A stretch of 64,000 nucleotides of DNA, taken from positions 1-64,000 of the forward strand of contig JAECQY010000001.1 of assembly GCA_016000045.1 (NCBI GenBank), given 5' to 3'. The first letter of the stretch is position 1. Every line of letters starts with the position of its first letter. Shown here piece by piece: positions 1 through 64,000 of the stretch. The stretch is from Myxococcaceae bacterium (lineage in GTDB: Bacteria; Myxococcota; UBA727; JABDBI01). The notes below the pieces were generated by a model. It ran no database searches. It was not told the origin of the DNA and was given only the letters and a program-made list of their open reading frames with translations. The translations under genes and the position numbers were made by a program.

Positions 1-589
1 GCGTCTTGTTGTTGAAAACGCGTTCGCTAATTCCCCAAGGAATCCAGGAATCGGGCAAATCTTGACGCACGCCTGCCGGCAAAGGCTCTGGTTGAGGCGG
101 TGGGCCACCGGCGGGAACCAACCGTAGCCCCGGCACCGAATCCTTGGCTTGAGAAGCAGGCAAAGACAACCCACCCGGTGCTGCATCTCGAAGCTCCAGC
201 CCTATCTTCAAAGCTCCTGCCTTCGAACATTTCTCAGGCAGAGACCCCAGCTCGATCAATCGCAAGAGCTCTTCTTCCGCGGCCGAAGCCTCCGAAGCTT
301 TGTCTATTTGACGCAGCCTGTGCATCTTTTGTCGGAGCTCTTTCATGCGCTGGTCCCGCTGGATCATTTGCGCGATGTAGTCGTCACCGATGCGAGTGAG
401 CGGCACCCAAGCCGAACCGAGCGAAAGGGGCTTTACCTCTCGAACGCTGTCTCGAATTTGCCGACCCATTCGAGCCACTTCCGAGTAAGCATCTTGCAAC
501 CAAGCTGGGCGATATCCCAGCAGATTCCAAGCGAACAAGTTGGGGGATAAAGCAAAAACAAAGAAAATAGAAACGAAGATTTGATTCAT
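1..589 (-). CDS. Secreted hypothetical protein, cut off by the left edge
   Basis: An open frame with no stop runs leftwards from ATG 589 to the window edge (196 codons seen). The start follows a GAGGAGAG Shine-Dalgarno about 11 bases upstream. Residues 1-20 (MNQIFVSIFFVFALSPNLFA) form a typical Sec signal peptide, so the product is probably periplasmic or secreted. The mature part has a charged, likely helical stretch at about residues 65-110 rich in Gln, Arg, Lys and Glu, then a Pro/Gly-rich part. I recognise no family. The C-terminus lies outside the window. Confidence 0.7.
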   Translation of the reverse strand, partial: MNQIFVSIFFVFALSPNLFAWNLLGYRPAWLQDAYSEVARMGRQIRDSVREVKPLSLGSAWVPLTRIGDDYIAQMIQRDQRMKELRQKMHRLRQIDKASEASAAEEELLRLIELGSLPEKCSKAGALKIGLELRDAAPGGLSLPASQAKDSVPGLRLVPAGGPPPQPEPLPAGVRQDLPDSWIPWGISERVFNNKT

Positions 590-758
590 ACAAATAAACA
601 CTCTCCTCTCATTGACGAGGCCATTCAAAAAACGACTTTCTCTGTTCCTAGACTTTCCACTAAAAATCGTCAATGCTTAAACCGATTGGATCAGGGCAAT
701 CGCAAAAGGTGCTAACCGGGCACATAGGTGACACTCTCAAAAAGGAGAGTCACGATAA

Positions 759-938
759 GCGATTCGTACCGATAACGGAACACCGTTTGCGGGACTCGGG
801 GTAGTCAGGCTTAGTCGTCTATCCATCTGGTGGCTGAAGTTGGGGATTCTCCCTGAGCGCATGGAGCCAAGAAAACCACAAGTATTTGACCAATGGGGTA
901 CAAATGCGTTAATCAAGACGGACATCCTGACAAGAGTC
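759..938 (+). mobile_element. IS481-family transposase remnant (integrase core)
   Basis: The 365 bases between the first gene and clpA hold a degraded transposase. From 759 the plus strand reads AIRTDNGTPFAGLG, then RLSIWWLKLGILPERMEP and RKPQ, the DDE integrase-core signature of IS481 transposases, including the Asp of the D-N-G motif. After 881 the usual NGRHERMH segment is missing, but ALIKTDILTR (906 onward) recalls the family's TLKTDIL block. A TAA lies directly upstream in frame, so N-terminus and C-terminus are lost. A hairpin at 728-753 (arms GTGA/CTCTC with GAGAG/TCAC) precedes it. No terminal repeats were found. Confidence 0.75.
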
Positions 939-954
939 GCGAAAAGAGTCGAAA

Positions 955-3147
955 ATGTTGAGCGCAGAAGTTGAAGATATTATCCAAGATGCTTTTCAAG
1001 AAGCGCACCGACGTAGCCACGATGTGGCGACGGTAGAGCATCTTTTGTACTCTCTCCTGGAAGATCGAGACATTCAGCAGCTTTTGAAAAATTGTCACAT
1101 TGATCCCAACCCCATTCGGTCTCAGTTGGATCTTTATCTGGATGCGGAGATTGAGAAAGTAAGCTTCGACGAAAGTCGCATCAAAATTGAAGCCAGCCTT
1201 GGATTTCAACGTGTCATCGAAAGCGCTACGATTCAAGCTCGTTCTGCCTCGCGCCAATTGGTGTGGCCCTTTCATCTCTTGGTGGCTATCTTTGACGAAA
1301 AAGAAAGCCCGGCGCTTTATTTCTTGGCCCAAGCGGGCCTCTCCAGGCTTGAGCTCGTGTCTCATATTGGGGATCCCATTCAAGACGACGAAGAAGACTT
1401 TGGAGACGTTTCAAACGCGCTGGAAGCCTTCACCGTCAATCTCACCGACAAAGCCAGGAATGGCGAACTGGACCTTTTGGTAGGGCGCCAGGAAGAGCTG
1501 ACTCGTACCATTCATGTTTTGCTCCGACGACGCAAAAATAACCCCTTGCTTGTAGGCGAAGCGGGCGTTGGGAAAACAGCGATCGCCGAAGGACTCGCTC
1601 AAAAGATTGTCTCAGGCGACGTTCCCAAAGGACTCTTGGACGCTCAGGTGTATTCGCTGGATCTGGGATTGCTGCTGGCTGGGACTCGTTATCGAGGCGA
1701 TTTTGAAAATCGCTTTAAAGCGCTGATGAAAGCACTTCGAGAAAAACCAGGAGCCATCCTACTGATTGATGAAATACACAATCTGGTCGGAGCGGGCTCT
1801 GCTTCCGGCAGTGGACCGGATGCGTCTAATCTCCTAAAACCCATCTTATCGGATGGTCACATTCGTTGCTTAGGCACCACGACATACAAAGAATATCGCA
1901 CGCACTTCGAGAAAGATCGCGCTTTGGTTCGACGGTTTCAAAGGATTGATGTGGGAGAACCGACCGAAGACGACTGCCTCAAGATACTTCAAGGTCTGAA
2001 AGCGCGTTACGAGGAATTTCATGAAGTTCGAATCAACGCCAAAGCCCTTCAAGCCTGCGTGTTGCTCGCGAACCGATATTTGCCGGATCGGCATTTGCCA
2101 GATAAGGCCATTGATATCTTGGATGAAGCGGCTGCAGGTCTCAAACTCAAGGCTAAGAAAAATCCGATCGTTTCCGAGCAAGAAATACAAGCGACTGTGG
2201 CTCGTATGGCGCAAATACCGGCTAAACAGATCAATCCGGATGATCGAGCCTCTTTGCGAACTCTCGAGCAGCGTTTGAAAAATCTTGTATTTGGCCAAGA
2301 CAAAGCCATCGAAGAATTGAGCGCTGCGATTAAGCTCTCGCGAGCGGGCCTGAAAGAACCTGAAAAACCGATTGGCTCTTTTTTATTCACAGGACCCAGT
2401 GGAGTCGGAAAAACTGAAATTGCGAAGCAATTAGCCAACGAACTCCAGATTGCTTTGATTCGCTTTGACATGAGCGAATACCTAGAGCGTCATGCCATCA
2501 GTCGCTTGATTGGAGCTCCACCGGGTTACGTTGGATTCGAGCAAGGCGGCCTGCTCACCGATGCAGTCTACAAAACCCCTCATGCGGTTTTATTGCTCGA
2601 CGAGATCGAGAAAGCGCATAGCGATGTCTACCATATGCTGTTGCAAGTCATGGACTACGGAAAATTAACGGATAGCAACGGTCGTTCCACGGACTTTCGC
2701 CATGTTGTTTTGATCATGACCAGCAACGTGGGCGCTCAGGAATTGGCGCAACTGCGCATTGGATTTGGAGACACCACCAACGTCGGAGCCGATGAAACCG
2801 CTTTTAAGCGGCTATTTTCACCAGAATTCCGAAGTCGACTGGATGCTCGCATCTCATTTGAACCCTTAAAACAAGAATCCATGCGCTGCATCGTCGAAAA
2901 ATTTCTCACCAAGCTCGTCGCACAAGCCCAGGAGCAGAAAGTCAGGCTTGAGATCACAGAGCGAGCAAAAGATTATTTAGCCCAAAAAGGCTACGATCGA
3001 GCCCTTGGGGCTCGACCTTTGGCTCGGGTCATCCAAACAGAGATTAAACGACCACTCGCCGAGCTTATCCTGAACGCCGAGTCAGCCGAGCTCCAGGTGA
3101 GCGTCGACTTGGACTCTTCAGAGCTTCGACTCAAAACGCTCAATTAG
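955..3147 (+). CDS. clpA: ATP-dependent Clp protease ATP-binding subunit ClpA
   Basis: This is the AAA+ unfoldase that feeds substrates to ClpP in the cytoplasm. It is 730 aa, close to the usual 750. It has an N-terminal Clp repeat domain (about 1-145), a first AAA+ module with Walker A GEAGVGKT near residue 201 and Walker B LLIDEIHN near 270, and a second with GPSGVGKT near 480 and LLLDEIEKAH. The tripeptide IGF at about 602-604 sits where ClpP-partner unfoldases carry their ClpP-docking loop, which separates it from ClpB. No clpS lies directly upstream. Its stop overlaps the convergent lipoprotein gene by 4 bp. Confidence 0.95.
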   Translation: MLSAEVEDIIQDAFQEAHRRSHDVATVEHLLYSLLEDRDIQQLLKNCHIDPNPIRSQLDLYLDAEIEKVSFDESRIKIEASLGFQRVIESATIQARSASRQLVWPFHLLVAIFDEKESPALYFLAQAGLSRLELVSHIGDPIQDDEEDFGDVSNALEAFTVNLTDKARNGELDLLVGRQEELTRTIHVLLRRRKNNPLLVGEAGVGKTAIAEGLAQKIVSGDVPKGLLDAQVYSLDLGLLLAGTRYRGDFENRFKALMKALREKPGAILLIDEIHNLVGAGSASGSGPDASNLLKPILSDGHIRCLGTTTYKEYRTHFEKDRALVRRFQRIDVGEPTEDDCLKILQGLKARYEEFHEVRINAKALQACVLLANRYLPDRHLPDKAIDILDEAAAGLKLKAKKNPIVSEQEIQATVARMAQIPAKQINPDDRASLRTLEQRLKNLVFGQDKAIEELSAAIKLSRAGLKEPEKPIGSFLFTGPSGVGKTEIAKQLANELQIALIRFDMSEYLERHAISRLIGAPPGYVGFEQGGLLTDAVYKTPHAVLLLDEIEKAHSDVYHMLLQVMDYGKLTDSNGRSTDFRHVVLIMTSNVGAQELAQLRIGFGDTTNVGADETAFKRLFSPEFRSRLDARISFEPLKQESMRCIVEKFLTKLVAQAQEQKVRLEITERAKDYLAQKGYDRALGARPLARVIQTEIKRPLAELILNAESAELQVSVDLDSSELRLKTLN

Positions 3148-3581
3148 CGATTTGTAGGGTGTTTCAACAAACGACAAGACTCGTTCGCATCGCATCCCAA
3201 GTAAGTTCGAAGAACCAATCTGGCTTTCTCGAATTCAATGTCTAGGGACGATGCCCAGGTCTGAAGATTCTTTTTCGTGACGTGACATGCCTCAGAGATG
3301 GAACCATGGTTTCGCTGAGCTTCAATATCCGTGTCTAAACATCCGCTATCTGCCAAGAGTTCGATCACCCTTGCATCCATCGTGGCTTCAGCAGACAAAG
3401 TTTCATTCGACAACTCCGAGTCTGATGCTTCCTGCCTCGAATCCGGAAGGGCCGCAGGGACTTCGTGAGCAACCGATTGGTCACTGACTGGTCGAGCTTC
3501 CAAATTCGTCGCCACTTTGCCATTGTCTGAACCACAAGCAGACAGAAACAATCCCAAGACTAAAAGATATTTCTTATTCAT
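3144..3581 (-). CDS. Small lipoprotein of unknown function
   Basis: 145 aa. The N-terminus MNKKYLLVLGLFLSAC is a lipoprotein signal peptide with lipobox LSAC, so the mature protein should be lipid-anchored in the periplasm or outer membrane. The first 70 mature residues are Ser/Glu/Ala-rich and probably unstructured. The C-terminal part has four Cys residues in two pairs (SGC, EAC, LGC, ESC), which could form disulfides. The start has the SD GAGGAATT. Convergent with clpA, overlapping it by 4 bp. No family recognised. Confidence 0.7.
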   Translation of the reverse strand: MNKKYLLVLGLFLSACGSDNGKVATNLEARPVSDQSVAHEVPAALPDSRQEASDSELSNETLSAEATMDARVIELLADSGCLDTDIEAQRNHGSISEACHVTKKNLQTWASSLDIEFEKARLVLRTYLGCDANESCRLLKHPTNR

Positions 3582-3671
3582 AATTCCTCGAGGGAATAAG
3601 TTTATGGGTTCGACAATTAGATGTCAACAGGGCGAAAGAGTGCCTTGTCAGCGGCTCGGGCCACGGAACGT

Positions 3672-4910
3672 TCAGTTCTTTTCGAAACTTCTTCTCACGG
3701 ATAAAACAGCCTTGTAACGCTTCACAATCACGACGGCCAAGAGTATCCATGCAAACATCAGCGACATGGCAATGTGCATGACGTAATCTGAAAACTGGAT
3801 CGAGATTAAGAAAATCATCAAAAGAGCCGCGCTGCTTTTGGCGACTCGGTAGATGAGAATATCAATGAGAGCCTTGCCTTGTGTCTTCTCCAAATGACTC
3901 AGAGGAATGTACAACATCTCTTTAGAAGCTCGAAATATCGAGTAGTCAAAACACTTGCTGGTCACTTTCAAAATCGCTGCGGTCAAGAAATGAGGCGACA
4001 CGATAAAGCTCAGGATAGCAAGTCCAAGCGTGATCGGAATCCCAACAAAAACTCCCCCCGTGCCCAAACTTCCGATCACCATCCCCGAAAAAAACTGTAA
4101 AAAGGTAGCGAACACATCAATGACAGCATGCACCTGACCAATCATCCCGGTCCGAGCATTCATTTCAGGATAGGCTATCTCGAGTGCTGCATTGAATTGC
4201 AAATCCACTAACGAAATCGATATCTGAACAATGGCGATCAAAAATAGCAGAGGCAACAAGTAGCGACTGTTTCGAACGACCGACAGACTTCCCGCTCCCA
4301 ATTGCTTCACATCGCTTTTCTTAAAAACAGGCTTGCCTCCAAGTGTTCTTGAAAATGCAAGAGTCAAAATCGTGCAGAGCCCCAAACAAGGCAAAACCCC
4401 CAACAAAGCCCATTCCGTTCCGATTCGCATCGAAATAGGACCCACCATCAAATTGACCGCAAACCCGCCCAAGGAACCCATTCCCAACACAATACCATAC
4501 GACTTTCGCGCGGATCGGATGTTGAACAAGGTATCCGCAAGGCTCCAGAATATCTCCACCAGCAAGATCATATAGACTTCTCGCCAAACGTAGAGGCCAT
4601 AAACCGCATAAGGAATCTGCATTTTAAAGGCCAATAACCCAAGACACAGGAGAAGAGAGCTGAGAGTCGCGGCTCCTCCTAACAGCGCCAACAGCGAGTA
4701 GCGCGCATTGAATCGATTGTAGACCGCCATCGCAACGACTGTCGCGGCAGCGGAAAGCAAAAATACATTGGGAAGCCCCTTCGCACCGTAATGCTCCAGG
4801 AAAAGACTGTCGGTTACCGGCCGAGCAAACCCGTAGCTTGCGATAATGCACATTTGCAAAAGCGAAAACTGGAATAGCTTTAACTTGGAGGGTGATAGGT
4901 GGGAAGTCAC
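3672..4910 (-). CDS. MFS protein resembling NTT/Npt nucleotide transporters
   Basis: 412 aa, almost wholly hydrophobic, with about 11-12 predicted membrane helices. The first loop (ARPVTDSLFLEHYGAKGLP) and the segment around residues 110-155, reading WREVYMILLVEIFWSLADTLF followed by RSARKSYGIVLGMGSLGG, follow the layout of the ATP/ADP-exchanger (Npt1/Npt2, NTT) branch of the MFS. It could carry nucleotides or another anionic solute across the inner membrane. The substrate cannot be read from the sequence, and such homologues also occur in free-living bacteria. It is single-gene and divergent from the acetyltransferase at 4970. Confidence 0.55.
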   Translation of the reverse strand: MTSHLSPSKLKLFQFSLLQMCIIASYGFARPVTDSLFLEHYGAKGLPNVFLLSAAATVVAMAVYNRFNARYSLLALLGGAATLSSLLLCLGLLAFKMQIPYAVYGLYVWREVYMILLVEIFWSLADTLFNIRSARKSYGIVLGMGSLGGFAVNLMVGPISMRIGTEWALLGVLPCLGLCTILTLAFSRTLGGKPVFKKSDVKQLGAGSLSVVRNSRYLLPLLFLIAIVQISISLVDLQFNAALEIAYPEMNARTGMIGQVHAVIDVFATFLQFFSGMVIGSLGTGGVFVGIPITLGLAILSFIVSPHFLTAAILKVTSKCFDYSIFRASKEMLYIPLSHLEKTQGKALIDILIYRVAKSSAALLMIFLISIQFSDYVMHIAMSLMFAWILLAVVIVKRYKAVLSVRRSFEKN

Positions 4911-4969
4911 CGTGCTTCTTTAAACAAGCGCGGATTGATTTTCAATGGGCATCCTTTGTAAGCTGAATC

Positions 4970-5548
4970 ATGCCACTGAGTTTGCGAACGCTCACCCTGA
5001 AAGACAGCTTTACGCTCTACCACCTGCTTCTCAAAAACAAAGAACACTTAGCACCGTGGTTCGAATGGGCCCATGACATCGGGAGTATCCTCGATTGCAC
5101 GGAGTTTATTCAGCAATCTCAAAACAGAGACTTTGGTATTTGGAACGACGGTACCATGATTGGAGTGGTGGGGCATCACGCGATCAACTGGCGCCACAAA
5201 CACGCGGAGATCGGATACTGGATTGCTCAAGACTGGCAAGGAAAAGGGCTGGTCCAGCAAGCAGCCTCTTCGCTCATTGCTTACCTTCTCCATCAATATC
5301 AATTAAACCGAATTGAGATTTTGTGCACCGTTCATAACCAAAGAAGCCGCAAATTAGCTGAAAAATTAGGATTCACCTACGAAGGAATCCAACGCGAGGG
5401 TTATCTCTTTAGGGACCGCTATTGGGATGTCGCTTGCTATTCCTTGCTCGCTCGAGAGTTTAGAGCCCGAGTTCCGAACGAGTTAATACATCTTCCTTCG
5501 ATACATCCACAGACACCCCTCGTCCGAGCAATGGAACTTGGACCGTAA
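4970..5548 (+). CDS. GNAT-family N-acetyltransferase (RimJ/RimL type)
   Basis: 192 aa. The order of segments fits the RimJ/RimL branch of GNAT acetyltransferases: N-terminal RTLTLKD, a central AEIGYWIAQDWQGKGLVQQA block that includes the acetyl-CoA pyrophosphate loop (Q-x-x-x-G-K-G type), and NQRSRKLAEKLGFTYEGIQR near the end. Members acetylate protein N-termini (for example ribosomal proteins S5 and L12) or small amines; the substrate here is unknown. The last roughly 30 residues go beyond the fold and overlap the convergent NusG-like gene by 89 bp. Confidence 0.8.
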   Translation: MPLSLRTLTLKDSFTLYHLLLKNKEHLAPWFEWAHDIGSILDCTEFIQQSQNRDFGIWNDGTMIGVVGHHAINWRHKHAEIGYWIAQDWQGKGLVQQAASSLIAYLLHQYQLNRIEILCTVHNQRSRKLAEKLGFTYEGIQREGYLFRDRYWDVACYSLLAREFRARVPNELIHLPSIHPQTPLVRAMELGP

Positions 5549-6008
5549 GCCGATTTCTTCCATTCGCTTCTTTTTGAACAATCCCCCAAACCCCTTTTAA
5601 GCTTCCTTGAGCAATTTGAACTTCGATTCCAGGAACCAAGCAGGCAGTGGGTTCTACCTGCAACCCTGCGAGCGCTAAAACCTTCAGGCTTTCAATCTGT
5701 CGAGCAGGGATGCTGGGTGCAATTTGGCCGGATGACAAAGCGCTGAACGAACGACCCACAAAGTCGTAGATCGGTTTCAGCCGAATGATTTCGATGCGCG
5801 CTGGTGCGCTAAGTTCTAATCGTACGAACAGATAACCCGGGAACAGAGATTGCTCCAAGCGCTTGACGCGATCGCTCCAGGCTTTGCGCACCACCTGAGT
5901 GGGGAGAAACGTTTCTACTCCGTGCTGATTCAGCTCTTCAGAAACGGCTTTTTCTTGACGGATATAAACGGAAAGAGCGTACCACTTAGGTCCCGGACTG
6001 TTCGCCAT
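5460..6008 (-). CDS. NusG/RfaH-like specialised antiterminator
   Basis: 182 aa from the ATG at 6008 (MANSPGPKWYALSV); an upstream ATG at 6053 would add 15 residues. The NusG N-terminal domain is clear (KWYALSVYIRQEK, EQSLFPGYLFVRLE) and a C-terminal KOW domain follows (PGIEVQIAQGSLKGVWGIVQ). NusG paralogues such as RfaH, UpxY and LoaP bind RNA polymerase and prevent early termination in long polysaccharide operons. This one overlaps the end of the Wzc-like gene by 23 bp and closes the export cluster, so it probably serves extracellular polysaccharide expression. It is not the housekeeping nusG, which normally neighbours secE and rplK. Confidence 0.85.
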   Translation of the reverse strand: MANSPGPKWYALSVYIRQEKAVSEELNQHGVETFLPTQVVRKAWSDRVKRLEQSLFPGYLFVRLELSAPARIEIIRLKPIYDFVGRSFSALSSGQIAPSIPARQIESLKVLALAGLQVEPTACLVPGIEVQIAQGSLKGVWGIVQKEANGRNRLTVQVPLLGRGVSVDVSKEDVLTRSELGL

Positions 6009-8070
6009 ACGAGCTATAATATCGCCCGAACTGGTAATATTTCCCAAAACCATAGACTTCGCTTCTTTGAGGAGAAAAATCGTTCAAAACCGTCCCAAAT
6101 ATCCGAGCACGAGCATCCGTCAGCGCGCGCAAGGTACGAAGCACTGAGGCTCGATAGCTCTCTCCGCTCTTGATCACCAGCAGCGTGCCATCCACTTGAG
6201 TGGCTAAGACAATGGGATCGGTGACCGCATTCACAGGAGGAGCGTCAAAGATAATGCGATCGTACTTGGTTTTTAATTTCTCCAATACCTCCCGGAATCG
6301 AGCCGTGTGAAGCAGCTCGGAGGGGTTTGGAGGAATGGGACCTGAGGTTAAAACGTCGACATTGGAAATGGAAGTCGTTTGAATCGCACGGGCTAAATCA
6401 TGCTCTGACACAATTAAATTCGATAACCCTACCTCGTTCGAAAGTTTGAAACTCTGATGAACACGAGGCCTTCTGAGATCGCAATCGACCAGCAGCACAC
6501 GATTTCCCGCATTCGCCATCGCAATCGACAAGTTAATCGCTGTCGTTGTTTTGCCTTCTCGTTCCGCTGAGGAGGCCACCAACAAAGATTGAAACGGATG
6601 ATCGGGCGACATAAACAACAAATTCGTTCGAATCCCTCGACAGCATTCCGCCACCGCGCTTTTGGGGTTTGCTAAAGCGTAGAAATCGCGATTGATGATT
6701 TCTTCACCCGCAATCGTCGGCAAAACACCCAAGAAAGGAAGCTCGAGGGCGGCCTCAATATCGCTCTGCGTCTTGAAAGTTTGATCCATCAACTCCAACA
6801 CAAGGGCAATGCCGATCGATAGAAACAAAGCCAGCAGAAGCGATACGACCAAATTGATTCGCCAATTGGGTTGGTAGGGCTTCGGCGGAATCCGAGCTTC
6901 ATCCATCAAAGACACATTGCTCGATTGCAACATGCTGGTCACATTGATCTCTTTGAGACGATTCGTGACCATATCGTAAAGCTTCGTATTGGTATCGACT
7001 TCCCGTTTCAGGCGACCATAGTCATAGCTCAGTTTGTTCAGATGCGTTTCTTGCTCGCGCTGCTCTTGGATGGCATGCTCGAGGCCCATCTCTGTTGTGA
7101 GAAGGCTTTGACGATCGCGCTCTAACAGAGCGATGGTATTTTGAACTTCCTCTTGAACGGTTTTCTGAAGCGAGCCCAGCTCCAAATCGACGACTTTTAG
7201 TTTAGGGTGATCGGGTAAGTACCTGTGTTCGAGTTCGAGTCGCTTAGCTTTAAGCGCAATCAACTTTGTTTTTAAAGCCCCCATCATGGGCGCATTCTGA
7301 ACTTCCGACAACGAATCGAGCAGTTTGGGATTCTCAGACACGCGCGCAAGCGCTTGAGCATTGACACGGCCTTCGATCTCTCTGGACTGGATTTCAGCCA
7401 ATCGAGCCGTGAAAGTACCCATTCGTCCCTTGATCGCATCCATCTGACTCTCAAAGCTTGCATTCAGAATTCCACGCTCTTCCATGAACGCATACAAAGC
7501 TTTTTCGGAGTCGTCGAGCTTCTTCTTGAGTGTTTCGTATTGAGCCAAAAGCCAGACTTCAGCCTGTGTAGAGCTTTCTCTTTTTTTCGCTAATTTGTAG
7601 TCCAAATAAACTGCTACAACCGTATTCGCCAGTTCAGCTGCGAACTTTGGGTCCCAATGAATCGCATCCACCGAAACCATTCGGGTCTTTTTCTGTGGAT
7701 TGATGCTAACGTAGGTAGGCAAAAATGCTTCAGGGTTCAAATCCTGGAACTCTTTGCGTTTCCTTAGATTGAGCCGTTCGTAAACTCGATGGGAAATTTG
7801 ACGGCTTAGCATGGTCAGATATTCTGTCTGGAGATTCGCTTCTTCTGAAAACCAATTGGAGCTCGGTGTGACTTCTTGCAGGCCGGTTAAAATCTGAGGA
7901 AGGTTCGGCATCACCACCATCGTAGCCGAAGCTTTATAGAGTTTTTGTGTTCGCGCCGTGTAAATAACTCCCAAGAGAAAGACGGAGATAAAAACCGTCA
8001 AACAAAGAGGCCATCGTCTCAAAAGCGATGTCCAATAGCGCTGAAAATCCAAATTTTGCGAAGAATTCAC
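5986..8070 (-). CDS. Wzc-like polysaccharide co-polymerase with tyrosine kinase domain
   Basis: 694 aa from a GTG start. It is an inner-membrane protein controlling chain length and export of capsular or exopolysaccharide. Membrane helix 1 is at about 22-40, then a large periplasmic coiled-coil part of the Wzz/GumC type (about 150-380), the Pro-rich PPKPYQPNW before helix 2 (about 405-425), and a cytoplasmic BY-kinase. The kinase has Walker A SSAEREGKTTTAINL near 500, Walker A' VLLVDCDLRRPR near 527 and Walker B DRIIFDAPPVN near 610. The C-terminus is a Tyr cluster (YYQFGRYYSSYGEQ), the usual autophosphorylation tail. It lies 12 bp after the Wza-like gene, as expected of an operon. Confidence 0.92.
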   Translation of the reverse strand: MNSSQNLDFQRYWTSLLRRWPLCLTVFISVFLLGVIYTARTQKLYKASATMVVMPNLPQILTGLQEVTPSSNWFSEEANLQTEYLTMLSRQISHRVYERLNLRKRKEFQDLNPEAFLPTYVSINPQKKTRMVSVDAIHWDPKFAAELANTVVAVYLDYKLAKKRESSTQAEVWLLAQYETLKKKLDDSEKALYAFMEERGILNASFESQMDAIKGRMGTFTARLAEIQSREIEGRVNAQALARVSENPKLLDSLSEVQNAPMMGALKTKLIALKAKRLELEHRYLPDHPKLKVVDLELGSLQKTVQEEVQNTIALLERDRQSLLTTEMGLEHAIQEQREQETHLNKLSYDYGRLKREVDTNTKLYDMVTNRLKEINVTSMLQSSNVSLMDEARIPPKPYQPNWRINLVVSLLLALFLSIGIALVLELMDQTFKTQSDIEAALELPFLGVLPTIAGEEIINRDFYALANPKSAVAECCRGIRTNLLFMSPDHPFQSLLVASSAEREGKTTTAINLSIAMANAGNRVLLVDCDLRRPRVHQSFKLSNEVGLSNLIVSEHDLARAIQTTSISNVDVLTSGPIPPNPSELLHTARFREVLEKLKTKYDRIIFDAPPVNAVTDPIVLATQVDGTLLVIKSGESYRASVLRTLRALTDARARIFGTVLNDFSPQRSEVYGFGKYYQFGRYYSSYGEQSGT

Positions 8071-8082
8071 AAGAGGCCTCTT

Positions 8083-8685
8083 TTAAAAAATGCTCTGAGG
8101 AACAAAGATAATGTCTCCAGGAAGAATGGGAATATCGGGAGCTTCGCCTCGGCCCATGTCGGACACTTTTGCTGTGAATCGTATAGACTTTCCGGCGTCA
8201 GACCGTGTGACACAGGCTCGATTGGAAGCCGATTGAGCGGTTGTTCCACCCGCTTTCGCAATGGCTCCGATCAAAGTCATGTTTTCCTCGTAGACATAAG
8301 GCCCCGGCGATTTCACCTCGCCCAACAGATAAACTTTTCTCGAGTTGGATTGCTGAATCAAGACGGAGACATCGGGATCTCTCAGGTATTTTTTTTGATA
8401 TTCCAAGGCAATCAAATGAGCCGCCTCTTCCGAAGTCCTTCCCGTCATAGGAAGAAATCCAATCAAAGGCATGCGAATCGAGCCATCGGCACCAATCTGT
8501 CGGCTTCCGGATAATTCCGGTTCGTCAAAAATGCGAACTTCGATCACATCTCCAACTCCTAAAACAGCTTTTCGAATGCTAGCGAATTCCGGTTCGACCC
8601 TCGCTGAATGGACTCCCGTTCCCTGGTGAACACAGCCTAGAAACCCGCTCATCGCTAAAAAAAGTGACAGAATCGTTTTCATCAA
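8083..8685 (-). CDS. Wza-like polysaccharide export lipoprotein (SLBB)
   Basis: 200 aa. Signal peptide with lipobox FLGC (Cys near residue 18), so a lipid-anchored outer-membrane protein. A Poly_export domain follows (GVGDVIEVRIFDEPELSG, DGSIRMPLIGFLPM) and then one SLBB domain (RKVYLLGEVKSPGPYVYEE). Length matches the short myxobacterial and GumB-type proteins rather than the 380-aa E. coli Wza, so it lacks the C-terminal alpha-helical membrane pore. The outer-membrane passage may be completed by the barrel encoded just upstream, whose end it overlaps by 4 bp. Confidence 0.9.
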   Translation of the reverse strand: MMKTILSLFLAMSGFLGCVHQGTGVHSARVEPEFASIRKAVLGVGDVIEVRIFDEPELSGSRQIGADGSIRMPLIGFLPMTGRTSEEAAHLIALEYQKKYLRDPDVSVLIQQSNSRKVYLLGEVKSPGPYVYEENMTLIGAIAKAGGTTAQSASNRACVTRSDAGKSIRFTAKVSDMGRGEAPDIPILPGDIIFVPQSIF

Positions 8686-9980
8686 TAAACCACCCGAATG
8701 AATAAATGAATTTGGTAGCGCGTATAAAGTGATTCAAAAGTACCGCCATCTCCTCGAGCAACCCAACCGGAAGGCCCGAGAATCTGAGCCTCATCCGGAT
8801 TGCTATTCGTCCATCTCCAAAATCCATCTGCCGCCAGCCCCAAACTGCACGCTTCGTTCATGGCATAGGCCAGACCGAGTTGCGTTTCGACAAAGAAGTC
8901 CGTTCGGTTGACCCAATTGGGATCCAGGCGATAATCGATGCTGGAAAGACTGGTATCGGGTTTGCCGTATTCGAATAGGCCGAAACTGGGTTTTAGCGTA
9001 AAGCTGTACTTCTGCGCCAGTTTTTGTTCGTAACGAAGCGAAAAATGATGATTCACCGAATCCAAATAAATTGGCGTAGGCGTCATTTTTCGAGAGGCTG
9101 AAAGACCCAAGGCAGAGCGCTTCGTGGGGGTCCAAGCCAGCATCGCATCAAAACCGATCGGGAAGAAGGTCGAAGCCAAAGACCTGTCTTTAGTTCGAAG
9201 CAAAATCCGTGAAAAGGAGGCACTGCTGGATAAAACCAACTGTTCCGTGATGCGACCGCTGAGCCCAAGACCCAGGTGAAGAGGGTTTGTCGTGACCCCT
9301 ACTTGGTTGCTGTCGACGGATCCAAAAAAGCCATATCCCCCTTCCAAAAATACGGCTGTTTTGGGTAAAAACTGCCACGCCAGTCGACTGGAAAGCCCAT
9401 ACGACTGGTTATTTAAGATTCTAGGTTGAGTCGTTTTTGCGCCCAATGAAATGCTTGGATACCCCTGAGCTTGGTAGTCTCCTTGAACGGTCCAGGCTAA
9501 TTTTCCACTGCCAGGGCGCCAAGTTTCCCCCACGGATAGTTTTCCGGTGAGGTTGGTCATATTTCCAACAAACAGTTCTCCCAAATTTCGAGAAGCCATG
9601 ACGCCGCCACGGCTAAAAATGGAGAATTGAGCATTCGGATGATAGCTGCTTGCAGCTTCCACCTTCCCCGAAAAAACCAAAAATCCTGGATTATCCCCGA
9701 GGCCCATCAACCAAGCTAAAGTCGTCGCTCCTGCCGCCTCCAACACCAAGCGTTTGCTTTGGTTTGCGAAGGAGAAGGTTGGCGTCATCCGAAACAGAAT
9801 GTCACTCGTCGATTTTCCTGCGCGTTGAGCATCGGTTTTAGAGTAAGGATTCGTGTTATACCCCAAACCAGCCTCCAGCGAAATCATCGGTTTTTGCCCT
9901 GAAGTTCCTTGAGCCCACCTAGGGCCCGCTCCCACAAGCATCCCCAAGATGCTGATGTACTTCAAAAGCCTAGGCATCAT
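8682..9980 (-). CDS. Outer-membrane beta-barrel protein of the export cluster
   Basis: 432 aa with an N-terminal signal peptide ending near WAQG. The mature protein is built of alternating polar/hydrophobic strands with many Tyr, Ser, Gly and aromatic ends, and finishes in ...IHLFIRVVY, a terminal aromatic strand expected of a BAM-inserted barrel. Barrels of this kind (BBP2-like) accompany Wza/Wzc-type genes in exopolysaccharide loci of related bacteria. I infer a role in export or anchoring of the polymer. It overlaps the Wza-like gene by 4 bp and begins next to the stop of the ComEC hydrolase ORF. Confidence 0.75.
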   Translation of the reverse strand: MMPRLLKYISILGMLVGAGPRWAQGTSGQKPMISLEAGLGYNTNPYSKTDAQRAGKSTSDILFRMTPTFSFANQSKRLVLEAAGATTLAWLMGLGDNPGFLVFSGKVEAASSYHPNAQFSIFSRGGVMASRNLGELFVGNMTNLTGKLSVGETWRPGSGKLAWTVQGDYQAQGYPSISLGAKTTQPRILNNQSYGLSSRLAWQFLPKTAVFLEGGYGFFGSVDSNQVGVTTNPLHLGLGLSGRITEQLVLSSSASFSRILLRTKDRSLASTFFPIGFDAMLAWTPTKRSALGLSASRKMTPTPIYLDSVNHHFSLRYEQKLAQKYSFTLKPSFGLFEYGKPDTSLSSIDYRLDPNWVNRTDFFVETQLGLAYAMNEACSLGLAADGFWRWTNSNPDEAQILGPSGWVARGDGGTFESLYTRYQIHLFIRVVY

Positions 9981-10874
9981 TCACCGATACGAGCGAAGTT
10001 CCATCTCATGCTGGCTCATCCAAACCCGCACTTCTCCATTGACCCCTGTGTCCCAGACTCGAGCTCCTGAATTTTTCCACCGCAACACCACCTCCGCATG
10101 GGGGAAACCAAATTGATTTCCAGGCTGCGTGCAAAAAACAACCTCACTGGGTCGAACTTGCCGAACCAGGTGTTCAGAAGACGAGCTTCGAGAACCATGG
10201 TGTGGAACCTTCAGCACTTGGGCATGCCACTGAGCGTTCGCCTGCTGTTCCACTGCGGCTTCCAGATCGCCCGGCATCAAGACGCTATTTTGACCCCATG
10301 AAATTTTCATCACGATGCTATTGTTGTTCGTTGACCAATTTGGATTTAGCTTTTGAGGAGCCAGCACCTCAATCGCTGCATCGCCGATGGGGTGAACGCC
10401 AAAAATCTCAGGCAACATGCGAATGCGAGTCCCCTGACGCCGGGCCAAGTTCGTGATTCGCTGGATCATGGGGTGATCCAGCGAAAACCCAGTGTGCCAC
10501 AATTCTTGAACCGGCATCTGTTCTAAAACGTAGAGAAGCCCCAAAGCATGATCCAGGTCAGGATGCGACAAAACCATCAGATCCACCTTCGAAATATTTT
10601 TGCGCCTTAGCTGTCGGATCAATCCTTCTTCGCTGGGCCCGCCATCCACAATCGCGATATAGCCATTCGGAAAACGAAAAAGCGTCGAGTCCCCTTGACC
10701 AATCGCTAGGAAAATCACTTGCAAAGCCTTACGAGTTCGTATGCTTTCCTGGATCACCGGCCATAAAAAACAAGCTAATACCCAGCAAAGAGCCAACAAC
10801 TTGCCAGGGAGCCGGCGCTTCCAAGTACCAATAGCCTCCCAAATAATCTCCCAAACCTTCACACAGTGCCTCAA
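9981..10874 (-). CDS. ComEC C-terminal metallo-beta-lactamase part (separate frame)
   Basis: 297 aa in a frame that opens right after a TGA and begins at TTG 10874. After a hydrophobic segment comes the ComEC-type hydrolase: FLAIGQGDSTLF, SHPDLDHALG (the metal-binding His/Asp motif), STNNNSIVMK, VLMPGDLE and VPHHGSRSSSSE. In ordinary ComEC this domain follows the membrane channel in one polypeptide and is thought to degrade the non-transported DNA strand. Here it lies in the +1 frame relative to the channel ORF and overlaps it by 146 bp. Either both halves are made separately, or frameshifting joins them, or the gene is broken. Confidence 0.85.
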   Translation of the reverse strand: MRHCVKVWEIIWEAIGTWKRRLPGKLLALCWVLACFLWPVIQESIRTRKALQVIFLAIGQGDSTLFRFPNGYIAIVDGGPSEEGLIRQLRRKNISKVDLMVLSHPDLDHALGLLYVLEQMPVQELWHTGFSLDHPMIQRITNLARRQGTRIRMLPEIFGVHPIGDAAIEVLAPQKLNPNWSTNNNSIVMKISWGQNSVLMPGDLEAAVEQQANAQWHAQVLKVPHHGSRSSSSEHLVRQVRPSEVVFCTQPGNQFGFPHAEVVLRWKNSGARVWDTGVNGEVRVWMSQHEMELRSYR

Positions 10875-12111
10875 TCATCCCTGCAAACATCGCTGCGCTG
10901 GATACAAATCCCAAAAGCGCTAAAAGAATCGCTGGCGTTTGTAAGAACAAGGCGACTGGAACCAAAATCCAGTTGGCCACAATGCCGCCGATCGCTAAAG
11001 CTCCGAAGTAGTAAGCGGAAAGAGGCAAGGTCATCACTCCAGCTCCCAGCATCCCGCCGACTAGAATTCCGTAAATCGCTAAATAAGACAGGGTAAAGCT
11101 CGGGTCCAAAACGGATTCTGGCCACAGAAACACCGAGATCCAACCCGCTAGGCCAAAAGCATCCCAGAGACTCACGGACCGTTCACCCAGCAAACCGACT
11201 AAAAGACTCGAACTCATCAAAGCCGCTCGCACAGTGGAGGCCGAGCAACCCGATAATAATACAAAACTCCAAATAGCCGACAGGCTGAAGATTGCGGCTG
11301 GACAACTCGCCCACGATCGTCTACCAATGGCCGGGATCAGCAGCAAAATCCCTCGCAAAATCACAAAAAACAAAAACGACAGACCGCTGACTTGAAGCCC
11401 ACTCACCGCCAATAAGTGCCCTGCTCCCACACGCTGGTAAATTTGCTTTTGCTCGTTCGAGAATAAGGCTGTATCGCCAATCATCAAAGCCAGCAAAACA
11501 GCGGCGTAGCGTGGATTTCCCGCCTCTTGAATCCGATTTCTGAGTTTTTGCCGCTGCTGACTCCAAAAGTTGGCCTCGGCATGAGTTTGCAGCACCTGAA
11601 CTTTGAAGGGGTTGGAAACCCGAAGGTATCCATCCAAATGACGGGCCAAGGCAAACCAATACCCATCCAAGTCTCCAGGGGCCAAAGCGTGTTGTGGAGG
11701 GTGAACCACTCCCCACAACGCTAAGCGATCCCCGACGAAAACAGGTTTTAGAGCCGCTCCCTCTCTCAAAGAGACTTGGAGACGATAGCCCCGATCGCTG
11801 CGAAACCAAATTCGCCTTCCGTCTTCCAGGGTGTCGAACACTTCTTCCACAATTCCATCGATTCGTTCGTATTGTTTGGGTAGACGGCTCAAGCGATCCT
11901 CAAATTCGATCCGCCGATGCTGAGATTGAAAGCCACAAAGACCCCCAATACCGAGGATGAGAGCGAAGGCTCTCAAAGTTCTGGGGAGATTGAAGAGACC
12001 TAGAAGGCCCGATAAAGCGGCCAAAATCCAGCCATACGAAGGAATCTGAAGCACAAAACCCCCGTAGGTTCCAACAAGCGCGATCACAAAAATGAGAAAG
12101 CTCGGGGCCAT
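10729..12111 (-). CDS. comEC: ComEC N-terminal DNA-uptake channel part
   Basis: 460 aa from ATG 12111 (MAPSFLIFV); a TTG at 12123 is also possible. It has N-terminal membrane helices, the soluble DUF4131/OB-like domain (ERIDGIVEEVFDTLEDGRR, then FVGDRLALWG), and the competence domain with GDTALFSNEQ, AGHLLAVSGLQVSG and many helices, including the conserved GLAGW and PSFTLSYLA. It would form the inner-membrane channel for single-stranded DNA during transformation. It stops after about 460 residues at MAGDPGKHTNS. A T6 run in the shared region (10765-10770) is the simplest frameshift point: removing one T would give a ComEC of about 700 aa, the normal length. Confidence 0.88.
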   Translation of the reverse strand: MAPSFLIFVIALVGTYGGFVLQIPSYGWILAALSGLLGLFNLPRTLRAFALILGIGGLCGFQSQHRRIEFEDRLSRLPKQYERIDGIVEEVFDTLEDGRRIWFRSDRGYRLQVSLREGAALKPVFVGDRLALWGVVHPPQHALAPGDLDGYWFALARHLDGYLRVSNPFKVQVLQTHAEANFWSQQRQKLRNRIQEAGNPRYAAVLLALMIGDTALFSNEQKQIYQRVGAGHLLAVSGLQVSGLSFLFFVILRGILLLIPAIGRRSWASCPAAIFSLSAIWSFVLLSGCSASTVRAALMSSSLLVGLLGERSVSLWDAFGLAGWISVFLWPESVLDPSFTLSYLAIYGILVGGMLGAGVMTLPLSAYYFGALAIGGIVANWILVPVALFLQTPAILLALLGFVSSAAMFAGMIEALCEGLGDYLGGYWYLEAPAPWQVVGSLLGISLFFMAGDPGKHTNS

Positions 12112-12113
12112 GC

Positions 12114-13046
12114 TTACCAACAAAGGCCGAGGAAGTCGAAAGCAAGAGCCCCCATGGCGGCAATCACTTCCACACTGGCTTTTCGTTGAATTCGAGTGGA
12201 TTCAAACAACCCCCAGGGCGCTGGCTTTGGCAAGGCAAGAAGGTACTGAACCACCTCCTCCTGAGTAGCCAATTGCCGAGCCTGCAAACCATACTGCAAC
12301 AGCGCTTGCTGAAATTCCAGCGCAGACTGAAATCTTTGCGCACAGTCTCGTGCCAGCGCCTTTTGAAGAATCGCCTTCAGTGTAGCGCTCAGAAATTCGG
12401 GAAATTCAATCGAGCATTCATCGATCGCTTTAAGCGTCAAAAAATCGGTTTCGCGTTTGAAGAGCCTTTGACGAGTCAATAGCTCATAAAAAATCACCCC
12501 CATCGAAAACAAATCGCTCTGAATGCTCAGGCTTTTTCCAGCAGCCTGCTCGGGAGACATATAGGCGTACTTCCCTTTCAAGACTCCCGTGTTTGTATGC
12601 TCGGTGTAGCGTTCGCGTTTGGCAATTCCAAAATCGAGTAATTTAACCACACCGCTGTCGCTGAGCATCCAGTTCTGAGGCGATATATCGCGATGAATGA
12701 TCTTTTCACCGTGAACCAGCGAAAGTGCCTGCAAGGCTTCCACGAACAAATAATTGACAACCGATTGCGGGATATAATACTGAGAAAGAACCCGCCAATC
12801 GAGCCCTTCAACGTATTCCAGGACCGCAAAATGCGGACCTCGTTCGATCACGCGGACAATTCGTTCGGATGAAAACGTCGACATGAGTTCGAATTCATGG
12901 ACAAACATGCGTCGATAATCCCGATCGGACTCCCACTGAGGCAATATTTTTTTCAGCACCACTCGACGATTGCCGGCATCCCGAGCTAAATAAACCTCGG
13001 CCATTCCTCCTGCAGCGATCTTGCGTTCGATTTGATAAGTTTCCAC
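12114..13046 (-). CDS. Hanks-type serine/threonine protein kinase
   Basis: 310 aa from GTG 13046; an upstream extension in frame has no kinase features and would overlap aroA. The motifs are complete: glycine loop AAGGMAEVYLARD, Lys in VVLKKIL, catalytic loop HRDISPQN, DFG, SPEQ and the Asp of QSDLFSMGV. The HRDISPQN loop is common in myxobacterial kinases. The catalytic domain ends at about residue 250. The tail ends in a hydrophobic stretch that could be a short membrane anchor. Substrates are unknown. It lies 57 bp from the divergent aroA and 2 bp before comEC, so the two may be cotranscribed. Confidence 0.9.
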   Translation of the reverse strand: METYQIERKIAAGGMAEVYLARDAGNRRVVLKKILPQWESDRDYRRMFVHEFELMSTFSSERIVRVIERGPHFAVLEYVEGLDWRVLSQYYIPQSVVNYLFVEALQALSLVHGEKIIHRDISPQNWMLSDSGVVKLLDFGIAKRERYTEHTNTGVLKGKYAYMSPEQAAGKSLSIQSDLFSMGVIFYELLTRQRLFKRETDFLTLKAIDECSIEFPEFLSATLKAILQKALARDCAQRFQSALEFQQALLQYGLQARQLATQEEVVQYLLALPKPAPWGLFESTRIQRKASVEVIAAMGALAFDFLGLCW

Positions 13047-13102
13047 GGAAAATCCAACAAAGCAAGGTTGGCAGCTTCTTCCAATTGCGATAAGTTCAAC
13101 CG

Positions 13103-14356
13103 ATGCCGTTGAGAGGGAAGCTGCAACTGCCCGGAGATAAATCAATTTCTCACCGCGCTCTGGTACTGGCCGCACTGGCCGAGGGGACTTCGTGTTTTAA
13201 AAACCTATCCAGCGGTTTGGACGTACGCTCTACCCTGCACTGCCTTCGATCCTTAGGGGTGGAAATCAAACTTCATCAAACCCTCGCACACGTGAAAGGA
13301 GTCGGCCTTTGGGGGCTCAAAAGCCCGACTCGCGCTCTGGATTGTGGGAATTCAGGAACGACTCTGCGCTTTTTAGCGGGTCTTTTGAGCCATAGCTCTT
13401 TTCAATCGACTCTGATCGGAGATGAATCGCTGTCCAAACGACCGATGAGACGCGTGGCAGACCCCTTGCGAGCGATGGGAGCCAATTGGGAGCTTCGGGA
13501 TGAAAATTTTGCTCCAATCCTCATCAAACCCTCCCGTTTGCAAGGAACAAGCCTTCGTTTGGACATCCCAAGCGCTCAAGTCAAATCGGCTTTGTTGCTG
13601 GCTTCGCTTGGCATTGAAGGCCAAAACCGTCTCTTCGGACAGCTTCAGAGTCGCGATCATACAGAAAGATTGCTCGCTCACTTGGGTGCGAAAATCAAAA
13701 TCGAATCGGATCAAATAAGCCTCGAAGGCGGACACCGTTTAGAGGCCCAAACCTTGTTCATCCCGGGCGATCTTTCCAGCGCTTCTTTTTGGATCACGGC
13801 CGCAACATTGATCCCCGGCTCCGAACTCCTTTTGGAAGACGTGTCTTTGAACCCAAGCCGCCTGCATTTCATCCACACTTTGCGGAAAATGGGCGCATGG
13901 ATTGAAATTTTGGAGCAAAGCTCCGCCATCGAGCCCTTTGGAACCATCCGAATTCGATCCGCTCAGCTTCAAGCTTGCTCGATCGGCCCCGAAGACATCC
14001 CCGCGTTGATTGACGAAATACCCGCGCTTGCCATGGCATTCACGCAAGCGCACGGGCTCAGTGAAGTCACAGGAGCCGCAGAGCTTCGCTATAAAGAAAG
14101 CAACCGTCTTCAAGCCATTGCGCTGAATTTAGAATCCATGGGAGTACGGGTTGATCGCAGTGAAAATGGCTTTCGGATCCAAGGTCCTCAGCCTCTGCAA
14201 GGATCTCGGATTCAGACCTTCGGCGATCATCGAATCGCGATGGCTTTCACCATCGCTTCTTTGATCGCCAAAGGCCCGACTTACTTGGACAACACGCGCT
14301 GTGTTGCGGTTTCTTATCCTCAATTCTTTGAAGATCTGGAGCAATTGACTTCATGA
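13103..14356 (+). CDS. aroA: 3-phosphoshikimate 1-carboxyvinyltransferase (EPSP synthase)
   Basis: 417 aa. Joins shikimate-3-phosphate and PEP in the pathway to chorismate. Family motifs are present: GDKSISHRALVLAALAEG near the N-terminus, DCGNSGTTLRFLAGLL, KRPMRRVADPLRAMGA, the catalytic-region DEIPALA, and RYKESNRLQAIA. The next gene encodes the first shikimate-pathway enzyme and overlaps by 4 bp, so both ends of the pathway are translationally coupled. Confidence 0.95.
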   Translation: MPLRGKLQLPGDKSISHRALVLAALAEGTSCFKNLSSGLDVRSTLHCLRSLGVEIKLHQTLAHVKGVGLWGLKSPTRALDCGNSGTTLRFLAGLLSHSSFQSTLIGDESLSKRPMRRVADPLRAMGANWELRDENFAPILIKPSRLQGTSLRLDIPSAQVKSALLLASLGIEGQNRLFGQLQSRDHTERLLAHLGAKIKIESDQISLEGGHRLEAQTLFIPGDLSSASFWITAATLIPGSELLLEDVSLNPSRLHFIHTLRKMGAWIEILEQSSAIEPFGTIRIRSAQLQACSIGPEDIPALIDEIPALAMAFTQAHGLSEVTGAAELRYKESNRLQAIALNLESMGVRVDRSENGFRIQGPQPLQGSRIQTFGDHRIAMAFTIASLIAKGPTYLDNTRCVAVSYPQFFEDLEQLTS

Positions 14357-15555
14357 TGGATTGGACACCCCAGAGTTGGAGACATCAACGCATTCGCCAA
14401 ATACCAGAATATCCCAATCAGGAAGAACTTCAGGGCGTTGTCTCTCGTTTAAAAACCTACCCTCCAATCGTTCAACCGAGAGAGTCCCAACAGCTCAGCC
14501 GCCGGCTTCGTGAAGTTTGCGAAGGCAAAGCTTTTCTTTTGCACGGGGGAGACTGCGCGGAAAGCCTTGATCGTTTTTCTCAGTCTGTCTTGCAAGCCAA
14601 CATGCGTGTTCTCTTACCAATGGCCACGATGCTTGCTTGTGCCATGAATAAGCCCGTTCTCAAGATAGGCCGTTATGCAGGGCAATGTGCGAAGCCTCGC
14701 TCTCAGGAGTCAGAAATTCGAAACGAGATCTCTTTGCCTTCATACCGGGGAGATTTGATCAATGGATTTGAATTCGATCCCCTCGCTCGAACACCCGATC
14801 CCAAACGCATGGAAAAAGGTTACTTTTTCTCAGCCGCCACTTGGAACATCCTCAAATCCCTGACGCATGGAACCGAGTTCTACACCTCTCATGAGGCTTT
14901 GCTGTTACCTTACGAAGAAGCGCTCACGCATCAAGACTCGAGCACTCCCAACGCTTGGTTCGATGGCTCCGCGCACTTTCTTTGGGTGGGCGAGCGAACG
15001 CGCCAGCTGGACAGTGCTCATATCGAATTCTTGCGAGGCATTTCCAATCCCATCGGAATGAAATTCAGCTCCGAGATCACAGGCGATGAGTTGTGCCAAT
15101 TGATTGAAACGCTGAACCCTCAAAATCAAAAAGGGCGTCTTACTTTAATTGCCCGATTTGGGCACGATAAGATCGCTGAATCGCTTCCAAGTCTGATTCA
15201 AGCGGTCAAGCATTCAGGGTATCACGTGATCTGGTGCTGTGATCCCATGCATGGGAATACACAAACGACTCCCAGGGGTTACAAAACACGTTTCTTTCAA
15301 GACATTTTATCGGAGGTTCAACAATTTTTTTCGATCCATCAGCATGCGGGAACGTACGCAGGCGGTGTCCATGTTGAGATGACAGGCAGTCCTGTGATCG
15401 AGTGCCTGGGAGGAGATCAAGCGATCACGGAAGAAGAGCTGGGAGAAGGCTTTTACGAAACGCTTTGCGATCCTCGACTGAATGCCAATCAAGCTCGGGA
15501 GCTTGCTCGCAGATTGATCCTGCAAACCGGCCATCCGATCAAGCCCCCTTGGTGA
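14353..15555 (+). CDS. Class II (plant-type) DAHP synthase
   Basis: 400 aa. Condenses PEP and erythrose-4-phosphate to DAHP, the entry step to aromatic amino acids and menaquinone. It is the class II type by its motifs: FLLHGGDCAESL, KIGRYAGQCAKPRS, RGDLINGF, TSHEALLLPYE, WCCDPMHGNT and GGVHVEMTGSPVIECLGG. It is about 50 residues shorter than the mycobacterial and plant enzymes, mostly at the N-terminus where extra regulatory helices sit, so feedback control may be simpler. The start ATG 14353 overlaps the aroA stop. Confidence 0.93.
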   Translation: MMDWTPQSWRHQRIRQIPEYPNQEELQGVVSRLKTYPPIVQPRESQQLSRRLREVCEGKAFLLHGGDCAESLDRFSQSVLQANMRVLLPMATMLACAMNKPVLKIGRYAGQCAKPRSQESEIRNEISLPSYRGDLINGFEFDPLARTPDPKRMEKGYFFSAATWNILKSLTHGTEFYTSHEALLLPYEEALTHQDSSTPNAWFDGSAHFLWVGERTRQLDSAHIEFLRGISNPIGMKFSSEITGDELCQLIETLNPQNQKGRLTLIARFGHDKIAESLPSLIQAVKHSGYHVIWCCDPMHGNTQTTPRGYKTRFFQDILSEVQQFFSIHQHAGTYAGGVHVEMTGSPVIECLGGDQAITEEELGEGFYETLCDPRLNANQARELARRLILQTGHPIKPPW

Positions 15556-15664
15556 AAAAAGGTCAAAATATTATTTTTTTTCCTATTTATTTAGAGAGTT
15601 GGAACGATCTAGAAAATCCGACCTTGCCTAACCATTTCCGTTGCTGATACACCCACTGGGACCT

Positions 15665-17083
15665 ATGGTAGCGATCCAAGAATTTGAGACCCAACCGGCT
15701 GACGCGTTCAGCGAAACCCTGCAAATCTTAAAACGCAGGCTCAGCCTGTTTGTTTGGCAAGGCTTCTTTGAACCCTTGCATTTTGTCTCTTTGGAACACA
15801 ATACGCTCACCGTATCGGCACCCTCTTCCTTCCACCGAGATTGGATACAGAACCACTACTTAGTGGAACTTCAGGAAAGCGCCGCTCAGGGTTTTCATCG
15901 ATCGATTGCGGTCAAGATCATCGAACAGGCTACGAAAGCCCAAAATTCCAGCTTTGGCGCTTCTCAAACGCCCAGTTCCCTCCCCCAATCGATCTCGCCT
16001 CTGAAAGCGCCTCGACTTGGTTTTGAGACAAACCAAGCCCCCATTATCCTGGAATCTTCTTTACTGAACCCGAATCACACCTTGGATTCCTTTGTGATGG
16101 GTCCTTCCAATCAAATGGCCTACACGGCTTGCGATGCCGTCGCTCGCGAGCCAGGCGCTCAATACAGCCCACTTTTCTTATTTGGACCGGTGGGGATTGG
16201 AAAAACCCATCTGATCCAAGGAATCGGTCTTTACGCTCTGCAAAAAAATCCCAACGCTCGCATTCTCTACATGAGTGCCGAACAGTGGGTGAATGCCTAT
16301 ATCTTTGCGATTCGTGAAAAACGATTTGACGCATTTCGAAAAAAATTTCGCAATGACTGCGATATCTTGCTCATTGACGATATCCAGTTTTTAGCCGGAA
16401 AAGATGCGAGTCAAGATGAGTTTTTCCACACCTTTAATTGCCTGCACCAGGCACACAAACAGATTGTGGTTACCTCCGATAAGTACCCTCATGAAATCGA
16501 AGGACTTGAAGAAAGATTGCAAACGCGTCTTTCTTGGGGTCTTATCGCAGACATTCGCCCTCCTGAAATCGAAACCCGAATGGCCATCTTAGACCGAAAA
16601 GCCAAAAGCTGTGGTTTTGAACTTCCCAAAGAAGTTTGCCACTATTTGGCTTCTCAGATCACCACATCTGTCCGAGAATTGGAAGGTGCACTCATTCGCC
16701 TGACCGCTTTTCTGTCCGTCACCAAATCTCAACTCACCGTTCAAGCAGCGAAAGAGTACCTGTCTCCTGTATTTCGTAGAAGCACAGGGGCTTTATCGGC
16801 AGAAAAAATCTGCGATCACGTAGCCGCTTATTACGATCTTAAATCGGTTGAACTCAAAGGCCAAAGCCGTCAACGTCAAGTGACACTCGCTCGTCAGATT
16901 GCTATGACCCTGTGTCGAAGCATGATGGCTTTTAGCTTACCTGAAATTGGCCGCTTCTTTGGAGGCCGAGATCACACAACCGCCTTATCCTCGATTCGTA
17001 AAATCAACGAGATGAAAGAGAGTGATATCAGCCTTCAAACCGTACTCAGCAAACTCGAGAAAAGTCTGCTCGAATCTTGTTAG
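15665..17083 (+). CDS. dnaA: Chromosomal replication initiator protein DnaA
   Basis: 472 aa from ATG 15665 (MVAIQEFETQ). It binds DnaA boxes and opens oriC. Domain I is at about 1-85, a low-complexity linker at 95-130, the AAA+ core has Walker A GPVGIGKT near 174 and Walker B ILLIDDIQFL near 235, and the DNA-binding domain IV contains GGRDHTTALSSIRKI near 433. The gene is not next to dnaN or gyrB as in many bacteria. The 109 bases before it are AT-rich but contain no DnaA boxes I could see, so oriC is probably elsewhere. Confidence 0.95.
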   Translation: MVAIQEFETQPADAFSETLQILKRRLSLFVWQGFFEPLHFVSLEHNTLTVSAPSSFHRDWIQNHYLVELQESAAQGFHRSIAVKIIEQATKAQNSSFGASQTPSSLPQSISPLKAPRLGFETNQAPIILESSLLNPNHTLDSFVMGPSNQMAYTACDAVAREPGAQYSPLFLFGPVGIGKTHLIQGIGLYALQKNPNARILYMSAEQWVNAYIFAIREKRFDAFRKKFRNDCDILLIDDIQFLAGKDASQDEFFHTFNCLHQAHKQIVVTSDKYPHEIEGLEERLQTRLSWGLIADIRPPEIETRMAILDRKAKSCGFELPKEVCHYLASQITTSVRELEGALIRLTAFLSVTKSQLTVQAAKEYLSPVFRRSTGALSAEKICDHVAAYYDLKSVELKGQSRQRQVTLARQIAMTLCRSMMAFSLPEIGRFFGGRDHTTALSSIRKINEMKESDISLQTVLSKLEKSLLESC

Positions 17084-17169
17084 CTTTCGAAAATTGCAAA
17101 AAGGCCTTCCGACAAAGCTGATCGGTTAAGTTTGATTATCAAGAGTTTCTATGCTTTAAACCATCACAC

Positions 17170-17922
17170 ATGCAAACTCGAAAGCGACTCGATGTCGCTC
17201 TGGTAGAGCGCGGTCTCGAATCTACCCGCGCACGGGCCCAAGCACGGATTTTGGCTGGGGATGTGGTCGTTGGAGAGCACCGAGTCGATAAAGCAGGGCA
17301 TCTTGTTTCGGCATCCGATCCCATCCGTTTAAAGAATAATTCGCTGCCCTATGTCTCGCGTGGCGGGCTCAAGCTCAAAGCCGCTCTTGAAACGTGGCCG
17401 ATGAAAATAAAGGATGCCATTGCGATCGATGTTGGAGCCTCCACCGGTGGCTTTACAGACGTTCTTCTCCAAGAAAACGCTCAACTCGTTTATGCGGTCG
17501 ATGTTGGAACCAACCAACTGGCTTATTCCATTCGAAATCATCCTCTTGTGCGGGTATTCGAACAAACACACATTCTGAAAGTACCCGTGGGAACCTTTGA
17601 ACCGAAACCCAGCGTTGCGGTAGTCGACCTCAGCTTTATTTCGCTGGAGCGGGTCTTACCCGCTCTACTCCCTCATCTTGAGCCCAGCGCTCGGCTATAC
17701 CTTCTGGTGAAGCCTCAGTTTGAAGTCAGAAGAGAACAAATTGGCAAGGGCGGAATTGTTCGCGACGCTGCAGTGCGTCAAGGGGCTCTGGCCCGAATTC
17801 AGAAAATCGCCACTCAATTAGGACTCTTAGAAATTGGGCATCGCGAAAGCCCGATTCAGGGAACCGATGGGAACACCGAATTTCTGGCCTGTTATGAATC
17901 GCCGGCTGGTATTTCTCCGTGA
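17170..17922 (+). CDS. tlyA: TlyA-family rRNA 2'-O-methyltransferase
   Basis: 250 aa. An N-terminal S4 RNA-binding domain (RLDVALVERGLESTRARA) is followed by an FtsJ-like SAM methyltransferase (DVGASTGGFTDVLLQ, VYAVDVG, VVDLSFISLERVLP, LVKPQFEV). In mycobacteria TlyA methylates cytidines in 16S and 23S rRNA and its loss gives capreomycin resistance. The old name hemolysin is not a safe function. It lies in a run of same-strand genes after dnaA. Confidence 0.92.
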   Translation: MQTRKRLDVALVERGLESTRARAQARILAGDVVVGEHRVDKAGHLVSASDPIRLKNNSLPYVSRGGLKLKAALETWPMKIKDAIAIDVGASTGGFTDVLLQENAQLVYAVDVGTNQLAYSIRNHPLVRVFEQTHILKVPVGTFEPKPSVAVVDLSFISLERVLPALLPHLEPSARLYLLVKPQFEVRREQIGKGGIVRDAAVRQGALARIQKIATQLGLLEIGHRESPIQGTDGNTEFLACYESPAGISP

Positions 17923-17939
17923 AATTGGTATGAAGCCCT

Positions 17940-18641
17940 ATGATCCTTTTAGCTCTGGCTCTGCTTTCTGGCGCTTGCACCTTTGCTCTTGCCTGGTCTT
18001 TGGTTAGCCTGATAGCAGCCATCATTCCTGCTCTGTTCGTGACTGCATTGGTTTATTTTTTAGCGGCCCGCAAAATAGCAAGCTCGGCGCAAGCTGCCAT
18101 GATGTTTGCCGTTTCAGAGATCCAAAAAGGACGCGTCGATCGCGGCATAGCGCTTTTGGAAGACGTCAAAAAACGATTCGGAAATTGGCAGTTTTTCACC
18201 AAGAGCGCCATCAATGGGCAGATCGGTAGCATCTATTTTATGCGCCAAGATTTTCAGCGCGCCAAACCCTTTTTAGAAAAATCGTTTGCAAAACATTGGA
18301 ATGCTCGTGCCATGCTTGCGGTGCTTTATTTTAGAAAAAAAGACTTTGGCAGAATGGATCAAATTTTTGAAACCGCGGCACGCTACTCACCCAAACAAGG
18401 CTTGCTGTGGTCGACTTGGGCTTATTGCCACTGGAAAGCCGGCCAAACCCCCAAAGCCATTGAGATTTTAGCTTCAGGGGAGAAAAAACTTGGAAATTTA
18501 GATGGCCATTTGATGGCCAATCTTAGCCACCTGAAAAATAACAGAAAAATGAAAATGAATGGCTATGGTCAGGAATGGCATCAGTTCCACTTAGAACCTC
18601 TACCTCAAAATCAAGCATCCGTGAGATATGTCCGACGTTAA
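17940..18641 (+). CDS. Membrane-anchored TPR protein
   Basis: 233 aa. Two hydrophobic segments at about 1-20 and 22-43 form a membrane anchor. After them lie helical repeats with TPR character (AKPFLEKSFAKHWNARAMLAVLYF, then PKQGLLWSTWAYCHWKAG). The tail is basic. TPR proteins usually act as assembly scaffolds; the partner is unknown. It lies between tlyA (17 bp) and the zinc-ribbon kinase, overlapping the latter by 14 bp, so it may work with that kinase. Confidence 0.7.
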   Translation: MILLALALLSGACTFALAWSLVSLIAAIIPALFVTALVYFLAARKIASSAQAAMMFAVSEIQKGRVDRGIALLEDVKKRFGNWQFFTKSAINGQIGSIYFMRQDFQRAKPFLEKSFAKHWNARAMLAVLYFRKKDFGRMDQIFETAARYSPKQGLLWSTWAYCHWKAGQTPKAIEILASGEKKLGNLDGHLMANLSHLKNNRKMKMNGYGQEWHQFHLEPLPQNQASVRYVRR

Positions 18642-20445
18642 ATTTTGTTGCGCTCACTGCAATGCAGAATTGAGTTCAGGTCGATGCGACGTCTGTGGAA
18701 CTTGGGTGGATACCAATTTTCTTGGAAAAGCCAAGAAAAGCGTTGGAATTCATCCAGCACTCGCCAAACGTTACGCTTCCTCTCGAGCCTCCGAGCCTCC
18801 TGCAGGCAAAAAGTCCAGGGACTCCATTCTGTCCGATGAACTCAAACCGCCCAGTATTCCAGGGTATGAGCTTCTCGATCCGATCGGAAAGGGAGCGATG
18901 GGTTCCGTCTATCAAGCCAAGCATATCGCTTCGGGTCGTACAGCAGCCGTCAAGATTCTTTCCGCAGAAATGTCTTCGCGTTCGGATTTGGTGGCTCGTT
19001 TTGAACGAGAATCGGCTGCACTCAGCTCGTTTCGCCATCCGAACGTGGTCGCTATTTTTGACAGCGGAACCGTTTTCAACACCCACTTTTTCTGCATGGA
19101 GTTCATCGACGGCATCACCCTGCGACGATTCCTGAAGGATGGGCCCTTGCCTTTAAAGCAGGCCATTCACTTTGTTCGTCAAATTCTAGCAGGCCTGAGC
19201 GCGGCACACAGCCGAAGCATTATTCATCGCGATCTCAAGCCCGAAAACGTTTTAGTGGCAGCGGATCTCAATCGATGCGTCTTGGTCGATTTCGGGCTCG
19301 CTGGACTTTTAAACGAAGCGACCAATCCTCATCCGAATCTGACCCGCAGCCGTGTCACCATGGGCACGGTTAACTACATGGCTCCCGAGCAACACATGGA
19401 CGCCAAGCGAGTCGATGGAAGATCCGATCTCTATTCGGTAGGAGTCATTTTCTATGAATGTGTGCTCGGCGATCTTCCCTTAGGGCGTTTCGCTCTTCCC
19501 TCCGAGCGCCACTATGAAGCCCCCGAAGCACTGGATCGAATTCTCTCAAAAGCCCTATGCCGAGAGCCTGAAAAACGTTTTCAAAACGCAGCTGAGTTTG
19601 ATTTAGAGTTGCAAGCTCTTGAAAGAGAAACGGAAACGTGGACAGCGAAGGGTCTTCACAAAACCCGTTTCTATTTTGACTCCGCCCTTTCTCATCAGAC
19701 TGAGCACCCCACTCAATGGGCGGCTGTTCCTCCCTGGGTCAGAAAACCGCGCTTTCTGTGGGGGGCGACGGCCATGGCTGTTGGGATCATTTTGGGAATC
19801 TTGATCTCCCGAACGCATCCCAAAGAAATTGTGCTCTCTCCATCAGGAGCCTATGCCATCGATTCGGCTTCTGAACTTCAATATCATGGTTCGGTTTGGA
19901 AAAGCGAATCACCCGTGTGGGAAGAAGTCAAAGACACGCTTGTCTATCAAGCAAAACAAGGAAATTCCGGCCATTTTAGACGAGATTTATCGTTGCTTAT
20001 TCAACAAGATGCGATGGATCAGCTAAGTTGGTCTTCACACCTATCCCTTGAACGTCTCAAGCTTTCTTTAAGCGTTGCCAAAACCCAGCACCTCGCTCGC
20101 GAGAAGCTCGGTTCCAACCCCGAACCTCCAGCAGGAGGACTGTTTTTTGTCTCTCCCAATGCGGAACGCGTTTTAGGAATGGTGACGCTATCCGACAATT
20201 CTTGTTGGCTCTGTGAATTTCGCAAACAAGATGGGTTTTTAAAATCGACTCAACAGGCTCAAATACCCTGCAAAGGAAAGCATCCCTTGTACGAAATTCG
20301 ACTCGATGCTCACAAAGGGCTCATACAGGCCTGGATCGACAAAAAGCCAGCCGGCTCGCTGGAAGTCAAAAATGTGGCTTCTGAAAAATGGCAGCGCGCG
20401 CTAGGATGCCGAAATGTCATTTGTGATTTCAAACCGGTTTTCTAG
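18628..20445 (+). CDS. Ser/Thr kinase with N-terminal zinc ribbon and exported C-terminal domain
   Basis: 605 aa. A short zinc ribbon (residues 7-24, two CxxC pairs: CAHC, CDVC) precedes a full Hanks kinase at about 75-335: IGKGAMGSVYQAKH, AVKIL, HRDLKPENV, DFGLAGLL, APEQ and DLYSVGV. A membrane helix follows (about 372-392, GATAMAVGIILGILISR). The last 200 residues would be periplasmic and are rich in beta-strand and Trp; their pattern recalls concanavalin/LamG-type folds, but I cannot assign the domain. The layout is that of a receptor kinase. It overlaps lnt by 32 bp. Confidence 0.9.
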   Translation: MSDVKFCCAHCNAELSSGRCDVCGTWVDTNFLGKAKKSVGIHPALAKRYASSRASEPPAGKKSRDSILSDELKPPSIPGYELLDPIGKGAMGSVYQAKHIASGRTAAVKILSAEMSSRSDLVARFERESAALSSFRHPNVVAIFDSGTVFNTHFFCMEFIDGITLRRFLKDGPLPLKQAIHFVRQILAGLSAAHSRSIIHRDLKPENVLVAADLNRCVLVDFGLAGLLNEATNPHPNLTRSRVTMGTVNYMAPEQHMDAKRVDGRSDLYSVGVIFYECVLGDLPLGRFALPSERHYEAPEALDRILSKALCREPEKRFQNAAEFDLELQALERETETWTAKGLHKTRFYFDSALSHQTEHPTQWAAVPPWVRKPRFLWGATAMAVGIILGILISRTHPKEIVLSPSGAYAIDSASELQYHGSVWKSESPVWEEVKDTLVYQAKQGNSGHFRRDLSLLIQQDAMDQLSWSSHLSLERLKLSLSVAKTQHLAREKLGSNPEPPAGGLFFVSPNAERVLGMVTLSDNSCWLCEFRKQDGFLKSTQQAQIPCKGKHPLYEIRLDAHKGLIQAWIDKKPAGSLEVKNVASEKWQRALGCRNVICDFKPVF

Positions 20446-22078
20446 CTTAGCCGGCATCGTTCTATCTGCTGGACTGATGGCGAGCAGCCAGTTGACCTCC
20501 TGGGGGTTCTTGGCCTTGATTGGCTATGTCCCAATCTTGCTGATTTGCTCCCATCTCCCACCTCGTCAAGCCTTCTTATGCTTTGGGGCCGCCACGAGCC
20601 TGCAATACATGGCAACGCTCTCCTGGTTGTTAACCGCAATGACCGTCTTTGGCGGACTCCATGGCTTCGTCAGCATCTTATCGCTTTTTCTTCTGACCGC
20701 GTTTATCGGACTTCATCTAGGCCTCGCAATGGCACTTTCCCGCTATCTTGACAGGAAGAAAAGCGCTCCGATGATGTTTTGGTTTCCTCTGGCCCTCTGC
20801 AGCGCCGAGTACCTTCGCGACTATGGGTTCATTGGATCTTTTCCCTGGGGATGTTCTGGTTATTCTTTGATTTCAACTCCTCGTTTGCTTCAGTCTGCCT
20901 CTTGGTTAGGTGTCTATGGATTGGTATTTTTCATTGGGCTCCTCAATTGCCTGATCGCGCGATCGATCCAAGAACGCAGGCTTTGCTGGGGAGCTTTCGC
21001 TCTGGCTCTGGTTGGCTTGATGAGCCTCTTGGGCGAGTATCGGCTTCACACCTGGAAGAATCAAACCCCTCAGACCGTTTCGATCGCTCTGCTGCAGGGA
21101 AACATCGAACAAGGCCTCAAAAACGATGCCTTGATTTATTCGGATGAAATCCTGGAACGCTATCGTGCACTCCAGACAAAAGCCACTCAGTCCGGTGCCG
21201 AGCTCGTCATTTGGCCGGAATCTTCCTACCCTTTTTCCGTTTCAACCGAGGAACCTCGATTTGAATCGCTGGGTGAATTGGCGCCCATCAATATTATTGG
21301 GGCGATTGCGCAAGATCCAGAAGGCAAATTTTACAACTCGGCTTATATTCTAGATTCTGCGGGCAAAGCCCTGGGGCGTTTTGATAAAGCTCAGCTCGTG
21401 CCCTTTGGCGAATACGTTCCTTGGCCCTTTGCTTCGATCGCAGCCAAACTCGTCCCGGGACTGGAGCAACTGGAGTGGGGAACTCAATCAAAGCCCTTGC
21501 GGGTTGGAGCTCTCGCCCTGGCGGTCACGGTTTGCTACGATGGCGCTTTTCCCAACGTCGCTCGCACCTTGGTCAAAAATGGAGCCAATCTTTTAGTGAA
21601 TATAACCAACGATGCTTGGTACGGATTTACCCAGGGACCCCGTCAACATCTCGCCATGTATCAGATGCGCAGCGTCGAAACCGGTCGTAGCTTTGCTCGT
21701 GCAACCAATACAGGCATCTCGGCTTGGATCGATGCCACCGGGCAGGTTCATCAAGCCACACCGCTCTACGAACAAACCCTGGTCTTTGCTCACATTCCAC
21801 TCAGCACAGGCAACACCTGGTTTGTGCTTGGGGGTCAATGGGTTCCACGCCTAGCCCTAGCCTGTCTTCTCGCTGGCTTACTCTGGGCTCGCAGACCTCG
21901 AAAAGTCTCAGATTGGATTTGGCTTCTTATCGGTTTGGCAATCGCTCTCTTTTCCTATACGGTGTTCGAACTCAAGAGTCCGATGTTCCAAGAAGCAGCC
22001 AAAACCCAAGAAACGCTGCTTTTTGCCCTGGGACTTTTGCTCGGACTACGCGTATGGAAATCGACAACCTCAAAATAA
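20414..22078 (+). CDS. lnt: Apolipoprotein N-acyltransferase
   Basis: 554 aa inner-membrane enzyme adding the third acyl chain to lipoproteins. About eight membrane helices flank a periplasmic nitrilase-fold domain (about 215-465). The catalytic triad is visible: Glu in VIWPESSYPF, Lys in RFDKAQLVPFGEYVP and Cys in VCYDGAFP. An N-terminal GSFPWGCSGYS matches the family's PWG motif. Its presence fits the many lipobox proteins in the window. The start ATG 20414 lies inside the kinase gene, and its end overlaps prfB by 25 bp. Confidence 0.94.
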   Translation: MSFVISNRFSSLAGIVLSAGLMASSQLTSWGFLALIGYVPILLICSHLPPRQAFLCFGAATSLQYMATLSWLLTAMTVFGGLHGFVSILSLFLLTAFIGLHLGLAMALSRYLDRKKSAPMMFWFPLALCSAEYLRDYGFIGSFPWGCSGYSLISTPRLLQSASWLGVYGLVFFIGLLNCLIARSIQERRLCWGAFALALVGLMSLLGEYRLHTWKNQTPQTVSIALLQGNIEQGLKNDALIYSDEILERYRALQTKATQSGAELVIWPESSYPFSVSTEEPRFESLGELAPINIIGAIAQDPEGKFYNSAYILDSAGKALGRFDKAQLVPFGEYVPWPFASIAAKLVPGLEQLEWGTQSKPLRVGALALAVTVCYDGAFPNVARTLVKNGANLLVNITNDAWYGFTQGPRQHLAMYQMRSVETGRSFARATNTGISAWIDATGQVHQATPLYEQTLVFAHIPLSTGNTWFVLGGQWVPRLALACLLAGLLWARRPRKVSDWIWLLIGLAIALFSYTVFELKSPMFQEAAKTQETLLFALGLLLGLRVWKSTTSK

Positions 22079-23136
22079 AACTCGATTCACTCGAGAAAGC
22101 CTCTCAAATCCCTTCGAAACAAGATCGGATCCGGGCCTTAGAAAACGAAATGGAAGCCCCCCATTTTTGGTCCGATCAAAAGAATGCAGCCATCGTTCAA
22201 AAAGAAAAGGCTACCCTCGAAAAAGAAGTGGCTCGTTTTTTGAACGCCAAACAATCGCTTGACGATTGCGCCGAACTCCTCGAACTCGCAACAGGAAATG
22301 ACGACGAACTTCGAGAACTGGAGGCTGAGTTGGAGCGCGTCAAAAGAAGCATTCATCGCCTTCAGATCGAACACATGCTGGGAGGACCCAGTGATCGCAA
22401 CAACGCGATTTTGAGCGTCAACGTCGGTCAAGGAGGCGTTGATTCGCAAGATTTTACCGAAATGCTTCTACGTATGTACACTCGGTATGCGGAACGTCGT
22501 GGCTATACCGTCGAACTCATGGACATCATGCCGGCCGAAGAAGCGGGTCTTAAAAATGCAACGATTTTAGTTTCAGGCGAATACGCTTACGGGTACCTCA
22601 AAGCCGAAATTGGGGTTCATCGTTTGGTCCGTATCTCACCCTTTGATTCAAACGCTCGCCGGCATACTTCGTTTTCATCGGTCTGGGTCATCCCTGAAAT
22701 TGATGATTCGTTCGAAGTGGATATCAAAGTGGAAGATCTACGAGTCGATACTTATCGGGCCGGAGGCGCTGGGGGCCAACACGTCAATAAAACGGACAGC
22801 GCAGTGCGCATTACGCATCTTCCCACCAACACCGTCGTAGCGTGCCAATCGGAGCGGAGCCAAACCAAGAATCGATCGACTGCCATGAAGCTGCTGCGTT
22901 CTAAGCTCTACGATTTGGAAATGAAGAAACGTTTAGCGGAGAAAGACAAAGCAGAGGCGGTAAAGATGGAAGCTTCTTTCGGATCTCAGATCCGCAACTA
23001 CGTGCTTGCACCCTATCAACTCGCCAAAGATCTCCGAACCAACTTGGAAGTGGGCAATGTGAATGCGGTTTTAGATGGAGACATTCAGTCCTTTATTGAA
23101 AGCGTGTTGATCGAAGGGGTCAAAGTCCCTCAATAG
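22054..23136 (+). CDS. prfB: Peptide chain release factor 2
   Basis: 360 aa from ATG 22054 (MEIDNLKIKLDSLEK). It ends translation at UGA and UAA. Seen are the SPF codon-recognition tripeptide in VRISPFDSNARRHTSF, the catalytic GGQ in AGGAGGQHVNKTDSAVR, and the helical N-terminal domain. The open frame continues upstream into lnt, but that part is only lnt read in another frame. Many bacteria make RF2 through a programmed frameshift at an in-frame UGA near codon 26. Here the frame is open throughout, so that control is absent. Confidence 0.95.
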   Translation: MEIDNLKIKLDSLEKASQIPSKQDRIRALENEMEAPHFWSDQKNAAIVQKEKATLEKEVARFLNAKQSLDDCAELLELATGNDDELRELEAELERVKRSIHRLQIEHMLGGPSDRNNAILSVNVGQGGVDSQDFTEMLLRMYTRYAERRGYTVELMDIMPAEEAGLKNATILVSGEYAYGYLKAEIGVHRLVRISPFDSNARRHTSFSSVWVIPEIDDSFEVDIKVEDLRVDTYRAGGAGGQHVNKTDSAVRITHLPTNTVVACQSERSQTKNRSTAMKLLRSKLYDLEMKKRLAEKDKAEAVKMEASFGSQIRNYVLAPYQLAKDLRTNLEVGNVNAVLDGDIQSFIESVLIEGVKVPQ

Positions 23137-23139
23137 ATT

Positions 23140-23709
23140 TCAATTCGAAGCTTGGGTGTTTTTAAAACAGTCTTGAAGATGGTCCTGAACCAAGCCAGTC
23201 GCCTGCATGTGCGCGTACACAATGGTCGAACCCACAAACTTAAAGCCCCGTCGCTTAAGGTCTTGACTTAAGGCATCCGACTCGGGAGAAGTTGCCTTCA
23301 GATCTTTGAGTGTTTGAGGGTGATTCACGATAGGCTCTCCATCCACGAATCCCCAAATATACTTTGAGAATGTTCCCCATTCGTTTTGGACTTTGAGAAA
23401 GGCCTGGGCATTGCTGATGGCGCTTCGAATTTTAAGCTGATTTCGGATGATACCAGCATCCAGCATCAGAGCTTGGACATCTCGTTCTGAGAACTGGGCC
23501 ACTTGTTGGGCATCAAAATGCGCAAATGCGCGACGATAATTCTCTCGGCGTTTTAAAATCGTCAACCAACTTAAGCCTGCCTGAGCACCTTCCAGAATTA
23601 AAAACTCAAAAATTTTTGCGTCGTCATACACCGGAACGCCCCATTCTTCATCGTGGTATTTTACATACAAGGGATCGTTCAAGCACCAGCCACAGCGTTT
23701 AAGAATCAT
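23140..23709 (-). CDS. tag: DNA-3-methyladenine glycosylase I
   Basis: 189 aa from ATG 23709 (MILKRCGWC); an earlier in-frame start at 23730 would add seven residues. It removes 3-methyladenine from alkylated DNA. The family signature is clear: RCGWC, DPLYVKYHDEEWGVP, EGAQAGLSWLTILKRRENYR, and the C-terminal GSTIVYAHMQATGLV with HLQDC. Cys4-type, His and Cys zinc ligands appear conserved. It is convergent with prfB with only 3 bp between the stops. Confidence 0.93.
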   Translation of the reverse strand: MILKRCGWCLNDPLYVKYHDEEWGVPVYDDAKIFEFLILEGAQAGLSWLTILKRRENYRRAFAHFDAQQVAQFSERDVQALMLDAGIIRNQLKIRSAISNAQAFLKVQNEWGTFSKYIWGFVDGEPIVNHPQTLKDLKATSPESDALSQDLKRRGFKFVGSTIVYAHMQATGLVQDHLQDCFKNTQASN

Positions 23710-23764
23710 GATTCGATTGTAGCACTCCATAAACCCCTTGCATATTCGTCATGATGCATACGCC

Positions 23765-24430
23765 CTAACGAGCCAAACCAAATGCTTTTTTGAGGCTCCC
23801 ATTCGGGTCCACAGAATCAAGCTTGGTTCCATAAAGAGCCACAAACGATCCGGCCAAAGAACGCGAGCAAGGATTGCTTGAAGGGCTTCCCAAGGTTGAG
23901 ATCAACGAAAAGACTTTTCGAGCGTTCCGGTTGCTGCTCAAAATACCCTGTGAAACCGTGCTGATCGAGACTCCTGGTGGATACAAAGCATCGATGACAG
24001 CGATGAGATCTGCTCTCAGCACTGGGTTTTGAACAGGTCCGCTGAAAAAGTCAGACAAATCGAATTTTTCCGCTATTTGATCGTTTGCTAAGATTCGAAG
24101 CGCGTCTCCAACTTTTTGAGCGTCTTCGATGCTCATGGTTCGGCCTAAATATTTGGCTTGCTTGGGCAATCGATCTTGTAACTTCGCGATCGCTTGGTTC
24201 ATCGTTTGTAGACGAACTTCTGCCGAATCATTAAAAAATCCAGAGAATCTAGGCAATGCAGCAACGAAACTTTGCATGAAAAGACCCGCAAATTTGCTAC
24301 TGGCATCCGCGCCGCTGACTTGGCTGTTAGGGGGACAAACCCGGTCCAATGTCCCGTCAACCTGATTTGAAGTTTGATTCCCGCAACCGATGGTTCCAGT
24401 TAACACACCAAGCAGAATTATTTTTTTCAT
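23765..24430 (-). CDS. Lipoprotein of unknown function
   Basis: 221 aa. Signal peptide MKKIILLGVLTGTIGC with lipobox TIGC, so lipid-anchored. The mature part is mostly predicted helical (MNQAIAKLQDRLPKQAKYLG, RILANDQIAEKFDLSDFFSG) with one Cys pair that could form a disulfide (VCPP near the start, NPCSRS near the end). I recognise no family. The AT-rich 127 bp before it is shared with the divergent kdsB and probably carries both promoters. Confidence 0.65.
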   Translation of the reverse strand: MKKIILLGVLTGTIGCGNQTSNQVDGTLDRVCPPNSQVSGADASSKFAGLFMQSFVAALPRFSGFFNDSAEVRLQTMNQAIAKLQDRLPKQAKYLGRTMSIEDAQKVGDALRILANDQIAEKFDLSDFFSGPVQNPVLRADLIAVIDALYPPGVSISTVSQGILSSNRNARKVFSLISTLGSPSSNPCSRSLAGSFVALYGTKLDSVDPNGSLKKAFGLAR

Positions 24431-24557
24431 ATTTAATATATATCAAATATAAGAATTTAAAATCAATCTATGAATACGATTTCAAGCTTGTGAGTTTGCA
24501 TTTTGGCGAGCTCACTCGAAATAGCCAGATTCGAAGCCTCAGGAATAAAAGTCTACA

Positions 24558-25232
24558 ATGTCCGCCTTCTGCATTATCCCCGCCAGGCTTTATTCTGCTC
24601 GATTTCCTCAAAAGATTCTGGCCATCTGGCATGGTAAAACTCTGTTACAACATGTTTGGGAGCGCGCTTCTTTAGCCAAACGTTTCGATCAAATTTGGAT
24701 CGCCTGCGATCACTTGGAGACATTCCGAATCGCAACCGAATTTGGGGCTCGAGTCGTTTTAAGCTCCCGCGATCACCCAACCGGAAGCGATCGGATTGCA
24801 GAAGTCATTCAAGCCCAAGAAGTGGACTTCGTTGTCAATTTGCAAGCAGACGAACCTCAAATGAACCCGCAGCTCTTGGACCAAATCGTCGACTGTTTGG
24901 AATTTTACCCAAGCGCCGATTGTGTGACTCCCATTTCTACTCAGATGCAACCCCAAGCTGTACGCTGCACGACGGATCGTTGCGGGAGGGCGCTCTATTT
25001 CTCACGTCATTTGCCTTATGGCTATCGCCACGTGGGTCTTTATGGCTATCGGAAAGCTGCTTTATTGCGCTTTGTGAATCTGCCGCCCGGTCAATGGGAA
25101 GCCTCCGAAAGTTTAGAGCAACTTCGTTTGTTGGAAGCAGGTATGAGCATTCAAACTTTTCAAACCTCTTATAACGGTATTTCAGTTGATACACCGGAAG
25201 ATTTTGCGCGTTTGGACCAACAGCGTGTTTGA
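24558..25232 (+). CDS. kdsB: 3-deoxy-manno-octulosonate cytidylyltransferase (CMP-KDO synthetase)
   Basis: 224 aa. Activates KDO as CMP-KDO for the LPS inner core. Motifs: IIPARLYSARFPQKILA (nucleotide-binding), GKTLLQHVWERA, HPTGSDRIAEV, LQADEP (LQGDEP or VQGDEP in most homologues) and HVGLYGYRKAALLRF, GISVDTPEDF at the C-terminus. It is about 25 residues shorter than E. coli KdsB. The last 8 bp overlap the GTG start of kdsA, so the two are coupled. Confidence 0.92.
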   Translation: MSAFCIIPARLYSARFPQKILAIWHGKTLLQHVWERASLAKRFDQIWIACDHLETFRIATEFGARVVLSSRDHPTGSDRIAEVIQAQEVDFVVNLQADEPQMNPQLLDQIVDCLEFYPSADCVTPISTQMQPQAVRCTTDRCGRALYFSRHLPYGYRHVGLYGYRKAALLRFVNLPPGQWEASESLEQLRLLEAGMSIQTFQTSYNGISVDTPEDFARLDQQRV

Positions 25233-25956
25233 GCTCATTGCGGGCCCGTGCGTCATTGAGAGTGAACAGCACGCTTTTCAAATGGCGATGGTTCTGAAGA
25301 GCATCTGTTCAGAACTTAAAATTCCGCTCATCTTCAAAGCGAGCTTTGATAAAGCCAATCGCACCGAGCTCAACGGCTATCGTGGCCCTGGGCTCAAAAA
25401 AGGGCTCGCCGTTTTACAGACCATCAAACAAGAGCTGGGGTTGCGAGTCACCAGTGACATTCACGAATCCTGGCAAGCGGAACCCGCCGCAGCCATCTTA
25501 GACGTCCTCCAGATTCCAGCATTCCTATGCCGCCAAACGGACTTATTGCGCGCAGCTGGCCAAACCGGCCGAATTGTGAATATTAAAAAAGGGCAATTTT
25601 TGTCCCCGAGCTCGATGCAGCCGGCGATCGAAAAAGTCCGCTCAACAGGCAATTCTGAGGTGTGGATCACAGAACGCGGAAGCTGTTTTGGCTATAACGA
25701 CTGGGTGGTTGATTTTCGAGCTTTTGACCTCTTCAGGCCGATGGGTTGTCCGATTGTCTTTGATGCTTCGCACAGCGCCAAAGCAGCCCAACATATTGAA
25801 ACACTTGCTCGGGCCGCATTGGTAACGGGAGCCCAAAAACTATTTTTAGAGGTCCATGAACAACCTGAAAACGCTTTGTCAGATGGAAAAACCAGCTACC
25901 CTTTAGAAAAACTCAAGCCATTTTTAGAAAGGCTTCAAAAAGACTTGCAGAAATGA
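25225..25956 (+). CDS. kdsA: 2-dehydro-3-deoxyphosphooctonate aldolase (KDO-8-P synthase)
   Basis: 243 aa from GTG 25225 (MFELIAGPCVIES). An in-frame start at 25186 is possible, but the family N-terminus begins here. It condenses PEP with arabinose-5-phosphate to KDO-8-phosphate. Motifs: AGPCVIES, FKASFDKANRTE, GYRGPGL, TSDIHE, VLQIPAFLCRQTDLL, INIKKGQFLSP-type VNIKKGQFLSP, and DASHSAKA. With kdsB it forms a KDO mini-operon, evidence for an LPS-bearing outer membrane. Confidence 0.94.
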   Translation: MFELIAGPCVIESEQHAFQMAMVLKSICSELKIPLIFKASFDKANRTELNGYRGPGLKKGLAVLQTIKQELGLRVTSDIHESWQAEPAAAILDVLQIPAFLCRQTDLLRAAGQTGRIVNIKKGQFLSPSSMQPAIEKVRSTGNSEVWITERGSCFGYNDWVVDFRAFDLFRPMGCPIVFDASHSAKAAQHIETLARAALVTGAQKLFLEVHEQPENALSDGKTSYPLEKLKPFLERLQKDLQK

Positions 25957-25961
25957 TCACG

Positions 25962-26473
25962 CGCTCTTCCTAAGAATTCAGTTCTTTCTCAAGCTGCTCA
26001 ACTTGCTCGAGGACGAGATCGGTAGCTGTCGCAATCAGAGATTTATCCAAACCAAGCTTTAACAGCTTGATCGCTGTTTCTACTTTGCTTTCCGCTTGGC
26101 CCTCCATCTTGCCTTCTGCTCGCCCTTTCGCTTCGGCACACAAGTAGTAATCTTGCTCGGAGGCGCTTTGTTTCAGATACTGCCAATAGTTCCTGCGCTC
26201 GACATCCGTCATCTTGAGGATCTGAAGCCGTTCAGAAACTTTTTCCATCCCTCTCGATTGGAAATCAGGCCGAATTTGTTCATGTTTCGCCATATAAAGC
26301 CACTCATCGATTTCACTTCGAATCTCATCGTTGAATTTCTGGATGCATTTGAGCAGATATTTGATGGCATAATCGAAACTAATTAGGGGTTTTTCCATGA
26401 AAAGTGTATACCCTATTAGCTGCTTAAATTCAATTGGCGAGGTTGAAATGAAGCTTTGCATGGCTGGAACATC
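25962..26473 (-). repeat. Rpn-type element, copy A (internally deleted)
   Basis: This stretch is near-identical to 57888-58833, including about 75 bp of non-coding DNA upstream of the reading frame, so the repeated unit is larger than the gene. Copy A lacks 465 bp (the equivalent of 58249-58713) and has a 24-bp insertion near the 3' end of the gene. Both copies lie on the minus strand. No terminal inverted repeats or target duplications were seen. Its upstream edge lies about 90 bp from the menD start. Confidence 0.8.
25970..26398 (-). CDS. Internally deleted Rpn-family nuclease/transposase
   Basis: 142 aa from ATG 26398 (MEKPLISFDY). It is a shortened version of the 289-aa protein at 57895-58764. 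Residues 1-17 are identical, then residues 18-172 of the long form, including the PD-(D/E)XK catalytic residues, are missing, and the C-terminal helical part continues in frame from CIQKFNDEIR. Near the end it has eight extra residues (KMEGQAES). Since the deletion is exactly 155 codons and the frame stays open, a protein could still be made, but it should have no nuclease activity. Confidence 0.75.
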   Translation of the reverse strand: MEKPLISFDYAIKYLLKCIQKFNDEIRSEIDEWLYMAKHEQIRPDFQSRGMEKVSERLQILKMTDVERRNYWQYLKQSASEQDYYLCAEAKGRAEGKMEGQAESKVETAIKLLKLGLDKSLIATATDLVLEQVEQLEKELNS

Positions 26474-26562
26474 TTGATCGGCACGTCGCGACGATCTGGA
26501 TACGAATCAAAAATTTGCACAGATAAGATTGACAAACTACGCCATCGGTTTAGACCGATGGG

Positions 26563-28098
26563 GTGATTGTTCATCAGCTCATCGAGCTTGGGTGTCAGTA
26601 CTTTTGTCTGGCGCCGGGTTCCCGTTCAGCCCCTTTGGTTCAAGCTCTTGCTTCCGAGACTCGAGCGCAAGCCATTGTCTGTCACGACGAACGAAGTCTG
26701 GGTTTTTTCGCTCTGGGTATTGCCAAAGCCACTCAGAAGCCAACAGTCATTATCGTCACGTCTGGAACGGCAGTAGCCAATTTGTTTCCTGCTGTTGTGG
26801 AAGCCAGTCAGGCTCTGGTACCCTTAATCATTCTAAGCGCTGATCGCCCGCAAGAGCTACGAGCCTTAGGCGGGAATCAAACCATCGATCAAAATCATAT
26901 TTTTGGCCGATACGCTCGCGCTTTCGTTGATTTACCAGAAGAGGCTCCTGCCGAATACGTCCAGAACCAGGTTCAAGAGCTCTACTTGCGTTCGATGCAC
27001 CCTACGCCCGGACCGGTTCAGATCAACTGCCCTTTTCGAGAGCCTTTTGAACAGAGTTCAAAACAATTTTCAGGGCTTCGATCAGCGACTCGTTCCTACC
27101 CTGCAACAAAAATACTGAATCCACATCGCCTGCAAAGCTTGCATGAACGCTTGCGCATCGCTCAGTCGGGCACTGTTGTCGTAGGCCATTTGCGATCGCC
27201 TGCTGAACAAAAATCCGTTTTGCAGGTGATCGAACGGCTGGGCTGGCCAGCAGTTTGCGATATTAGCTCTGGTTTACGTCTCTTGAAGCACCCTTTGCTC
27301 AGGCACGATCGACAATTCGATCATGTTAGACCGGACCTGCTGCTTCAAATCGGGGGAAGATTAACGCTCAAAGCAACGCATCAGTGGCTGCATTCCTTGA
27401 AAGGCACAACGCATTTTTATCTAGACCCTTGGTTGGAAAATCAAGATCCCTGGTTAACGGTCACCGATCGATTCGAATGCGATTTAGAATGGTTTTCGGA
27501 GCACTGTCCGGTTCTGCCCAACTCTGGCCAGATGTTCGAAGTCGTCGAAACCACTTTAGCCAAAAACGATGAGGAAGCTTGGCTGGCTCGCTGCGTCTCC
27601 CAAATTAACTGGAAAGATCGAGTCTTGTTTGCTGGGACCAGTCTGCCTATCCGATACCTGGATCGTTACGGAAGCGCCGGAAGCGAAATCCCATGGGTGG
27701 TTTCCAATCGCGGTGCGAGTGGAATTGATGGAATCATCAGCACAGCGGCTGGATTGGCTCTGGGCTGTGGAAAAGCCCTGGTCTTGCTCTGTGGTGATAT
27801 GACCTTTTTGCACGATGTGAATGGTTTATCGCTCCTCAAGAATCTCAGCGTGCCCTTGTTGATTGTCTTGGTAAATAATCGCGGCAACGGCATTTTTAAG
27901 TCCTTGCCGATCGCCAACTCCGGGCAAGAGATCTTCGAACGTTATTTTCAGACCCCTCATGATTATTCGTTGAACAAAGCAAGCGAACTCTACGGAGTCT
28001 CGCATTGGACCACACGTTCGAGAACCGAATTCAGCGAGCGTTACCAGACCAGCATCGCCAACAACCTATCCGGCGTGCTGGAATTTCAAACGACCTGA
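26563..28098 (+). CDS. menD: MenD: SEPHCHC synthase of menaquinone biosynthesis
   Basis: 511 aa. A ThDP enzyme joining isochorismate and 2-oxoglutarate in menaquinone synthesis. Seen: CLAPGSRSAPLVQAL, CHDERSLGFFALGIAKAT, VTSGTAVANLFPAVVEA, SADRPQELR, GGNQTIDQNHIF and in the ThDP-binding part NRGASGIDGIISTAAGLALG and LCGDMTFLHD. The GTG at 26563 is the only start in frame after a TAG at 26551. Homologues have about 10-15 more residues here, and the adjacent frame reads TNYAIGLDRWG, so the 5' end may be altered. No other men gene is in the window. Confidence 0.9.
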   Translation: MIVHQLIELGCQYFCLAPGSRSAPLVQALASETRAQAIVCHDERSLGFFALGIAKATQKPTVIIVTSGTAVANLFPAVVEASQALVPLIILSADRPQELRALGGNQTIDQNHIFGRYARAFVDLPEEAPAEYVQNQVQELYLRSMHPTPGPVQINCPFREPFEQSSKQFSGLRSATRSYPATKILNPHRLQSLHERLRIAQSGTVVVGHLRSPAEQKSVLQVIERLGWPAVCDISSGLRLLKHPLLRHDRQFDHVRPDLLLQIGGRLTLKATHQWLHSLKGTTHFYLDPWLENQDPWLTVTDRFECDLEWFSEHCPVLPNSGQMFEVVETTLAKNDEEAWLARCVSQINWKDRVLFAGTSLPIRYLDRYGSAGSEIPWVVSNRGASGIDGIISTAAGLALGCGKALVLLCGDMTFLHDVNGLSLLKNLSVPLLIVLVNNRGNGIFKSLPIANSGQEIFERYFQTPHDYSLNKASELYGVSHWTTRSRTEFSERYQTSIANNLSGVLEFQTT

Positions 28099-28308
28099 AA
28101 CTCGATCAAGACCCATTCTCCCAAGCACTCGGTCTGAATGTGTTTGAGCCCTCGCTCTTCGTAGGCAGCCTGGTTCAAACGCCCGCTCCGGCACCGCCAG
28201 CGACTGGTCATCCTGAATTTCAAGCCCCAAAGCTCCAAGTTCAAGCAGCCGCTGCTGAACCCAATCGGAGTCTTCTTCTGGAACGGTGATGATTGCTTGA
28301 CGCCACAT
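28086..28308 (-). pseudogene. PrmA-like N-terminal fragment, frameshifted
   Basis: From ATG 28308, 13 bp after the atpE stop, the frame reads MWRQAIITVPEEDSDWVQQR, then LLELGALGLEIQDD, which resembles the N-terminal domain of ribosomal protein L11 methyltransferase (PrmA). After about 45 residues protein-like sequence seems to continue in the +1 frame (RLNQAAYEERGLKHIQTE, ending VLIEFQVV and a stop at 28086). The methyltransferase domain is absent. It could also be a small unrelated gene with a frameshift. The end overlaps the convergent menD by about 13 bp. Confidence 0.35.
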
Positions 28309-28321
28309 CTGGAAACCAGGG

Positions 28322-28636
28322 CTATCCGCCAATTTTACCGGATAAGGTGAAGGCAATCAGCAACGCGAAAAGCACCAGAGACTCGATCAGCGCCATGCCC
28401 AAAATCATCGGAACGAAAATTTTGCCCGATGCACTTGGATTTCGAGCGATTCCTTCCAATGCAGCCGAAGCCGCACGCCCTTGCGCCAAGGCTCCGCCAA
28501 GAACAGCTAAGCCAATCGCTAGAGCAGCCGCAATAGCGTACCAAGCATCATTTGAGTTCGTTGAAGCAGCCTGAACACCTTCGTTCGCGAAGGCAGTTGT
28601 AGAAACCAATGTCATCCATGCAATCCATTTTTTCAT
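28322..28636 (-). CDS. atpE: F-type ATP synthase subunit c
   Basis: 104 aa. The c-ring proteolipid: two hairpin helices with the polar loop ARNPSASGK and the ion-binding Glu in [11 protein letters not shown] Gln in helix 1 (ALAQGRAAS) plus Glu-Ser in helix 2 match part of the sodium-binding pattern (Q, E, S), though the Tyr found in Ilyobacter is Phe here, so the coupling ion is open. The first 18-20 residues ([17 protein letters not shown]) are an extra leader resembling a signal peptide, longer than the usual 80-aa c subunit. It follows atpB by 3 bp. Confidence 0.94.
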
Positions 28637-28639
28637 CTT

Positions 28640-29356
28640 TTAATGACTCCCTGCTTCTTGTGTGTGAAGCGAAATATAAACACAGCTTAATATGCAAAAG
28701 ACCGCGGCTTGAATCACTGAAACCAAAAAGCCCAGCGCAAAAAAAGGCAAAGGCAGCAAGAATGGCATCACCCCGGCAAAAGCGAACAAAACCTTGTGAT
28801 CGCCAATCATGTTGCCTGCAAGACGAATGGCCAGCGAAAACGGGCGTACACACAGGCTGATCACTTCAATCGGCAACAGAAGCGGCATCAGAAACCATCC
28901 CCACCACTCGCCAATGGGATTGGCAAGGTGGGTAAAATGCCCCATGCCGTGAACACGAATCCCTTGAAGGTTAAAATACACAAAAACGACCAGCCCACAA
29001 GCCAAAGTCGTGTTGAGGCTATCGGTCGGGGGTGAAAAACCAGGGAACAGACCGACCCAATTCGAAAACAGAATAAAAAGCCCAAGCGAACCAATCAAAG
29101 GAACATGGCGTTTATAATCAGGCCCAATCGTGTCACGCATGAGACCTAGGCAAGCTTCTAAAATCACTTCAAAAAAATTGAGGACCGACCATCGAGGAGA
29201 TGGAACCAAATAATCTTCCCAATTCTTCAAACGCTGATAACTAAAAAACGACAGAATCCCCAAGGTCAACACCACCAAAAGCGCAGCGATAATATGGTTA
29301 AAGCCATGACCCGGGTATCCCGGCAAAAAATCATACCAAGATTGATGATGATCCAT
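28640..29356 (-). CDS. atpB: F-type ATP synthase subunit a
   Basis: 238 aa, five or six membrane helices. The essential Arg for ion translocation is in PFSLAIRLAGNMIGDH, and the family's SNWVGLFPGFSPPTDSLN region is present. It forms the stator half-channels against the c-ring. atpB and atpE stand as a two-gene unit; no atpF/H/A/G/D/C is in the window, so the ATP synthase genes are split, as also known in some other deltaproteobacterial-type genomes. Confidence 0.94.
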   Translation of the reverse strand: MDHHQSWYDFLPGYPGHGFNHIIAALLVVLTLGILSFFSYQRLKNWEDYLVPSPRWSVLNFFEVILEACLGLMRDTIGPDYKRHVPLIGSLGLFILFSNWVGLFPGFSPPTDSLNTTLACGLVVFVYFNLQGIRVHGMGHFTHLANPIGEWWGWFLMPLLLPIEVISLCVRPFSLAIRLAGNMIGDHKVLFAFAGVMPFLLPLPFFALGFLVSVIQAAVFCILSCVYISLHTQEAGSH

Positions 29357-29400
29357 AAAGGCTCATTTTTGCCTAAATCAACAGCAACGTCAACAGCAAA

Positions 29401-29520
29401 TTAGTACTGTGCACCAAGAACTGGGAGGCGCACACAACGAACCGAGTTATAACCGTTCATATCGTAGTCATCGATATCCCCATCCTTGAAATAAAAGATC
29501 CACACCTTTTGAAAGCCCCT
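29401..29520 (-). pseudogene. C-terminal scrap of a DUF1566 (Lcl) domain
   Basis: Between atpB and mutS the minus strand reads VWIFYFKDGDIDDYDMNGYN, then SVRCVRLPVLGAQY and TAA at 29401. The pattern aromatic-x-F-x-D-G ... S-V-R-C-V-R is the typical end of a DUF1566 domain and closely matches the end of the gene at 62917. No start codon or upstream domain exists, since the frame runs back into the mutS end. It is a leftover of a lost gene. Confidence 0.6.
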
Positions 29521-29535
29521 GATTCGTAGGGCTTT
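29512..29535 (-). terminator. Hairpin after mutS
   Basis: Arms AAAGCCC and GGGCTTT (29512-29518 with 29529-29535) around a 10-base loop, 12 bases past the mutS stop. In the mutS direction only a short T-run follows, so it may be a weak intrinsic terminator or a 3' stabiliser. Confidence 0.4.
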
Positions 29536-29547
29536 GTTTATTTGAAC

Positions 29548-31944
29548 TTAAAGCGAGGACTTTAGTTCAATCAACGTTTGCAAGGCCTGAATCGGTGTGA
29601 TTTGATTCAGATCGATGGCTTTGAGAGTACTTCGAATCGGGTCGACAAAAAGTCCCAATTGTTCTTTAGGAGGGCGTTTGACCTGAGGAGTTGCTTTTCC
29701 CTGCTCCAACGATTTCAAGACTTCGTTCGCACGGTCTAAGACGGGCTTTGGAAGACCTGCCAGTCTGGCCACTTGGATGCCATAACTCTGTCCAGCAGCG
29801 CCTTCCAGCAGCGTATAGAGAAACTTGATCTCTCCGTTTTGCTCTGAAACCGCCACTTGGAGATTGCGCATGTGCGAGAGTGTCTCTGAAAGCTGCGTGA
29901 GTTCATGGTAATGAGTCGCAAAGAGGGTTCGAGCACGAATCTCGTTGTGCAGATATTCCGCTACAGCAAAAGCAATGGAGAGACCATCAAAGGTGCTGGT
30001 GCCTCGGCCGATTTCGTCCAATAAGACCAAAGAATAAGACGTAGCGTGTTTTAAAATATGCGCCGTTTCGCTCATTTCTACCATAAACGTCGAACGCCCC
30101 GTTCGACTGTCATCGGAAGCACCGACCCGGGTAAAAATACGATCGCAAAGGCTCAGCTCCGCAGAACTTGCCGGCACAAAAGAACCCATCTGTGACATGA
30201 GTTGAATGAGAGCCACCTGACGCATCATCGTGCTTTTACCGGCCATATTGGGGCCTGTGAGCAGCAGCAATTGGCGATCGTGCCGATTCATCTGCATGGA
30301 GTTGGGCACAAAAGAAAGACCTTTCTTTTGATGCAGCGATTCGATGATCGGATGACGACCTTCTTGGATGTCGAGGCGATTCAGTTCTTTCTCAAGAATG
30401 GTTGGTCTCACGTAACGGTACTCATCCGCACATTCGGCAAGGGCGCAAAGGGTATCGAGTTCTGCCACCTGAGCAGCGGCTTGAAAAAGACGTGCCGCAT
30501 GTTGATTCATCTGAGCTCTCAGCGTTTCAAACAATTCTGTTTCACGAGCTAGCCGACGTACCTCCGCAGTCGATACCCTTTCTTCAAGCCGCATGAGCTC
30601 TTCCGTCACGTAACGTTCACCATTGGCCACCGTTTGCTTTCGTTTGTAGCCTTCCGGAACTTTAGCCAAATGCGTGTTCGTGATCTCAATGTAGTAACCA
30701 AATACCCGGGTAAATTTGACTTTTAGACTGGAAATCCCGGTTCGTTCACGTTCGCGCTGTTCGATGGCAGCAATCTGATCCCGACCCCCGGAGGCATAGC
30801 CTACATAGTCATCCAAGAGGGCATCGTATCCCGCTTGAAAGACACCTCCTTCTTTCAAAAGCATCGGAGGATTGTCTGCCAACGAACGGTCTAAAAGCTC
30901 GAAGAGATCAGGCATGGGGTCCGAAACTTCTGAGATTTGGGGGAGTCGCGCCAACGAATCTCGAACGTTCGCAAGTTCCCGAGGAGTCGCTCGATTGACC
31001 GAGATTTTGACCGTCAACCGTTCCAAGTCGTACAAGTGGCGCAAAATCTCACGAACAGACTGCCTTCGACTGGCTTGATGAAGCAGGTTTTCCACACCAT
31101 CGAAACGCCTTTGAATCTCAGGCAAATGCGTGGAAGGAGCATTGAGCCAACGCCTGAGAAGCCGAGCCCCCATAGCAGTACACGTTTTGTTGAGAAGATG
31201 AAACAAGCCCGGCAAATCGAGGTGCTCACGCGAGACCGCATCGATGATGAGTTCCGATTCGATCGAATATGCTTTCGGAGCCCCCAGGCAAGAAAAGCGA
31301 GCCCCTTGTGTTTCAGAGATGTACTGCAAGATAAGCTGCGAAGCGCTGGTTGCTTCAGAAATAAATTCAAATCGACAAGATTTAGTTTGATTGGCAACCT
31401 GTTTCAGCTGATTCAACAGGGGCTTGCTCCAATGTGTGCCTCCAATCAAGATTTCCGAAGGCAGCCATTTGCCCACCTCGTCCAGCAAGCTTTGAGCATT
31501 GGGAGTTTTGGTTTCTAAAAAGTCACCCGTAGAAAGATCGATGGCGCTCAACGTGTATTGATGACCGGAAGCGACCAGAGCCAGCAGGTAGTTATTCGAG
31601 CTCGGGCGAAGGCTATCATCTTCTAAGACAGTCCCTGGGGTGACAATGCGTGTAATATCGCGCTTCACAATCCCTTTGGCCAACTTCGGATCCTCAAGTT
31701 GGTCGCAGATAGCAACTTTGTAGCCCAGCGCCACGAGTTTGGCGATGTAAGCAGGAGCCGCATGATGTGGAAATCCAGCCATCGGAATATCGCGATCCCG
31801 AGAGGTGAGCGTCAACTCCAAAATCGGTGCAGCCAGGTTGGCGTCTTCTGCGAAAAGCTCGTAGAAATCCCCCATTCGAAAGAGCAAGATCGCGTCTTTG
31901 GCCCGCTCTTTAGCTGCAGCCCACTGTTTTTGCATGGGAGTCAT
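29548..31944 (-). CDS. mutS: DNA mismatch repair protein MutS
   Basis: 798 aa. Recognises mismatches and starts methyl-independent or -directed repair with MutL. N-terminal mismatch-binding Phe-x-Glu in RMGDFYELF (about 24-32), core and clamp domains, then the ATPase: Walker A GPNMAGKST near 565, Walker B LVLLDEIGRGTSTFDG and the ATHYHELT motif. Length is slightly below E. coli MutS (853), the C-terminal tetramer tail being shorter. It follows merR by 16 bp; mutL is not in the window. Confidence 0.95.
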   Translation of the reverse strand: MTPMQKQWAAAKERAKDAILLFRMGDFYELFAEDANLAAPILELTLTSRDRDIPMAGFPHHAAPAYIAKLVALGYKVAICDQLEDPKLAKGIVKRDITRIVTPGTVLEDDSLRPSSNNYLLALVASGHQYTLSAIDLSTGDFLETKTPNAQSLLDEVGKWLPSEILIGGTHWSKPLLNQLKQVANQTKSCRFEFISEATSASQLILQYISETQGARFSCLGAPKAYSIESELIIDAVSREHLDLPGLFHLLNKTCTAMGARLLRRWLNAPSTHLPEIQRRFDGVENLLHQASRRQSVREILRHLYDLERLTVKISVNRATPRELANVRDSLARLPQISEVSDPMPDLFELLDRSLADNPPMLLKEGGVFQAGYDALLDDYVGYASGGRDQIAAIEQRERERTGISSLKVKFTRVFGYYIEITNTHLAKVPEGYKRKQTVANGERYVTEELMRLEERVSTAEVRRLARETELFETLRAQMNQHAARLFQAAAQVAELDTLCALAECADEYRYVRPTILEKELNRLDIQEGRHPIIESLHQKKGLSFVPNSMQMNRHDRQLLLLTGPNMAGKSTMMRQVALIQLMSQMGSFVPASSAELSLCDRIFTRVGASDDSRTGRSTFMVEMSETAHILKHATSYSLVLLDEIGRGTSTFDGLSIAFAVAEYLHNEIRARTLFATHYHELTQLSETLSHMRNLQVAVSEQNGEIKFLYTLLEGAAGQSYGIQVARLAGLPKPVLDRANEVLKSLEQGKATPQVKRPPKEQLGLFVDPIRSTLKAIDLNQITPIQALQTLIELKSSL

Positions 31945-31960
31945 GCTGGTTTTATACGAC

Positions 31961-32281
31961 TTATTTCAAAGATTCCAAGATGGATTCTAATTTGGTTTTT
32001 AAGTTGAGCAAGTTTTGCTGCACTGCGTTGGGTTCTGGCAAACTAAGGGCCTGCCTGGCTCCTGCAATCGTAAAGCGCTCTTTGTACAAAAGTTTCTGGA
32101 TGCGAGCCAAGGATTCCAAGTCGGATCTTCGATACAATCGCTGACCGGTTTTGGATTTGAAGGGCCTAATCTGAGGAAACTCCGATTCCCAATAGCGAAG
32201 CACATGGGGTTTGATGCCTAGCAAAGAAGAGGTTTCACCGATTTTAAAATATTTTTTATGAGGCAATTCAATATCCTGCAT
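31961..32281 (-). CDS. MerR-family transcriptional regulator
   Basis: 106 aa. Helix-turn-helix of the MerR type (KYFKIGETSSLLGIKPHVLR, YWESEFPQI, GQRLYRRSDLESLARI) followed by a short coiled-coil. It lacks a ligand or metal-binding domain (no Cys). This small form directly after ihfA is a widespread arrangement in proteobacteria and related groups. It starts 1 bp after the ihfA stop. Confidence 0.85.
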   Translation of the reverse strand: MQDIELPHKKYFKIGETSSLLGIKPHVLRYWESEFPQIRPFKSKTGQRLYRRSDLESLARIQKLLYKERFTIAGARQALSLPEPNAVQQNLLNLKTKLESILESLK

Positions 32282-32282
32282 T

Positions 32283-32576
32283 TCATCCTCCCATTCTGCT
32301 ACGTAGCACGGGGCTGGACTTAAAAGTAACTACTTTCCGAGCTGTGATCTCCAATTGCTCACCGGTTTGAGGGTTTCTTCCACGGCGCGTCTGCTTGCAA
32401 CGAACGGTAAACCGGCCCAGGCTGCTGAGTTTGACTTCTTCGCCTTTTTCCAAACTTTCTTTCATCATTTCAAAGACACGATCCACCAAAGCAGCACATT
32501 GGGTCTTGGAGAAACCTAATTTTTGTGAGACAGCTAATGCAATGTCGGCTTTGGTCAAGGTTGAATCAGCAGGCAT
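32283..32576 (-). CDS. ihfA: Integration host factor alpha subunit (HU family)
   Basis: 97 aa from ATG 32576 (MPADSTLTKADIALAV); an upstream in-frame extension has no family features. The DNA-bending beta-arm is seen in LGRFTVRCKQTRRGRNPQTG with the Pro tip (NPQTG), then TARKVVTFKSSPVLRSRM. Heterodimer partner IhfB would be elsewhere. The start lies 22 bp from the divergent rlmE start. Confidence 0.85.
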   Translation of the reverse strand: MPADSTLTKADIALAVSQKLGFSKTQCAALVDRVFEMMKESLEKGEEVKLSSLGRFTVRCKQTRRGRNPQTGEQLEITARKVVTFKSSPVLRSRMGG

Positions 32577-32598
32577 ACTCTTTGTTATCTCAAAAACA

Positions 32599-33192
32599 AT
32601 GGCGAAATACAATCGGAAAGATCCTTATTATCACGCAGCTAAGAAGCAAGGCTTTGTCGCGCGTTCTATTTTCAAACTGGAAGAAATCGATCGCGATTTC
32701 CGCTTGATTCGCCCTGGAACCCGAGTCCTGGATCTGGGCTGCTCACCGGGTTCGTGGCTTCAATACGCGGAACGTGTGGTTGGAGATACCGGCAGTATCG
32801 TCGGAATCGATTTAGCACCGCTGGCTTTAAGCTTTGGCTCGCACGTTCAGTTTATCCAAGGGGATATTTTTGAAGTCAGCCTCGAGGGCGTGTTTGACTT
32901 GGTGCTGAGCGATATGGCGCCGAAGACCTCCGGCATCAAAAGCATGGATCAAGACCGCAGCCTGGCATTGTGTGAAGAAGCACTTCAAATCGCTACCCGA
33001 GTCTTGAAGCCCGGTGGCCGATTTTGTGTCAAGGTATTGGAAGGCGGTGGGCTGCCGGATTATGTCCAGCAATGCCGACAGCATTTCAAAGAAGTCAAAA
33101 TCCGACGCCCTCAAGGAACCCGTCCACGCAGCATGGAGACCTATGTGATTGGGATCTCGTTTCTGGAATCCTCTGCTCCCAGATTCGTTTGA
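32599..33192 (+). CDS. rlmE: 23S rRNA (uridine-2'-O)-methyltransferase RlmE (FtsJ)
   Basis: 197 aa from ATG 32599 (MAKYNRKDPYYHAAKKQGF). Methylates U2552 of 23S rRNA (E. coli numbering). Motifs: RSIFKLEEID (catalytic Lys), VLDLGCSPGSWLQYA (SAM motif I), GIDLAPL, LVLSDMAPKTSG (catalytic Asp) and FCVKVLEGGG (catalytic Lys). Convergent with the lipoprotein gene at 33197, 4 bp between stops. Confidence 0.93.
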   Translation: MAKYNRKDPYYHAAKKQGFVARSIFKLEEIDRDFRLIRPGTRVLDLGCSPGSWLQYAERVVGDTGSIVGIDLAPLALSFGSHVQFIQGDIFEVSLEGVFDLVLSDMAPKTSGIKSMDQDRSLALCEEALQIATRVLKPGGRFCVKVLEGGGLPDYVQQCRQHFKEVKIRRPQGTRPRSMETYVIGISFLESSAPRFV

Positions 33193-33196
33193 GCTT

Positions 33197-34300
33197 TTAG
33201 CTCAAGTCAATTTGATCGAGAAATTGGATGTTCGTATTGCCTTCGCAAGTATGAAAAATCGCTCCGGTGTAGACGAGAAAGAGTCTTCTGGAACAGCCTA
33301 GGTCATGATTGCCTGGATTCGCGATCGAAACGCCTAATAGCTTGATTGGATTGGCAAGAACGAAGGGAGACAGGCTGGTCGCTTCAGCAATTTTGACTTC
33401 GTCCTTGTTTTTAGAAAAACCATTCTCTGTGTACGGCCAGTATTGGAGCTTGCCATCCACCAGCAAGATGCCTAACCAACTCGATGATCCATGGCAGCAC
33501 GTATTGGGGGTTCCTGGCACGCTGCTGGGCAAGTAGACGGCACCCGCATTCGCCTCCAAAGTAGGTGTGGTTGCCAAAATACTCAGCGGATCCAGAGCAA
33601 CCAGGACAACGGTTTGATTGCTGAGTGCAAGAGCGGCCAACTTTTTCCCATCGTTGCTGAGACTTCGAACGGAACTGCCCAAGGGAAGCGTTTGGATCCT
33701 GTGAAGATCGAGATCGAGCGCGTAAAGCGAGTCGCCAGATACCACGAGCAAAGACTTTTGATGAGGCCCCCATTGAAGATGCGTAATATCCTGAGGCATT
33801 TCGACTGTGATCGCGCCTGGTAAGAGCGAAATGGTACGGCCTTGCGTTAGGTAGGTGTAGGGTTTTTGATCGGCGCCGATTCCGATGACAAAATGTTCTG
33901 CACTGGTGTCCACCGGCAAAGAAGTCTGAGGAGCAGGGGAAGAAAAATTCTCCGAGACCGAAAAGATGGCTTTTTTCACAGGATCGAGAACAAAAAGTTG
34001 ATTTTCATACACTGCCAGTGCAGAGGGAGCTTGCCCTACCAAGATATTCAAGGGAAAATAAGCGATAGGCGCCAAAACAAATTGGTTGTCGCTTGCATCA
34101 AAGACTTTCAGGCTGCCTTGATAGGGGTTCGAGAATACAATGCACACATGCTGAACCCCATTTTCTTGATAGGGATTACAAGAAATGACGGCAGCATCCT
34201 GGATTTGCCCCATCTGACCCGGAAGCACCGTTCGATTATCGAGACAGCTGGAGCCACTCGCTAAAAGCAAGAGAGCGTTGACGAGAAGAAACATTCGCAT
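33197..34300 (-). CDS. Propeller-like lipoprotein, second after mreB
   Basis: 367 aa from ATG 34300 (MRMFLLVNALLLLASGSSC). The signal peptide ends in a loose lipobox (GSSC), so lipidation is likely but not certain. The body is a chain of short beta repeats of the kind found in YncE/WD-like propellers (LKVFDASDNQFVLAPIAYFP, HLQWGPHQKSLLVVSGDSLY, VRSLSNDGKKLAALALSNQT). A Cys-Cys pair (NTCCHG) and further Cys near the end may form disulfides. It overlaps the upstream lipoprotein gene by 65 bp, and together they follow mreB. Confidence 0.7.
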   Translation of the reverse strand: MRMFLLVNALLLLASGSSCLDNRTVLPGQMGQIQDAAVISCNPYQENGVQHVCIVFSNPYQGSLKVFDASDNQFVLAPIAYFPLNILVGQAPSALAVYENQLFVLDPVKKAIFSVSENFSSPAPQTSLPVDTSAEHFVIGIGADQKPYTYLTQGRTISLLPGAITVEMPQDITHLQWGPHQKSLLVVSGDSLYALDLDLHRIQTLPLGSSVRSLSNDGKKLAALALSNQTVVLVALDPLSILATTPTLEANAGAVYLPSSVPGTPNTCCHGSSSWLGILLVDGKLQYWPYTENGFSKNKDEVKIAEATSLSPFVLANPIKLLGVSIANPGNHDLGCSRRLFLVYTGAIFHTCEGNTNIQFLDQIDLS

Positions 34301-35411
34301 AGCTAAAAATTCCGATTTTATGGTCTTGTTGGTAAGTGACAAAGATTCGATGATCCGTCGTTTGATCGAACAAAATATCCACCGGCCCTCCTGGAGCATC
34401 CGAGCGATTCTCCTTTCCATACAAGAGAAGATCTTTCGCGTTGTAAGCCACCAGTTCATTGCTTTTGGCGCAGCTCACGAAGACGGACTCTTCATTCGGT
34501 GAGAGTTTTAATCGAGTCGGTCCACGGCAGGTAGCAACCCGCGCCGTTACCATTGGCGAAGGTTGCAGAGAAACACGCAGCAAAAGAGGTTCTTCATCCA
34601 TCAAAACATAAGCCGTGCTTTGATCTTTCGTGATGGCGAGATCTCGAAGCCCTTGTGATTGCTCTGTCTGAGACAGATCGAAAGGTCGATTTGAGCTTGA
34701 GCAAAGATGGCCTGCCTGCACGTCGCTGAGCGGCGCCTGAAGAAAAAAGGCGTGTTTATAAGACCGATTCACGTGATCGGGATCGTCTACAACAAATTCA
34801 AACAAGACGAATACTTGACTATCTTGAACGATCAGCGCACCCAAACGACCTATACGCCTTAAAGAACGACTGGGCGAAGGGAAACAGTTCTTCAATTGAA
34901 AGCTATCTTTGAGCTCGATTCCGCTGGCAGACAACGCAAAAGATTGTATTTCTGGTTGGTTGCTGAGCAGCGAATCTTTCGAGTCGTTCCAGCTCTCACT
35001 GACGACCGGCGTCAGATAACCCACCAACCCCCAGTTTCGATCAGGGCTTAGCTTCAAGAAATAAGCAGCTTGATACGTTAACGGGAGGAGTGGTTGAGCA
35101 CTTTGAACCAGTTGCGGATGGGTTTGGTCCGTTATGAGAATTTGGTTACTCGCTAATAAGCAGGCCTCACCCGCCAAAGACGGCGTCGATTGAAGCCCAA
35201 CAACGCGCTGGGTGTTCAAATCAATCTGAAGGATGTTTCCAGACGAATATTGCAAATCCAGATTGCTATTGACAACGAATAAATGGTCTTGATCTTGAAG
35301 CAGCACACTGGGAAAGTAGAAGGTATCTGCAGGAATTGACCTCTGATCTGGGCTAGAACAAGACACAACACCCATGAGAATCGGCAACCAACAAAAACGA
35401 GCGATGCTCAA
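34236..35411 (-). CDS. Propeller-like lipoprotein, first after mreB
   Basis: 391 aa from TTG 35411, whose TTGA overlaps the mreB stop. Lipobox VVSC after a short signal peptide. The body is beta-rich with repeated units such as LFVVNSNLDLQYSSGNILQI, LRDLAITKDQSTAYVLMDEE and LSPNEESVFVSCAKSNELVA, typical of beta-propellers of the YVTN/YncE kind. It has no enzyme motif I can see. Position suggests a role in the cell envelope linked to MreB, in the place where mreC usually lies. Confidence 0.75.
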   Translation of the reverse strand: MSIARFCWLPILMGVVSCSSPDQRSIPADTFYFPSVLLQDQDHLFVVNSNLDLQYSSGNILQIDLNTQRVVGLQSTPSLAGEACLLASNQILITDQTHPQLVQSAQPLLPLTYQAAYFLKLSPDRNWGLVGYLTPVVSESWNDSKDSLLSNQPEIQSFALSASGIELKDSFQLKNCFPSPSRSLRRIGRLGALIVQDSQVFVLFEFVVDDPDHVNRSYKHAFFLQAPLSDVQAGHLCSSSNRPFDLSQTEQSQGLRDLAITKDQSTAYVLMDEEPLLLRVSLQPSPMVTARVATCRGPTRLKLSPNEESVFVSCAKSNELVAYNAKDLLLYGKENRSDAPGGPVDILFDQTTDHRIFVTYQQDHKIGIFSYANVSSRQRSLAFSEWLQLSR

Positions 35412-36433
35412 AGCAACAGCCCTCGATAAGTATCGATATTCTCCAACACCTGCCCTACCCCATCCACTACGGCGTGCAAAGGATTATCCGCTACACAAAC
35501 AGGGATACCGCACTGATCTGCCAATAATTTATCCAGGCCTTTGATCTGGGCCCCCCCCCCGCACAGAACAATGCCGCGGTCGATAATATCGGCAGATAAT
35601 TCAGGAGGGGTTCGCTCCAGGACAAACTTGGTGGTGGCAATAAATTGGCGAAACGAATCTTGCAGGGCTTCTCGTATTTCCACACTGGTCACGCGGATGG
35701 ATTGTGGAATACCCGTAATCAAATCACGGCCTTTGACATCGATTTGAAGCTCTTCTGCGAGCGGGACAGCGGAGCCTATCTTCATCTTAATGAGCTCTGC
35801 GGTTCGCTCACCAATGAGAATATTGTGACGTTTTCTAAGAAAATTAACGATGGCTTCGTCCAATTTGTCGCCCGCGACACGAAGAGTCTGAGAAGCCACA
35901 ATGCCATTCAATGAGATGACAGCGACGTCGGTAGTTCCACCGCCAATGTCAATAATCATGGAGCCCCGCGCTTCTCGAACCGGTAAACCAGTCCCCACGG
36001 CGGCTGCCATCGGCTGTTCAATCAGATGGACTTCCTGTACGCCCGCACTCAATGCAGCTTCTCGAACCGCTTTTTGCTCAATGGAAGTGATTTCAGCCGG
36101 GACTGAGATAATCAAACGGCCTCGGACGAAAAAGGCCTTTTTGGTTGCTTTCGTGATGAACGCTTTAATCATCGATTCGGTGATGGTAAAATCCGCGATA
36201 ACCCCATCGCGCATGGGCCGAATCGCAACAATATTGCCAGGGGTTTTGCCAAGCATTTCCTTGGCGTCTTTGCCAACTGCAAGAACCTTGGTTTCGTAAC
36301 CGTTTCGCACAATGGCGACTACACTGGGCTCATTCAGAACGACTCCACAGCCCCTGACATGAACCAAGGTATTAGCAGTTCCCAAATCGATGGCCAAGTC
36401 GGCTCCAAACATCCCAAAAAACTTTCCAAACAT
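35408..36433 (-). CDS. mreB: Rod shape-determining protein MreB
   Basis: 341 aa actin homologue that guides side-wall peptidoglycan synthesis. Motifs: ADLAIDLGTANTLVHVRG (phosphate 1), IVAIRPMRDGVIADF, IIDIGGGTTDVAVISL (phosphate 2), and GIVLCGGGAQIKGLDKLLAD (adenosine). The last is encoded by a run of ten Gs (35551-35560). mreC and mreD do not follow. Instead two lipoproteins are translationally coupled behind it. Confidence 0.95.
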   Translation of the reverse strand: MFGKFFGMFGADLAIDLGTANTLVHVRGCGVVLNEPSVVAIVRNGYETKVLAVGKDAKEMLGKTPGNIVAIRPMRDGVIADFTITESMIKAFITKATKKAFFVRGRLIISVPAEITSIEQKAVREAALSAGVQEVHLIEQPMAAAVGTGLPVREARGSMIIDIGGGTTDVAVISLNGIVASQTLRVAGDKLDEAIVNFLRKRHNILIGERTAELIKMKIGSAVPLAEELQIDVKGRDLITGIPQSIRVTSVEIREALQDSFRQFIATTKFVLERTPPELSADIIDRGIVLCGGGAQIKGLDKLLADQCGIPVCVADNPLHAVVDGVGQVLENIDTYRGLLL

Positions 36434-36546
36434 AAATCAAGATCCCCGGTTTGTGTGGTTCAGCACACAACAAGGACAGAGTTGTATGCGCTTTTTTAGC
36501 ATTAGTCTAATAGGCAATTGATTTTTTGCACTTAGCCCAATTAACG

Positions 36547-36798
36547 CTATTTATTCCAAGAAGAGCTCCAGTGTTCAAGCGCGTAGGTCAACAAATAAGG
36601 ACCTGTTCCATCGAGGACCCCAAGAGAGGCCTTGTTTTTTCGAAACAGCAATCGATATTGTTCACGATAAGCTCGCATCAGCTGCATGCAACGCTTGGTT
36701 TTACACAAAACAACTTGAACGCAACGCAGGTGCTCAGAGCCCTGCGCTGTTGTATCGAAAGATACGAACTCATTTTGCAGGCACATTCCACCCTTCAT
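36547..36798 (-). CDS. Possible small Cys-rich protein
   Basis: 83 aa from ATG 36798 (MKGGMCLQNEF); a TTG at 36813 would add five residues. Cys residues are spaced C-x5-C-x4-C in RCVQVVLCKTKRCMQ, and the centre is basic (MRAYREQYRLLFRKNK). The same frame stays open upstream with more Cys (KCC, VCCC) but no good start. An opposing frame on the plus strand is also open, so either may be chance. This 513-base stretch between mreB and the tRNA otherwise holds only the mreB promoter region, with a small GTGTG/CACAC hairpin near 36460. Confidence 0.3.
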   Translation of the reverse strand: MKGGMCLQNEFVSFDTTAQGSEHLRCVQVVLCKTKRCMQLMRAYREQYRLLFRKNKASLGVLDGTGPYLLTYALEHWSSSWNK

Positions 36799-36946
36799 GC
36801 TCACACCCAGCAAGCAACAACAAACATAGGGCGCTGAATTTGAGCAGCATTTGGTTGAGCGGGCTTCTAGCGCGAGGTGAATGGATTGACAACAGGAGAC
36901 CTGATCTTGACAGGAAAGTCATAATATCCCATGGTATCCTCTGCTT

Positions 36947-37030
36947 GCCCAGATGGCGGAATTGGTAGACGCGCTAGGTTCAGGTCCTAGTGAGGGAAAC
37001 TTTGTGGAGGTTCGAGTCCTCTTTTGGGCA
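36947..37030 (+). tRNA. tRNA-Leu (anticodon CAG)
   Basis: 84 nt. Acceptor arms GCCCAGA and TTTGGGC pair with one G-T. The D arm holds GGTAGA, the anticodon stem is CTAGG/CCTAG around TTCAGGT giving anticodon CAG, and a long variable arm (GAGGGAAACTTTGTG) marks a class II tRNA. T arm GAGGTTCGAGTCCTC. The discriminator base is A, and CCA is not encoded. Confidence 0.95.
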
Positions 37031-37081
37031 TTGGTTTTTAATCGCAGGCTACACGATGAAAGACAGGTTAGGATTGCCTTC

Positions 37082-37492
37082 ATGATTGACTGGAAACAAC
37101 TCATTGAAACGGAAGAAAAGACGCGCAAAGCAAGTCACAAAGCCCACGAGCTCGATTGGCAACAAGAGGCCGCTTACAGCTTGTGCGAGCTTTACTATAC
37201 CCAGTTTCGCACCCAACGCTACGGCTCAAACCAGAGAATTGACCTTAGGCCAGGCTCTGACTTTAATCGTTTTATGACTTCGCATATGGAGCCGCTTGGC
37301 CAGTATGAAGTGTGGGATGCCTTATTTCCCAACAAGATTTCAGCCACTTCGGCTGGTGCCTTAGACGAAGCCTTGAACTTATTAGCCGATTCTAAGATTG
37401 TCGATCGCGTTTACTCAGGCGATATTATCACCGTTCAAAAGCTGGTACACACCATTCGTAAGAAAAGAGCCAAATATCTGGATAATCTGTGA
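37082..37492 (+). CDS. Hypothetical protein before pncB
   Basis: 136 aa from ATG 37082 (MIDWKQLIETEEKTRK). An upstream in-frame start would run through the tRNA and is rejected. The sequence is helical and charged, with ELDWQQEAAYSLCELYYTQF and RFMTSHMEPLGQYEVWDALF, and a basic end (HTIRKKRAKYLDNL). No family recognised. It sits 21 bp before pncB and may belong to the NAD salvage operon. Confidence 0.65.
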   Translation: MIDWKQLIETEEKTRKASHKAHELDWQQEAAYSLCELYYTQFRTQRYGSNQRIDLRPGSDFNRFMTSHMEPLGQYEVWDALFPNKISATSAGALDEALNLLADSKIVDRVYSGDIITVQKLVHTIRKKRAKYLDNL

Positions 37493-37513
37493 TGAGTAGA
37501 TGGGTCCGAAATC

Positions 37514-38650
37514 ATGATGACAGACTACTACCAAATCACCATGGCTTACGCTCATTGGAAGCAGAATCGCCATAAGACTCTGGCGCGATGCCAGCTTTTC
37601 TATCGCAAACCTCCCGCAGGAGAAAAAAGCATCGTGGCCTGTGGCCTTGATACGGCCATTCAGTTTCTGGAAGCATTTCGATGGAGCGAGGCCGATCTCG
37701 CGTTTTTGCAAGCGAATCATTTTGAGCCCGAGTTTATCAATCACCTAAGAACTCTTCGATTCACAGGGTCCCTATACGCTGTGCGTGAAGGAGAGCGTTG
37801 CGATCCTTGGGAGCCCATTCTTCAGCTTGAGGCTCCGATCGTTGAAGCCCAGCTGCTGGAAACACCTCTCCTCAATCTCATCAATTTTCAAAGCCTCATT
37901 GCGACCAAAGCGCATCGGATCTGTCAAGCAGCTCAGACCGACCCTGTGTACGAATTTGGTTTGAGACGCGCCCAGGGTCCCAATGGGGCCTTGCTCGCCA
38001 GTCGCGCTTCCTACATCGGTGGATGCGCTGGGACTTCTAATTTTGAGGCAGCGGTTCAATTTGGAATCCCTCCTCGGGGAACGATGTCTCATGCCTGGGT
38101 GATGGCGTATGAGAGAGAATCGGAGTCCTTCGAAGCTTACTGCCAAGTTTATCCCGATCATACCATCCTGGCGGTGGATACCTACGATACGCTCAGGGGA
38201 GTCCAAGCGGCCATTCTGCTCGGCAAAAAACTCAAAGGAATTCGATTGGATTCGGGCGATCTTTTGCATTTGAGTCGAGAGGCTCGCAAAATGCTAGATG
38301 AAGCGGGACTTTATGAGACCCAAATCATAGCAAGCGGAGATCTCGACGAGAAAGCAATTGCACACCTCAAACAAAACCAAGCACCCATCGATGCTTGGGG
38401 AGTCGGAACTCGCTTGGTCACTGCATTCGATGAGCCAGCATTAACCGGTGTTTACAAGCTGATTGCAGTGCAGCGAGAAGATGGCATCTGGAGAGACTGT
38501 CAGAAAATCTCCAACGATTTGGGCAAACGTTCGCCCAACGCACGTTGGAGAGAATCTCTTAAGCTAATGCCCATTTTTGACCAAGGTCGATGCTGCTATC
38601 AGCGACCCAACCTGCATGAGATTCGAAGCTATGCTCATCAAGCTTCCTGA
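37514..38650 (+). CDS. pncB: Nicotinate phosphoribosyltransferase
   Basis: 378 aa. Converts nicotinate and PRPP to nicotinate mononucleotide, the salvage route to NAD. Seen: TDYYQITMAYAHWK (N-terminal signature), FYRKPPAGEKSIVACGL, GLRRAQGPNGALLASRASYI, GTMSHAWVMAYE (with the catalytic His) and GIRLDSGDLLHLS. It is shorter than the 430-490 aa of most bacteria, the C-terminal domain being trimmed. Its end overlaps nadD by 20 bp. Confidence 0.93.
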   Translation: MMTDYYQITMAYAHWKQNRHKTLARCQLFYRKPPAGEKSIVACGLDTAIQFLEAFRWSEADLAFLQANHFEPEFINHLRTLRFTGSLYAVREGERCDPWEPILQLEAPIVEAQLLETPLLNLINFQSLIATKAHRICQAAQTDPVYEFGLRRAQGPNGALLASRASYIGGCAGTSNFEAAVQFGIPPRGTMSHAWVMAYERESESFEAYCQVYPDHTILAVDTYDTLRGVQAAILLGKKLKGIRLDSGDLLHLSREARKMLDEAGLYETQIIASGDLDEKAIAHLKQNQAPIDAWGVGTRLVTAFDEPALTGVYKLIAVQREDGIWRDCQKISNDLGKRSPNARWRESLKLMPIFDQGRCCYQRPNLHEIRSYAHQAS

Positions 38651-39176
38651 AGTTCCTCAAGGTAGCCGAATCGGCATTTTAGGAGGAAGCTTTGATCCTC
38701 CTCACCTCGGACACCCAACACTCGCCTTGGCAGCATTGGCCACTCATTCTCTGGATCAAATTTGGGTGATTCCCTGTAAAGAGCACCCATTCTCCAAAAA
38801 GCTGACGGTCTTTGAACATCGATTTAAAATGAGCCAGTACGCTTTTCGTCGGATTCGGGATGTTGAAGTGCTGGATATTGAGCGCCATTTGCCAATTCCA
38901 AATCATACTTACATAACACTCATGGAGATCTTGAAACTGCGTCCTGATCTCGATTTAAGTTTGATTTTAGGCAGTGATCTTCTAGAGGGTTTAAGTACCT
39001 GGAAGCAGGCTAAAGAATTACAGAAGATGTTTAAGATTTATGTCTTTGATCGTGCAAGCTTGTGCCCTTCAATGTCGAGTACGAATATTCGAGAAATGGC
39101 GTTTCAGGGCTTCTATGAACATCTCGATGTCGCAGTGCAAGCTTACATTCGGAAAAAACGTCTTTACAGGTCATGA
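38631..39176 (+). CDS. nadD: Nicotinate-nucleotide adenylyltransferase
   Basis: 181 aa from ATG 38631 (MLIKLPEVPQGSRIG). Adenylates nicotinate mononucleotide to deamido-NAD. Nucleotidyltransferase motifs GILGGSFDPPHLGHPTLA (with the HxGH-type site) and, at the C-terminus, SSTNIREMA. Directly coupled to pncB, so salvage of nicotinate to deamido-NAD is encoded in one unit; nadE is not in the window. Confidence 0.9.
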   Translation: MLIKLPEVPQGSRIGILGGSFDPPHLGHPTLALAALATHSLDQIWVIPCKEHPFSKKLTVFEHRFKMSQYAFRRIRDVEVLDIERHLPIPNHTYITLMEILKLRPDLDLSLILGSDLLEGLSTWKQAKELQKMFKIYVFDRASLCPSMSSTNIREMAFQGFYEHLDVAVQAYIRKKRLYRS

Positions 39177-39235
39177 TTTTGTTGCCATGACGACATGGAA
39201 TCGACTGTATCGATCTTATCAAATGGAGAATTACA

Positions 39236-39469
39236 ATGTCAGAAAAAATAATGAAGGTTGGTTTGAAACGTGAAAAAGGTTGGCTATACTACTTGAACTC
39301 AGATTTAAATATCCAGCGTTCAAGAATGGTGGTTGGGGGGCAAAGAAAAGATCCCAATCAACGGCCAGAGCTTGTTCTAAAAACAGGAATGAAGCGAGAT
39401 CCGGGCTTTCTCTACTTTGTCGACAAAGTCGGAGATATTGCACGCACGCAAGCTAAGCGCGGACGATAG
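39236..39469 (+). CDS. Small basic protein with two KREKGWLYYL-type repeats
   Basis: 77 aa with a good SD (GGAG, 8 bases before ATG). Two similar units follow one another: KVGLKREKGWLYYLNSDLNI then KTGMKRDPGFLYFVDKVGDI, each ending in a basic R-S/T-x-x stretch. The pattern K-x-G-x-K-R-x-x-G-x-L-Y-x-x-D-x-x-x-D-I is probably a small conserved family, but I know no function. Size and charge (many Lys/Arg) suggest a nucleic-acid-binding or ribosome-associated role, which is inference only. Confidence 0.7.
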   Translation: MSEKIMKVGLKREKGWLYYLNSDLNIQRSRMVVGGQRKDPNQRPELVLKTGMKRDPGFLYFVDKVGDIARTQAKRGR

Positions 39470-39480
39470 AAAGTTTTGAG

Positions 39481-39518
39481 AATCTAGGCCAAGTCATCCT
39501 AGACCATGGCCATAGATT
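39481..39518. terminator. Hairpin between convergent genes
   Basis: AATCTAGGCCA pairs with TGGCCATAGATT with one bulged base, between the small plus-strand gene and the secreted protein on the minus strand. No T-run follows on either side, so its role as a two-way terminator is uncertain. Confidence 0.35.
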
Positions 39519-39541
39519 GGGTGGGGCCTTTCCTATTGCTT

Positions 39542-39907
39542 CTATCGGGGGCAAGCTTTGGGAACAACTGCGTACAGCTCTTCTTCGTGAGCGCGTAGAC
39601 AGTCTCCTGTTTCCCAATAAAGTTTGGTTTTAGGACCTTCTACCTCCTTCAACCAGCAACTTCGATTAAAATGCGGGACTGCGCGCGTGCCACAAGCAAT
39701 CCCCCAAGGATAGAGAGTCACAGACAACGAACACTCTTGCAAAGTCTTGGGACAATCGATCGAATGAAAAGCGAAATCGGTGTTGCCTTCGCACCAAGTG
39801 TCCGCACAAAACCAATCGATGTCTTCTAGAAGTTTCTTTTCGACCGCAGGAGATAAGAGAGAAACAAAGAAAATCGCGCTAAGCATACTCGATGAAACAA
39901 GCTCCAT
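39542..39907 (-). CDS. Small secreted Cys-rich protein
   Basis: 121 aa. A signal peptide at 1-21 or so (MELVSSSMLSAIFFVSLLSP) is followed by about 100 residues with eight Cys (FCADTWC, SIDC, QEC, IACG, SCW, GDC, KACP), an even number suited to disulfides in the periplasm or outside. No family recognised. It stands alone between convergent and TA-derived sequence. Confidence 0.6.
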   Translation of the reverse strand: MELVSSSMLSAIFFVSLLSPAVEKKLLEDIDWFCADTWCEGNTDFAFHSIDCPKTLQECSLSVTLYPWGIACGTRAVPHFNRSCWLKEVEGPKTKLYWETGDCLRAHEEELYAVVPKACPR

Positions 39908-39915
39908 CGTGAAGC

Positions 39916-40035
39916 CTATTCCATCCTGATGTCAAATTTCGACCTTAGAGCGGTTCCGGTTTGAAATGGTTTAAACACTGTGGGTACTAAACGGCCCGCG
40001 AGCATAAGAGCCTGCGTATCCAGCAAGATTTTCAT
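39916..40035 (-). pseudogene. Truncated PIN-domain (VapC-like) toxin
   Basis: The ATG at 40035 overlaps the antitoxin stop in an ATGA, the normal layout of a two-gene toxin-antitoxin unit. The frame begins MKILLDTQALMLAGR, the first strand of a PIN ribonuclease with its catalytic Asp, then turns into unrelated sequence and stops after 39 codons. A PIN domain needs about 125 residues, so the toxin is dead. The break lies just before a 28-nt sequence repeated at 49227. Confidence 0.6.
39946..39973 (-). repeat. Dispersed 28-nt repeat, copy 1
   Basis: TAGAGCGGTTCCGGTTTGA (39946-39964, read on plus) then TGGTTTA after two mismatches. The same occurs in opposite orientation at 49227-49254. It lies in the broken toxin gene. 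Confidence 0.7.
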
Positions 40036-40268
40036 ACATACTCTTGAAAATCTTTAGGAATCTCATCAAATGCTGAGAGCATGGTGATACCCGTTGCAAA
40101 GCCAAGCGCCCTCGGCCCTTGCGATTGGGAAAACGGCATGATTTTTGCGATGGGACGACCGCGATTCATAATCATAACGTTTTCTCTCTGAAGCGCTTTT
40201 CTAACAGCTTCTGAAAATTTTTCCTTTGCTGCATAAAGATTATAGTAATTGGTAAGCTGATTGTCCAC
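40032..40268 (-). CDS. Phd/YefM-type antitoxin
   Basis: 78 aa from GTG 40268. N-terminal part YYNLYAAKEKFSEAVRKALQ and ENVMIMNRGRPIAKIMPF fit the DNA-binding Phd/YefM fold, and the acidic C-terminus (FDEIPKDFQEYV) is the toxin-binding arm. Such antitoxins repress their own operon. The toxin gene behind it is truncated, so this antitoxin is orphaned. The predicted transcription start falls at or next to the GTG, which suggests a leaderless mRNA. Confidence 0.8.
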   Translation of the reverse strand: MDNQLTNYYNLYAAKEKFSEAVRKALQRENVMIMNRGRPIAKIMPFSQSQGPRALGFATGITMLSAFDEIPKDFQEYV

Positions 40269-40274
40269 AATCTC

Positions 40275-40303
40275 ATACTAGACCTAGTAGGTCTTATTGT
40301 CAA
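40275..40303 (-). promoter_or_regulatory. Antitoxin promoter with palindromic operator
   Basis: On the minus strand TTGACA (40298-40303), a 17-bp spacer and TAGTAT (40275-40280) form a near-consensus sigma-70 promoter. The spacer holds the perfect palindrome AGACCTACTAGGTCT (40280-40294, 6-bp arms, 3-base loop), placed to be an autoregulatory operator of the Phd-type antitoxin. Confidence 0.7.
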
Positions 40304-40347
40304 ACTATTGCCCGAGTTCAACAAATTGGAGACTGGGAAAGGCTGGC

Positions 40348-41196
40348 TTACATCCCTAAGCTTATGCCAAGCTTGATGTCTTGGATATCGCGTCTAATTT
40401 GCTCTTGTAATGCTTCCACCGAAGCAAACTTTTGCTCATCTCGAATACGTTTTTGAAACTGGATTTCAAGTCGCTGTTCATAGAGATCGCCGTCGAAATC
40501 AAGAAAATGAGTTTCAACTTGCGGGACCAAATGCGCTCCTAGAGTGGGCCTTAGGCCAATGTTACAGGCCCCAAACCCGGCTTGTGGAGAAAACACCGCG
40601 TAAACACCATGAGGGGGCAGAACGTCTTGTTCCACATCCAGGTTCGCCGTTGCAAAGCCGATCGATTTTCCTCGACCGGCTCCTCGAAAGACGGTTCCAG
40701 TCAGTGCGTAGTTATGTCCTAAGAGCTCTCGAATTTGTTCAGAATTGCCTGCGCGAATCGCTAAACGCACGCGAGAAGAAGAACAGACAGACCCTCCTAT
40801 CGATACCGGATCGATTGCATGAGTCTCAAAACGCGGATCCGACTCTAAATCCAATCGATTGCCGGAAGCTTGATGCCCAAACACGAAATTGGATCCAATC
40901 ACCAAATGCTTGGTCTTCAACTTGGAAACGAGAATTTGTGCCATGAATACATCGGGTGGAAGGCTTGAAAATTCAGGGACAAAAGGCTGAAAAAGGACCT
41001 GATCCACGCCCAAAGAACGAAGACCTTGCTCTTTCTGAAGGTCGGTCATCAACCTGGGAGCCCCTCGAGGATGAGGAGTCAGGGTCAAAACCAGGATGGG
41101 AAGGTTTTGGGAACCCTTCAGTTGCAGCGCTTTTTCGATGAGAACTTGATGGCCTCGGTGGAGGCCATCAAAATTTCCGATTAAGACAATGCTCAA
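40348..41196 (-). CDS. ribF: Bifunctional riboflavin kinase/FAD synthetase
   Basis: 282 aa from TTG 41196, overlapping the rpsU stop as TTGA. Makes FMN and FAD. The N-terminal FAD-synthetase part has IGNFDGLHRGHQVLI and SSSRVRLAIRAGN; the C-terminal riboflavin kinase has GTVFRGAGRGKSIGFATANL, ending the kinase motif PTAN as ATAN, and VETHFLDFDGDLY. Cotranscribed with gyrA and rpsU. Confidence 0.92.
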   Translation of the reverse strand: MSIVLIGNFDGLHRGHQVLIEKALQLKGSQNLPILVLTLTPHPRGAPRLMTDLQKEQGLRSLGVDQVLFQPFVPEFSSLPPDVFMAQILVSKLKTKHLVIGSNFVFGHQASGNRLDLESDPRFETHAIDPVSIGGSVCSSSRVRLAIRAGNSEQIRELLGHNYALTGTVFRGAGRGKSIGFATANLDVEQDVLPPHGVYAVFSPQAGFGACNIGLRPTLGAHLVPQVETHFLDFDGDLYEQRLEIQFQKRIRDEQKFASVEALQEQIRRDIQDIKLGISLGM

Positions 41197-41405
41197 ACGG
41201 TTCCTTTCGGAACAAATACGCGTTTCTCACGCTTTCGAGCGCGTGCCTCAGCGGCTCGTGCTTTCAGTTTCTTCTTAATGGAGGGTTTGACATAGTGTTC
41301 GCGCTTACGAACTTCTTTCAAAACACCCGACTGCTCGACTTTACGCTTGAATCGCTTCAAAGCGCGATCGATGGGTTCACCATCTCGGACTGCTACTTTC
41401 GTCAA
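41193..41405 (-). CDS. rpsU: 30S ribosomal protein S21
   Basis: 70 aa. The start is TTG 41405, chosen because a perfect AAGGAGGTGA lies 4 bases before it and it gives the family N-terminus (TKVAVRDGEPIDRALKRFKR) and length. Longer in-frame starts lie inside gyrA. The SD is formed by the last codons of gyrA, so translation of the two is linked. S21 often has strong, independent initiation. Confidence 0.93.
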   Translation of the reverse strand: MTKVAVRDGEPIDRALKRFKRKVEQSGVLKEVRKREHYVKPSIKKKLKARAAEARARKREKRVFVPKGTV

Positions 41406-41406
41406 A

Positions 41407-43965
41407 TTATTCACCTCCTTCGTTGAGTTCTTCGGAATCCTCATTATCATCAATTCGAGTCACTGCAATAACCCTTTCGGTACTATTGCGGTCCACGGAA
41501 ATCAGTCGAACGCCTTTCGTGTTTCGGCCAATTTCAGACACATCGCCCGCTTTCATTCGGATCAATATTCCAGCGTCGGTCGTTAGCATGACATTATCTT
41601 GCTCTGAGACCTGAATCGTCCCGCAAACACGACCGTTGCGTTCATCACACTTAATCGTAATTAGACCGATCCCACCACGGGTCTGGCATCGATATTCTGC
41701 TACATCGGTTCGCTTTCCATAGCCAAACTCTGTAACGGTTAGAATGCTGGATTTATCGCCCAAGACTTCCATGCTTACCAGCTCATCGCCCGTTCGCAGT
41801 GAGACTCCACGAACCCCGGCCGCTTGCCTGCCCATCGGGCGCACATCAGACTCTCCGAATCGAATCGCCATACCGGCTTTGGTCGATAGAATAATGTCAT
41901 TTTTGCCTTCTGTGATTTTAACACCGACTAATTCGTCGTTGTCTTCAATCCCACAAGCGATCAATCCCGAGCTTCGAGGACTTGAATAAGCCATCAAATC
42001 CGTCTTCTTAATCTTGCCCCACTTGGTGGCCGTGACCACAAATGCCTTGCCTTCTTCCGCAGGAAAGTGGCGAACCGGCAAAATAGTCCGAACTTTTTCA
42101 TTTTCGGAAAGTTGGATCAAATTCACAATCGGTCGACCTTTGGATTGAGGGCCTGCCATCGGCAATTCATGAACCTTGACCCAAAATACACGACCCAGGT
42201 TGGTAAAGGCCAGAAGGTAAGCGTGCGTCGAAGCCGAAAAAGCGTCTTCAATAAAATCTTCTTCCTTCGCTGTGACGGCTGTTTTACCTTTACCACCACG
42301 GCGCTGCGACCGATAGTTGGCCAGTGGAGCGCGCTTGATATAACCCTGGTGGGAAATGGTGACCAACATGTCTTCTTCGGGGATCAAGTCTTCATCGGTC
42401 ATCTGGCCTACGCCGCCAATGATTTGAGACCTTCGAGGTGTTGCAAATTGAGCTTGAATCTCGATCAATTCACCCTTAATCACACCCATCATGACTTTCA
42501 AATCGCCCAAAATTTCGAGCAATCGCGCAATGGTATTGAGCAATTCTTGGCCTTCCGAGACCAATTTTTCACGTTCTAAGCCGACCAAACGAGACAAGCG
42601 CATTTCCAAAATCGCTGCTGCTTGAGTTTCATCCAATTGCGCAAAGCCTTGCTTTATCCACGAATCAATTTGATCCGTCGGGGCCGAAGCAAACAAAGCA
42701 AGTTGCTCAGAACCCATGAATCTCTCTTCGCACAAACGCGTTTTTGCTTCTTCGGTATTCTTGCTCGAGCGAATGATTTCGATGACCCGATCAATCGCAT
42801 CGAGGGCGACCAAAAGCGAAGCAACAATATGAAAACGCTTCTGAGCTTCCTGAAGCTCATATCGACTTCTTCGCGTCACCACTTCGCGTCTGAACGAAAT
42901 AAACTCTTCTAAAACATCGCGCAGACCCAGGGTACGAGGTTGTCCTTGCACAATCGCCAGCTGATTGACGGGGTAAGAAGTTTGCAAAGGTGTCAGCTGA
43001 TAGAGCTGGTTCAGGATAACATCGCCCATCGCATCGCGCCGCAGATCAATCGCGATGCGCATACCATCTCGATCCGATTCGTCGCGAATGTCCGTGATCC
43101 CATCCACGCGTTTGTCTCGTACAAGCTCGGCAATACGCTCCAAGAGTCGAGCCTTGTTAACCTGGTATGGAATTTCATCGATGATGATTTGCTGGCGTTT
43201 AGCGCGTTCGTTATACTCAACCGCCGCTTTTCCACGAAGTACAACCGAGCCTCGACCCGTTTCCAGAGCCGAACGACAGCCTTCAGTACCGCAGATGAAA
43301 CCACCCGTTGGAAAATCAGGACCCGGCACCATTTGAAATAAAGCCCGATTGTCAATCTCCGGTCCCTCTTCATACTTTTCAGCAATGACCGCCAACAACG
43401 CAGTAATGATTTCTCCGAGATTGTGCGGAGGGCAACGGGTGGCCATGGCCACCGCAATTCCTTCGGATCCGTTCACCAAAAGATTCGGGATGCGAGAAGG
43501 CAGAACCACAGGCTCTTCCACGGTCCCATCAAAATTGGGAATGAAATCAACCGTATTTTTTTCGATATCGCGTAAAAGCTCTTCGGCAATTTTTGCAAGC
43601 CTGGCTTCCGTATACCGGTAAGCAGCCGCGGGATCCCCATCCACGCTACCGAAATTCCCTTGACCATCAATCAGCAGTTCGCGCATGTTCCAAGGCTGAG
43701 CCATTCGAACCAAGGCTTCGTATACAGGCATATCGCCGTGGGGGTGATACTTTTTGAGCACTTCCCCCACCACACCGGCGCATTTGGAAAACTTTCGAGA
43801 AGAAAGTAAACCTTCCGAATACATGGCGTATAGAATTCGGCGGTGAACCGGCTTCAAGCCATCGCGCACATCGGGTAACGCACGGCCAATGATGACGCTC
43901 ATGGAATAATCGCGAAAAGAGGTACGAAGTTCTTCCGCAATGCTAATGGAGTGAATGTCGGACAT
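41407..43965 (-). CDS. gyrA: DNA gyrase subunit A
   Basis: 852 aa from ATG 43965 ([14 protein letters not shown]). Catalytic Tyr in [11 protein letters not shown]; the C-terminal GyrA box QRRGGKG marks gyrase rather than topoisomerase IV. In the quinolone-resistance region, where E. coli has GDSAVYDTIVRM, this protein has [12 protein letters not shown]: Ser83 is Met, Ala84 is Pro and Asp87 is Glu (residues 79, 80 and 83 here). gyrB is not in the window. A promoter is expected in the 54 bp after brnQ or upstream. Confidence 0.95.
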
Positions 43966-44019
43966 AAGAGGCCTCAACTTAAGCTAAAAAGGCTGAAATG
44001 ACAATGGCTGCACCTGCTT

Positions 44020-45162
44020 CTAAAGCATCATCGCAATCAAAGTGATCAACAAAGTCGCAAACACCGGTACTTTGACGAATCGAAAGCCAAAAAGCTTATG
44101 CGCCAGATTGACGATCGCTAAAACAATCAACGCCGGGTAACAAGCAACAATCAAAGGGACAATCAACCCCATCAGTTTGGCAAAACCTAAGTTGGCCATC
44201 GAACCGCTGATCGCCGTTGTCATCAAAAGACAGAGCGGGTAGCTCAATTTTTCCCGAAAAATGGTCTTTCGAAGATAATCCGCAAACACAGTCGTCAGGG
44301 CTAAAGCAGTGACCAGGCAAGACACGGCCACTGTTGCATTGGTCAGGATGCCTCCCTGAGGCCCGAGGATATAAGGAGCTAGCGCATTTAAGAGCTCGTA
44401 TCGGTTTATATCCCCCACCGAAGGCCCGTGGAAAGCCGCTACTAAGCAAAAACCCGCGTAGACCAGGCCGAGTAAAACAGCACCCACACAACCTGCTTTC
44501 AGCCCCTCAATTGCCAAGCGTTGATAGCTGGTTTCTTTGCCAAGCCCTTGTTTCAGGTTGGTCAGAATGAGGCCAGCAAAAAAAATGGTTCCCAAGAGAT
44601 CCATGGTCCCATAGCCTTCCACAACTCCCTTGAGAAGAGCCTCGGAAGGAGCCCAATCGCTTGGATTAGGAGATCCGTGAACCCAGAATAAGCCCACAAT
44701 AATAATGCTTAAGAGCAAGAGAAGCTTGACGGGACCCAGAAATTTTCCAATCAAATCCACCACGGTGTTTTGCTTCAGCGCAAAGAGAAAAACCACACCG
44801 GAAGCTAAAAAGCTGAAATAACCCAATGAAAAATCGGGAAAATACCACTTGGTGGCAGCAAACGCCGTATTGATGCACCGAGGAATCGCCCCAAACGGGC
44901 CGATTAAAATCATGCACACGGCTGCCATCAAAATGCCAGGAATCACTCCCACGCGTCCCAAAAACTGCCGGTAGTCTCCATCGTACAGAACGGTCGATAC
45001 GAGCCCAAGCAAAGGAACAACGACAGCCGTTAGGCAAAAACCCGTCACAGCCCAACCCACTGAAGCGCCGGCTTCTCGACCCAGGGCCAATGGAAACACA
45101 ACGTTGCCCGCGCCAAACAACATGGCAAACATGGCTATCCCAGCTGATATCGATCGCGGCAT
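44020..45162 (-). CDS. brnQ: Branched-chain amino acid carrier (LIVCS family)
   Basis: 380 aa from ATG 45162 (MPRSISAGIAMFAMLFGAGN). Sodium- or proton-coupled uptake of Leu, Ile and Val across the inner membrane. About 12 helices and the family signature AMLFGAGNVVFPLALG and LIGPFGAIPRCINTAF. Such a single-gene importer is common in bacteria that rely on outside amino acids, but also in E. coli. Confidence 0.9.
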   Translation of the reverse strand: MPRSISAGIAMFAMLFGAGNVVFPLALGREAGASVGWAVTGFCLTAVVVPLLGLVSTVLYDGDYRQFLGRVGVIPGILMAAVCMILIGPFGAIPRCINTAFAATKWYFPDFSLGYFSFLASGVVFLFALKQNTVVDLIGKFLGPVKLLLLLSIIIVGLFWVHGSPNPSDWAPSEALLKGVVEGYGTMDLLGTIFFAGLILTNLKQGLGKETSYQRLAIEGLKAGCVGAVLLGLVYAGFCLVAAFHGPSVGDINRYELLNALAPYILGPQGGILTNATVAVSCLVTALALTTVFADYLRKTIFREKLSYPLCLLMTTAISGSMANLGFAKLMGLIVPLIVACYPALIVLAIVNLAHKLFGFRFVKVPVFATLLITLIAMML

Positions 45163-45216
45163 AATCTGACGCCTGTAGCAGGCCATAAGAACCTTGGCAA
45201 CGGGGACAAAGTGCCC

Positions 45217-45684
45217 TTAGAGTTCAGCCCAGAAGCGATACTGACTGCTGACTCGCTTGCCATCAAACGCAATCGAATAGGCTTGGATTTTTGAACAACC
45301 CGCCGTTTGCAATTCCTGATAATACGCTTTTTCTTCGACCTGCTTCAGACCCGCTGAAGCCTTCAAACCCATTTGACTTCGATCAAAATACCCGGATCTT
45401 TGCAGGCATCGCTGTGGTGCTTGAGAAAATTCAAAACGGACCAGGGATTGTAAATCGTCTGTCTTTTTTCGCCAAAAAGTAGTCCAAATAAAAATCTTGG
45501 CTAATGTCGTACACGCTGATGTTATTGAGATCGGAAAACAGGCTTCCTTGGAAATTCGCGTCATCACAGCCTTGTATAGGAAGGCAACGGCTTCCGGAAA
45601 AAATCCGTTGAGGTAAGCCTGTTGCAAGGGCGTGTCGTATTCATCAATCAACACCCAGACTTTTTGATTAGGGAAGAGAGGCAA
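45217..45684 (-). pseudogene. Remnant of an AAA-ATPase-like/PD-(D/E)XK nuclease gene
   Basis: The frame starts right at the pgk stop with KVWVLIDEYDTPLQQAYLNG, the Walker B region of the AAA-ATPase-like proteins (PF09820) that carry a C-terminal PD-(D/E)XK domain. It then jumps over much of the family (FLYKAVMTRISKEACFP) to an end reading VEEKAYYQELQTAGCSKIQA and IAFDGKRVSSQYRF, the usual C-terminus. The N-terminus with Walker A and large inner parts are missing (155 of about 500-550 residues). Confidence 0.7.
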
Positions 45685-46872
45685 TCAAAACTTGTTTTTC
45701 AGTCCAAGAATACCCGGTAAATCAACTCCTTGAATATACTCAAGACTTGCGCCTCCACCGGTTGAAAGATAAGATATTTTGTCGGACAACCCAACTTTGC
45801 TCAGAGCGGCTACCGAATCTCCACCGCCCACCACACTGAATGCCTCGCTTTCTGCAACCGCTTTCGCAATCGACTCGGTTCCAGCAAAGCCAGATTCCCA
45901 CTCAAACAAGCCTACCGGGCCATTCCAAAAAATAGTTTTGGCAAAATGAATGGCTCGCTCGCATTGGGTGCGCGTTTGAGGACCTATATCGATTCCAATA
46001 TCTTGCTCGCGCATGTGAGTCACAACCTCAGCCAAGGCTTCGCGTTTCAATTCGGAAACCACCACATGATCGGTGGGAAGAATAACCGATACGCCCAGGC
46101 TGGAAGCTTTTTGAAGAATTAAATGAGCCATATTAAGCTTATTTTCTTCGAAGAGGCTTCGGCCGATAGGAAGTCCTTTAGCCTTCAAGAACGTGTATGC
46201 CATCGCTCCACCAATGATCAACGTATCCACTCTGGGAAGGAGCTGGGCAATCACACCCAACTTATCGCTGACCTTAGCTCCCCCCAAAATAGCCACAAAA
46301 GGCTTTTTCGGAGCAACCGTGATTTGGTTGAGGTTTTCAATTTCTTGCCGAATCAAGAAGCCAGCGCACTTGATCGGGATAAATCGCGTTATGGCATCCA
46401 CAGACGCGTGAGCACGATGCACCGTTCCAAAGGCATCGTTGACGTAGGCATCCATATTTTGCGACAAAAGCCGAGCGAAAGCCTCGTCATTTTTCTCTTC
46501 GCTTGGGTGAAATCTGAGGTTTTCCAACATCAAGATTTCACCGGGCTTCATTTCTGCAACAAGCTTTTTAACTCCATCGCCAATGCAGTCGTGGGCAAAA
46601 ACAATGTCCTGTCCAAGCAATTCATGAAGTCGCACCGCTACAGGCTCCAGCGAGCACTCAGGCCTTGACTTACCTTTAGGCCTGCCCAAATGGCTTGCTA
46701 CGATGACTTTCGCTCCGCATTCGCGAAGGTAGTGAATGGTAGGAAGACAAGCACGGATCCGTGTATCATCGGCAATGACGCCCGGTTGCTCAAAGGGAAC
46801 GTTAAGGTCTAAGCGGCAAAATACGCGCTTTCCAAGCCAATCGATTTTGGGGTCGTCTAGGTAGGTCAGCAC
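45685..46872 (-). CDS. pgk: Phosphoglycerate kinase
   Basis: 395 aa. Glycolytic ATP formation from 1,3-bisphosphoglycerate. Motifs: RLDLNVPFEQPGVIADDTRI, ASHLGRPKGK, ENLRFHPSEEKND, AILGGAKVSDKLGV, FWNGPVGLFEWE and GGGDSVAAL. Its start overlaps the gap stop by 7 bp. Confidence 0.96.
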   Translation of the reverse strand: MLTYLDDPKIDWLGKRVFCRLDLNVPFEQPGVIADDTRIRACLPTIHYLRECGAKVIVASHLGRPKGKSRPECSLEPVAVRLHELLGQDIVFAHDCIGDGVKKLVAEMKPGEILMLENLRFHPSEEKNDEAFARLLSQNMDAYVNDAFGTVHRAHASVDAITRFIPIKCAGFLIRQEIENLNQITVAPKKPFVAILGGAKVSDKLGVIAQLLPRVDTLIIGGAMAYTFLKAKGLPIGRSLFEENKLNMAHLILQKASSLGVSVILPTDHVVVSELKREALAEVVTHMREQDIGIDIGPQTRTQCERAIHFAKTIFWNGPVGLFEWESGFAGTESIAKAVAESEAFSVVGGGDSVAALSKVGLSDKISYLSTGGGASLEYIQGVDLPGILGLKNKF

Positions 46873-47870
46873 GATTGAGCCATCAAAGACAATAAATCAA
46901 CAGCACGGTTGCCAAAGCCCCACTCGTTATCGTACCAAGCCAGAACCTTGACGAGGTTGCCACCCAGTACTTTGGTACAGCCGGCATCAACAATCGACGA
47001 TTCGTTCGTTCCGTTTAAGTCCACGGAAACCACCGGATCTTCGGTATAACCCAAGATCCCCTTCAAGATACCTTGTGAAGCTTCTCGCAGTTTGGCATTC
47101 ACTTCTTGCACAGTCGTGTCCTGATTCAAAACAGCCACCAAATCAATGCAACTGACATTGGGAGTCGGTACTCGAATCGCCATTCCATCAAATTTGCCTT
47201 CCAATTCCGGAAGCACCAACGCGACAGCCTTGGCTGCGCCTGTGGTCGTCGGAATCATGGATAGGGCTGCCGCACGCGCGCGGCGTTTGTCTTTGTGTGA
47301 CAAGTCCAGAAGTTGTTGATCGTTGGTATAGCTGTGAATCGTTGTGACAGAAGCTTTTTTGATCCCGAAATGATCGCTCAAGACTTTAGCAACCGGCGCG
47401 ATGCAATTGGTGGTACACGACGCAGTGGAGACGACTTGCATCTTGGAGTCAAACACGTTTGAATTCACTCCGTAGCAAATCGTAGCGTCCGGTGCTTCTC
47501 CGCTGGTGGGTGCGCTGATCAGCACCTTTTTAGCCCCAGCTTGGATATGCAACAGGGCCTTATCGCGACTTAAAAAGTGACCGGTTGATTCCAAAACCAC
47601 ATCCACTTCCAAGTCCTTCCAAGGCAAATCCAGTGGATCTTTCCGCGAGTATACCTGAAGGGTTTTGCCATTAACCATCAAAGCTTCTTTTTCCGCTCGG
47701 ACTGTTCCAGGGAATCGTCCGTGGACGGAATCGTACTTCAAGAGATAAGCCATCGTATCCACATCGCTGAGATCATTGATGGCTACAACTTGAAGATCGG
47801 ATCTGTTTTGAATGATCCGCAAGACCGCACGTCCAATGCGACCGAAGCCGTTAATGGCAATACGCTTCAT
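46866..47870 (-). CDS. gap: Glyceraldehyde-3-phosphate dehydrogenase, type I
   Basis: 334 aa. NAD-binding [13 protein letters not shown], catalytic Cys in [13 protein letters not shown], and [16 protein letters not shown] at the C-terminus. Asp in [20 protein letters not shown] fits NAD preference. The ATG overlaps the rpmA stop (ATGA). Together with pgk it forms a glycolytic pair in a ribosomal-protein operon. Confidence 0.96.
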
Positions 47871-48124
47871 ACAACCGGATAGACGTTGGCGTGGATGCGT
47901 TCTTGGCTGGTGCGTTCAAACTTGACCACTCCGTGGGTCAACGCAAACAAGGTGTGATCTCGGCCGCAACCCACGTTCTTACCCGGTTTAATTCTCGTTC
48001 CACGTTGGCGGACGAGAATATTGCCGGCCAGAACTTGCGTTCCATCCGATCGCTTAACACCCAAATACTTCGGGTTTGAATCTCGCCCGTTTCGAGTTGA
48101 GCCTTGCCCTTTTTTATGTGCCAC
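47867..48124 (-). CDS. rpmA: 50S ribosomal protein L27
   Basis: 85 aa from GTG 48124. [20 protein letters not shown] is the typical N-terminus that reaches the peptidyl-transferase centre; no extra leader (as in Firmicutes) is present. Overlaps rplU by 11 bp. Confidence 0.96.
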
Positions 48125-48434
48125 TGTGAACCTCGTTAATCAAAACTTCAACAAAATGCTGACGGTGTCCTTGAGACTTTTGGTAGCCTTGGCGTCGTTT
48201 TTTCTTGAAGACCAGTACTTTTTTGTCTTTGCCGGTGCTCAGCACGGTTGCTTGAACCTTCGCATTCGATACGAGAGGTTTGCCAAGCTTGACCGCTTCT
48301 CCACCAATCATCAAGACTTTATCAAAGGTAACGGCGTCGCCGGCTTGATAAGTCCGAGTGAGATCGAGCTTCAAGCGCTCGCCAGCAGAGACACGATGCT
48401 GTTTGCCAGCAGCTTCAATAATGGCATAAGTCAT
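48114..48434 (-). CDS. rplU: 50S ribosomal protein L21
   Basis: 106 aa from ATG 48434 ([20 protein letters not shown]), whose ATGA overlaps the lgt stop. Family motifs [18 protein letters not shown] and the basic [18 protein letters not shown]. An upstream in-frame start would lie in lgt and lacks homology. Confidence 0.95.
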
Positions 48435-49093
48435 GTTGTAATCCTTGTTTGGCGCAATTGACTGGATTTTACGAGAAATGTCAAGAGAGCTAGGCAGATC
48501 CATTGGGAAGTAGATAATCCCAAGGCCCAGAAGCCCCGATTCTCATCCGTGCGAAGAAACTCAATCCCAAACCGAAAGACACCATAATATCCTAAAAATT
48601 GTTTCCAGTCCTTGGCAATCCAGATCAAAGAGAATGCGTACAAAGATTCAATGAGTTGTACAGGAATGCCTCCGACGCCTTCGCAGCAACCCGTGACATA
48701 GCAGCCAATACGCCCAAACCCGAGACCCGTGCACAAGGCGGGGACGCATAAGTCTGCATATTCTCTTATCTCTGACCAGAGACTCGCAGCCATGAGAGCG
48801 CCCAAGATTCCGCCCAACAAAACGTAGCCTGGATCGCTCCAACGAAAAGCATGGCCTGGATCGTCGTATATCAAGTCCCAAGCGCTGACAGCAATGGTTC
48901 CATTGCTGAGCCAGTGCCCTTTGGCTTCAAACAAAACATGGGCCCATTTAGAACCCACAAGCCCAGACACAACCAGTGTCAGCCAAACGAATAGAGTTTT
49001 TGAAGAAAGCTTTTGAGCTTGCCAACACTTTCCCAAAAACACCGCAGAACCGATGGCATAAGCTCCGCTCATAAAGCAAAAATAAGTTTCCAA
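48431..49093 (-). CDS. lgt: Prolipoprotein diacylglyceryl transferase (Lgt) family
   Basis: 220 aa, about six or seven membrane helices, from TTG 49093. Lgt adds diacylglycerol to the lipobox Cys. Seen: [44 protein letters not shown] and [14 protein letters not shown]. The catalytic-loop Arg (GRIG) is kept, but the Asn found in E. coli (GRIGNFIN) is Cys, and two more Cys follow, as in a known short subgroup. It is about 70 aa shorter than E. coli Lgt. No other lgt is seen here. Confidence 0.8.
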
Positions 49094-49226
49094 AACTTCT
49101 GTTCAACCATTCCGTGCTCAGCCGTATTTCACGATTCCTTTTCAACCCAAAAGATCATCGACACCGGGTCTCGACCAACTCTGCTTCAGAGGACAGCAAG
49201 TCCAGAACGCGGGTCCCATGACCTCA

Positions 49227-49254
49227 TAAACCACCTCAAACCGGAACCGCTCTA
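49227..49254 (+). repeat. Dispersed 28-nt repeat, copy 2
   Basis: TAAACCA, two mismatched bases, then TCAAACCGGAACCGCTCTA (19 of 19 identical, 26 of 28 in all) matches the complement of 39946-39973. It lies in the 205-bp gap between pgl and lgt, a region without a gene. Confidence 0.7.
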
Positions 49255-49261
49255 GAACATC

Positions 49262-49298
49262 GCAAGAAAAGCTCGTAGGGGCTCATGAGACTTCTTGC
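49262..49298 (-). terminator. Hairpin after pgl
   Basis: GCAAGAA (49262-49268) and TTCTTGC (49292-49298) pair across a 23-base loop immediately after the pgl stop. No T-run follows in the pgl direction, so the assignment is weak. Confidence 0.3.
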
Positions 49299-49985
49299 CT
49301 AACTAGAACAGGAGCTAAAGACTTCGAAAGCTAGAATCGGGCAACTTCGTATCCGTTGACAAGGGTATAGCACTTGATCTTCTGACGCCTGCAGGACTTG
49401 CTCTAGAATCATTTTTTTTTCAGGACCTGAAACCAGGAAACGAATTTCTCGAGCCTGATTGATCGCATCCGGCAACAAAGTAATGCGGTACTCGCCTTGG
49501 CGAGCCACATAAATGGCCGCTACTTTGCTATTAACAGGCAGAGAAATGCCTGGAAATAACGAGGCAGTGTGACCATCTGTTCCAATGCCCAAATACACCA
49601 AATCCAATCGAAGCTCCTCGAGATTCTTAGCATAACGCAAAGCGCATTCATGAGGATCGGCTAATCCAGTCTCTATTGCGTGAATATGAGCTTTGGAAAC
49701 CGGAACGTGATCCAGCAGATCGTGCTTGGCGCTTCCGGCATTGCTTCGCGGGTGTTCGATTGGCACGTAGCGTTCATCGCTCCAATAGATATGGACCCTG
49801 GACCAATCGACCGGGATCGTTTTCAGCGCTTCCCATACAGGCTTCGGAGTTCTTCCACCAGATAGCGCCACATTGAATCGACCGCGCTCCGCGATCGCTT
49901 GTTCCGCAAGCGTGTTAAACTCTTCAGCCGCGTAGCGGGCGAATTCCGATTCGGATTCAAAGTTTATTAAATTATATTTCGCCAT
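49299..49985 (-). CDS. pgl: 6-phosphogluconolactonase
   Basis: 228 aa, DevB/SOL type. NVALSGGRTPKPVWEAL, VHIYWSDERYVP and YLGIGTDGHTASLFPG are the active-site blocks. It hydrolyses the product of glucose-6-phosphate dehydrogenase, which is encoded just upstream and overlaps by 19 bp. Last gene of the pentose-phosphate operon. Confidence 0.92.
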   Translation of the reverse strand: MAKYNLINFESESEFARYAAEEFNTLAEQAIAERGRFNVALSGGRTPKPVWEALKTIPVDWSRVHIYWSDERYVPIEHPRSNAGSAKHDLLDHVPVSKAHIHAIETGLADPHECALRYAKNLEELRLDLVYLGIGTDGHTASLFPGISLPVNSKVAAIYVARQGEYRITLLPDAINQAREIRFLVSGPEKKMILEQVLQASEDQVLYPCQRIRSCPILAFEVFSSCSS

Positions 49986-51406
49986 TTTCGACCTTCTCTT
50001 TCCATTAATTCACTTGCTTCTTGAGGACCCCAACTTTCAGAGCCATAATTTGGAAAATCTCGAGGAGGAAGCGCATTCCAAACATCCAAAATCGGTTGAA
50101 CCACTCGCCAACCGGTTTCCACCATATCGGCTCTTTGGAATAAAGTGCTATCGCCCATCATGCAATCGTATAACAAGGCCTCATATCCCGTTCCAGGCCG
50201 CGATCCGAAATAATCGCGATACTGAAATTTCATGTTTACATCTTCTAACTTCACCACCGGCCCGGGCACTTTGGCACCGAATCGCAGAGAGATCCCTTCT
50301 TCAGGTTGGATATGGACGACGAGCAGATTAGGAGACAAATTCTCAACCTGCGTTTCCTTGAACATTACCGCCGGAGGAGTTTTGAATTGAATGGCAATCT
50401 CCGTAGCGCGCTGAGGCATTCTTTTTCCCGTTCGGAGGTAGAACGGAACACCTGCCCAGCGCCAATTGTCCACCATCAAACGAAGCGCCACAAAGGTTTC
50501 CACATTGGAATCCGGCTTCACATCTTTAGAGGATCGGTACTCTCGATACTGCCCGCGAACGACGTAACGGATTACATCTTCGGGCTTTAGAGGCTGAATC
50601 GCGCGCAATAATTTGGATTTTTCATCTCGAACCGCATCCGCGTCTAAGGAAATCGGAGGTTCCATGCCAACATAGCTAAGCAACTGAAAAATGTGGTTGG
50701 GAACCATATCTCGAAGGGCCCCTGCCGTTTCATAGTAGTTGCCTCGAAGCTCAACACCCAAACTTTCCGCTACCGTAATTTGGACGTGATCAATGTAGCG
50801 CCGGTTCCAGATCGGTTCGAAAATGCCGTTTGCAAACCGAAACGCCAATAGGTTTTGGACCGTCTCTTTGCCCAAATAGTGATCAATTCGAAAGATTTGA
50901 TGTTCTTGTAAAATTCGTAAAATATCCGCATTCAGCTTCTGAGCGCTTTCCAGATCACGCCCAAAGGGTTTTTCGATAATCACTCGACGGCGAAATCCAT
51001 TCGATTCATCCACAAGGCCCAACTGCCCAAGCAGCTTAATGATTTTAAGAAAAAATTGAGGAGGAACGGCTAAGTAAAAAATATGATTCCGATTTGGGTC
51101 CAAGGCTAATTTTAAGGATTGGAATGTGCTTTCTTGGGTTAAATCACCCGAGATAAAATGCGTATTTTCCATTAACTTTTCGCCAAAGGCTTTGGAATCC
51201 GAATCCGATACAAAACTCTCCACGTTGCCTTTCATGGTATTTCGAAAAGCCTCTGGGGTTTGCTCGGTGCGTGCAACACCAAATAAAGAAAAGTGATCCG
51301 GCAATAGCGAAGCGGCTCCGAGGTTACACAGAGCAGGTAACAGCAATCTCTTGGTTAAATCTCCGCCCGCACCAAGAATCACGAGTTGACAATCTGTAGC
51401 CTTCAT
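49967..51406 (-). CDS. zwf: Glucose-6-phosphate 1-dehydrogenase
   Basis: 479 aa. NADP-binding VILGAGGDLTKRLLLPALCN (GASGDLTK in most; GAGGDLTK here), substrate and catalytic site RIDHYLGKETVQNLLAFRFAN, and EKPFGRDLESAQ. First oxidative step of the pentose-phosphate pathway, giving NADPH. Overlaps gnd by 4 bp. Confidence 0.95.
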   Translation of the reverse strand: MKATDCQLVILGAGGDLTKRLLLPALCNLGAASLLPDHFSLFGVARTEQTPEAFRNTMKGNVESFVSDSDSKAFGEKLMENTHFISGDLTQESTFQSLKLALDPNRNHIFYLAVPPQFFLKIIKLLGQLGLVDESNGFRRRVIIEKPFGRDLESAQKLNADILRILQEHQIFRIDHYLGKETVQNLLAFRFANGIFEPIWNRRYIDHVQITVAESLGVELRGNYYETAGALRDMVPNHIFQLLSYVGMEPPISLDADAVRDEKSKLLRAIQPLKPEDVIRYVVRGQYREYRSSKDVKPDSNVETFVALRLMVDNWRWAGVPFYLRTGKRMPQRATEIAIQFKTPPAVMFKETQVENLSPNLLVVHIQPEEGISLRFGAKVPGPVVKLEDVNMKFQYRDYFGSRPGTGYEALLYDCMMGDSTLFQRADMVETGWRVVQPILDVWNALPPRDFPNYGSESWGPQEASELMEREGRKWRNII

Positions 51407-52350
51407 TTTTCAACATGCCCCCCGAATTGAAAGCGCATGGCGGACAAAGTTTTTTCCGCGAAGCTGTGGTCTTGCCTCGAACGGAATCTCTTAAACAAAG
51501 CCGTTGAAAGAACTTCTGCAGAAACACCCGACTCAACGGCAGCTTGAACGGCCCAACGCCCTTCTCCTGAATCCCCAACCTGTCCCGTATAAGAATCCAA
51601 TTCGGGATCTTGCTCTAAAGCCATCGCGGTCAGGTCCAGAAGCCAGGATCCAATCACACTCCCTCGACGCCATACTTCCGCAATGTCTTTCAGGTTGAAC
51701 GAAAACTCACTAGAACCTTTTAAAATATCAAATCCTTCAGCATAAGCCTGCATCAAGCCGTACTCGATTCCATTGTGAATCATTTTGACATAATGGCCAG
51801 CTCCTACCGGCCCACAATGCAAGTAGCCTTGCTCGGCTGGGCGCAAGGGACCCCCCTCGCCAGCCGTACGTTCCAGATCTCCGGCTCCCGGAGCCAAGGT
51901 CTGAAACAGAGGTTCACAATGCTCAAATACAGCTCGATCGGCCCCAATCATTAAGCAATATCCTCGTTCTTTTCCCCAAACCCCTCCGCTGGTTCCGACA
52001 TCCACGAAATGGATCCCCGCTTGTTGGAGGCGATCGGCTTGTTTCCGATCATCCTTGTAATAAGAGTTTCCGCCATCGATCACGATATCTCCGGCTTCCA
52101 GCGTATGGGCCAAGGCTTCCATCGTACCCTGAGTGGGTTGACCCGCAGGAAGCATCACCCAGACCACACGTGGAGCGCTTAACTGGTTTTTCAGATCGGC
52201 AAGAGAGTAAGCGGCCAAAGCTCCTTGCTGCTGAAGCTGGTCTATATGACTCGGCTGAATATCGTGCACCACGCACGTATGCCCTCCATCGAGGAGGCGC
52301 TGAGCCATCTTGGCCCCCATTTTGCCTAATCCGATCATTCCAATTTGCAT
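51403..52350 (-). CDS. gnd: 6-phosphogluconate dehydrogenase, short decarboxylating type
   Basis: 315 aa, the short form of about 300 aa as opposed to the 470-aa E. coli enzyme. Dinucleotide-binding IGMIGLGKMGAKMAQRLLD, then DGGNSYYKDD, DVGTSGGVWG, HYVKMIHNGIEYGLMQAYAE with the catalytic Lys and Asn. A stretch EGGPLRPAEQGYLHCGPVGAG in the middle of the enzyme is intact. Overlaps tal-pgi by 16 bp and zwf by 4 bp. Confidence 0.94.
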   Translation of the reverse strand: MQIGMIGLGKMGAKMAQRLLDGGHTCVVHDIQPSHIDQLQQQGALAAYSLADLKNQLSAPRVVWVMLPAGQPTQGTMEALAHTLEAGDIVIDGGNSYYKDDRKQADRLQQAGIHFVDVGTSGGVWGKERGYCLMIGADRAVFEHCEPLFQTLAPGAGDLERTAGEGGPLRPAEQGYLHCGPVGAGHYVKMIHNGIEYGLMQAYAEGFDILKGSSEFSFNLKDIAEVWRRGSVIGSWLLDLTAMALEQDPELDSYTGQVGDSGEGRWAVQAAVESGVSAEVLSTALFKRFRSRQDHSFAEKTLSAMRFQFGGHVEK

Positions 52351-54851
52351 AATTCCTCCAGGCTAATACATAAGATTCTGCGCTCCCTTTCGCATAAAAC
52401 ACGCGCGTCGCCCAGTGCCTGTGCGCGTTTAACCTGATTAAATGTATAGCCACGGTTGGGAACCGAAAGATCGGGCTTCGAGTCTTCAAACACCTGAAGC
52501 GCAACACAGGTGTTAGGTCCTCCTTTGTGAAGTTGACCGGTAGAATGCAAAAATCGAGGACCGAATCCAAGAGTGGTGGCAACTTGCTTCTCATCGCGGA
52601 TTTGATGCCGGAGCTTTTGTAGAAATTCTTGATTTTTGGAATTCATGTTCACAAATGCTTGAATAGCCACATAGTCTCCAGGCCGAATCTGCAGGAGCCA
52701 ATGTTCATAATCTTGAAGGGTACTCGATGGATAAGCCGGTATCTGCTCAGGGTGTTCCATCAAAGCGCGCGCAGCTATTTTAGCGGCTTCAACATCGGGC
52801 TGATCAAAGGGATTGATCCCTAAGATTGGACCCACCATCGCAGTCGCCACTTCCCATCGATAGAATTCGCCTCCCAAATCTTCTAAGTCGGAAATCTCGA
52901 TTCGGATAACGGGTTGACCCGCACGTTCCAGGGCTTCCACGCCGTGCTCCAGCTCTGGGTCACCGCATAGTTTAAAAAATACAAAGGCTCGATCGTTTCC
53001 ATAAACACTTGGATCCGCCAAAGACTCGCCCACGATCGGAATCAAACCTTTGCCTTCTTTGCCAGTGGATTCTGCCAGCAATTGTTCGATCCAGTCGCCC
53101 AAAGGTGCCAAGGCGCTTGAAGTCAGCAGGGTGACTTTATCACGTCCTTGAAGAGCCAATTGTCCCAACGTGAGCCCCAGCTGAGCGCCTGGGTTTTTGA
53201 GGGGTTCGAGAGAGCGACAGGCATGACGCATGCGCTTGGCACTCGCCAAAATCGCGTTCACATCAATTCCTCTATAAGCCGCTGGAACCAGGCCAAAGTT
53301 GGATAGCGCAGAATAGCGTCCCCCGATCGACCGCACTCCTGGATAGATCGCAAAAAATTCTCGCTCTCGGGCTACTTTCTCCAGCGCCGAACCCGAGTCG
53401 GTGATGGCGATAAATTGAGCCGGATTTTTGACTTTATCCCAAAAATAATCCAAGAAGATATTCGGCTCTAATGTGCTTCCGGATTTGCTGGAAACGATAA
53501 ACAGTGTCTTTTTCAGATCAATCTGGCCTTCCATATCGGCGATTTGCGCCGAGTCCGTAGAATCCAGCACCCAAAACCTTGGCCATGCATCCTGTTTTTG
53601 AAGCAAACGTGAAAGAGTATCGGGAGCCAGGCTCGAGCCTCCCATTCCGAGCAAAACAATCGATTGAATTCCTGTAGGCAAAGGTTTTAACTGGCAAGGC
53701 TGGTCCTCGAGCACGTTCAACCAACCCATCCATGGACTCGATTTGGCTTGCTCGAACAGATCGGGAACTGGCAAAAGGCGAGCGGGGTATTTCGCCGCAA
53801 TGGCACTCAACATCTTATCAAACGGACCCGTAAACAAACGAATCCCTTCGGTTAAAAGCGAGTCGGTCACACTCTGAAGCGAAATCCCCTTTTTTTCGAG
53901 TGCTTCCAAATCCGCTTTCGCTTCTTCTAAACGCGTCTCTAATTTTGGGTCCCAATTTCCATGATCTAAGAATGCCTCATACGTAGCGGGTGGAAGCGTA
54001 TTGACCGTATCAGGCCCGATCAGCTCTTCCACGTACAAAACATCTCGATAGGTCGGATTCTTTGGACTGGTACTGGCCCATAATAAACGTTGTTTATGCG
54101 CTCCGCGCTGACTCAGCTGTTTCCAGCGATCGGATGCGTAAAGCGCTTTGTAGACTTGGTACGTTTGCTTGGCATTGGCGATCGCGATTTTACCCGCCAA
54201 TTCTGGAGCCAAGGAGTCTATCACCGAATCAATGCGACTAATAAAAAAGCTGGCGACACTCGCCACATGAGCCACGGGAAAGCCTTGCTCGACCCGCCGT
54301 TCGAGTCCCTTCATGTATGCCTCGGCGGCTTGAAGGTAGAGCTCTTGGGAAAATAGCAGCGTCACATTAACCGGGATCCCTTGAGCAATCAATTCTTCGA
54401 TCGCCGGAATGCACTCGGGCGTCGCAGGGACCTTGATCATCAGGTTCGGTCGATTCACGCGTGCCCACAGGCGTTTTCCTTCCGCAATCGTTCCCGCGCA
54501 ATCAAGCGCTCGATGAGGCGAAACTTCTAGGCTCACGTAGCCATCCAGCGCATTCGTTTCTTGGTACACTTCGAGCAAAACATCGGCAGCGTCTTGAACA
54601 TCTCGAACCGCTAAGGCTTCGTAAAGCTCGATCGGCTTTAAAAGCTGCTGCTGGTTCAAAGCGTTCAGAAAATCATCGTAATCGCTTCCGGAGGCAACAG
54701 CCTTCTCAAAAATCGCCGGGTTCGAAGTAACCCCTCTTAAACCCTCTTCCTGTACCTTGCGTTTCAGCTCACCAGAAGCAATCAGACCACGTTGAATAAA
54801 ATCAAGCCAAATCGACTGACCCACTTGACTAAGTTCTTGGAGCGCGTTCAT
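52335..54851 (-). CDS. Transaldolase/glucose-6-phosphate isomerase fusion
   Basis: 838 aa. Residues about 1-360 are a TalB-like transaldolase: IWLDFIQRGLIASGEL, GVTSNPAIFEKAV, the Schiff-base Lys in NLMIKVPATPECIPAI and LLWASTSPKNPTYRDV. Residues about 370-835 are phosphoglucose isomerase: VLLGMGGSSLAPDTLSRLL, VSSKSGSTLEPNIF, SIGGRYSALSNFGLVPA, EKEGKGLIPI-like TGKEGKGLIPIVGES. Such fusions are known in several bacterial groups. It is first in an operon with gnd, zwf and pgl, linking the non-oxidative and oxidative branches with glycolysis. Confidence 0.94.
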   Translation of the reverse strand: MNALQELSQVGQSIWLDFIQRGLIASGELKRKVQEEGLRGVTSNPAIFEKAVASGSDYDDFLNALNQQQLLKPIELYEALAVRDVQDAADVLLEVYQETNALDGYVSLEVSPHRALDCAGTIAEGKRLWARVNRPNLMIKVPATPECIPAIEELIAQGIPVNVTLLFSQELYLQAAEAYMKGLERRVEQGFPVAHVASVASFFISRIDSVIDSLAPELAGKIAIANAKQTYQVYKALYASDRWKQLSQRGAHKQRLLWASTSPKNPTYRDVLYVEELIGPDTVNTLPPATYEAFLDHGNWDPKLETRLEEAKADLEALEKKGISLQSVTDSLLTEGIRLFTGPFDKMLSAIAAKYPARLLPVPDLFEQAKSSPWMGWLNVLEDQPCQLKPLPTGIQSIVLLGMGGSSLAPDTLSRLLQKQDAWPRFWVLDSTDSAQIADMEGQIDLKKTLFIVSSKSGSTLEPNIFLDYFWDKVKNPAQFIAITDSGSALEKVAREREFFAIYPGVRSIGGRYSALSNFGLVPAAYRGIDVNAILASAKRMRHACRSLEPLKNPGAQLGLTLGQLALQGRDKVTLLTSSALAPLGDWIEQLLAESTGKEGKGLIPIVGESLADPSVYGNDRAFVFFKLCGDPELEHGVEALERAGQPVIRIEISDLEDLGGEFYRWEVATAMVGPILGINPFDQPDVEAAKIAARALMEHPEQIPAYPSSTLQDYEHWLLQIRPGDYVAIQAFVNMNSKNQEFLQKLRHQIRDEKQVATTLGFGPRFLHSTGQLHKGGPNTCVALQVFEDSKPDLSVPNRGYTFNQVKRAQALGDARVLCERERRILCISLEELCKLE

Positions 54852-54886
54852 GCGCCAAGTCTAGCATAAATTCAAGCAATCGTTCG

Positions 54887-56143
54887 TTAATCTCTTACAC
54901 GAAGTGCTTCGTAGACTTTTTTTCCTCTGGGAGACATGAGCTGCATATCGAAGTAATCGGCGTTTCTCTCCAGTTCCTGGAGCGCGGTTCGGAGCCCCAA
55001 CTGGATGCTTGGGTAAACCATGCCTTCGGGAAGCTCGATATCTTGACAGTTGTTTTTCAGGTTAAAAGCGTTGCAGTAGTCTTGAGTCGGTTCCTCGCAA
55101 CTTCCTTGGTAGGGGGAAACCATCGCAGATACCCAGCCGCGCTTGCTCACATGCGTCAGAACCGAACCAGACGCTTTCATTTTGGGCCATACCATATCTC
55201 GCAAGAATAGCTCATCATCGCCGTAGCGAAACCGATACGGAAAGTAGGTCATCGCCTGGTGTAAATCCGAGAATTCACCTGCCCCTTCGTGCCATCCACC
55301 CCACCAACTGGCCGTAAGAGGGCCGATGCAAATCGGCACCAGATGCGCTCGATGATAACGATGCCCACTCGCGATCCATTCGCCTATTGAAAATGCTTCT
55401 GCCCCTGTCATGACCCAGTCTGCATCTCGAAGCAAATAGCGAATCCTTTGCCCGGGTGGCATCTTCTCGGCTGCGACTAAGAAACGCCAAAAAGTAGCAT
55501 CTTTCCCCACTTTTTGAAGACCATTATCCACGTAAGCAATCTCGACACCGGCCTCAAGAAGCTCCTGGATCTGTTTCGAACTCAGTTCACCTTCCAGAGG
55601 TTTCTTTTTTCCTTTGGGAACATACACACGAGGCGTAAAGGTCTCGAGCCCCCAGACAGCATCGGTCACCCCATTCACACGCTTTAATACCTGAAAGCTC
55701 TTCAAAAAATCCAAGAGGCCTGCGTAATAGATCGGATTCTTCCCAAATAGGGAAAAGGCGATCACACGGGCCTCGTTGGAAGTTTTCCAGAATGCTTTTT
55801 GAGTCGAGATGGGATTTGGCGAAACGTGATTCCGGTAAACATACTGCCAAACATCGACTTGCGGGCAAAAGGGTTGACAATCGCTGCTTGCCCGACGATC
55901 GTAATACAGCGTGTGAGCATAAGCCTCCGAAAGACGCTTGGGAAGAACCGGTTTTAAGACGGTCACCAAATGATTCGCTCTTCCTTTTGCCGAAACATCC
56001 CCACTCCCACTAACCGAAACACACGAACCCACCAGAATACTCAGAATTAAAAATAAGAAATAAAACACAAGGCAGATCTTGTTTATTAGAAGATAAAAGG
56101 TCAATAGGGACTTGTTTTTAGTATGGATTTTGCTATGTTTCAT
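54887..56143 (-). CDS. Lipid-anchored glycosyltransferase-like protein
   Basis: 418 aa from ATG 56143 ([16 protein letters not shown]). A longer frame is open to 56290, and a GTG nearer the hydrophobic part is also possible. A hydrophobic stretch ends in a lipobox-like VGSC. The main domain has [20 protein letters not shown], then [27 protein letters not shown] and [17 protein letters not shown]. This follows proteins with a glycosyltransferase-like fold (R-D-A-D as DxD motif, conserved EW, WGG and D-x-x-F-L). A periplasmic lipoprotein of this kind is unusual, since sugar nucleotides are cytoplasmic. Substrate unknown. Confidence 0.55.
56112..56139 (+). promoter_or_regulatory. Possible infA promoter
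   Basis: TTGTTT (56112-56117), a 16-bp spacer and TATGTT (56134-56139), 22 bases before the infA ATG and ahead of its AAGGAGAG. The match is modest. It lies inside the 5' end of the divergent lipoprotein gene. Confidence 0.3.
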
Positions 56144-56161
56144 GCTTGCAAGGAGAGTTTG

Positions 56162-56380
56162 ATGTCGCGTGAAGACCAGATTGAAGTCGATGGAACCATT
56201 AAGGAAGTCCTCCAAGGAGGTATGTTTCGCGTCACCCTTGAAAATGGACATGAGGTTCTTGCTTACACTTCTGGAAAAATGCGTAAACACTTTATCCGGA
56301 TCGTGTTGGGGGACAAAGTTCGCGTTGCTCTATCTCCCTACGACCTCACGAGGGGACGAGTTATTTTCCGCTCGAAATAG
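56162..56380 (+). CDS. infA: Translation initiation factor IF-1
   Basis: 72 aa from ATG 56162 with SD AAGGAGAG. S1/OB fold: [20 protein letters not shown], then [40 protein letters not shown]. It binds the ribosomal A site during initiation. An upstream in-frame extension has no homology and ignores the SD. Confidence 0.96.
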
Positions 56381-56426
56381 TCGTTTCTGAGGATTTGTGC
56401 TAGCCTAAGGAAAGGAAACGAAGTTC

Positions 56427-56813
56427 ATGACTCAGAAACGTCGGATTTTTTTACAAAATGCCCTGACCCTTTTGTGCGAAGCACAAAAACAGGCTTCCAA
56501 CTTCAAAGATGAGACTCAAGGTGAAATCCGTCAGGTGATGCATCAAGTTGCAGCTCAAGCCAAAGAAAGCGTGAATCAGCTGATTGTAGCTTGGAATGAA
56601 AATAAAAGCTGCCTCCCGTCCAAACTCAGTTCGGAGATGGATCGCATTTTAGATAAAGTCGGCATCTTGAAGAAAACGAAGCCTCGAGCTACCCCGAAGA
56701 AAGCCACTGCCAAAAAGTCTGCAGCTCCTAAAAAGAAAGCAGCCTCCTCAAAAGCCGCTCCCAAAAAACCGAGAGCTCCTCGTTCATCAAAAATCGTCGA
56801 TCTCACACCCTAA
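56427..56813 (+). CDS. Histone H1-like protein with Lys/Ala tail
   Basis: 128 aa. The first 80 residues are helical (MTQKRRIFLQNALTLLCEAQ, QVAAQAKESVNQLIVAWNEN). The last 45 are Lys, Ala and Pro-rich with repeated PKK/AKK units (TPKKATAKKSAAPKKKAASS), like eukaryotic H1 and bacterial Hc1-type tails. I infer DNA or RNA binding. It overlaps the convergent fni by 4 bp. Confidence 0.7.
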   Translation: MTQKRRIFLQNALTLLCEAQKQASNFKDETQGEIRQVMHQVAAQAKESVNQLIVAWNENKSCLPSKLSSEMDRILDKVGILKKTKPRATPKKATAKKSAAPKKKAASSKAAPKKPRAPRSSKIVDLTP

Positions 56814-57823
56814 GCACAAAAGCTCTGTTTCGCATTTAAGACCCCAGAGGCAAACTCAGCGATTCGCATTTCATCAATGACTTGTTCCAAGAACTCGAAC
56901 AAAGCCCTCTCCCCGGCCATGGCTGCGAGCAAGATTGGGCGAGCCATCGACGCAATATCAGCTCCTAAATGAATCGCTTTAAGCGCTTCTTGGCCATTCT
57001 GAATCCCACCACAGGCGATCAGGGGAATTGTTTTGGAGACCGCGCGAACATTTTGAATCGACCGAGCCGTGGGAATACCCCACTCTCCAAAACGCAAAGC
57101 CATGGCTCTTTGTTCGCTCGAAGTCGAGCACAATGCTTCGACTTTGGACCAGGAAGTTCCACCAGCACCCGCACAATCCAGACCAGAAACCCCCATCGAA
57201 ATCAAGCGTCGTGCCGATTCTTCGGATAAACCAAAACCCACCTCACGCGCGAACACGGCAACACCACGTTTCTGAAAATATTCGCAAAGGCGGACCATGG
57301 AAGGCTCTAGTTTGCGATAATCAACGTCTCCTTTTTGGCACACTTCTTGCATGGCATTAAAGTGAACAAATAAAGCATTGGCTTCCAACATATCCACGGC
57401 ACGTTGAATGCTTTCGTTCGGCAAACCTTGAGCGACCTGCGCGGCACCGATATTGGCAAAAATACAAACATCAGGAGCCAAAGATCGGATTGAAAACGTT
57501 GATTCAAGTTCCGGATTCTCGATCGCTACACGCTGACTCCCGACTCCCAAGGCAATGCCAAAGTGCTGCGCAGCTCGAGCCCATAGCCGGTTCAGCTCAG
57601 CTCCTCGCTGCACTCCCCCAGTCATCGGTGCAATCATCAAAGGAGCTTTCAATTTCTGATTCAAAAATGGAACGGAGAGATCGATTTCTTGGAGCGCAAT
57701 GCTTCTTCCCGCCTGATTCTCAAGCTCAACACACTCAAATCCAGCGCTCTTTCGATACAAAACTTCGTCGCTCAGACAAGCTTCTAGATGGGCCAGTTTG
57801 GAATGCGGATCACGAATACTCAT
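56810..57823 (-). CDS. fni: Type 2 isopentenyl-diphosphate isomerase (FMN-dependent)
   Basis: 337 aa from ATG 57823 (MSIRDPHSKLAHLEACLS). Interconverts IPP and DMAPP, usual in bacteria with the mevalonate pathway. Motifs: APLMIAPMTGG, GIALGVGSQR, HFNAMQEV (HLNPLQE in most), GGTSWSKVEAL, WGIPTARSI and IACGGIQNG. Two usual residues differ: the Lys in VKEVGFG is Arg (FAREVGFG), and the RK pair before HL is SK. The enzyme would supply isoprenoids for menaquinone (menD) and undecaprenyl carriers. Confidence 0.88.
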   Translation of the reverse strand: MSIRDPHSKLAHLEACLSDEVLYRKSAGFECVELENQAGRSIALQEIDLSVPFLNQKLKAPLMIAPMTGGVQRGAELNRLWARAAQHFGIALGVGSQRVAIENPELESTFSIRSLAPDVCIFANIGAAQVAQGLPNESIQRAVDMLEANALFVHFNAMQEVCQKGDVDYRKLEPSMVRLCEYFQKRGVAVFAREVGFGLSEESARRLISMGVSGLDCAGAGGTSWSKVEALCSTSSEQRAMALRFGEWGIPTARSIQNVRAVSKTIPLIACGGIQNGQEALKAIHLGADIASMARPILLAAMAGERALFEFLEQVIDEMRIAEFASGVLNAKQSFCA

Positions 57824-57887
57824 AGAGATTCCGATGTTGCTATGGGATGCAGCAACCGTCAATCGGTCCTGGAATGACGATACGCAC

Positions 57888-58833
57888 CCGCTCCTTAAGA
57901 ATTTAGTTCTTTCTCAAGCTGCTCAATTTGCTCAAGGACGAGATCGGTGGCTGCCGCAATCAGAGATTTATCCAGACCAAGCTTTAACAGCTTGATCGCT
58001 GTTTCTACTTTGCCTTCGGCTCGGCCTTTCGCTTCGGCACACAGGTAGTAATCTTGCTCGGAGGCACTTTGTTTCAGATACCGCCAATAGTCCCTGCGCT
58101 CGACATCCGTCATCTTGAGGATCTGAAGCCGTTCAGAAACTTTTTCCATCCCTCTCGATTGGAAATCAGGGCGAATTTGTTCATGTTTGGCCATATAAAG
58201 CCACTCATCGATTTCACTTCGAATCTCATCATTGAATTTCGGGATGCAGACGAAAAAATACTCTGGAAACACGTTGTAGATATCCAAGTCTTTGGAACCG
58301 TTAGCGGACAAATGCAACGATACGGGATTCTGCGTGTCTCTCTCATGAATAATCGTCTTCCCAAAGGCCAAGGCGTGGTTCATTTGAGGGACTTCAAAAT
58401 AGAGCAGGCTGATGTGAAACACTTTTTTAATCTGGGTAAAATCTTGACCTTGCTCCAGACTATCGATCATTCTGCGAGAAGTATTAAAGCAGGCTTTATG
58501 AGCAAAATGCGTGGTGTAAGAACGCTCAATCTCCACCACATACTTAACGCCATGAGCGTCTTCTACCACCAAGTCTGCGATGCTTCGCTTTTGGTCTTTG
58601 GCTTCTTTTTGACTTTCAGGATCGATTAAGGCCTTAATCTTGACCGGTGGATAACCTTCAGTAGCCAAAAGAGCCGATAGAAAGCTCTCAATAATGTCAT
58701 AATCTGCCTGATTTTTGAGCAGGTATTTGATGGCATAATCGAAACTGATCAAAGGTTTTTCCATGAAAAGTGTATATACCCTATTAGGTGGTTAAATTCA
58801 ATCGACAAGGTTGAAATGAGGCCCTGCATGACT
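57888..58833 (-). repeat. Rpn-type element, copy B (full length)
   Basis: Full copy of the repeat described at 25962-26473, with the same flanks: a CGCTC...TAAGAATT border on one side and about 70 bp of shared non-coding DNA on the start side ending near AAACATC. Both copies are on the minus strand, about 31 kb apart. Confidence 0.8.
57895..58764 (-). CDS. Rpn-family recombination-promoting nuclease/putative transposase
   Basis: 289 aa from ATG 58764. It belongs to the PD-(D/E)XK families of RpnA-type proteins, which promote RecA-independent recombination and DNA cleavage. SFDYAIKYLLK opens the family; the active site is at about 64-80 (SIADLVVEDAHGVKYVVEIE: Asp then Glu-x-Glu), and QGQDFTQIKKVFHISLLYFE follows. 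The C-terminal third is helical, AEAKGRAEGKVETAIKLLKL. It is the intact partner of the deleted copy at 25970. Confidence 0.85.
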   Translation of the reverse strand: MEKPLISFDYAIKYLLKNQADYDIIESFLSALLATEGYPPVKIKALIDPESQKEAKDQKRSIADLVVEDAHGVKYVVEIERSYTTHFAHKACFNTSRRMIDSLEQGQDFTQIKKVFHISLLYFEVPQMNHALAFGKTIIHERDTQNPVSLHLSANGSKDLDIYNVFPEYFFVCIPKFNDEIRSEIDEWLYMAKHEQIRPDFQSRGMEKVSERLQILKMTDVERRDYWRYLKQSASEQDYYLCAEAKGRAEGKVETAIKLLKLGLDKSLIAAATDLVLEQIEQLEKELNS

Positions 58834-58842
58834 GAAACATCG

Positions 58843-59610
58843 TCATTTTTCCTGAGTTCGTCTCACTTGCGAACAACGGCAGCCTAGGCTCTGTGGAATA
58901 TCTGGATTGCTGGCGGCTGCTTGTAGGTGGCTCGAATTCACGGATGGAGAGGCCTGTGTTTCATCAGAAACAGGAATTGCCAGTAAACGTAGAGACTCTT
59001 GAATCGGAATCGCAGGAAGCGTGAGATAATCTCCATTTTCTTTCACTCTCGACTCCAAGGTTTTGTTGCCGTTTTGAATAAATTGAATCCCTTTGAAAAT
59101 GAAGGCATAATAAGACTCCAAACGAATGGCTTGCTTGCTCTTCGTTAAGAGACCCACCACACGTTCTCCCTGCCCAGGAATTGAAGTCAGAACTGGAGAG
59201 CCTAAAAGAGGAGGTTCCAGTCCGTCCAATAAAAATAGGGATTCAGGGCTGATGCGATCGATCCAATTGGACGTGGATTGTTGCAAATTTGAAAAATAGA
59301 TGGGGCAACCCTCTTTGATAAAACTCCGTTCCGCCATTTGAATGATAGGAACCGGATTCGGCAAACTCTTTCCTAATTTCAAAATAGCCAGGTTTGCATC
59401 AGGGCTTTGGATCGTTTCCAAGATACGCGTACGATAAGGCCATACAATCGAGGTGTGGGATCCCAAACAGGTTTTTAAGGACAAAACAATATCGGGCTCG
59501 ATGAGAACACCCGCGCAGGTCGGATTCTCAAGCCATACCACTCCCCTATCTCGATTTGCCCCAAAACAAAGACCCCCGAAAAAGATCAGGAAACCATAAA
59601 TCAAAACCAT
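58843..59610 (-). CDS. Trypsin-like protein lacking catalytic residues
   Basis: 255 aa with signal peptide (MVLIYGFLIFFGGLCFGA). The fold is chymotrypsin-like: PTCAGVLIEPDIVLSLKTC stands where proteases have CGGSLI...TAAHC, DANLAILKL matches DIALLRL and keeps the Asp, and PPLLGSPVLTS stands for GDSGGP. The His is replaced (SLKTC), and the oxyanion GDSGG is LLGSP, so it should be inactive. It may bind proteins or be a decayed protease. The last 60 residues are Ser-rich and low in structure. Confidence 0.65.
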   Translation of the reverse strand: MVLIYGFLIFFGGLCFGANRDRGVVWLENPTCAGVLIEPDIVLSLKTCLGSHTSIVWPYRTRILETIQSPDANLAILKLGKSLPNPVPIIQMAERSFIKEGCPIYFSNLQQSTSNWIDRISPESLFLLDGLEPPLLGSPVLTSIPGQGERVVGLLTKSKQAIRLESYYAFIFKGIQFIQNGNKTLESRVKENGDYLTLPAIPIQESLRLLAIPVSDETQASPSVNSSHLQAAASNPDIPQSLGCRCSQVRRTQEK

Positions 59611-59625
59611 CGAGAGAAAAACAGC

Positions 59626-60627
59626 TCAGGAACCCAACTTAGTCCACTTGAGCTTTTCATAAGCCTTCTTTAAAGCAACCCGTCCTCTTGGCGTTCGCAT
59701 CAAGTAGCCCTCTTGGAGCAAATAGGGTTCGTAGACATCCTCCAAGGTGGTCGCCGATTCTCCTAGTGCTGCTGCCAATGTTTCGAGCCCAACGGGATGA
59801 CCTTCCGCGACCTCAATCAAATAGCCCAATATCCGTAAATCCATTTGATCGAGCCCGCCCGTTGCAACCCCGAGGCGACGAAGTGTATCTTCGGCAATGC
59901 CCATCGTAATTTGACCCGAATGCAGTACTTCGGCAAAGTCTCGAACTCTTCTCAACAACCGATTCGCAATCCGAGGCGTTCCACGACTGCTATCCGCAAT
60001 CGTCTTGGCAGCCAAAGCATCGATTCGAACGCCAAAAATATGAGCAGACCGCAGGACGATTTGCGTGAGTTCTTCGATCGAATAAAATTCAAGCCGGGCA
60101 GCAAAGCCAAACCGATCCCGTAAAGGAGACGTAAGCAAACCAGCCTTGGTGGTAGCTCCCAGAAGCGTAAAAGGTTGAATGTTCAGAGGAATGCTTCGAG
60201 CATGCGCCCCTTCACCGATCACAACGTCAAATCGAAAATCTTCCATGGCCGGATAGAGATTTTCTTCAATCACACTGCTAAGGCGATGAATTTCATCAAT
60301 AAACAAAATATCACCGTGCTGTAAATTGGTCAAAATACCAGCCAAATCCCCTTTTTTCTCCAAAGCAGGGCCTGAGGTTACATGAATCGAAGCGCCCAGC
60401 TCAGAAGCTAAAATATGGGCTAGAGTTGTTTTCCCAAGCCCTGGAGGGCCTGATAACAAGATATGATCCAGGGGCTCTTGTCGCTGTTTGGCTGCACGAG
60501 CAAATACCCGTAGATTCTCGATCAAGCGTTCCTGGCCAATATAATCAGCAAACTGCTGCGGACGCAGGGATGGCTCCTGAGGATCTTCGGAAGTCATTTG
60601 GGTACATAGAATTGATTCGGAAGTCAT
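59626..60627 (-). CDS. ruvB: Holliday junction helicase RuvB
   Basis: 333 aa from ATG 60627, coupled to the ruvA stop by ATGA. AAA+ motor of branch migration: [19 protein letters not shown], Walker [16 protein letters not shown], Walker [29 protein letters not shown] and the winged helix ending [11 protein letters not shown]. The first codons MTSE are repeated 30 bp on (MTSEDPQEP), so a second start at 60597 gives the usual N-terminus. Confidence 0.96.
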
Positions 60628-61184
60628 TGAATTCCTCGCAAGGCTTCTCGAACCAGTTCAGGCAATGGCTTTTGCGCATGAATCAAAGATTCAACGCGCT
60701 GAATCGCTTGCTCGGCCTGTTGCGGCTTATAGCCAAGATTTAAGATAGCCGATCGCAAATCCATCGAAAGAGAGGAGGCAACAGGCTCCATTTTATCCTT
60801 GAGTTCCAAAACCAACCTCTGGGCCATCTTAGAGCCAATCCCGGGGAGCCGCGTGAGACTGGCAATATCTCCAGACGCAATCACCTGAGTGAGGCGGGCC
60901 GGATCTCCATTGGACAGAAGGCTTAGAGCCATCTTCGGTCCGATCCCAGAAACACTGATGAGCTTTTCAAAACACAACAACCCTTCTTCTGACAGAAATC
61001 CGTAAAGCTCAATCGCGTCTTCTCGCACATGGGTATGAACATGCAAAACCACGCTGCTGCCTTCAGGCCCCAAACAAGACAAATCTCCCAGGGACATCGC
61101 TACCCGATACCCGACTCCACCCACTAAAACAATCAGGCTTCTCAAAGATTTCGCCTGGAGTTGACCACTCAAAAATGCAATCAT
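60624..61184 (-). CDS. ruvA: Holliday junction DNA-binding protein RuvA
   Basis: 186 aa. OB-fold domain ([20 protein letters not shown]), tandem helix-hairpin-helix ([36 protein letters not shown]) and the C-terminal RuvB-binding domain ([19 protein letters not shown]). Loads RuvB on Holliday junctions. ruvC is not next to it. Its ATG abuts that of the divergent VanZ-like gene. Confidence 0.95.
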
Positions 61185-61607
61185 ATGATAAATCTCATGT
61201 CCGAAAACCTACAGCGCTCCGCAAAAATCGCAATCTATTACATTCCTTTTGCGGCTTTATGCGGCATCATTTTCTGGCTATCGAGCATGAGCAACCCCCC
61301 AATTCCCGCTTCTCTTCGCTTTTCCAACTCGGATAAGCTTCTTCATGCGATTGCTTTTGGAGCCGTTGGCATCGCAGCCGCCATAGGAACAGCCATACGA
61401 ACGGCGTCTGCAGGTAGAAAAGTCTTTCTCGAGGCTTGGATTTTAACAGGATTTTATGGCTTTATCGATGAAATCCACCAACGCTATGTTCCTCAACGAA
61501 GTTCAGACATTGCCGACTGGTTTGCCGATATCCTGGGAGCCGCAATCGGAATTCTCTTCTTTTTTGCCTTTCTGAAAGTCGTTCAGTGGATGCGACGGTT
61601 TTGGTGA
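61185..61607 (+). CDS. VanZ-like membrane protein
   Basis: 140 aa from ATG 61185 (or 61197). Four membrane helices and the VanZ-family residues: SDKLLHAIAFGAVG, GFIDEIHQRYVPQRSSDIAD, and DILGAAIGILFFF. VanZ gives low-level teicoplanin resistance in enterococci; homologues elsewhere have unknown roles in the envelope. Confidence 0.8.
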   Translation: MINLMSENLQRSAKIAIYYIPFAALCGIIFWLSSMSNPPIPASLRFSNSDKLLHAIAFGAVGIAAAIGTAIRTASAGRKVFLEAWILTGFYGFIDEIHQRYVPQRSSDIADWFADILGAAIGILFFFAFLKVVQWMRRFW

Positions 61608-61617
61608 TGCTTGCTTG

Positions 61618-61695
61618 TTAGAACGCCGCCTCGCGCACTAACCGAACTTGATTGTTTAGTCCCAGATTGTAATGGTTCCAGTGGTGTACCAAAAG
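61618..61695 (-). pseudogene. DUF1566-like C-terminal scrap
   Basis: On the minus strand VHHWNHYNLGLNNQVRLVRE then AAF and TAA (61618-61620). The N-x-x-V-R-x-V-R ending recalls the ends of DUF1566 domains at 29401 and 62917. Too short to be sure. Confidence 0.35.
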
Positions 61696-61737
61696 CAACA
61701 AGGCTGCTTCTTACGAGTTTATTTTGGAAAGTTTGTC

Positions 61738-61998
61738 ATGAATTTGCCAGAATCCGTTAAGCAACGCCTCAAAAATATTGCCACGCATCGTGGATACGAT
61801 ATCAATTCCATCTTTCAATACTATTTGATGGAACGTTTCCTGTACCGCATATCAAAATCTCCTGATGCACAATGTCTCGTTCTCAAGGGGGCTTTGATGT
61901 TGCGCACCCTCTCGCGAGCAACAAGAGATAAGGGGTTGCTCTTGTATCCCTTGCCATTTTTCCACGTTCGCTGGAATGGCTGTTCAACCCGGACATGA
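61738..61998 (+). pseudogene. N-terminal fragment of an AbiEii/AbiGii-type toxin
   Basis: From ATG 61738: MNLPESVKQRLKNIATHRGY, then YYLMERFLYRISKSP and LVLKGALMLRTLSRATRDKG. This is the start of AbiEii nucleotidyltransferase toxins (a type IV toxin-antitoxin, phage-abortive system), up to the nucleotidyltransferase motif that in active proteins reads T-R-D-I-D. Here it reads TRDKG, and the rest of about 200 residues is missing. No AbiEi antitoxin gene is seen. Confidence 0.6.
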
Positions 61999-62007
61999 TC
62001 TTGCCGA

Positions 62008-62804
62008 TTGGTTTCTAAGGTGTATCTACAGGGGCAGCGTTCTAAATGGAGTCGTAACGAAACCAATTTAGTTGCTAAAGTCGGCTATCTTGCCCTGTTG
62101 CCAAATGGTACGGCAGCCCCTTCATCGGCACCTACCCCTTCGCCAATCCCAGCGCCTTCGGAGTGGGCGATGTGGAATGCTTCCACCGGTGTTTATCAAG
62201 ACACGGCCAGCGAGTCCGTTCGTTTTAACTCAGCCAATGGCGTGGTGGTTGATTCGTACACCGGACTTCAATGGCAGGCGATGGGAAGTGCGGGCACCTA
62301 TTTCTGGGATGCTTCGGCAGGCGCAGGTTCTGCTCAAGCTTACTGCATGAGCCAAACAACGGGTAATTATGACGATTGGAGACTGCCAACGAGTGAAGAG
62401 CTGATGACCTTGGTAGACTATACCATTGCTTCTTCTCCCATGATTGATACCGCTGTTTTCTCGAATACACAGTTTTTTTACTGGACTTCAACGGTTTACG
62501 AAGCGAAGCCTGGTTTCGCGCTGAGTTGGTGATTGAAAAGCAGGGCGATGGATCTTGGCGTCTTCCCAGCGTGAAAGAGCTACGCACGTTGGTCGATGTA
62601 ACGACTAGCAATCCCAGTATCGACATCTACGCATTTCCAAACACTCCAGCCAGTTGGTTTTGGTCATCGACTCAGATAGCGGGTGGCGTTAATGCTTGGT
62701 TCGTTTATTTCCACGATGGGCAGATCTTCTCACCTTCGATATGAGCTTTTCTAACTTTGTTCGTTGTGTGCGCAAGTACGAAACTCCGCATGAAATACTG
62801 TGAC
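62008..62804 (+). pseudogene. DUF1566-domain gene broken by two frameshifts
   Basis: Three frames carry parts of one family. 62008-62532 has a Pro/Ser linker and a domain with NGVVVDSYTGLQWQAMG, DDWRLPTSEELMTLVDY and FFYWTSTVYEAKPGF. From 62526 another frame gives GSWRLPSVKELRTLVDVTTS, SWFWSST and AWFVYFHDGQIF. From about 62740 a third gives SFSNFVRCVRKYETP and the stop at 62804. The end of the first domain and start of the second are missing, and no signal peptide remains. The gene is dead unless frames shift. Confidence 0.65.
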
Positions 62805-62916
62805 CCATAACTTGGCTCGAAAGAGGCCGGAAACAGTCCATATTTTGGAAATAATGCTCGACTAAGGCCTATCTCGATACCACAAAGGTCGAGAGTCAAA
62901 ACGTTAAAGGCCGTCC

Positions 62917-63582
62917 TCAGCGCACACAACGGACACCGTAAGGAAGGCCAACGTCATCGAGGCCCATACTACCATCGTTGAAATTGACCAACCAGGCGTA
63001 CACAGAATTGGGCCCATCCGAAGTAGAGGACCAATACGCCCATGGTATGTAATTCCCGTTCAGCACACGAAGCTGCTGATAGAGCTCAAACAACTCCCAG
63101 ATGCTCGGCAAGCGCCAATCTTGCCCCAAGCTCGAGCAATAGGATTCTGCTGCAGGCTGATCTAAAGCAGATACGTTTTCCCCACACTGCCAGGTCAATG
63201 CAGCAACACTTTGCGGTGGAAGTTGACCTGGGGATGGATCTACATCCGTTGCCGCCACAGTGTTGCAAGTCTGGCCAGGAAAGAGCAGCGCTGTATGGCC
63301 GGCTTTACTGGTGAAATTTGTCGAATTATACAAGGTGCATGCACCAGAAGAATTATACACAGCAGCAAGACACTGTGTATTTTCAGCGCACCAATCACAA
63401 CAGTAGGCTGCTGAGCCTGTCTGGATCGCTGGATAGATTCCTTCCCCTAAAACAGACATATTATTGGTCTGAGAACAGGTAGCATTGCTATTCGCCAAGA
63501 TGGAACGCTCAGCTCCAACGCTAAGAGGGAAAACTGAAAAAATGAAGAAGACTTGCAGGACAAAAGAAAAGCATTTACTCAT
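62917..63582 (-). CDS. Secreted PAN/apple-like plus DUF1566 protein
   Basis: 221 aa with SD AGGAG and a signal peptide (cleavage near SVGA). Residues about 50-90 (AAYCCDWCAENTQCLAAVYN, SSGACTLYN) look like a PAN/apple domain with paired Cys, which binds proteins or sugars. Then a DUF1566 domain: EVTWQC-like ALTWQCGENVSALDQ, SSLGQDWRLPSIWELFELYQ, WAYWSSTSDG, YAWLVNFNDG and VRCVR as the last residues. Likely surface-exposed adhesin-like. It is the only intact member of the family in the window. Confidence 0.7.
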   Translation of the reverse strand: MSKCFSFVLQVFFIFSVFPLSVGAERSILANSNATCSQTNNMSVLGEGIYPAIQTGSAAYCCDWCAENTQCLAAVYNSSGACTLYNSTNFTSKAGHTALLFPGQTCNTVAATDVDPSPGQLPPQSVAALTWQCGENVSALDQPAAESYCSSLGQDWRLPSIWELFELYQQLRVLNGNYIPWAYWSSTSDGPNSVYAWLVNFNDGSMGLDDVGLPYGVRCVR

Positions 63583-63811
63583 CGTAACTCCTAATTCAGT
63601 GCGTCGCCAATCGACTTAATGGCCTAGATAGTCCTGTACTCCCAGAATTGCAACATCTTTGATCTCTTCGCTCAAGCAAGATTAGGATAAATGCATTTTT
63701 GCAATAAGATAAAACTTTTATTTTACTGAAAAACAGAAATCACATCGACCAATTTCAATCAACCCAAACAAGAATCGATTGTTATAGAGACAAGATTATG
63801 ATACAGACTCA

Positions 63812-64000
63812 ATGATGCGGCTTTTTCTCGCGCTGTTAATCGTAATCTTAGGTAACGGCTGCGGCACGCATCCGGCCAGTCAGACTCTTGAACAACAACG
63901 CAAGGCTGTGAAGCTGTTCTTTGCCGATACCCTGGACCCAGATCCTGCAGATACACACTCTGAACTTCCGTTCAAGGACGCTTGTTTCAAACATTTGGAG
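63812..64000 (+). CDS. Lipoprotein cut off by the right edge
   Basis: From ATG 63812 (or 63815) 63 codons run to the edge without a stop. MMRLFLALLIVILGNGC is a signal peptide with a lipobox-like GNGC. The mature part starts THPASQTLEQQRKAVKLFFA. The 229 bp between this and the divergent secreted gene is AT-rich and should hold both promoters. Family unknown. Confidence 0.6.
   Translation, partial: MMRLFLALLIVILGNGCGTHPASQTLEQQRKAVKLFFADTLDPDPADTHSELPFKDACFKHLE

Follow-up and report, generated by a model that had tools for sequence, protein, structure and literature searches.

A second MreB and a conserved pair of propeller-like lipoproteins in small-genomed relatives of predatory myxobacteria

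Results

The gene order mreB1-lp1-lp2 in the window (the whole stretch of 64,000 nucleotides analysed here) is confirmed, and it is best explained, with slightly better than even confidence in the reading and its proposed mechanism, as a derived operon joining two older and separately conserved modules: a second MreB, and a tandem pair of lipoproteins that look like beta-propellers. All three genes lie on the minus strand: mreB1 (35408..36433; 341 aa), lp1 (34236..35411; 391 aa, with a TTG start and its lipid Cys at position 18) and lp2 (33197..34300; 367 aa, lipid Cys19). The TTG of lp1 overlaps the TGA of mreB1 as TTGA (35408..35411, minus strand), the same 4-nt overlap being present in G004 (locus L020), and lp1 overlaps the start of lp2 by 65 bp (34236..34300, minus strand) assuming that lp2 begins at the ATG at 34300, a start which is a choice because the open frame extends to 34459. 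These overlaps support the original prediction that the three genes form one putative unit; the interval then proposed, 34236-36433, covers mreB1 and lp1 and leaves most of lp2 (33197-34300) outside.

The same prediction held that no mreC, mreD or rodA follows mreB1, and this is the case in the window, where the order is lp1, lp2 and then an rrmJ/ftsJ-like methyltransferase gene (32599..33192, plus strand), which is convergent and ends the unit. In G001 and G004 a relative of the latter gene follows lp2-pilM, and in G003 one follows mreB1 directly. Scans for promoters and terminators returned nothing beyond the level of shuffled sequence. A run of ten G residues in the mreB1 coding strand (35551..35560, minus strand) codes for a conserved CGGGA motif; none of seven further mreB1 sequences used for comparison has the run.

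The product of mreB1 is matched by PF06723 (E 2.4e-137; 457.6 bits against a curated cut-off of 27) and by TIGR00904 (467.6 bits against 365.75). In the window genome (G000; 1.32 Mb, 99.6% complete) mreB-mreC-mreD-pbp2-rodA lies on contig 5, and therefore the window mreB is a second MreB, 51% identical to the contig-5 copy. The claim that the lipoproteins stand in place of mreCD must accordingly be dropped: a search for mreCD elsewhere, as had been advised, finds mreC, mreD, pbp2 and rodA behind the other mreB, and as the normal shape genes are intact the unit adds to the shape machinery rather than replacing it. A tree of 32 MreB rows (L035, L039 and the fragment L019 omitted; three rows, from G003 and G005, being very long branches) resolves two clades with support of 100/100, the window MreB falling, at the same support, in the clade other than that of the mreC-associated MreBs. 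A scan for MreC ORFs (one distant query, 1.5-kb flanks) found one adjoining 10 of the 13 rows of one clade, the remainder being L049, L051 and L052, and 0 of the 19 rows of the other, in two of which (L044 and L045) a contig end cuts the flank short.

Within the genome family of the window, which comprises small-genomed relatives of predatory myxobacteria, mreB-lp1-lp2 was found in four of the eight genomes searched, from three genera and with the window genome included; the order, checked in relatives as had been advised, is hence not unique to this genome. Across the four, the mreB/lp1 junction ranges from -4 to +7 nt and the lp1/lp2 overlap from 62 to 74 bp (65, 62 and 74 bp in G001, G004 and G006, respectively), and a pilM-like gene stands fourth in the latter three. 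Because the order recurs in four genomes with such tight junctions, although lp1 identity among them falls to 32-46%, the unit is not a product of chance. The mreB1-lp1-lp2 block is constant and its flanks vary, upstream between the window and G004/G006 and downstream in G006. Junctions this close in three genera, in a block which outlasts changes in its flanks, would speak of selection beyond chance co-expression, a point that sits against the derived-operon reading.

A much wider distribution was found for the lipoproteins themselves. Of 116 phylum genomes, 112 gave an lp1 match and 89 an lp2 match in profile searches (E <= 0.001; G002 and G007 fell outside them, the completeness limit being 85); among the weaker lp1 matches, with E as high as 0.001 and including non-adjacent and lp1-only cases, some may be other propellers. 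With lp1 matches placed for 109 of the 112 genomes and both families for 88, at least 68 phylum genomes have the two genes side by side in that order, 20 have both but not adjacent, and 21 have lp1 only; a search with a single lp1 protein had matched 12 of 97 genomes, an underestimate in the light of the profile search. Fifty-two loci, chosen from the hits and in some cases cut by contig ends, were read. In these, mreB lies beside the pair in four (4/52), all from the window's genome family, glyS lies upstream in 21 and a Tad secretin downstream in 11; outside the family the pair is not close to mreB and in many cases follows glyQ-glyS, in others PPDK. The locus script missed lp2 in eight of the 52, for seven of which (G018, G063, G104, G107, G111, G118 and G120) the profile search puts lp2 beside lp1, whilst L142 (G048) has no lp2 match beside lp1 by either route.

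Profile-profile comparison linked the family lp1 to distant lp1 at E 1.8e-20 and lp2 to distant lp2 at E 2.5e-9, the latter over 103 N-terminal columns, and the crossed lp1/lp2 controls gave 4.6e-4 (62 N-terminal columns) and 0.19. Judged from sequence, lp1-lp2 is an old tandem pair, widely conserved in the phylum. That the two are unrelated surface antigens, which would have refuted the first idea, is not shown either, the pair being a conserved family whose presumed Myxococcus xanthus member, MXAN_3103, is listed as detected in the outer-membrane fraction (PMC3222651, Table 4). The reliance of the distant lp2 link on 103 N-terminal columns, together with the chance that weak lp1 matches are other propellers, is a further consideration against the derived-operon reading.

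Both proteins are predicted bacterial lipoproteins, each having a signal peptide, judged by eye, and a lipid Cys after it which is invariant in 12/12 aligned lp1 and 11/11 aligned lp2 homologs. The lipobox of lp2 is GSSC, non-standard at -3. Outer-membrane sorting was taken to need a +2 residue that is neither Asp nor Lys plus a measured location; the +2 residue is Ser in lp1 and Leu in lp2. When the lipoproteins were modelled, as the original prediction had proposed, AF2 gave a usable model for lp1 (pLDDT 72.6, pTM 0.78), which matched YncE (3vgz) with a Z of 25.1 on structure comparison, and a model for lp2 (pLDDT 42) that was too poor and was set aside. Profile matches to the YVTN propeller 1l0q were obtained for both (2.8e-18 for lp1, 5.5e-21 for lp2). 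The expected propeller fold is in this way upheld: both look like YVTN/YncE-type beta-propellers, lp1 from model and profile and lp2 from its profile match only. The window lp2 is a short form of a family that runs to 580-794 aa in six aligned members from outside the window's genome family. No Pfam or NCBIfam family exceeded its cut-off for the window lp1 or lp2, and no match to PilY1 (the PF05567 propeller) is listed for the window proteins or the aligned lp1/lp2 members.

The two modules also occur apart. In G003 (0.31 Mb) an MreB1-like gene neighbours rrmJ and mutS, the locus lacks lp1, lp2 and pilM, and neither lp1 nor lp2 is matched in the protein and profile searches of that genome; the MreB of G003 forms a very long branch, and its clade placement therefore rests also on synteny. 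Conversely, G023 and G037 have the pair, and the one MreB found in each (E <= 1e-60) belongs to the other clade. These cases and the rarity of mreB beside the pair speak against an obligate form of the coupling of shape control to the outer membrane that the original prediction had suggested as a possibility; direct MreB-lipoprotein coupling is possible, with no indication for it in these data. Elsewhere, the gene behind MreB1 codes for a propeller lipoprotein of the BamB/PQQ type (G010) or for a lipoprotein that resembles DUF4292 below the Pfam cut-off (G002 and G007), and MreB1 may thus attract envelope partners. Approximately 4 of 14 distinct MreB1 contexts have a lipoprotein directly behind (post hoc binomial p ~0.007, for a base rate of 5.8% taken from PMC3222651), a count that should be considered as a hint only, because the classes were assigned by eye once the contexts had been seen. 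The occurrence of other lipoproteins behind MreB1 in these three genomes is also an observation against the derived-operon reading.

In some genomes the pair heads a Tad cluster ordered like the Myxococcus kil cluster I, and the window pair has both families of the kil-type cluster I pair, in the order found there, as tested against kil-type loci of relatives. The M. xanthus cluster is described as having "two predicted OM lipoproteins" (PMC8460266), presumed here to be MXAN_3102 and MXAN_3103 by gene order in the relative G123 and not by M. xanthus sequence. Neither an mreB-lipoprotein operon nor a deletion of MXAN_3102 or MXAN_3103 was found in the literature searched. The Kil/Tad markers CpaF and Tad secretin are not in the window genome, whose one secretin and one T2SSE ATPase are neighbours in a T2SS-like locus; it has neither a further secretin nor an ATPase of the pilus type.

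Discussion

According to the derived-operon reading, one module would be MreB1, the second actin of the phylum, with no mreC behind and kept alongside mreBCD-pbp2-rodA, and the other the old propeller pair, homologous to that at the head of a kil-type Tad-pilus cluster in genomes resembling Myxococcus. The pair would have come to lie behind mreB1 in the ancestor of the four sampled genomes, with the pilM-like gene fourth, and the window lineage would later have lost pilM along with other type IV pilus genes. We infer that lp1 and lp2 most likely act jointly as an outer-membrane scaffold or contact module, and that co-transcription from a shared mreB1 transcript, with translational coupling, would tie their dose to growth; contact with MreB filaments would then be unnecessary.

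Other explanations overlap with this one in confidence and are not strictly exclusive of it. Compaction could have put the pair behind mreB1 with read-through tolerated and no functional tie at all, as is suggested by the reduced genome, by the overlaps or near contacts of the genes of the unit, and by the pair's position elsewhere behind genes as unrelated as glyS or PPDK; however, the block has been kept in three genera despite changing flanks and highly diverged lipoproteins, and neutral placement is considered unlikely, though the least so of the alternatives. Also unlikely is an envelope-spanning shape module, a revised form of the idea first put forward, in which MreB1 acts separately from the mreCD elongasome and is linked or guided by lp1/lp2 from the outer membrane via an inner-membrane partner. 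The close junctions, the conserved block and the other lipoproteins behind MreB1, one of them also a propeller, favour such a module, and a precedent is the reported trapping of the elongasome by a porin-lipoprotein assembly in Rhodospirillum rubrum (PMC11369160), but G003 has an MreB1-like gene without the pair, G023 and G037 have the pair with an MreB of the other clade, and the unit holds no candidate gene for the inner-membrane adaptor.

We regard as more doubtful the view that lp1 and lp2 belong, as outer-membrane components, to a machine for pili or secretion (Tad/Kil, type IV pilus or T2SS) of which pilM in the operon is a trace. The pair lies upstream of the Tad secretin on the same strand in the 11 loci mentioned, the kil cluster I lipoproteins and the pilM-like gene of G001, G004 and G006 agree with it, and the T2SS-like locus of the window genome leaves a T2SS role possible; yet that genome keeps the pair with neither Tad ATPase nor pilus secretin, and 41 of the 52 loci (some cut by contig ends) show no Tad secretin marker beside it. 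Replacement of BamB in outer-membrane protein assembly, to which the retention of propeller lipoproteins in a small genome might point, is scarcely credible and was rejected: lp1 and lp2 have no PQQ_2 or BamB (TIGR03300) match, and a separate PQQ_2/BamB-like gene, under the TIGR03300 cut-off, is present on contig C9.

The results correct an apparent loss of mreCD and reveal a second MreB clade in a range of phylum genomes, apparently retained even at 0.31 Mb. They also show that two lipoproteins of the kil cluster, hitherto unstudied, belong to a widely conserved pair, retained in the window genome, where Tad and type IV pilus markers are absent, and both the clade and the pair are open to gene deletion in myxobacteria. 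It is a long shot, and is offered as such, that MreB1 is a second, mreCD-independent cytoskeletal track in Myxococcota organising outer-membrane contact lipoproteins, whose propeller families differ by lineage, and that it represents an ancestral partner of Kil contact-killing that has outlived the loss of the pilus.

Among known systems, Bdellovibrio likewise has two MreB copies per cell, a resemblance in copy number; its MreB1 and MreB2 are reported to be both essential, with distinct roles suggested (PMC6985089). The canonical mreB-mreC-mreD-pbp2-rodA operon shares with the unit MreB itself, whereas the window mreB1 belongs to the other clade and has lipoproteins, not mreC or mreD, behind it. 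YncE/YVTN propellers, BamB and Leptospira Lp49 (3bws, a weak profile match to lp1 at 7.7e-5) share the beta-propeller fold, and differ in that the window lp1 and lp2 have no family over cut-off and no BamB/PQQ match. In R. rubrum, PapS binds peptidoglycan and porins (PMC11369160), and this outer-membrane lipoprotein assembly affecting the elongasome is likened to the unit by description, not by sequence. The M. xanthus kil cluster I differs from the window genome, which is without Tad ATPase and secretin and in which the pair is coupled to mreB and lp2 is 367 aa; it resembles the window in the profile-profile matches given above, obtained against sets that include kil-type loci, and in its tandem lipoproteins in the same order.

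Gene unit and MreB copies

On the minus strand of the window, the gene for MreB (35408-36433) is followed by lp1 (34236-35411; 391-aa product) and lp2 (33197-34300; 367 aa), with TTGA as the shared overlap of mreB and lp1, an overlap of 65 bp between lp1 and lp2, and a gap of 4 nt between the end of the unit and a convergent rrmJ-like gene. Because the genes overlap, we infer that the three are co-transcribed; promoter and terminator consensus scans of the unit gave nothing better than shuffles. The reading of both downstream products as lipoproteins held, each having a signal-peptide-like start and then a Cys invariant in 12 (lp1) or 11 (lp2) aligned homologs. A 10-G run at a conserved CGGGA motif (35551-35560, mreB coding strand), the sole G/C run of ≥8 in the window and without counterpart in the seven other sequences of this mreB type compared, is possibly a slippage site or an assembly error.

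The original prediction had the lipoproteins standing in place of mreCD, and this does not hold, as contig 5 of the same genome (G000; 1.32 Mb, 11 contigs, 99.6% complete) carries mreB-mreC-mreD-pbp2-rodA (MreC, E 1.6e-41; transpeptidase and RodA families confirmed). The two MreBs are 51% identical and fell into separate clades (100/100 support) in a tree of 32 MreBs. An MreC ORF was detected beside mreB in 10 of 13 members of one clade, and in none of the 19 members of the other (two cut by contig ends), to which the window MreB belongs and whose type is here named MreB1.

The predicted propeller-like fold is supported for lp1 by model and profile and for lp2 by profile alone. The lp1 model (pLDDT 72.6, pTM 0.78, built from three sequences) resembles beta-propellers such as E. 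coli YncE (Z 25.1, 2.7 Å, 281 residues), although many unrelated propellers, some eukaryotic, match as highly, and Foldseek TM-scores by query length are modest (0.25-0.54 among the 50 matches listed). Family profiles matched the YVTN propeller 1l0q at 2.8e-18 (lp1) and 5.5e-21 (lp2); the lp2 model (pLDDT 42) was unusable, and neither window protein reached the cut-off of any Pfam or NCBIfam family.

Conservation within the family and phylum

Among the eight family genomes searched (G000-G007), mreB1-lp1-lp2 recurs in G001, G004 and G006, thus spanning three genera including that of the window, so the arrangement is real and conserved in part of one family. MreB1 identity is 91-93% (the G001 value from a 177-aa piece at a contig end) and lp1 identity 32-46%; the mreB1/lp1 junction is -4 nt (window), +7 (G001), -4 (G004) and +1 (G006), and the lp1/lp2 overlap 65, 65, 62 and 74 bp, respectively. 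Since the upstream neighbours of the window differ from those of G004 and G006, and the downstream neighbours are different in G006, the block has outlived rearrangements on both sides. A PilM-like fourth gene follows in G001 (locus L019, 1136-2293), G004 (L020, 8354-9325; PF11104, 2.8e-18) and G006 (L021, 1361-2440). A protein of 237-250 aa whose start resembles a signal peptide is encoded divergently from mreB1 in G004 (L020, 4260-4973) and G006 (L021, 5821-6573), the G004 copy having no Pfam match.

In G002 the pair is present, but away from mreB1. A first search of the family genomes found no lp1 match in G003, G005 or G007, nor did profile searches in G003 and G005 (G002 and G007, 73% complete, were left out of these). 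In G003 (0.31 Mb, single contig) an MreB grouping with MreB1, although very divergent (41% to MreB1, 34% to other MreB), directly adjoins rrmJ and mutS, which also neighbour the unit in the window, with lp1, lp2 and pilM absent between them. This extremely reduced genome nevertheless keeps both the MreB1-like gene and an mreB-mreC pair (L093, L094).

Of 116 phylum genomes, 112 had an lp1 match and 89 an lp2 match in profile searches (E ≤ 0.001); the two genes are adjacent on the same strand, with lp1 first, in at least 68. Within 52 pair loci read in detail, picked from the hits and not a random sample, mreB lies beside the pair in four, all from the window's family. Upstream of the pair, glyS occurs in 21 loci and PPDK, immediately next to it, in eight; 11 loci have a Tad secretin on the downstream side. 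The order glyQ-glyS(-PPDK)-lp1-lp2 is repeated (L125, L126, L127, L138, L139, L141 and others). Profile-profile comparison of non-overlapping family and distant sets (lp1, E 1.8e-20 over 360 columns; lp2, 2.5e-9 over 103), set against crossed lp1/lp2 controls (4.6e-4 over 62 N-terminal columns, probability 33%; and 0.19), supports orthology of the family and distant proteins.

Origin and possible role of the unit

We lean slightly towards a derived operon, in which two older modules would have been united. An obligate MreB-lipoprotein machine is argued against because pair and MreB1 occur independently: G023 and G037 have the pair with only the other-clade MreB found, and G003 has an MreB1-like gene but not the pair. 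There is, however, real room for a functional link, because the junctions are kept and propeller or other lipoproteins lie behind MreB1 elsewhere. G002 and G007 carry a DUF4292-like lipoprotein there (just below the Pfam cut-off in G007, well below in G002), and in G010, of the same order, MreB1 is followed first by a propeller lipoprotein of BamB/PQQ type, then by a TPR protein and then by a third lipoprotein (L081, 2534-7672).

A tie to pili was also considered. G000 has one secretin and one T2SSE ATPase, adjoining, in an apparent gspC-to-gspN-like run (Pfam applied to the ATPase and a PilM/PilN-like gene only); no second secretin or T2SSE ATPase was found, and no pilM in the mreB1 unit, whereas two or more of each marker are retained in G001, G002, G004 and G006. 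Judged by secretin and ATPase markers, the window lineage has lost its type IV pilus and Tad machinery, with pilM gone from the locus, yet lp1 and lp2 are kept, so the pair does not need such a pilus in G000, where it may be tied to the type II secretion system (T2SS).

The arrangement is new, built from known kinds of parts and moderately interesting, and two understudied conserved lipoprotein families have now been followed across the phylum. In the relative G123 (9.3 Mb), lp1 and lp2 are followed by an FHA protein, a type IV leader peptidase, a secretin and an FHA domain running into a T2SSE ATPase, which is the gene order of contact-killing (kil) cluster I of Myxococcus xanthus, given as MXAN_3102-3108 with kilA, kilC and kilF as 3105-3107 (PMC12075869). 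The cluster's genes of unknown function are described as including those for two predicted outer-membrane lipoproteins (PMC8460266). Counting genes, and not from the M. xanthus sequence, we infer that lp1 corresponds to MXAN_3102 and lp2 to MXAN_3103, the latter listed in an outer-membrane fraction by mass spectrometry with 3 peptides (PMC3222651, Table 4). On the MreB side, both MreBs of Bdellovibrio are reported as required (PMC6985089), and R. rubrum offers a precedent, in that one of its outer-membrane lipoproteins is described as acting on the elongasome (PMC11369160).
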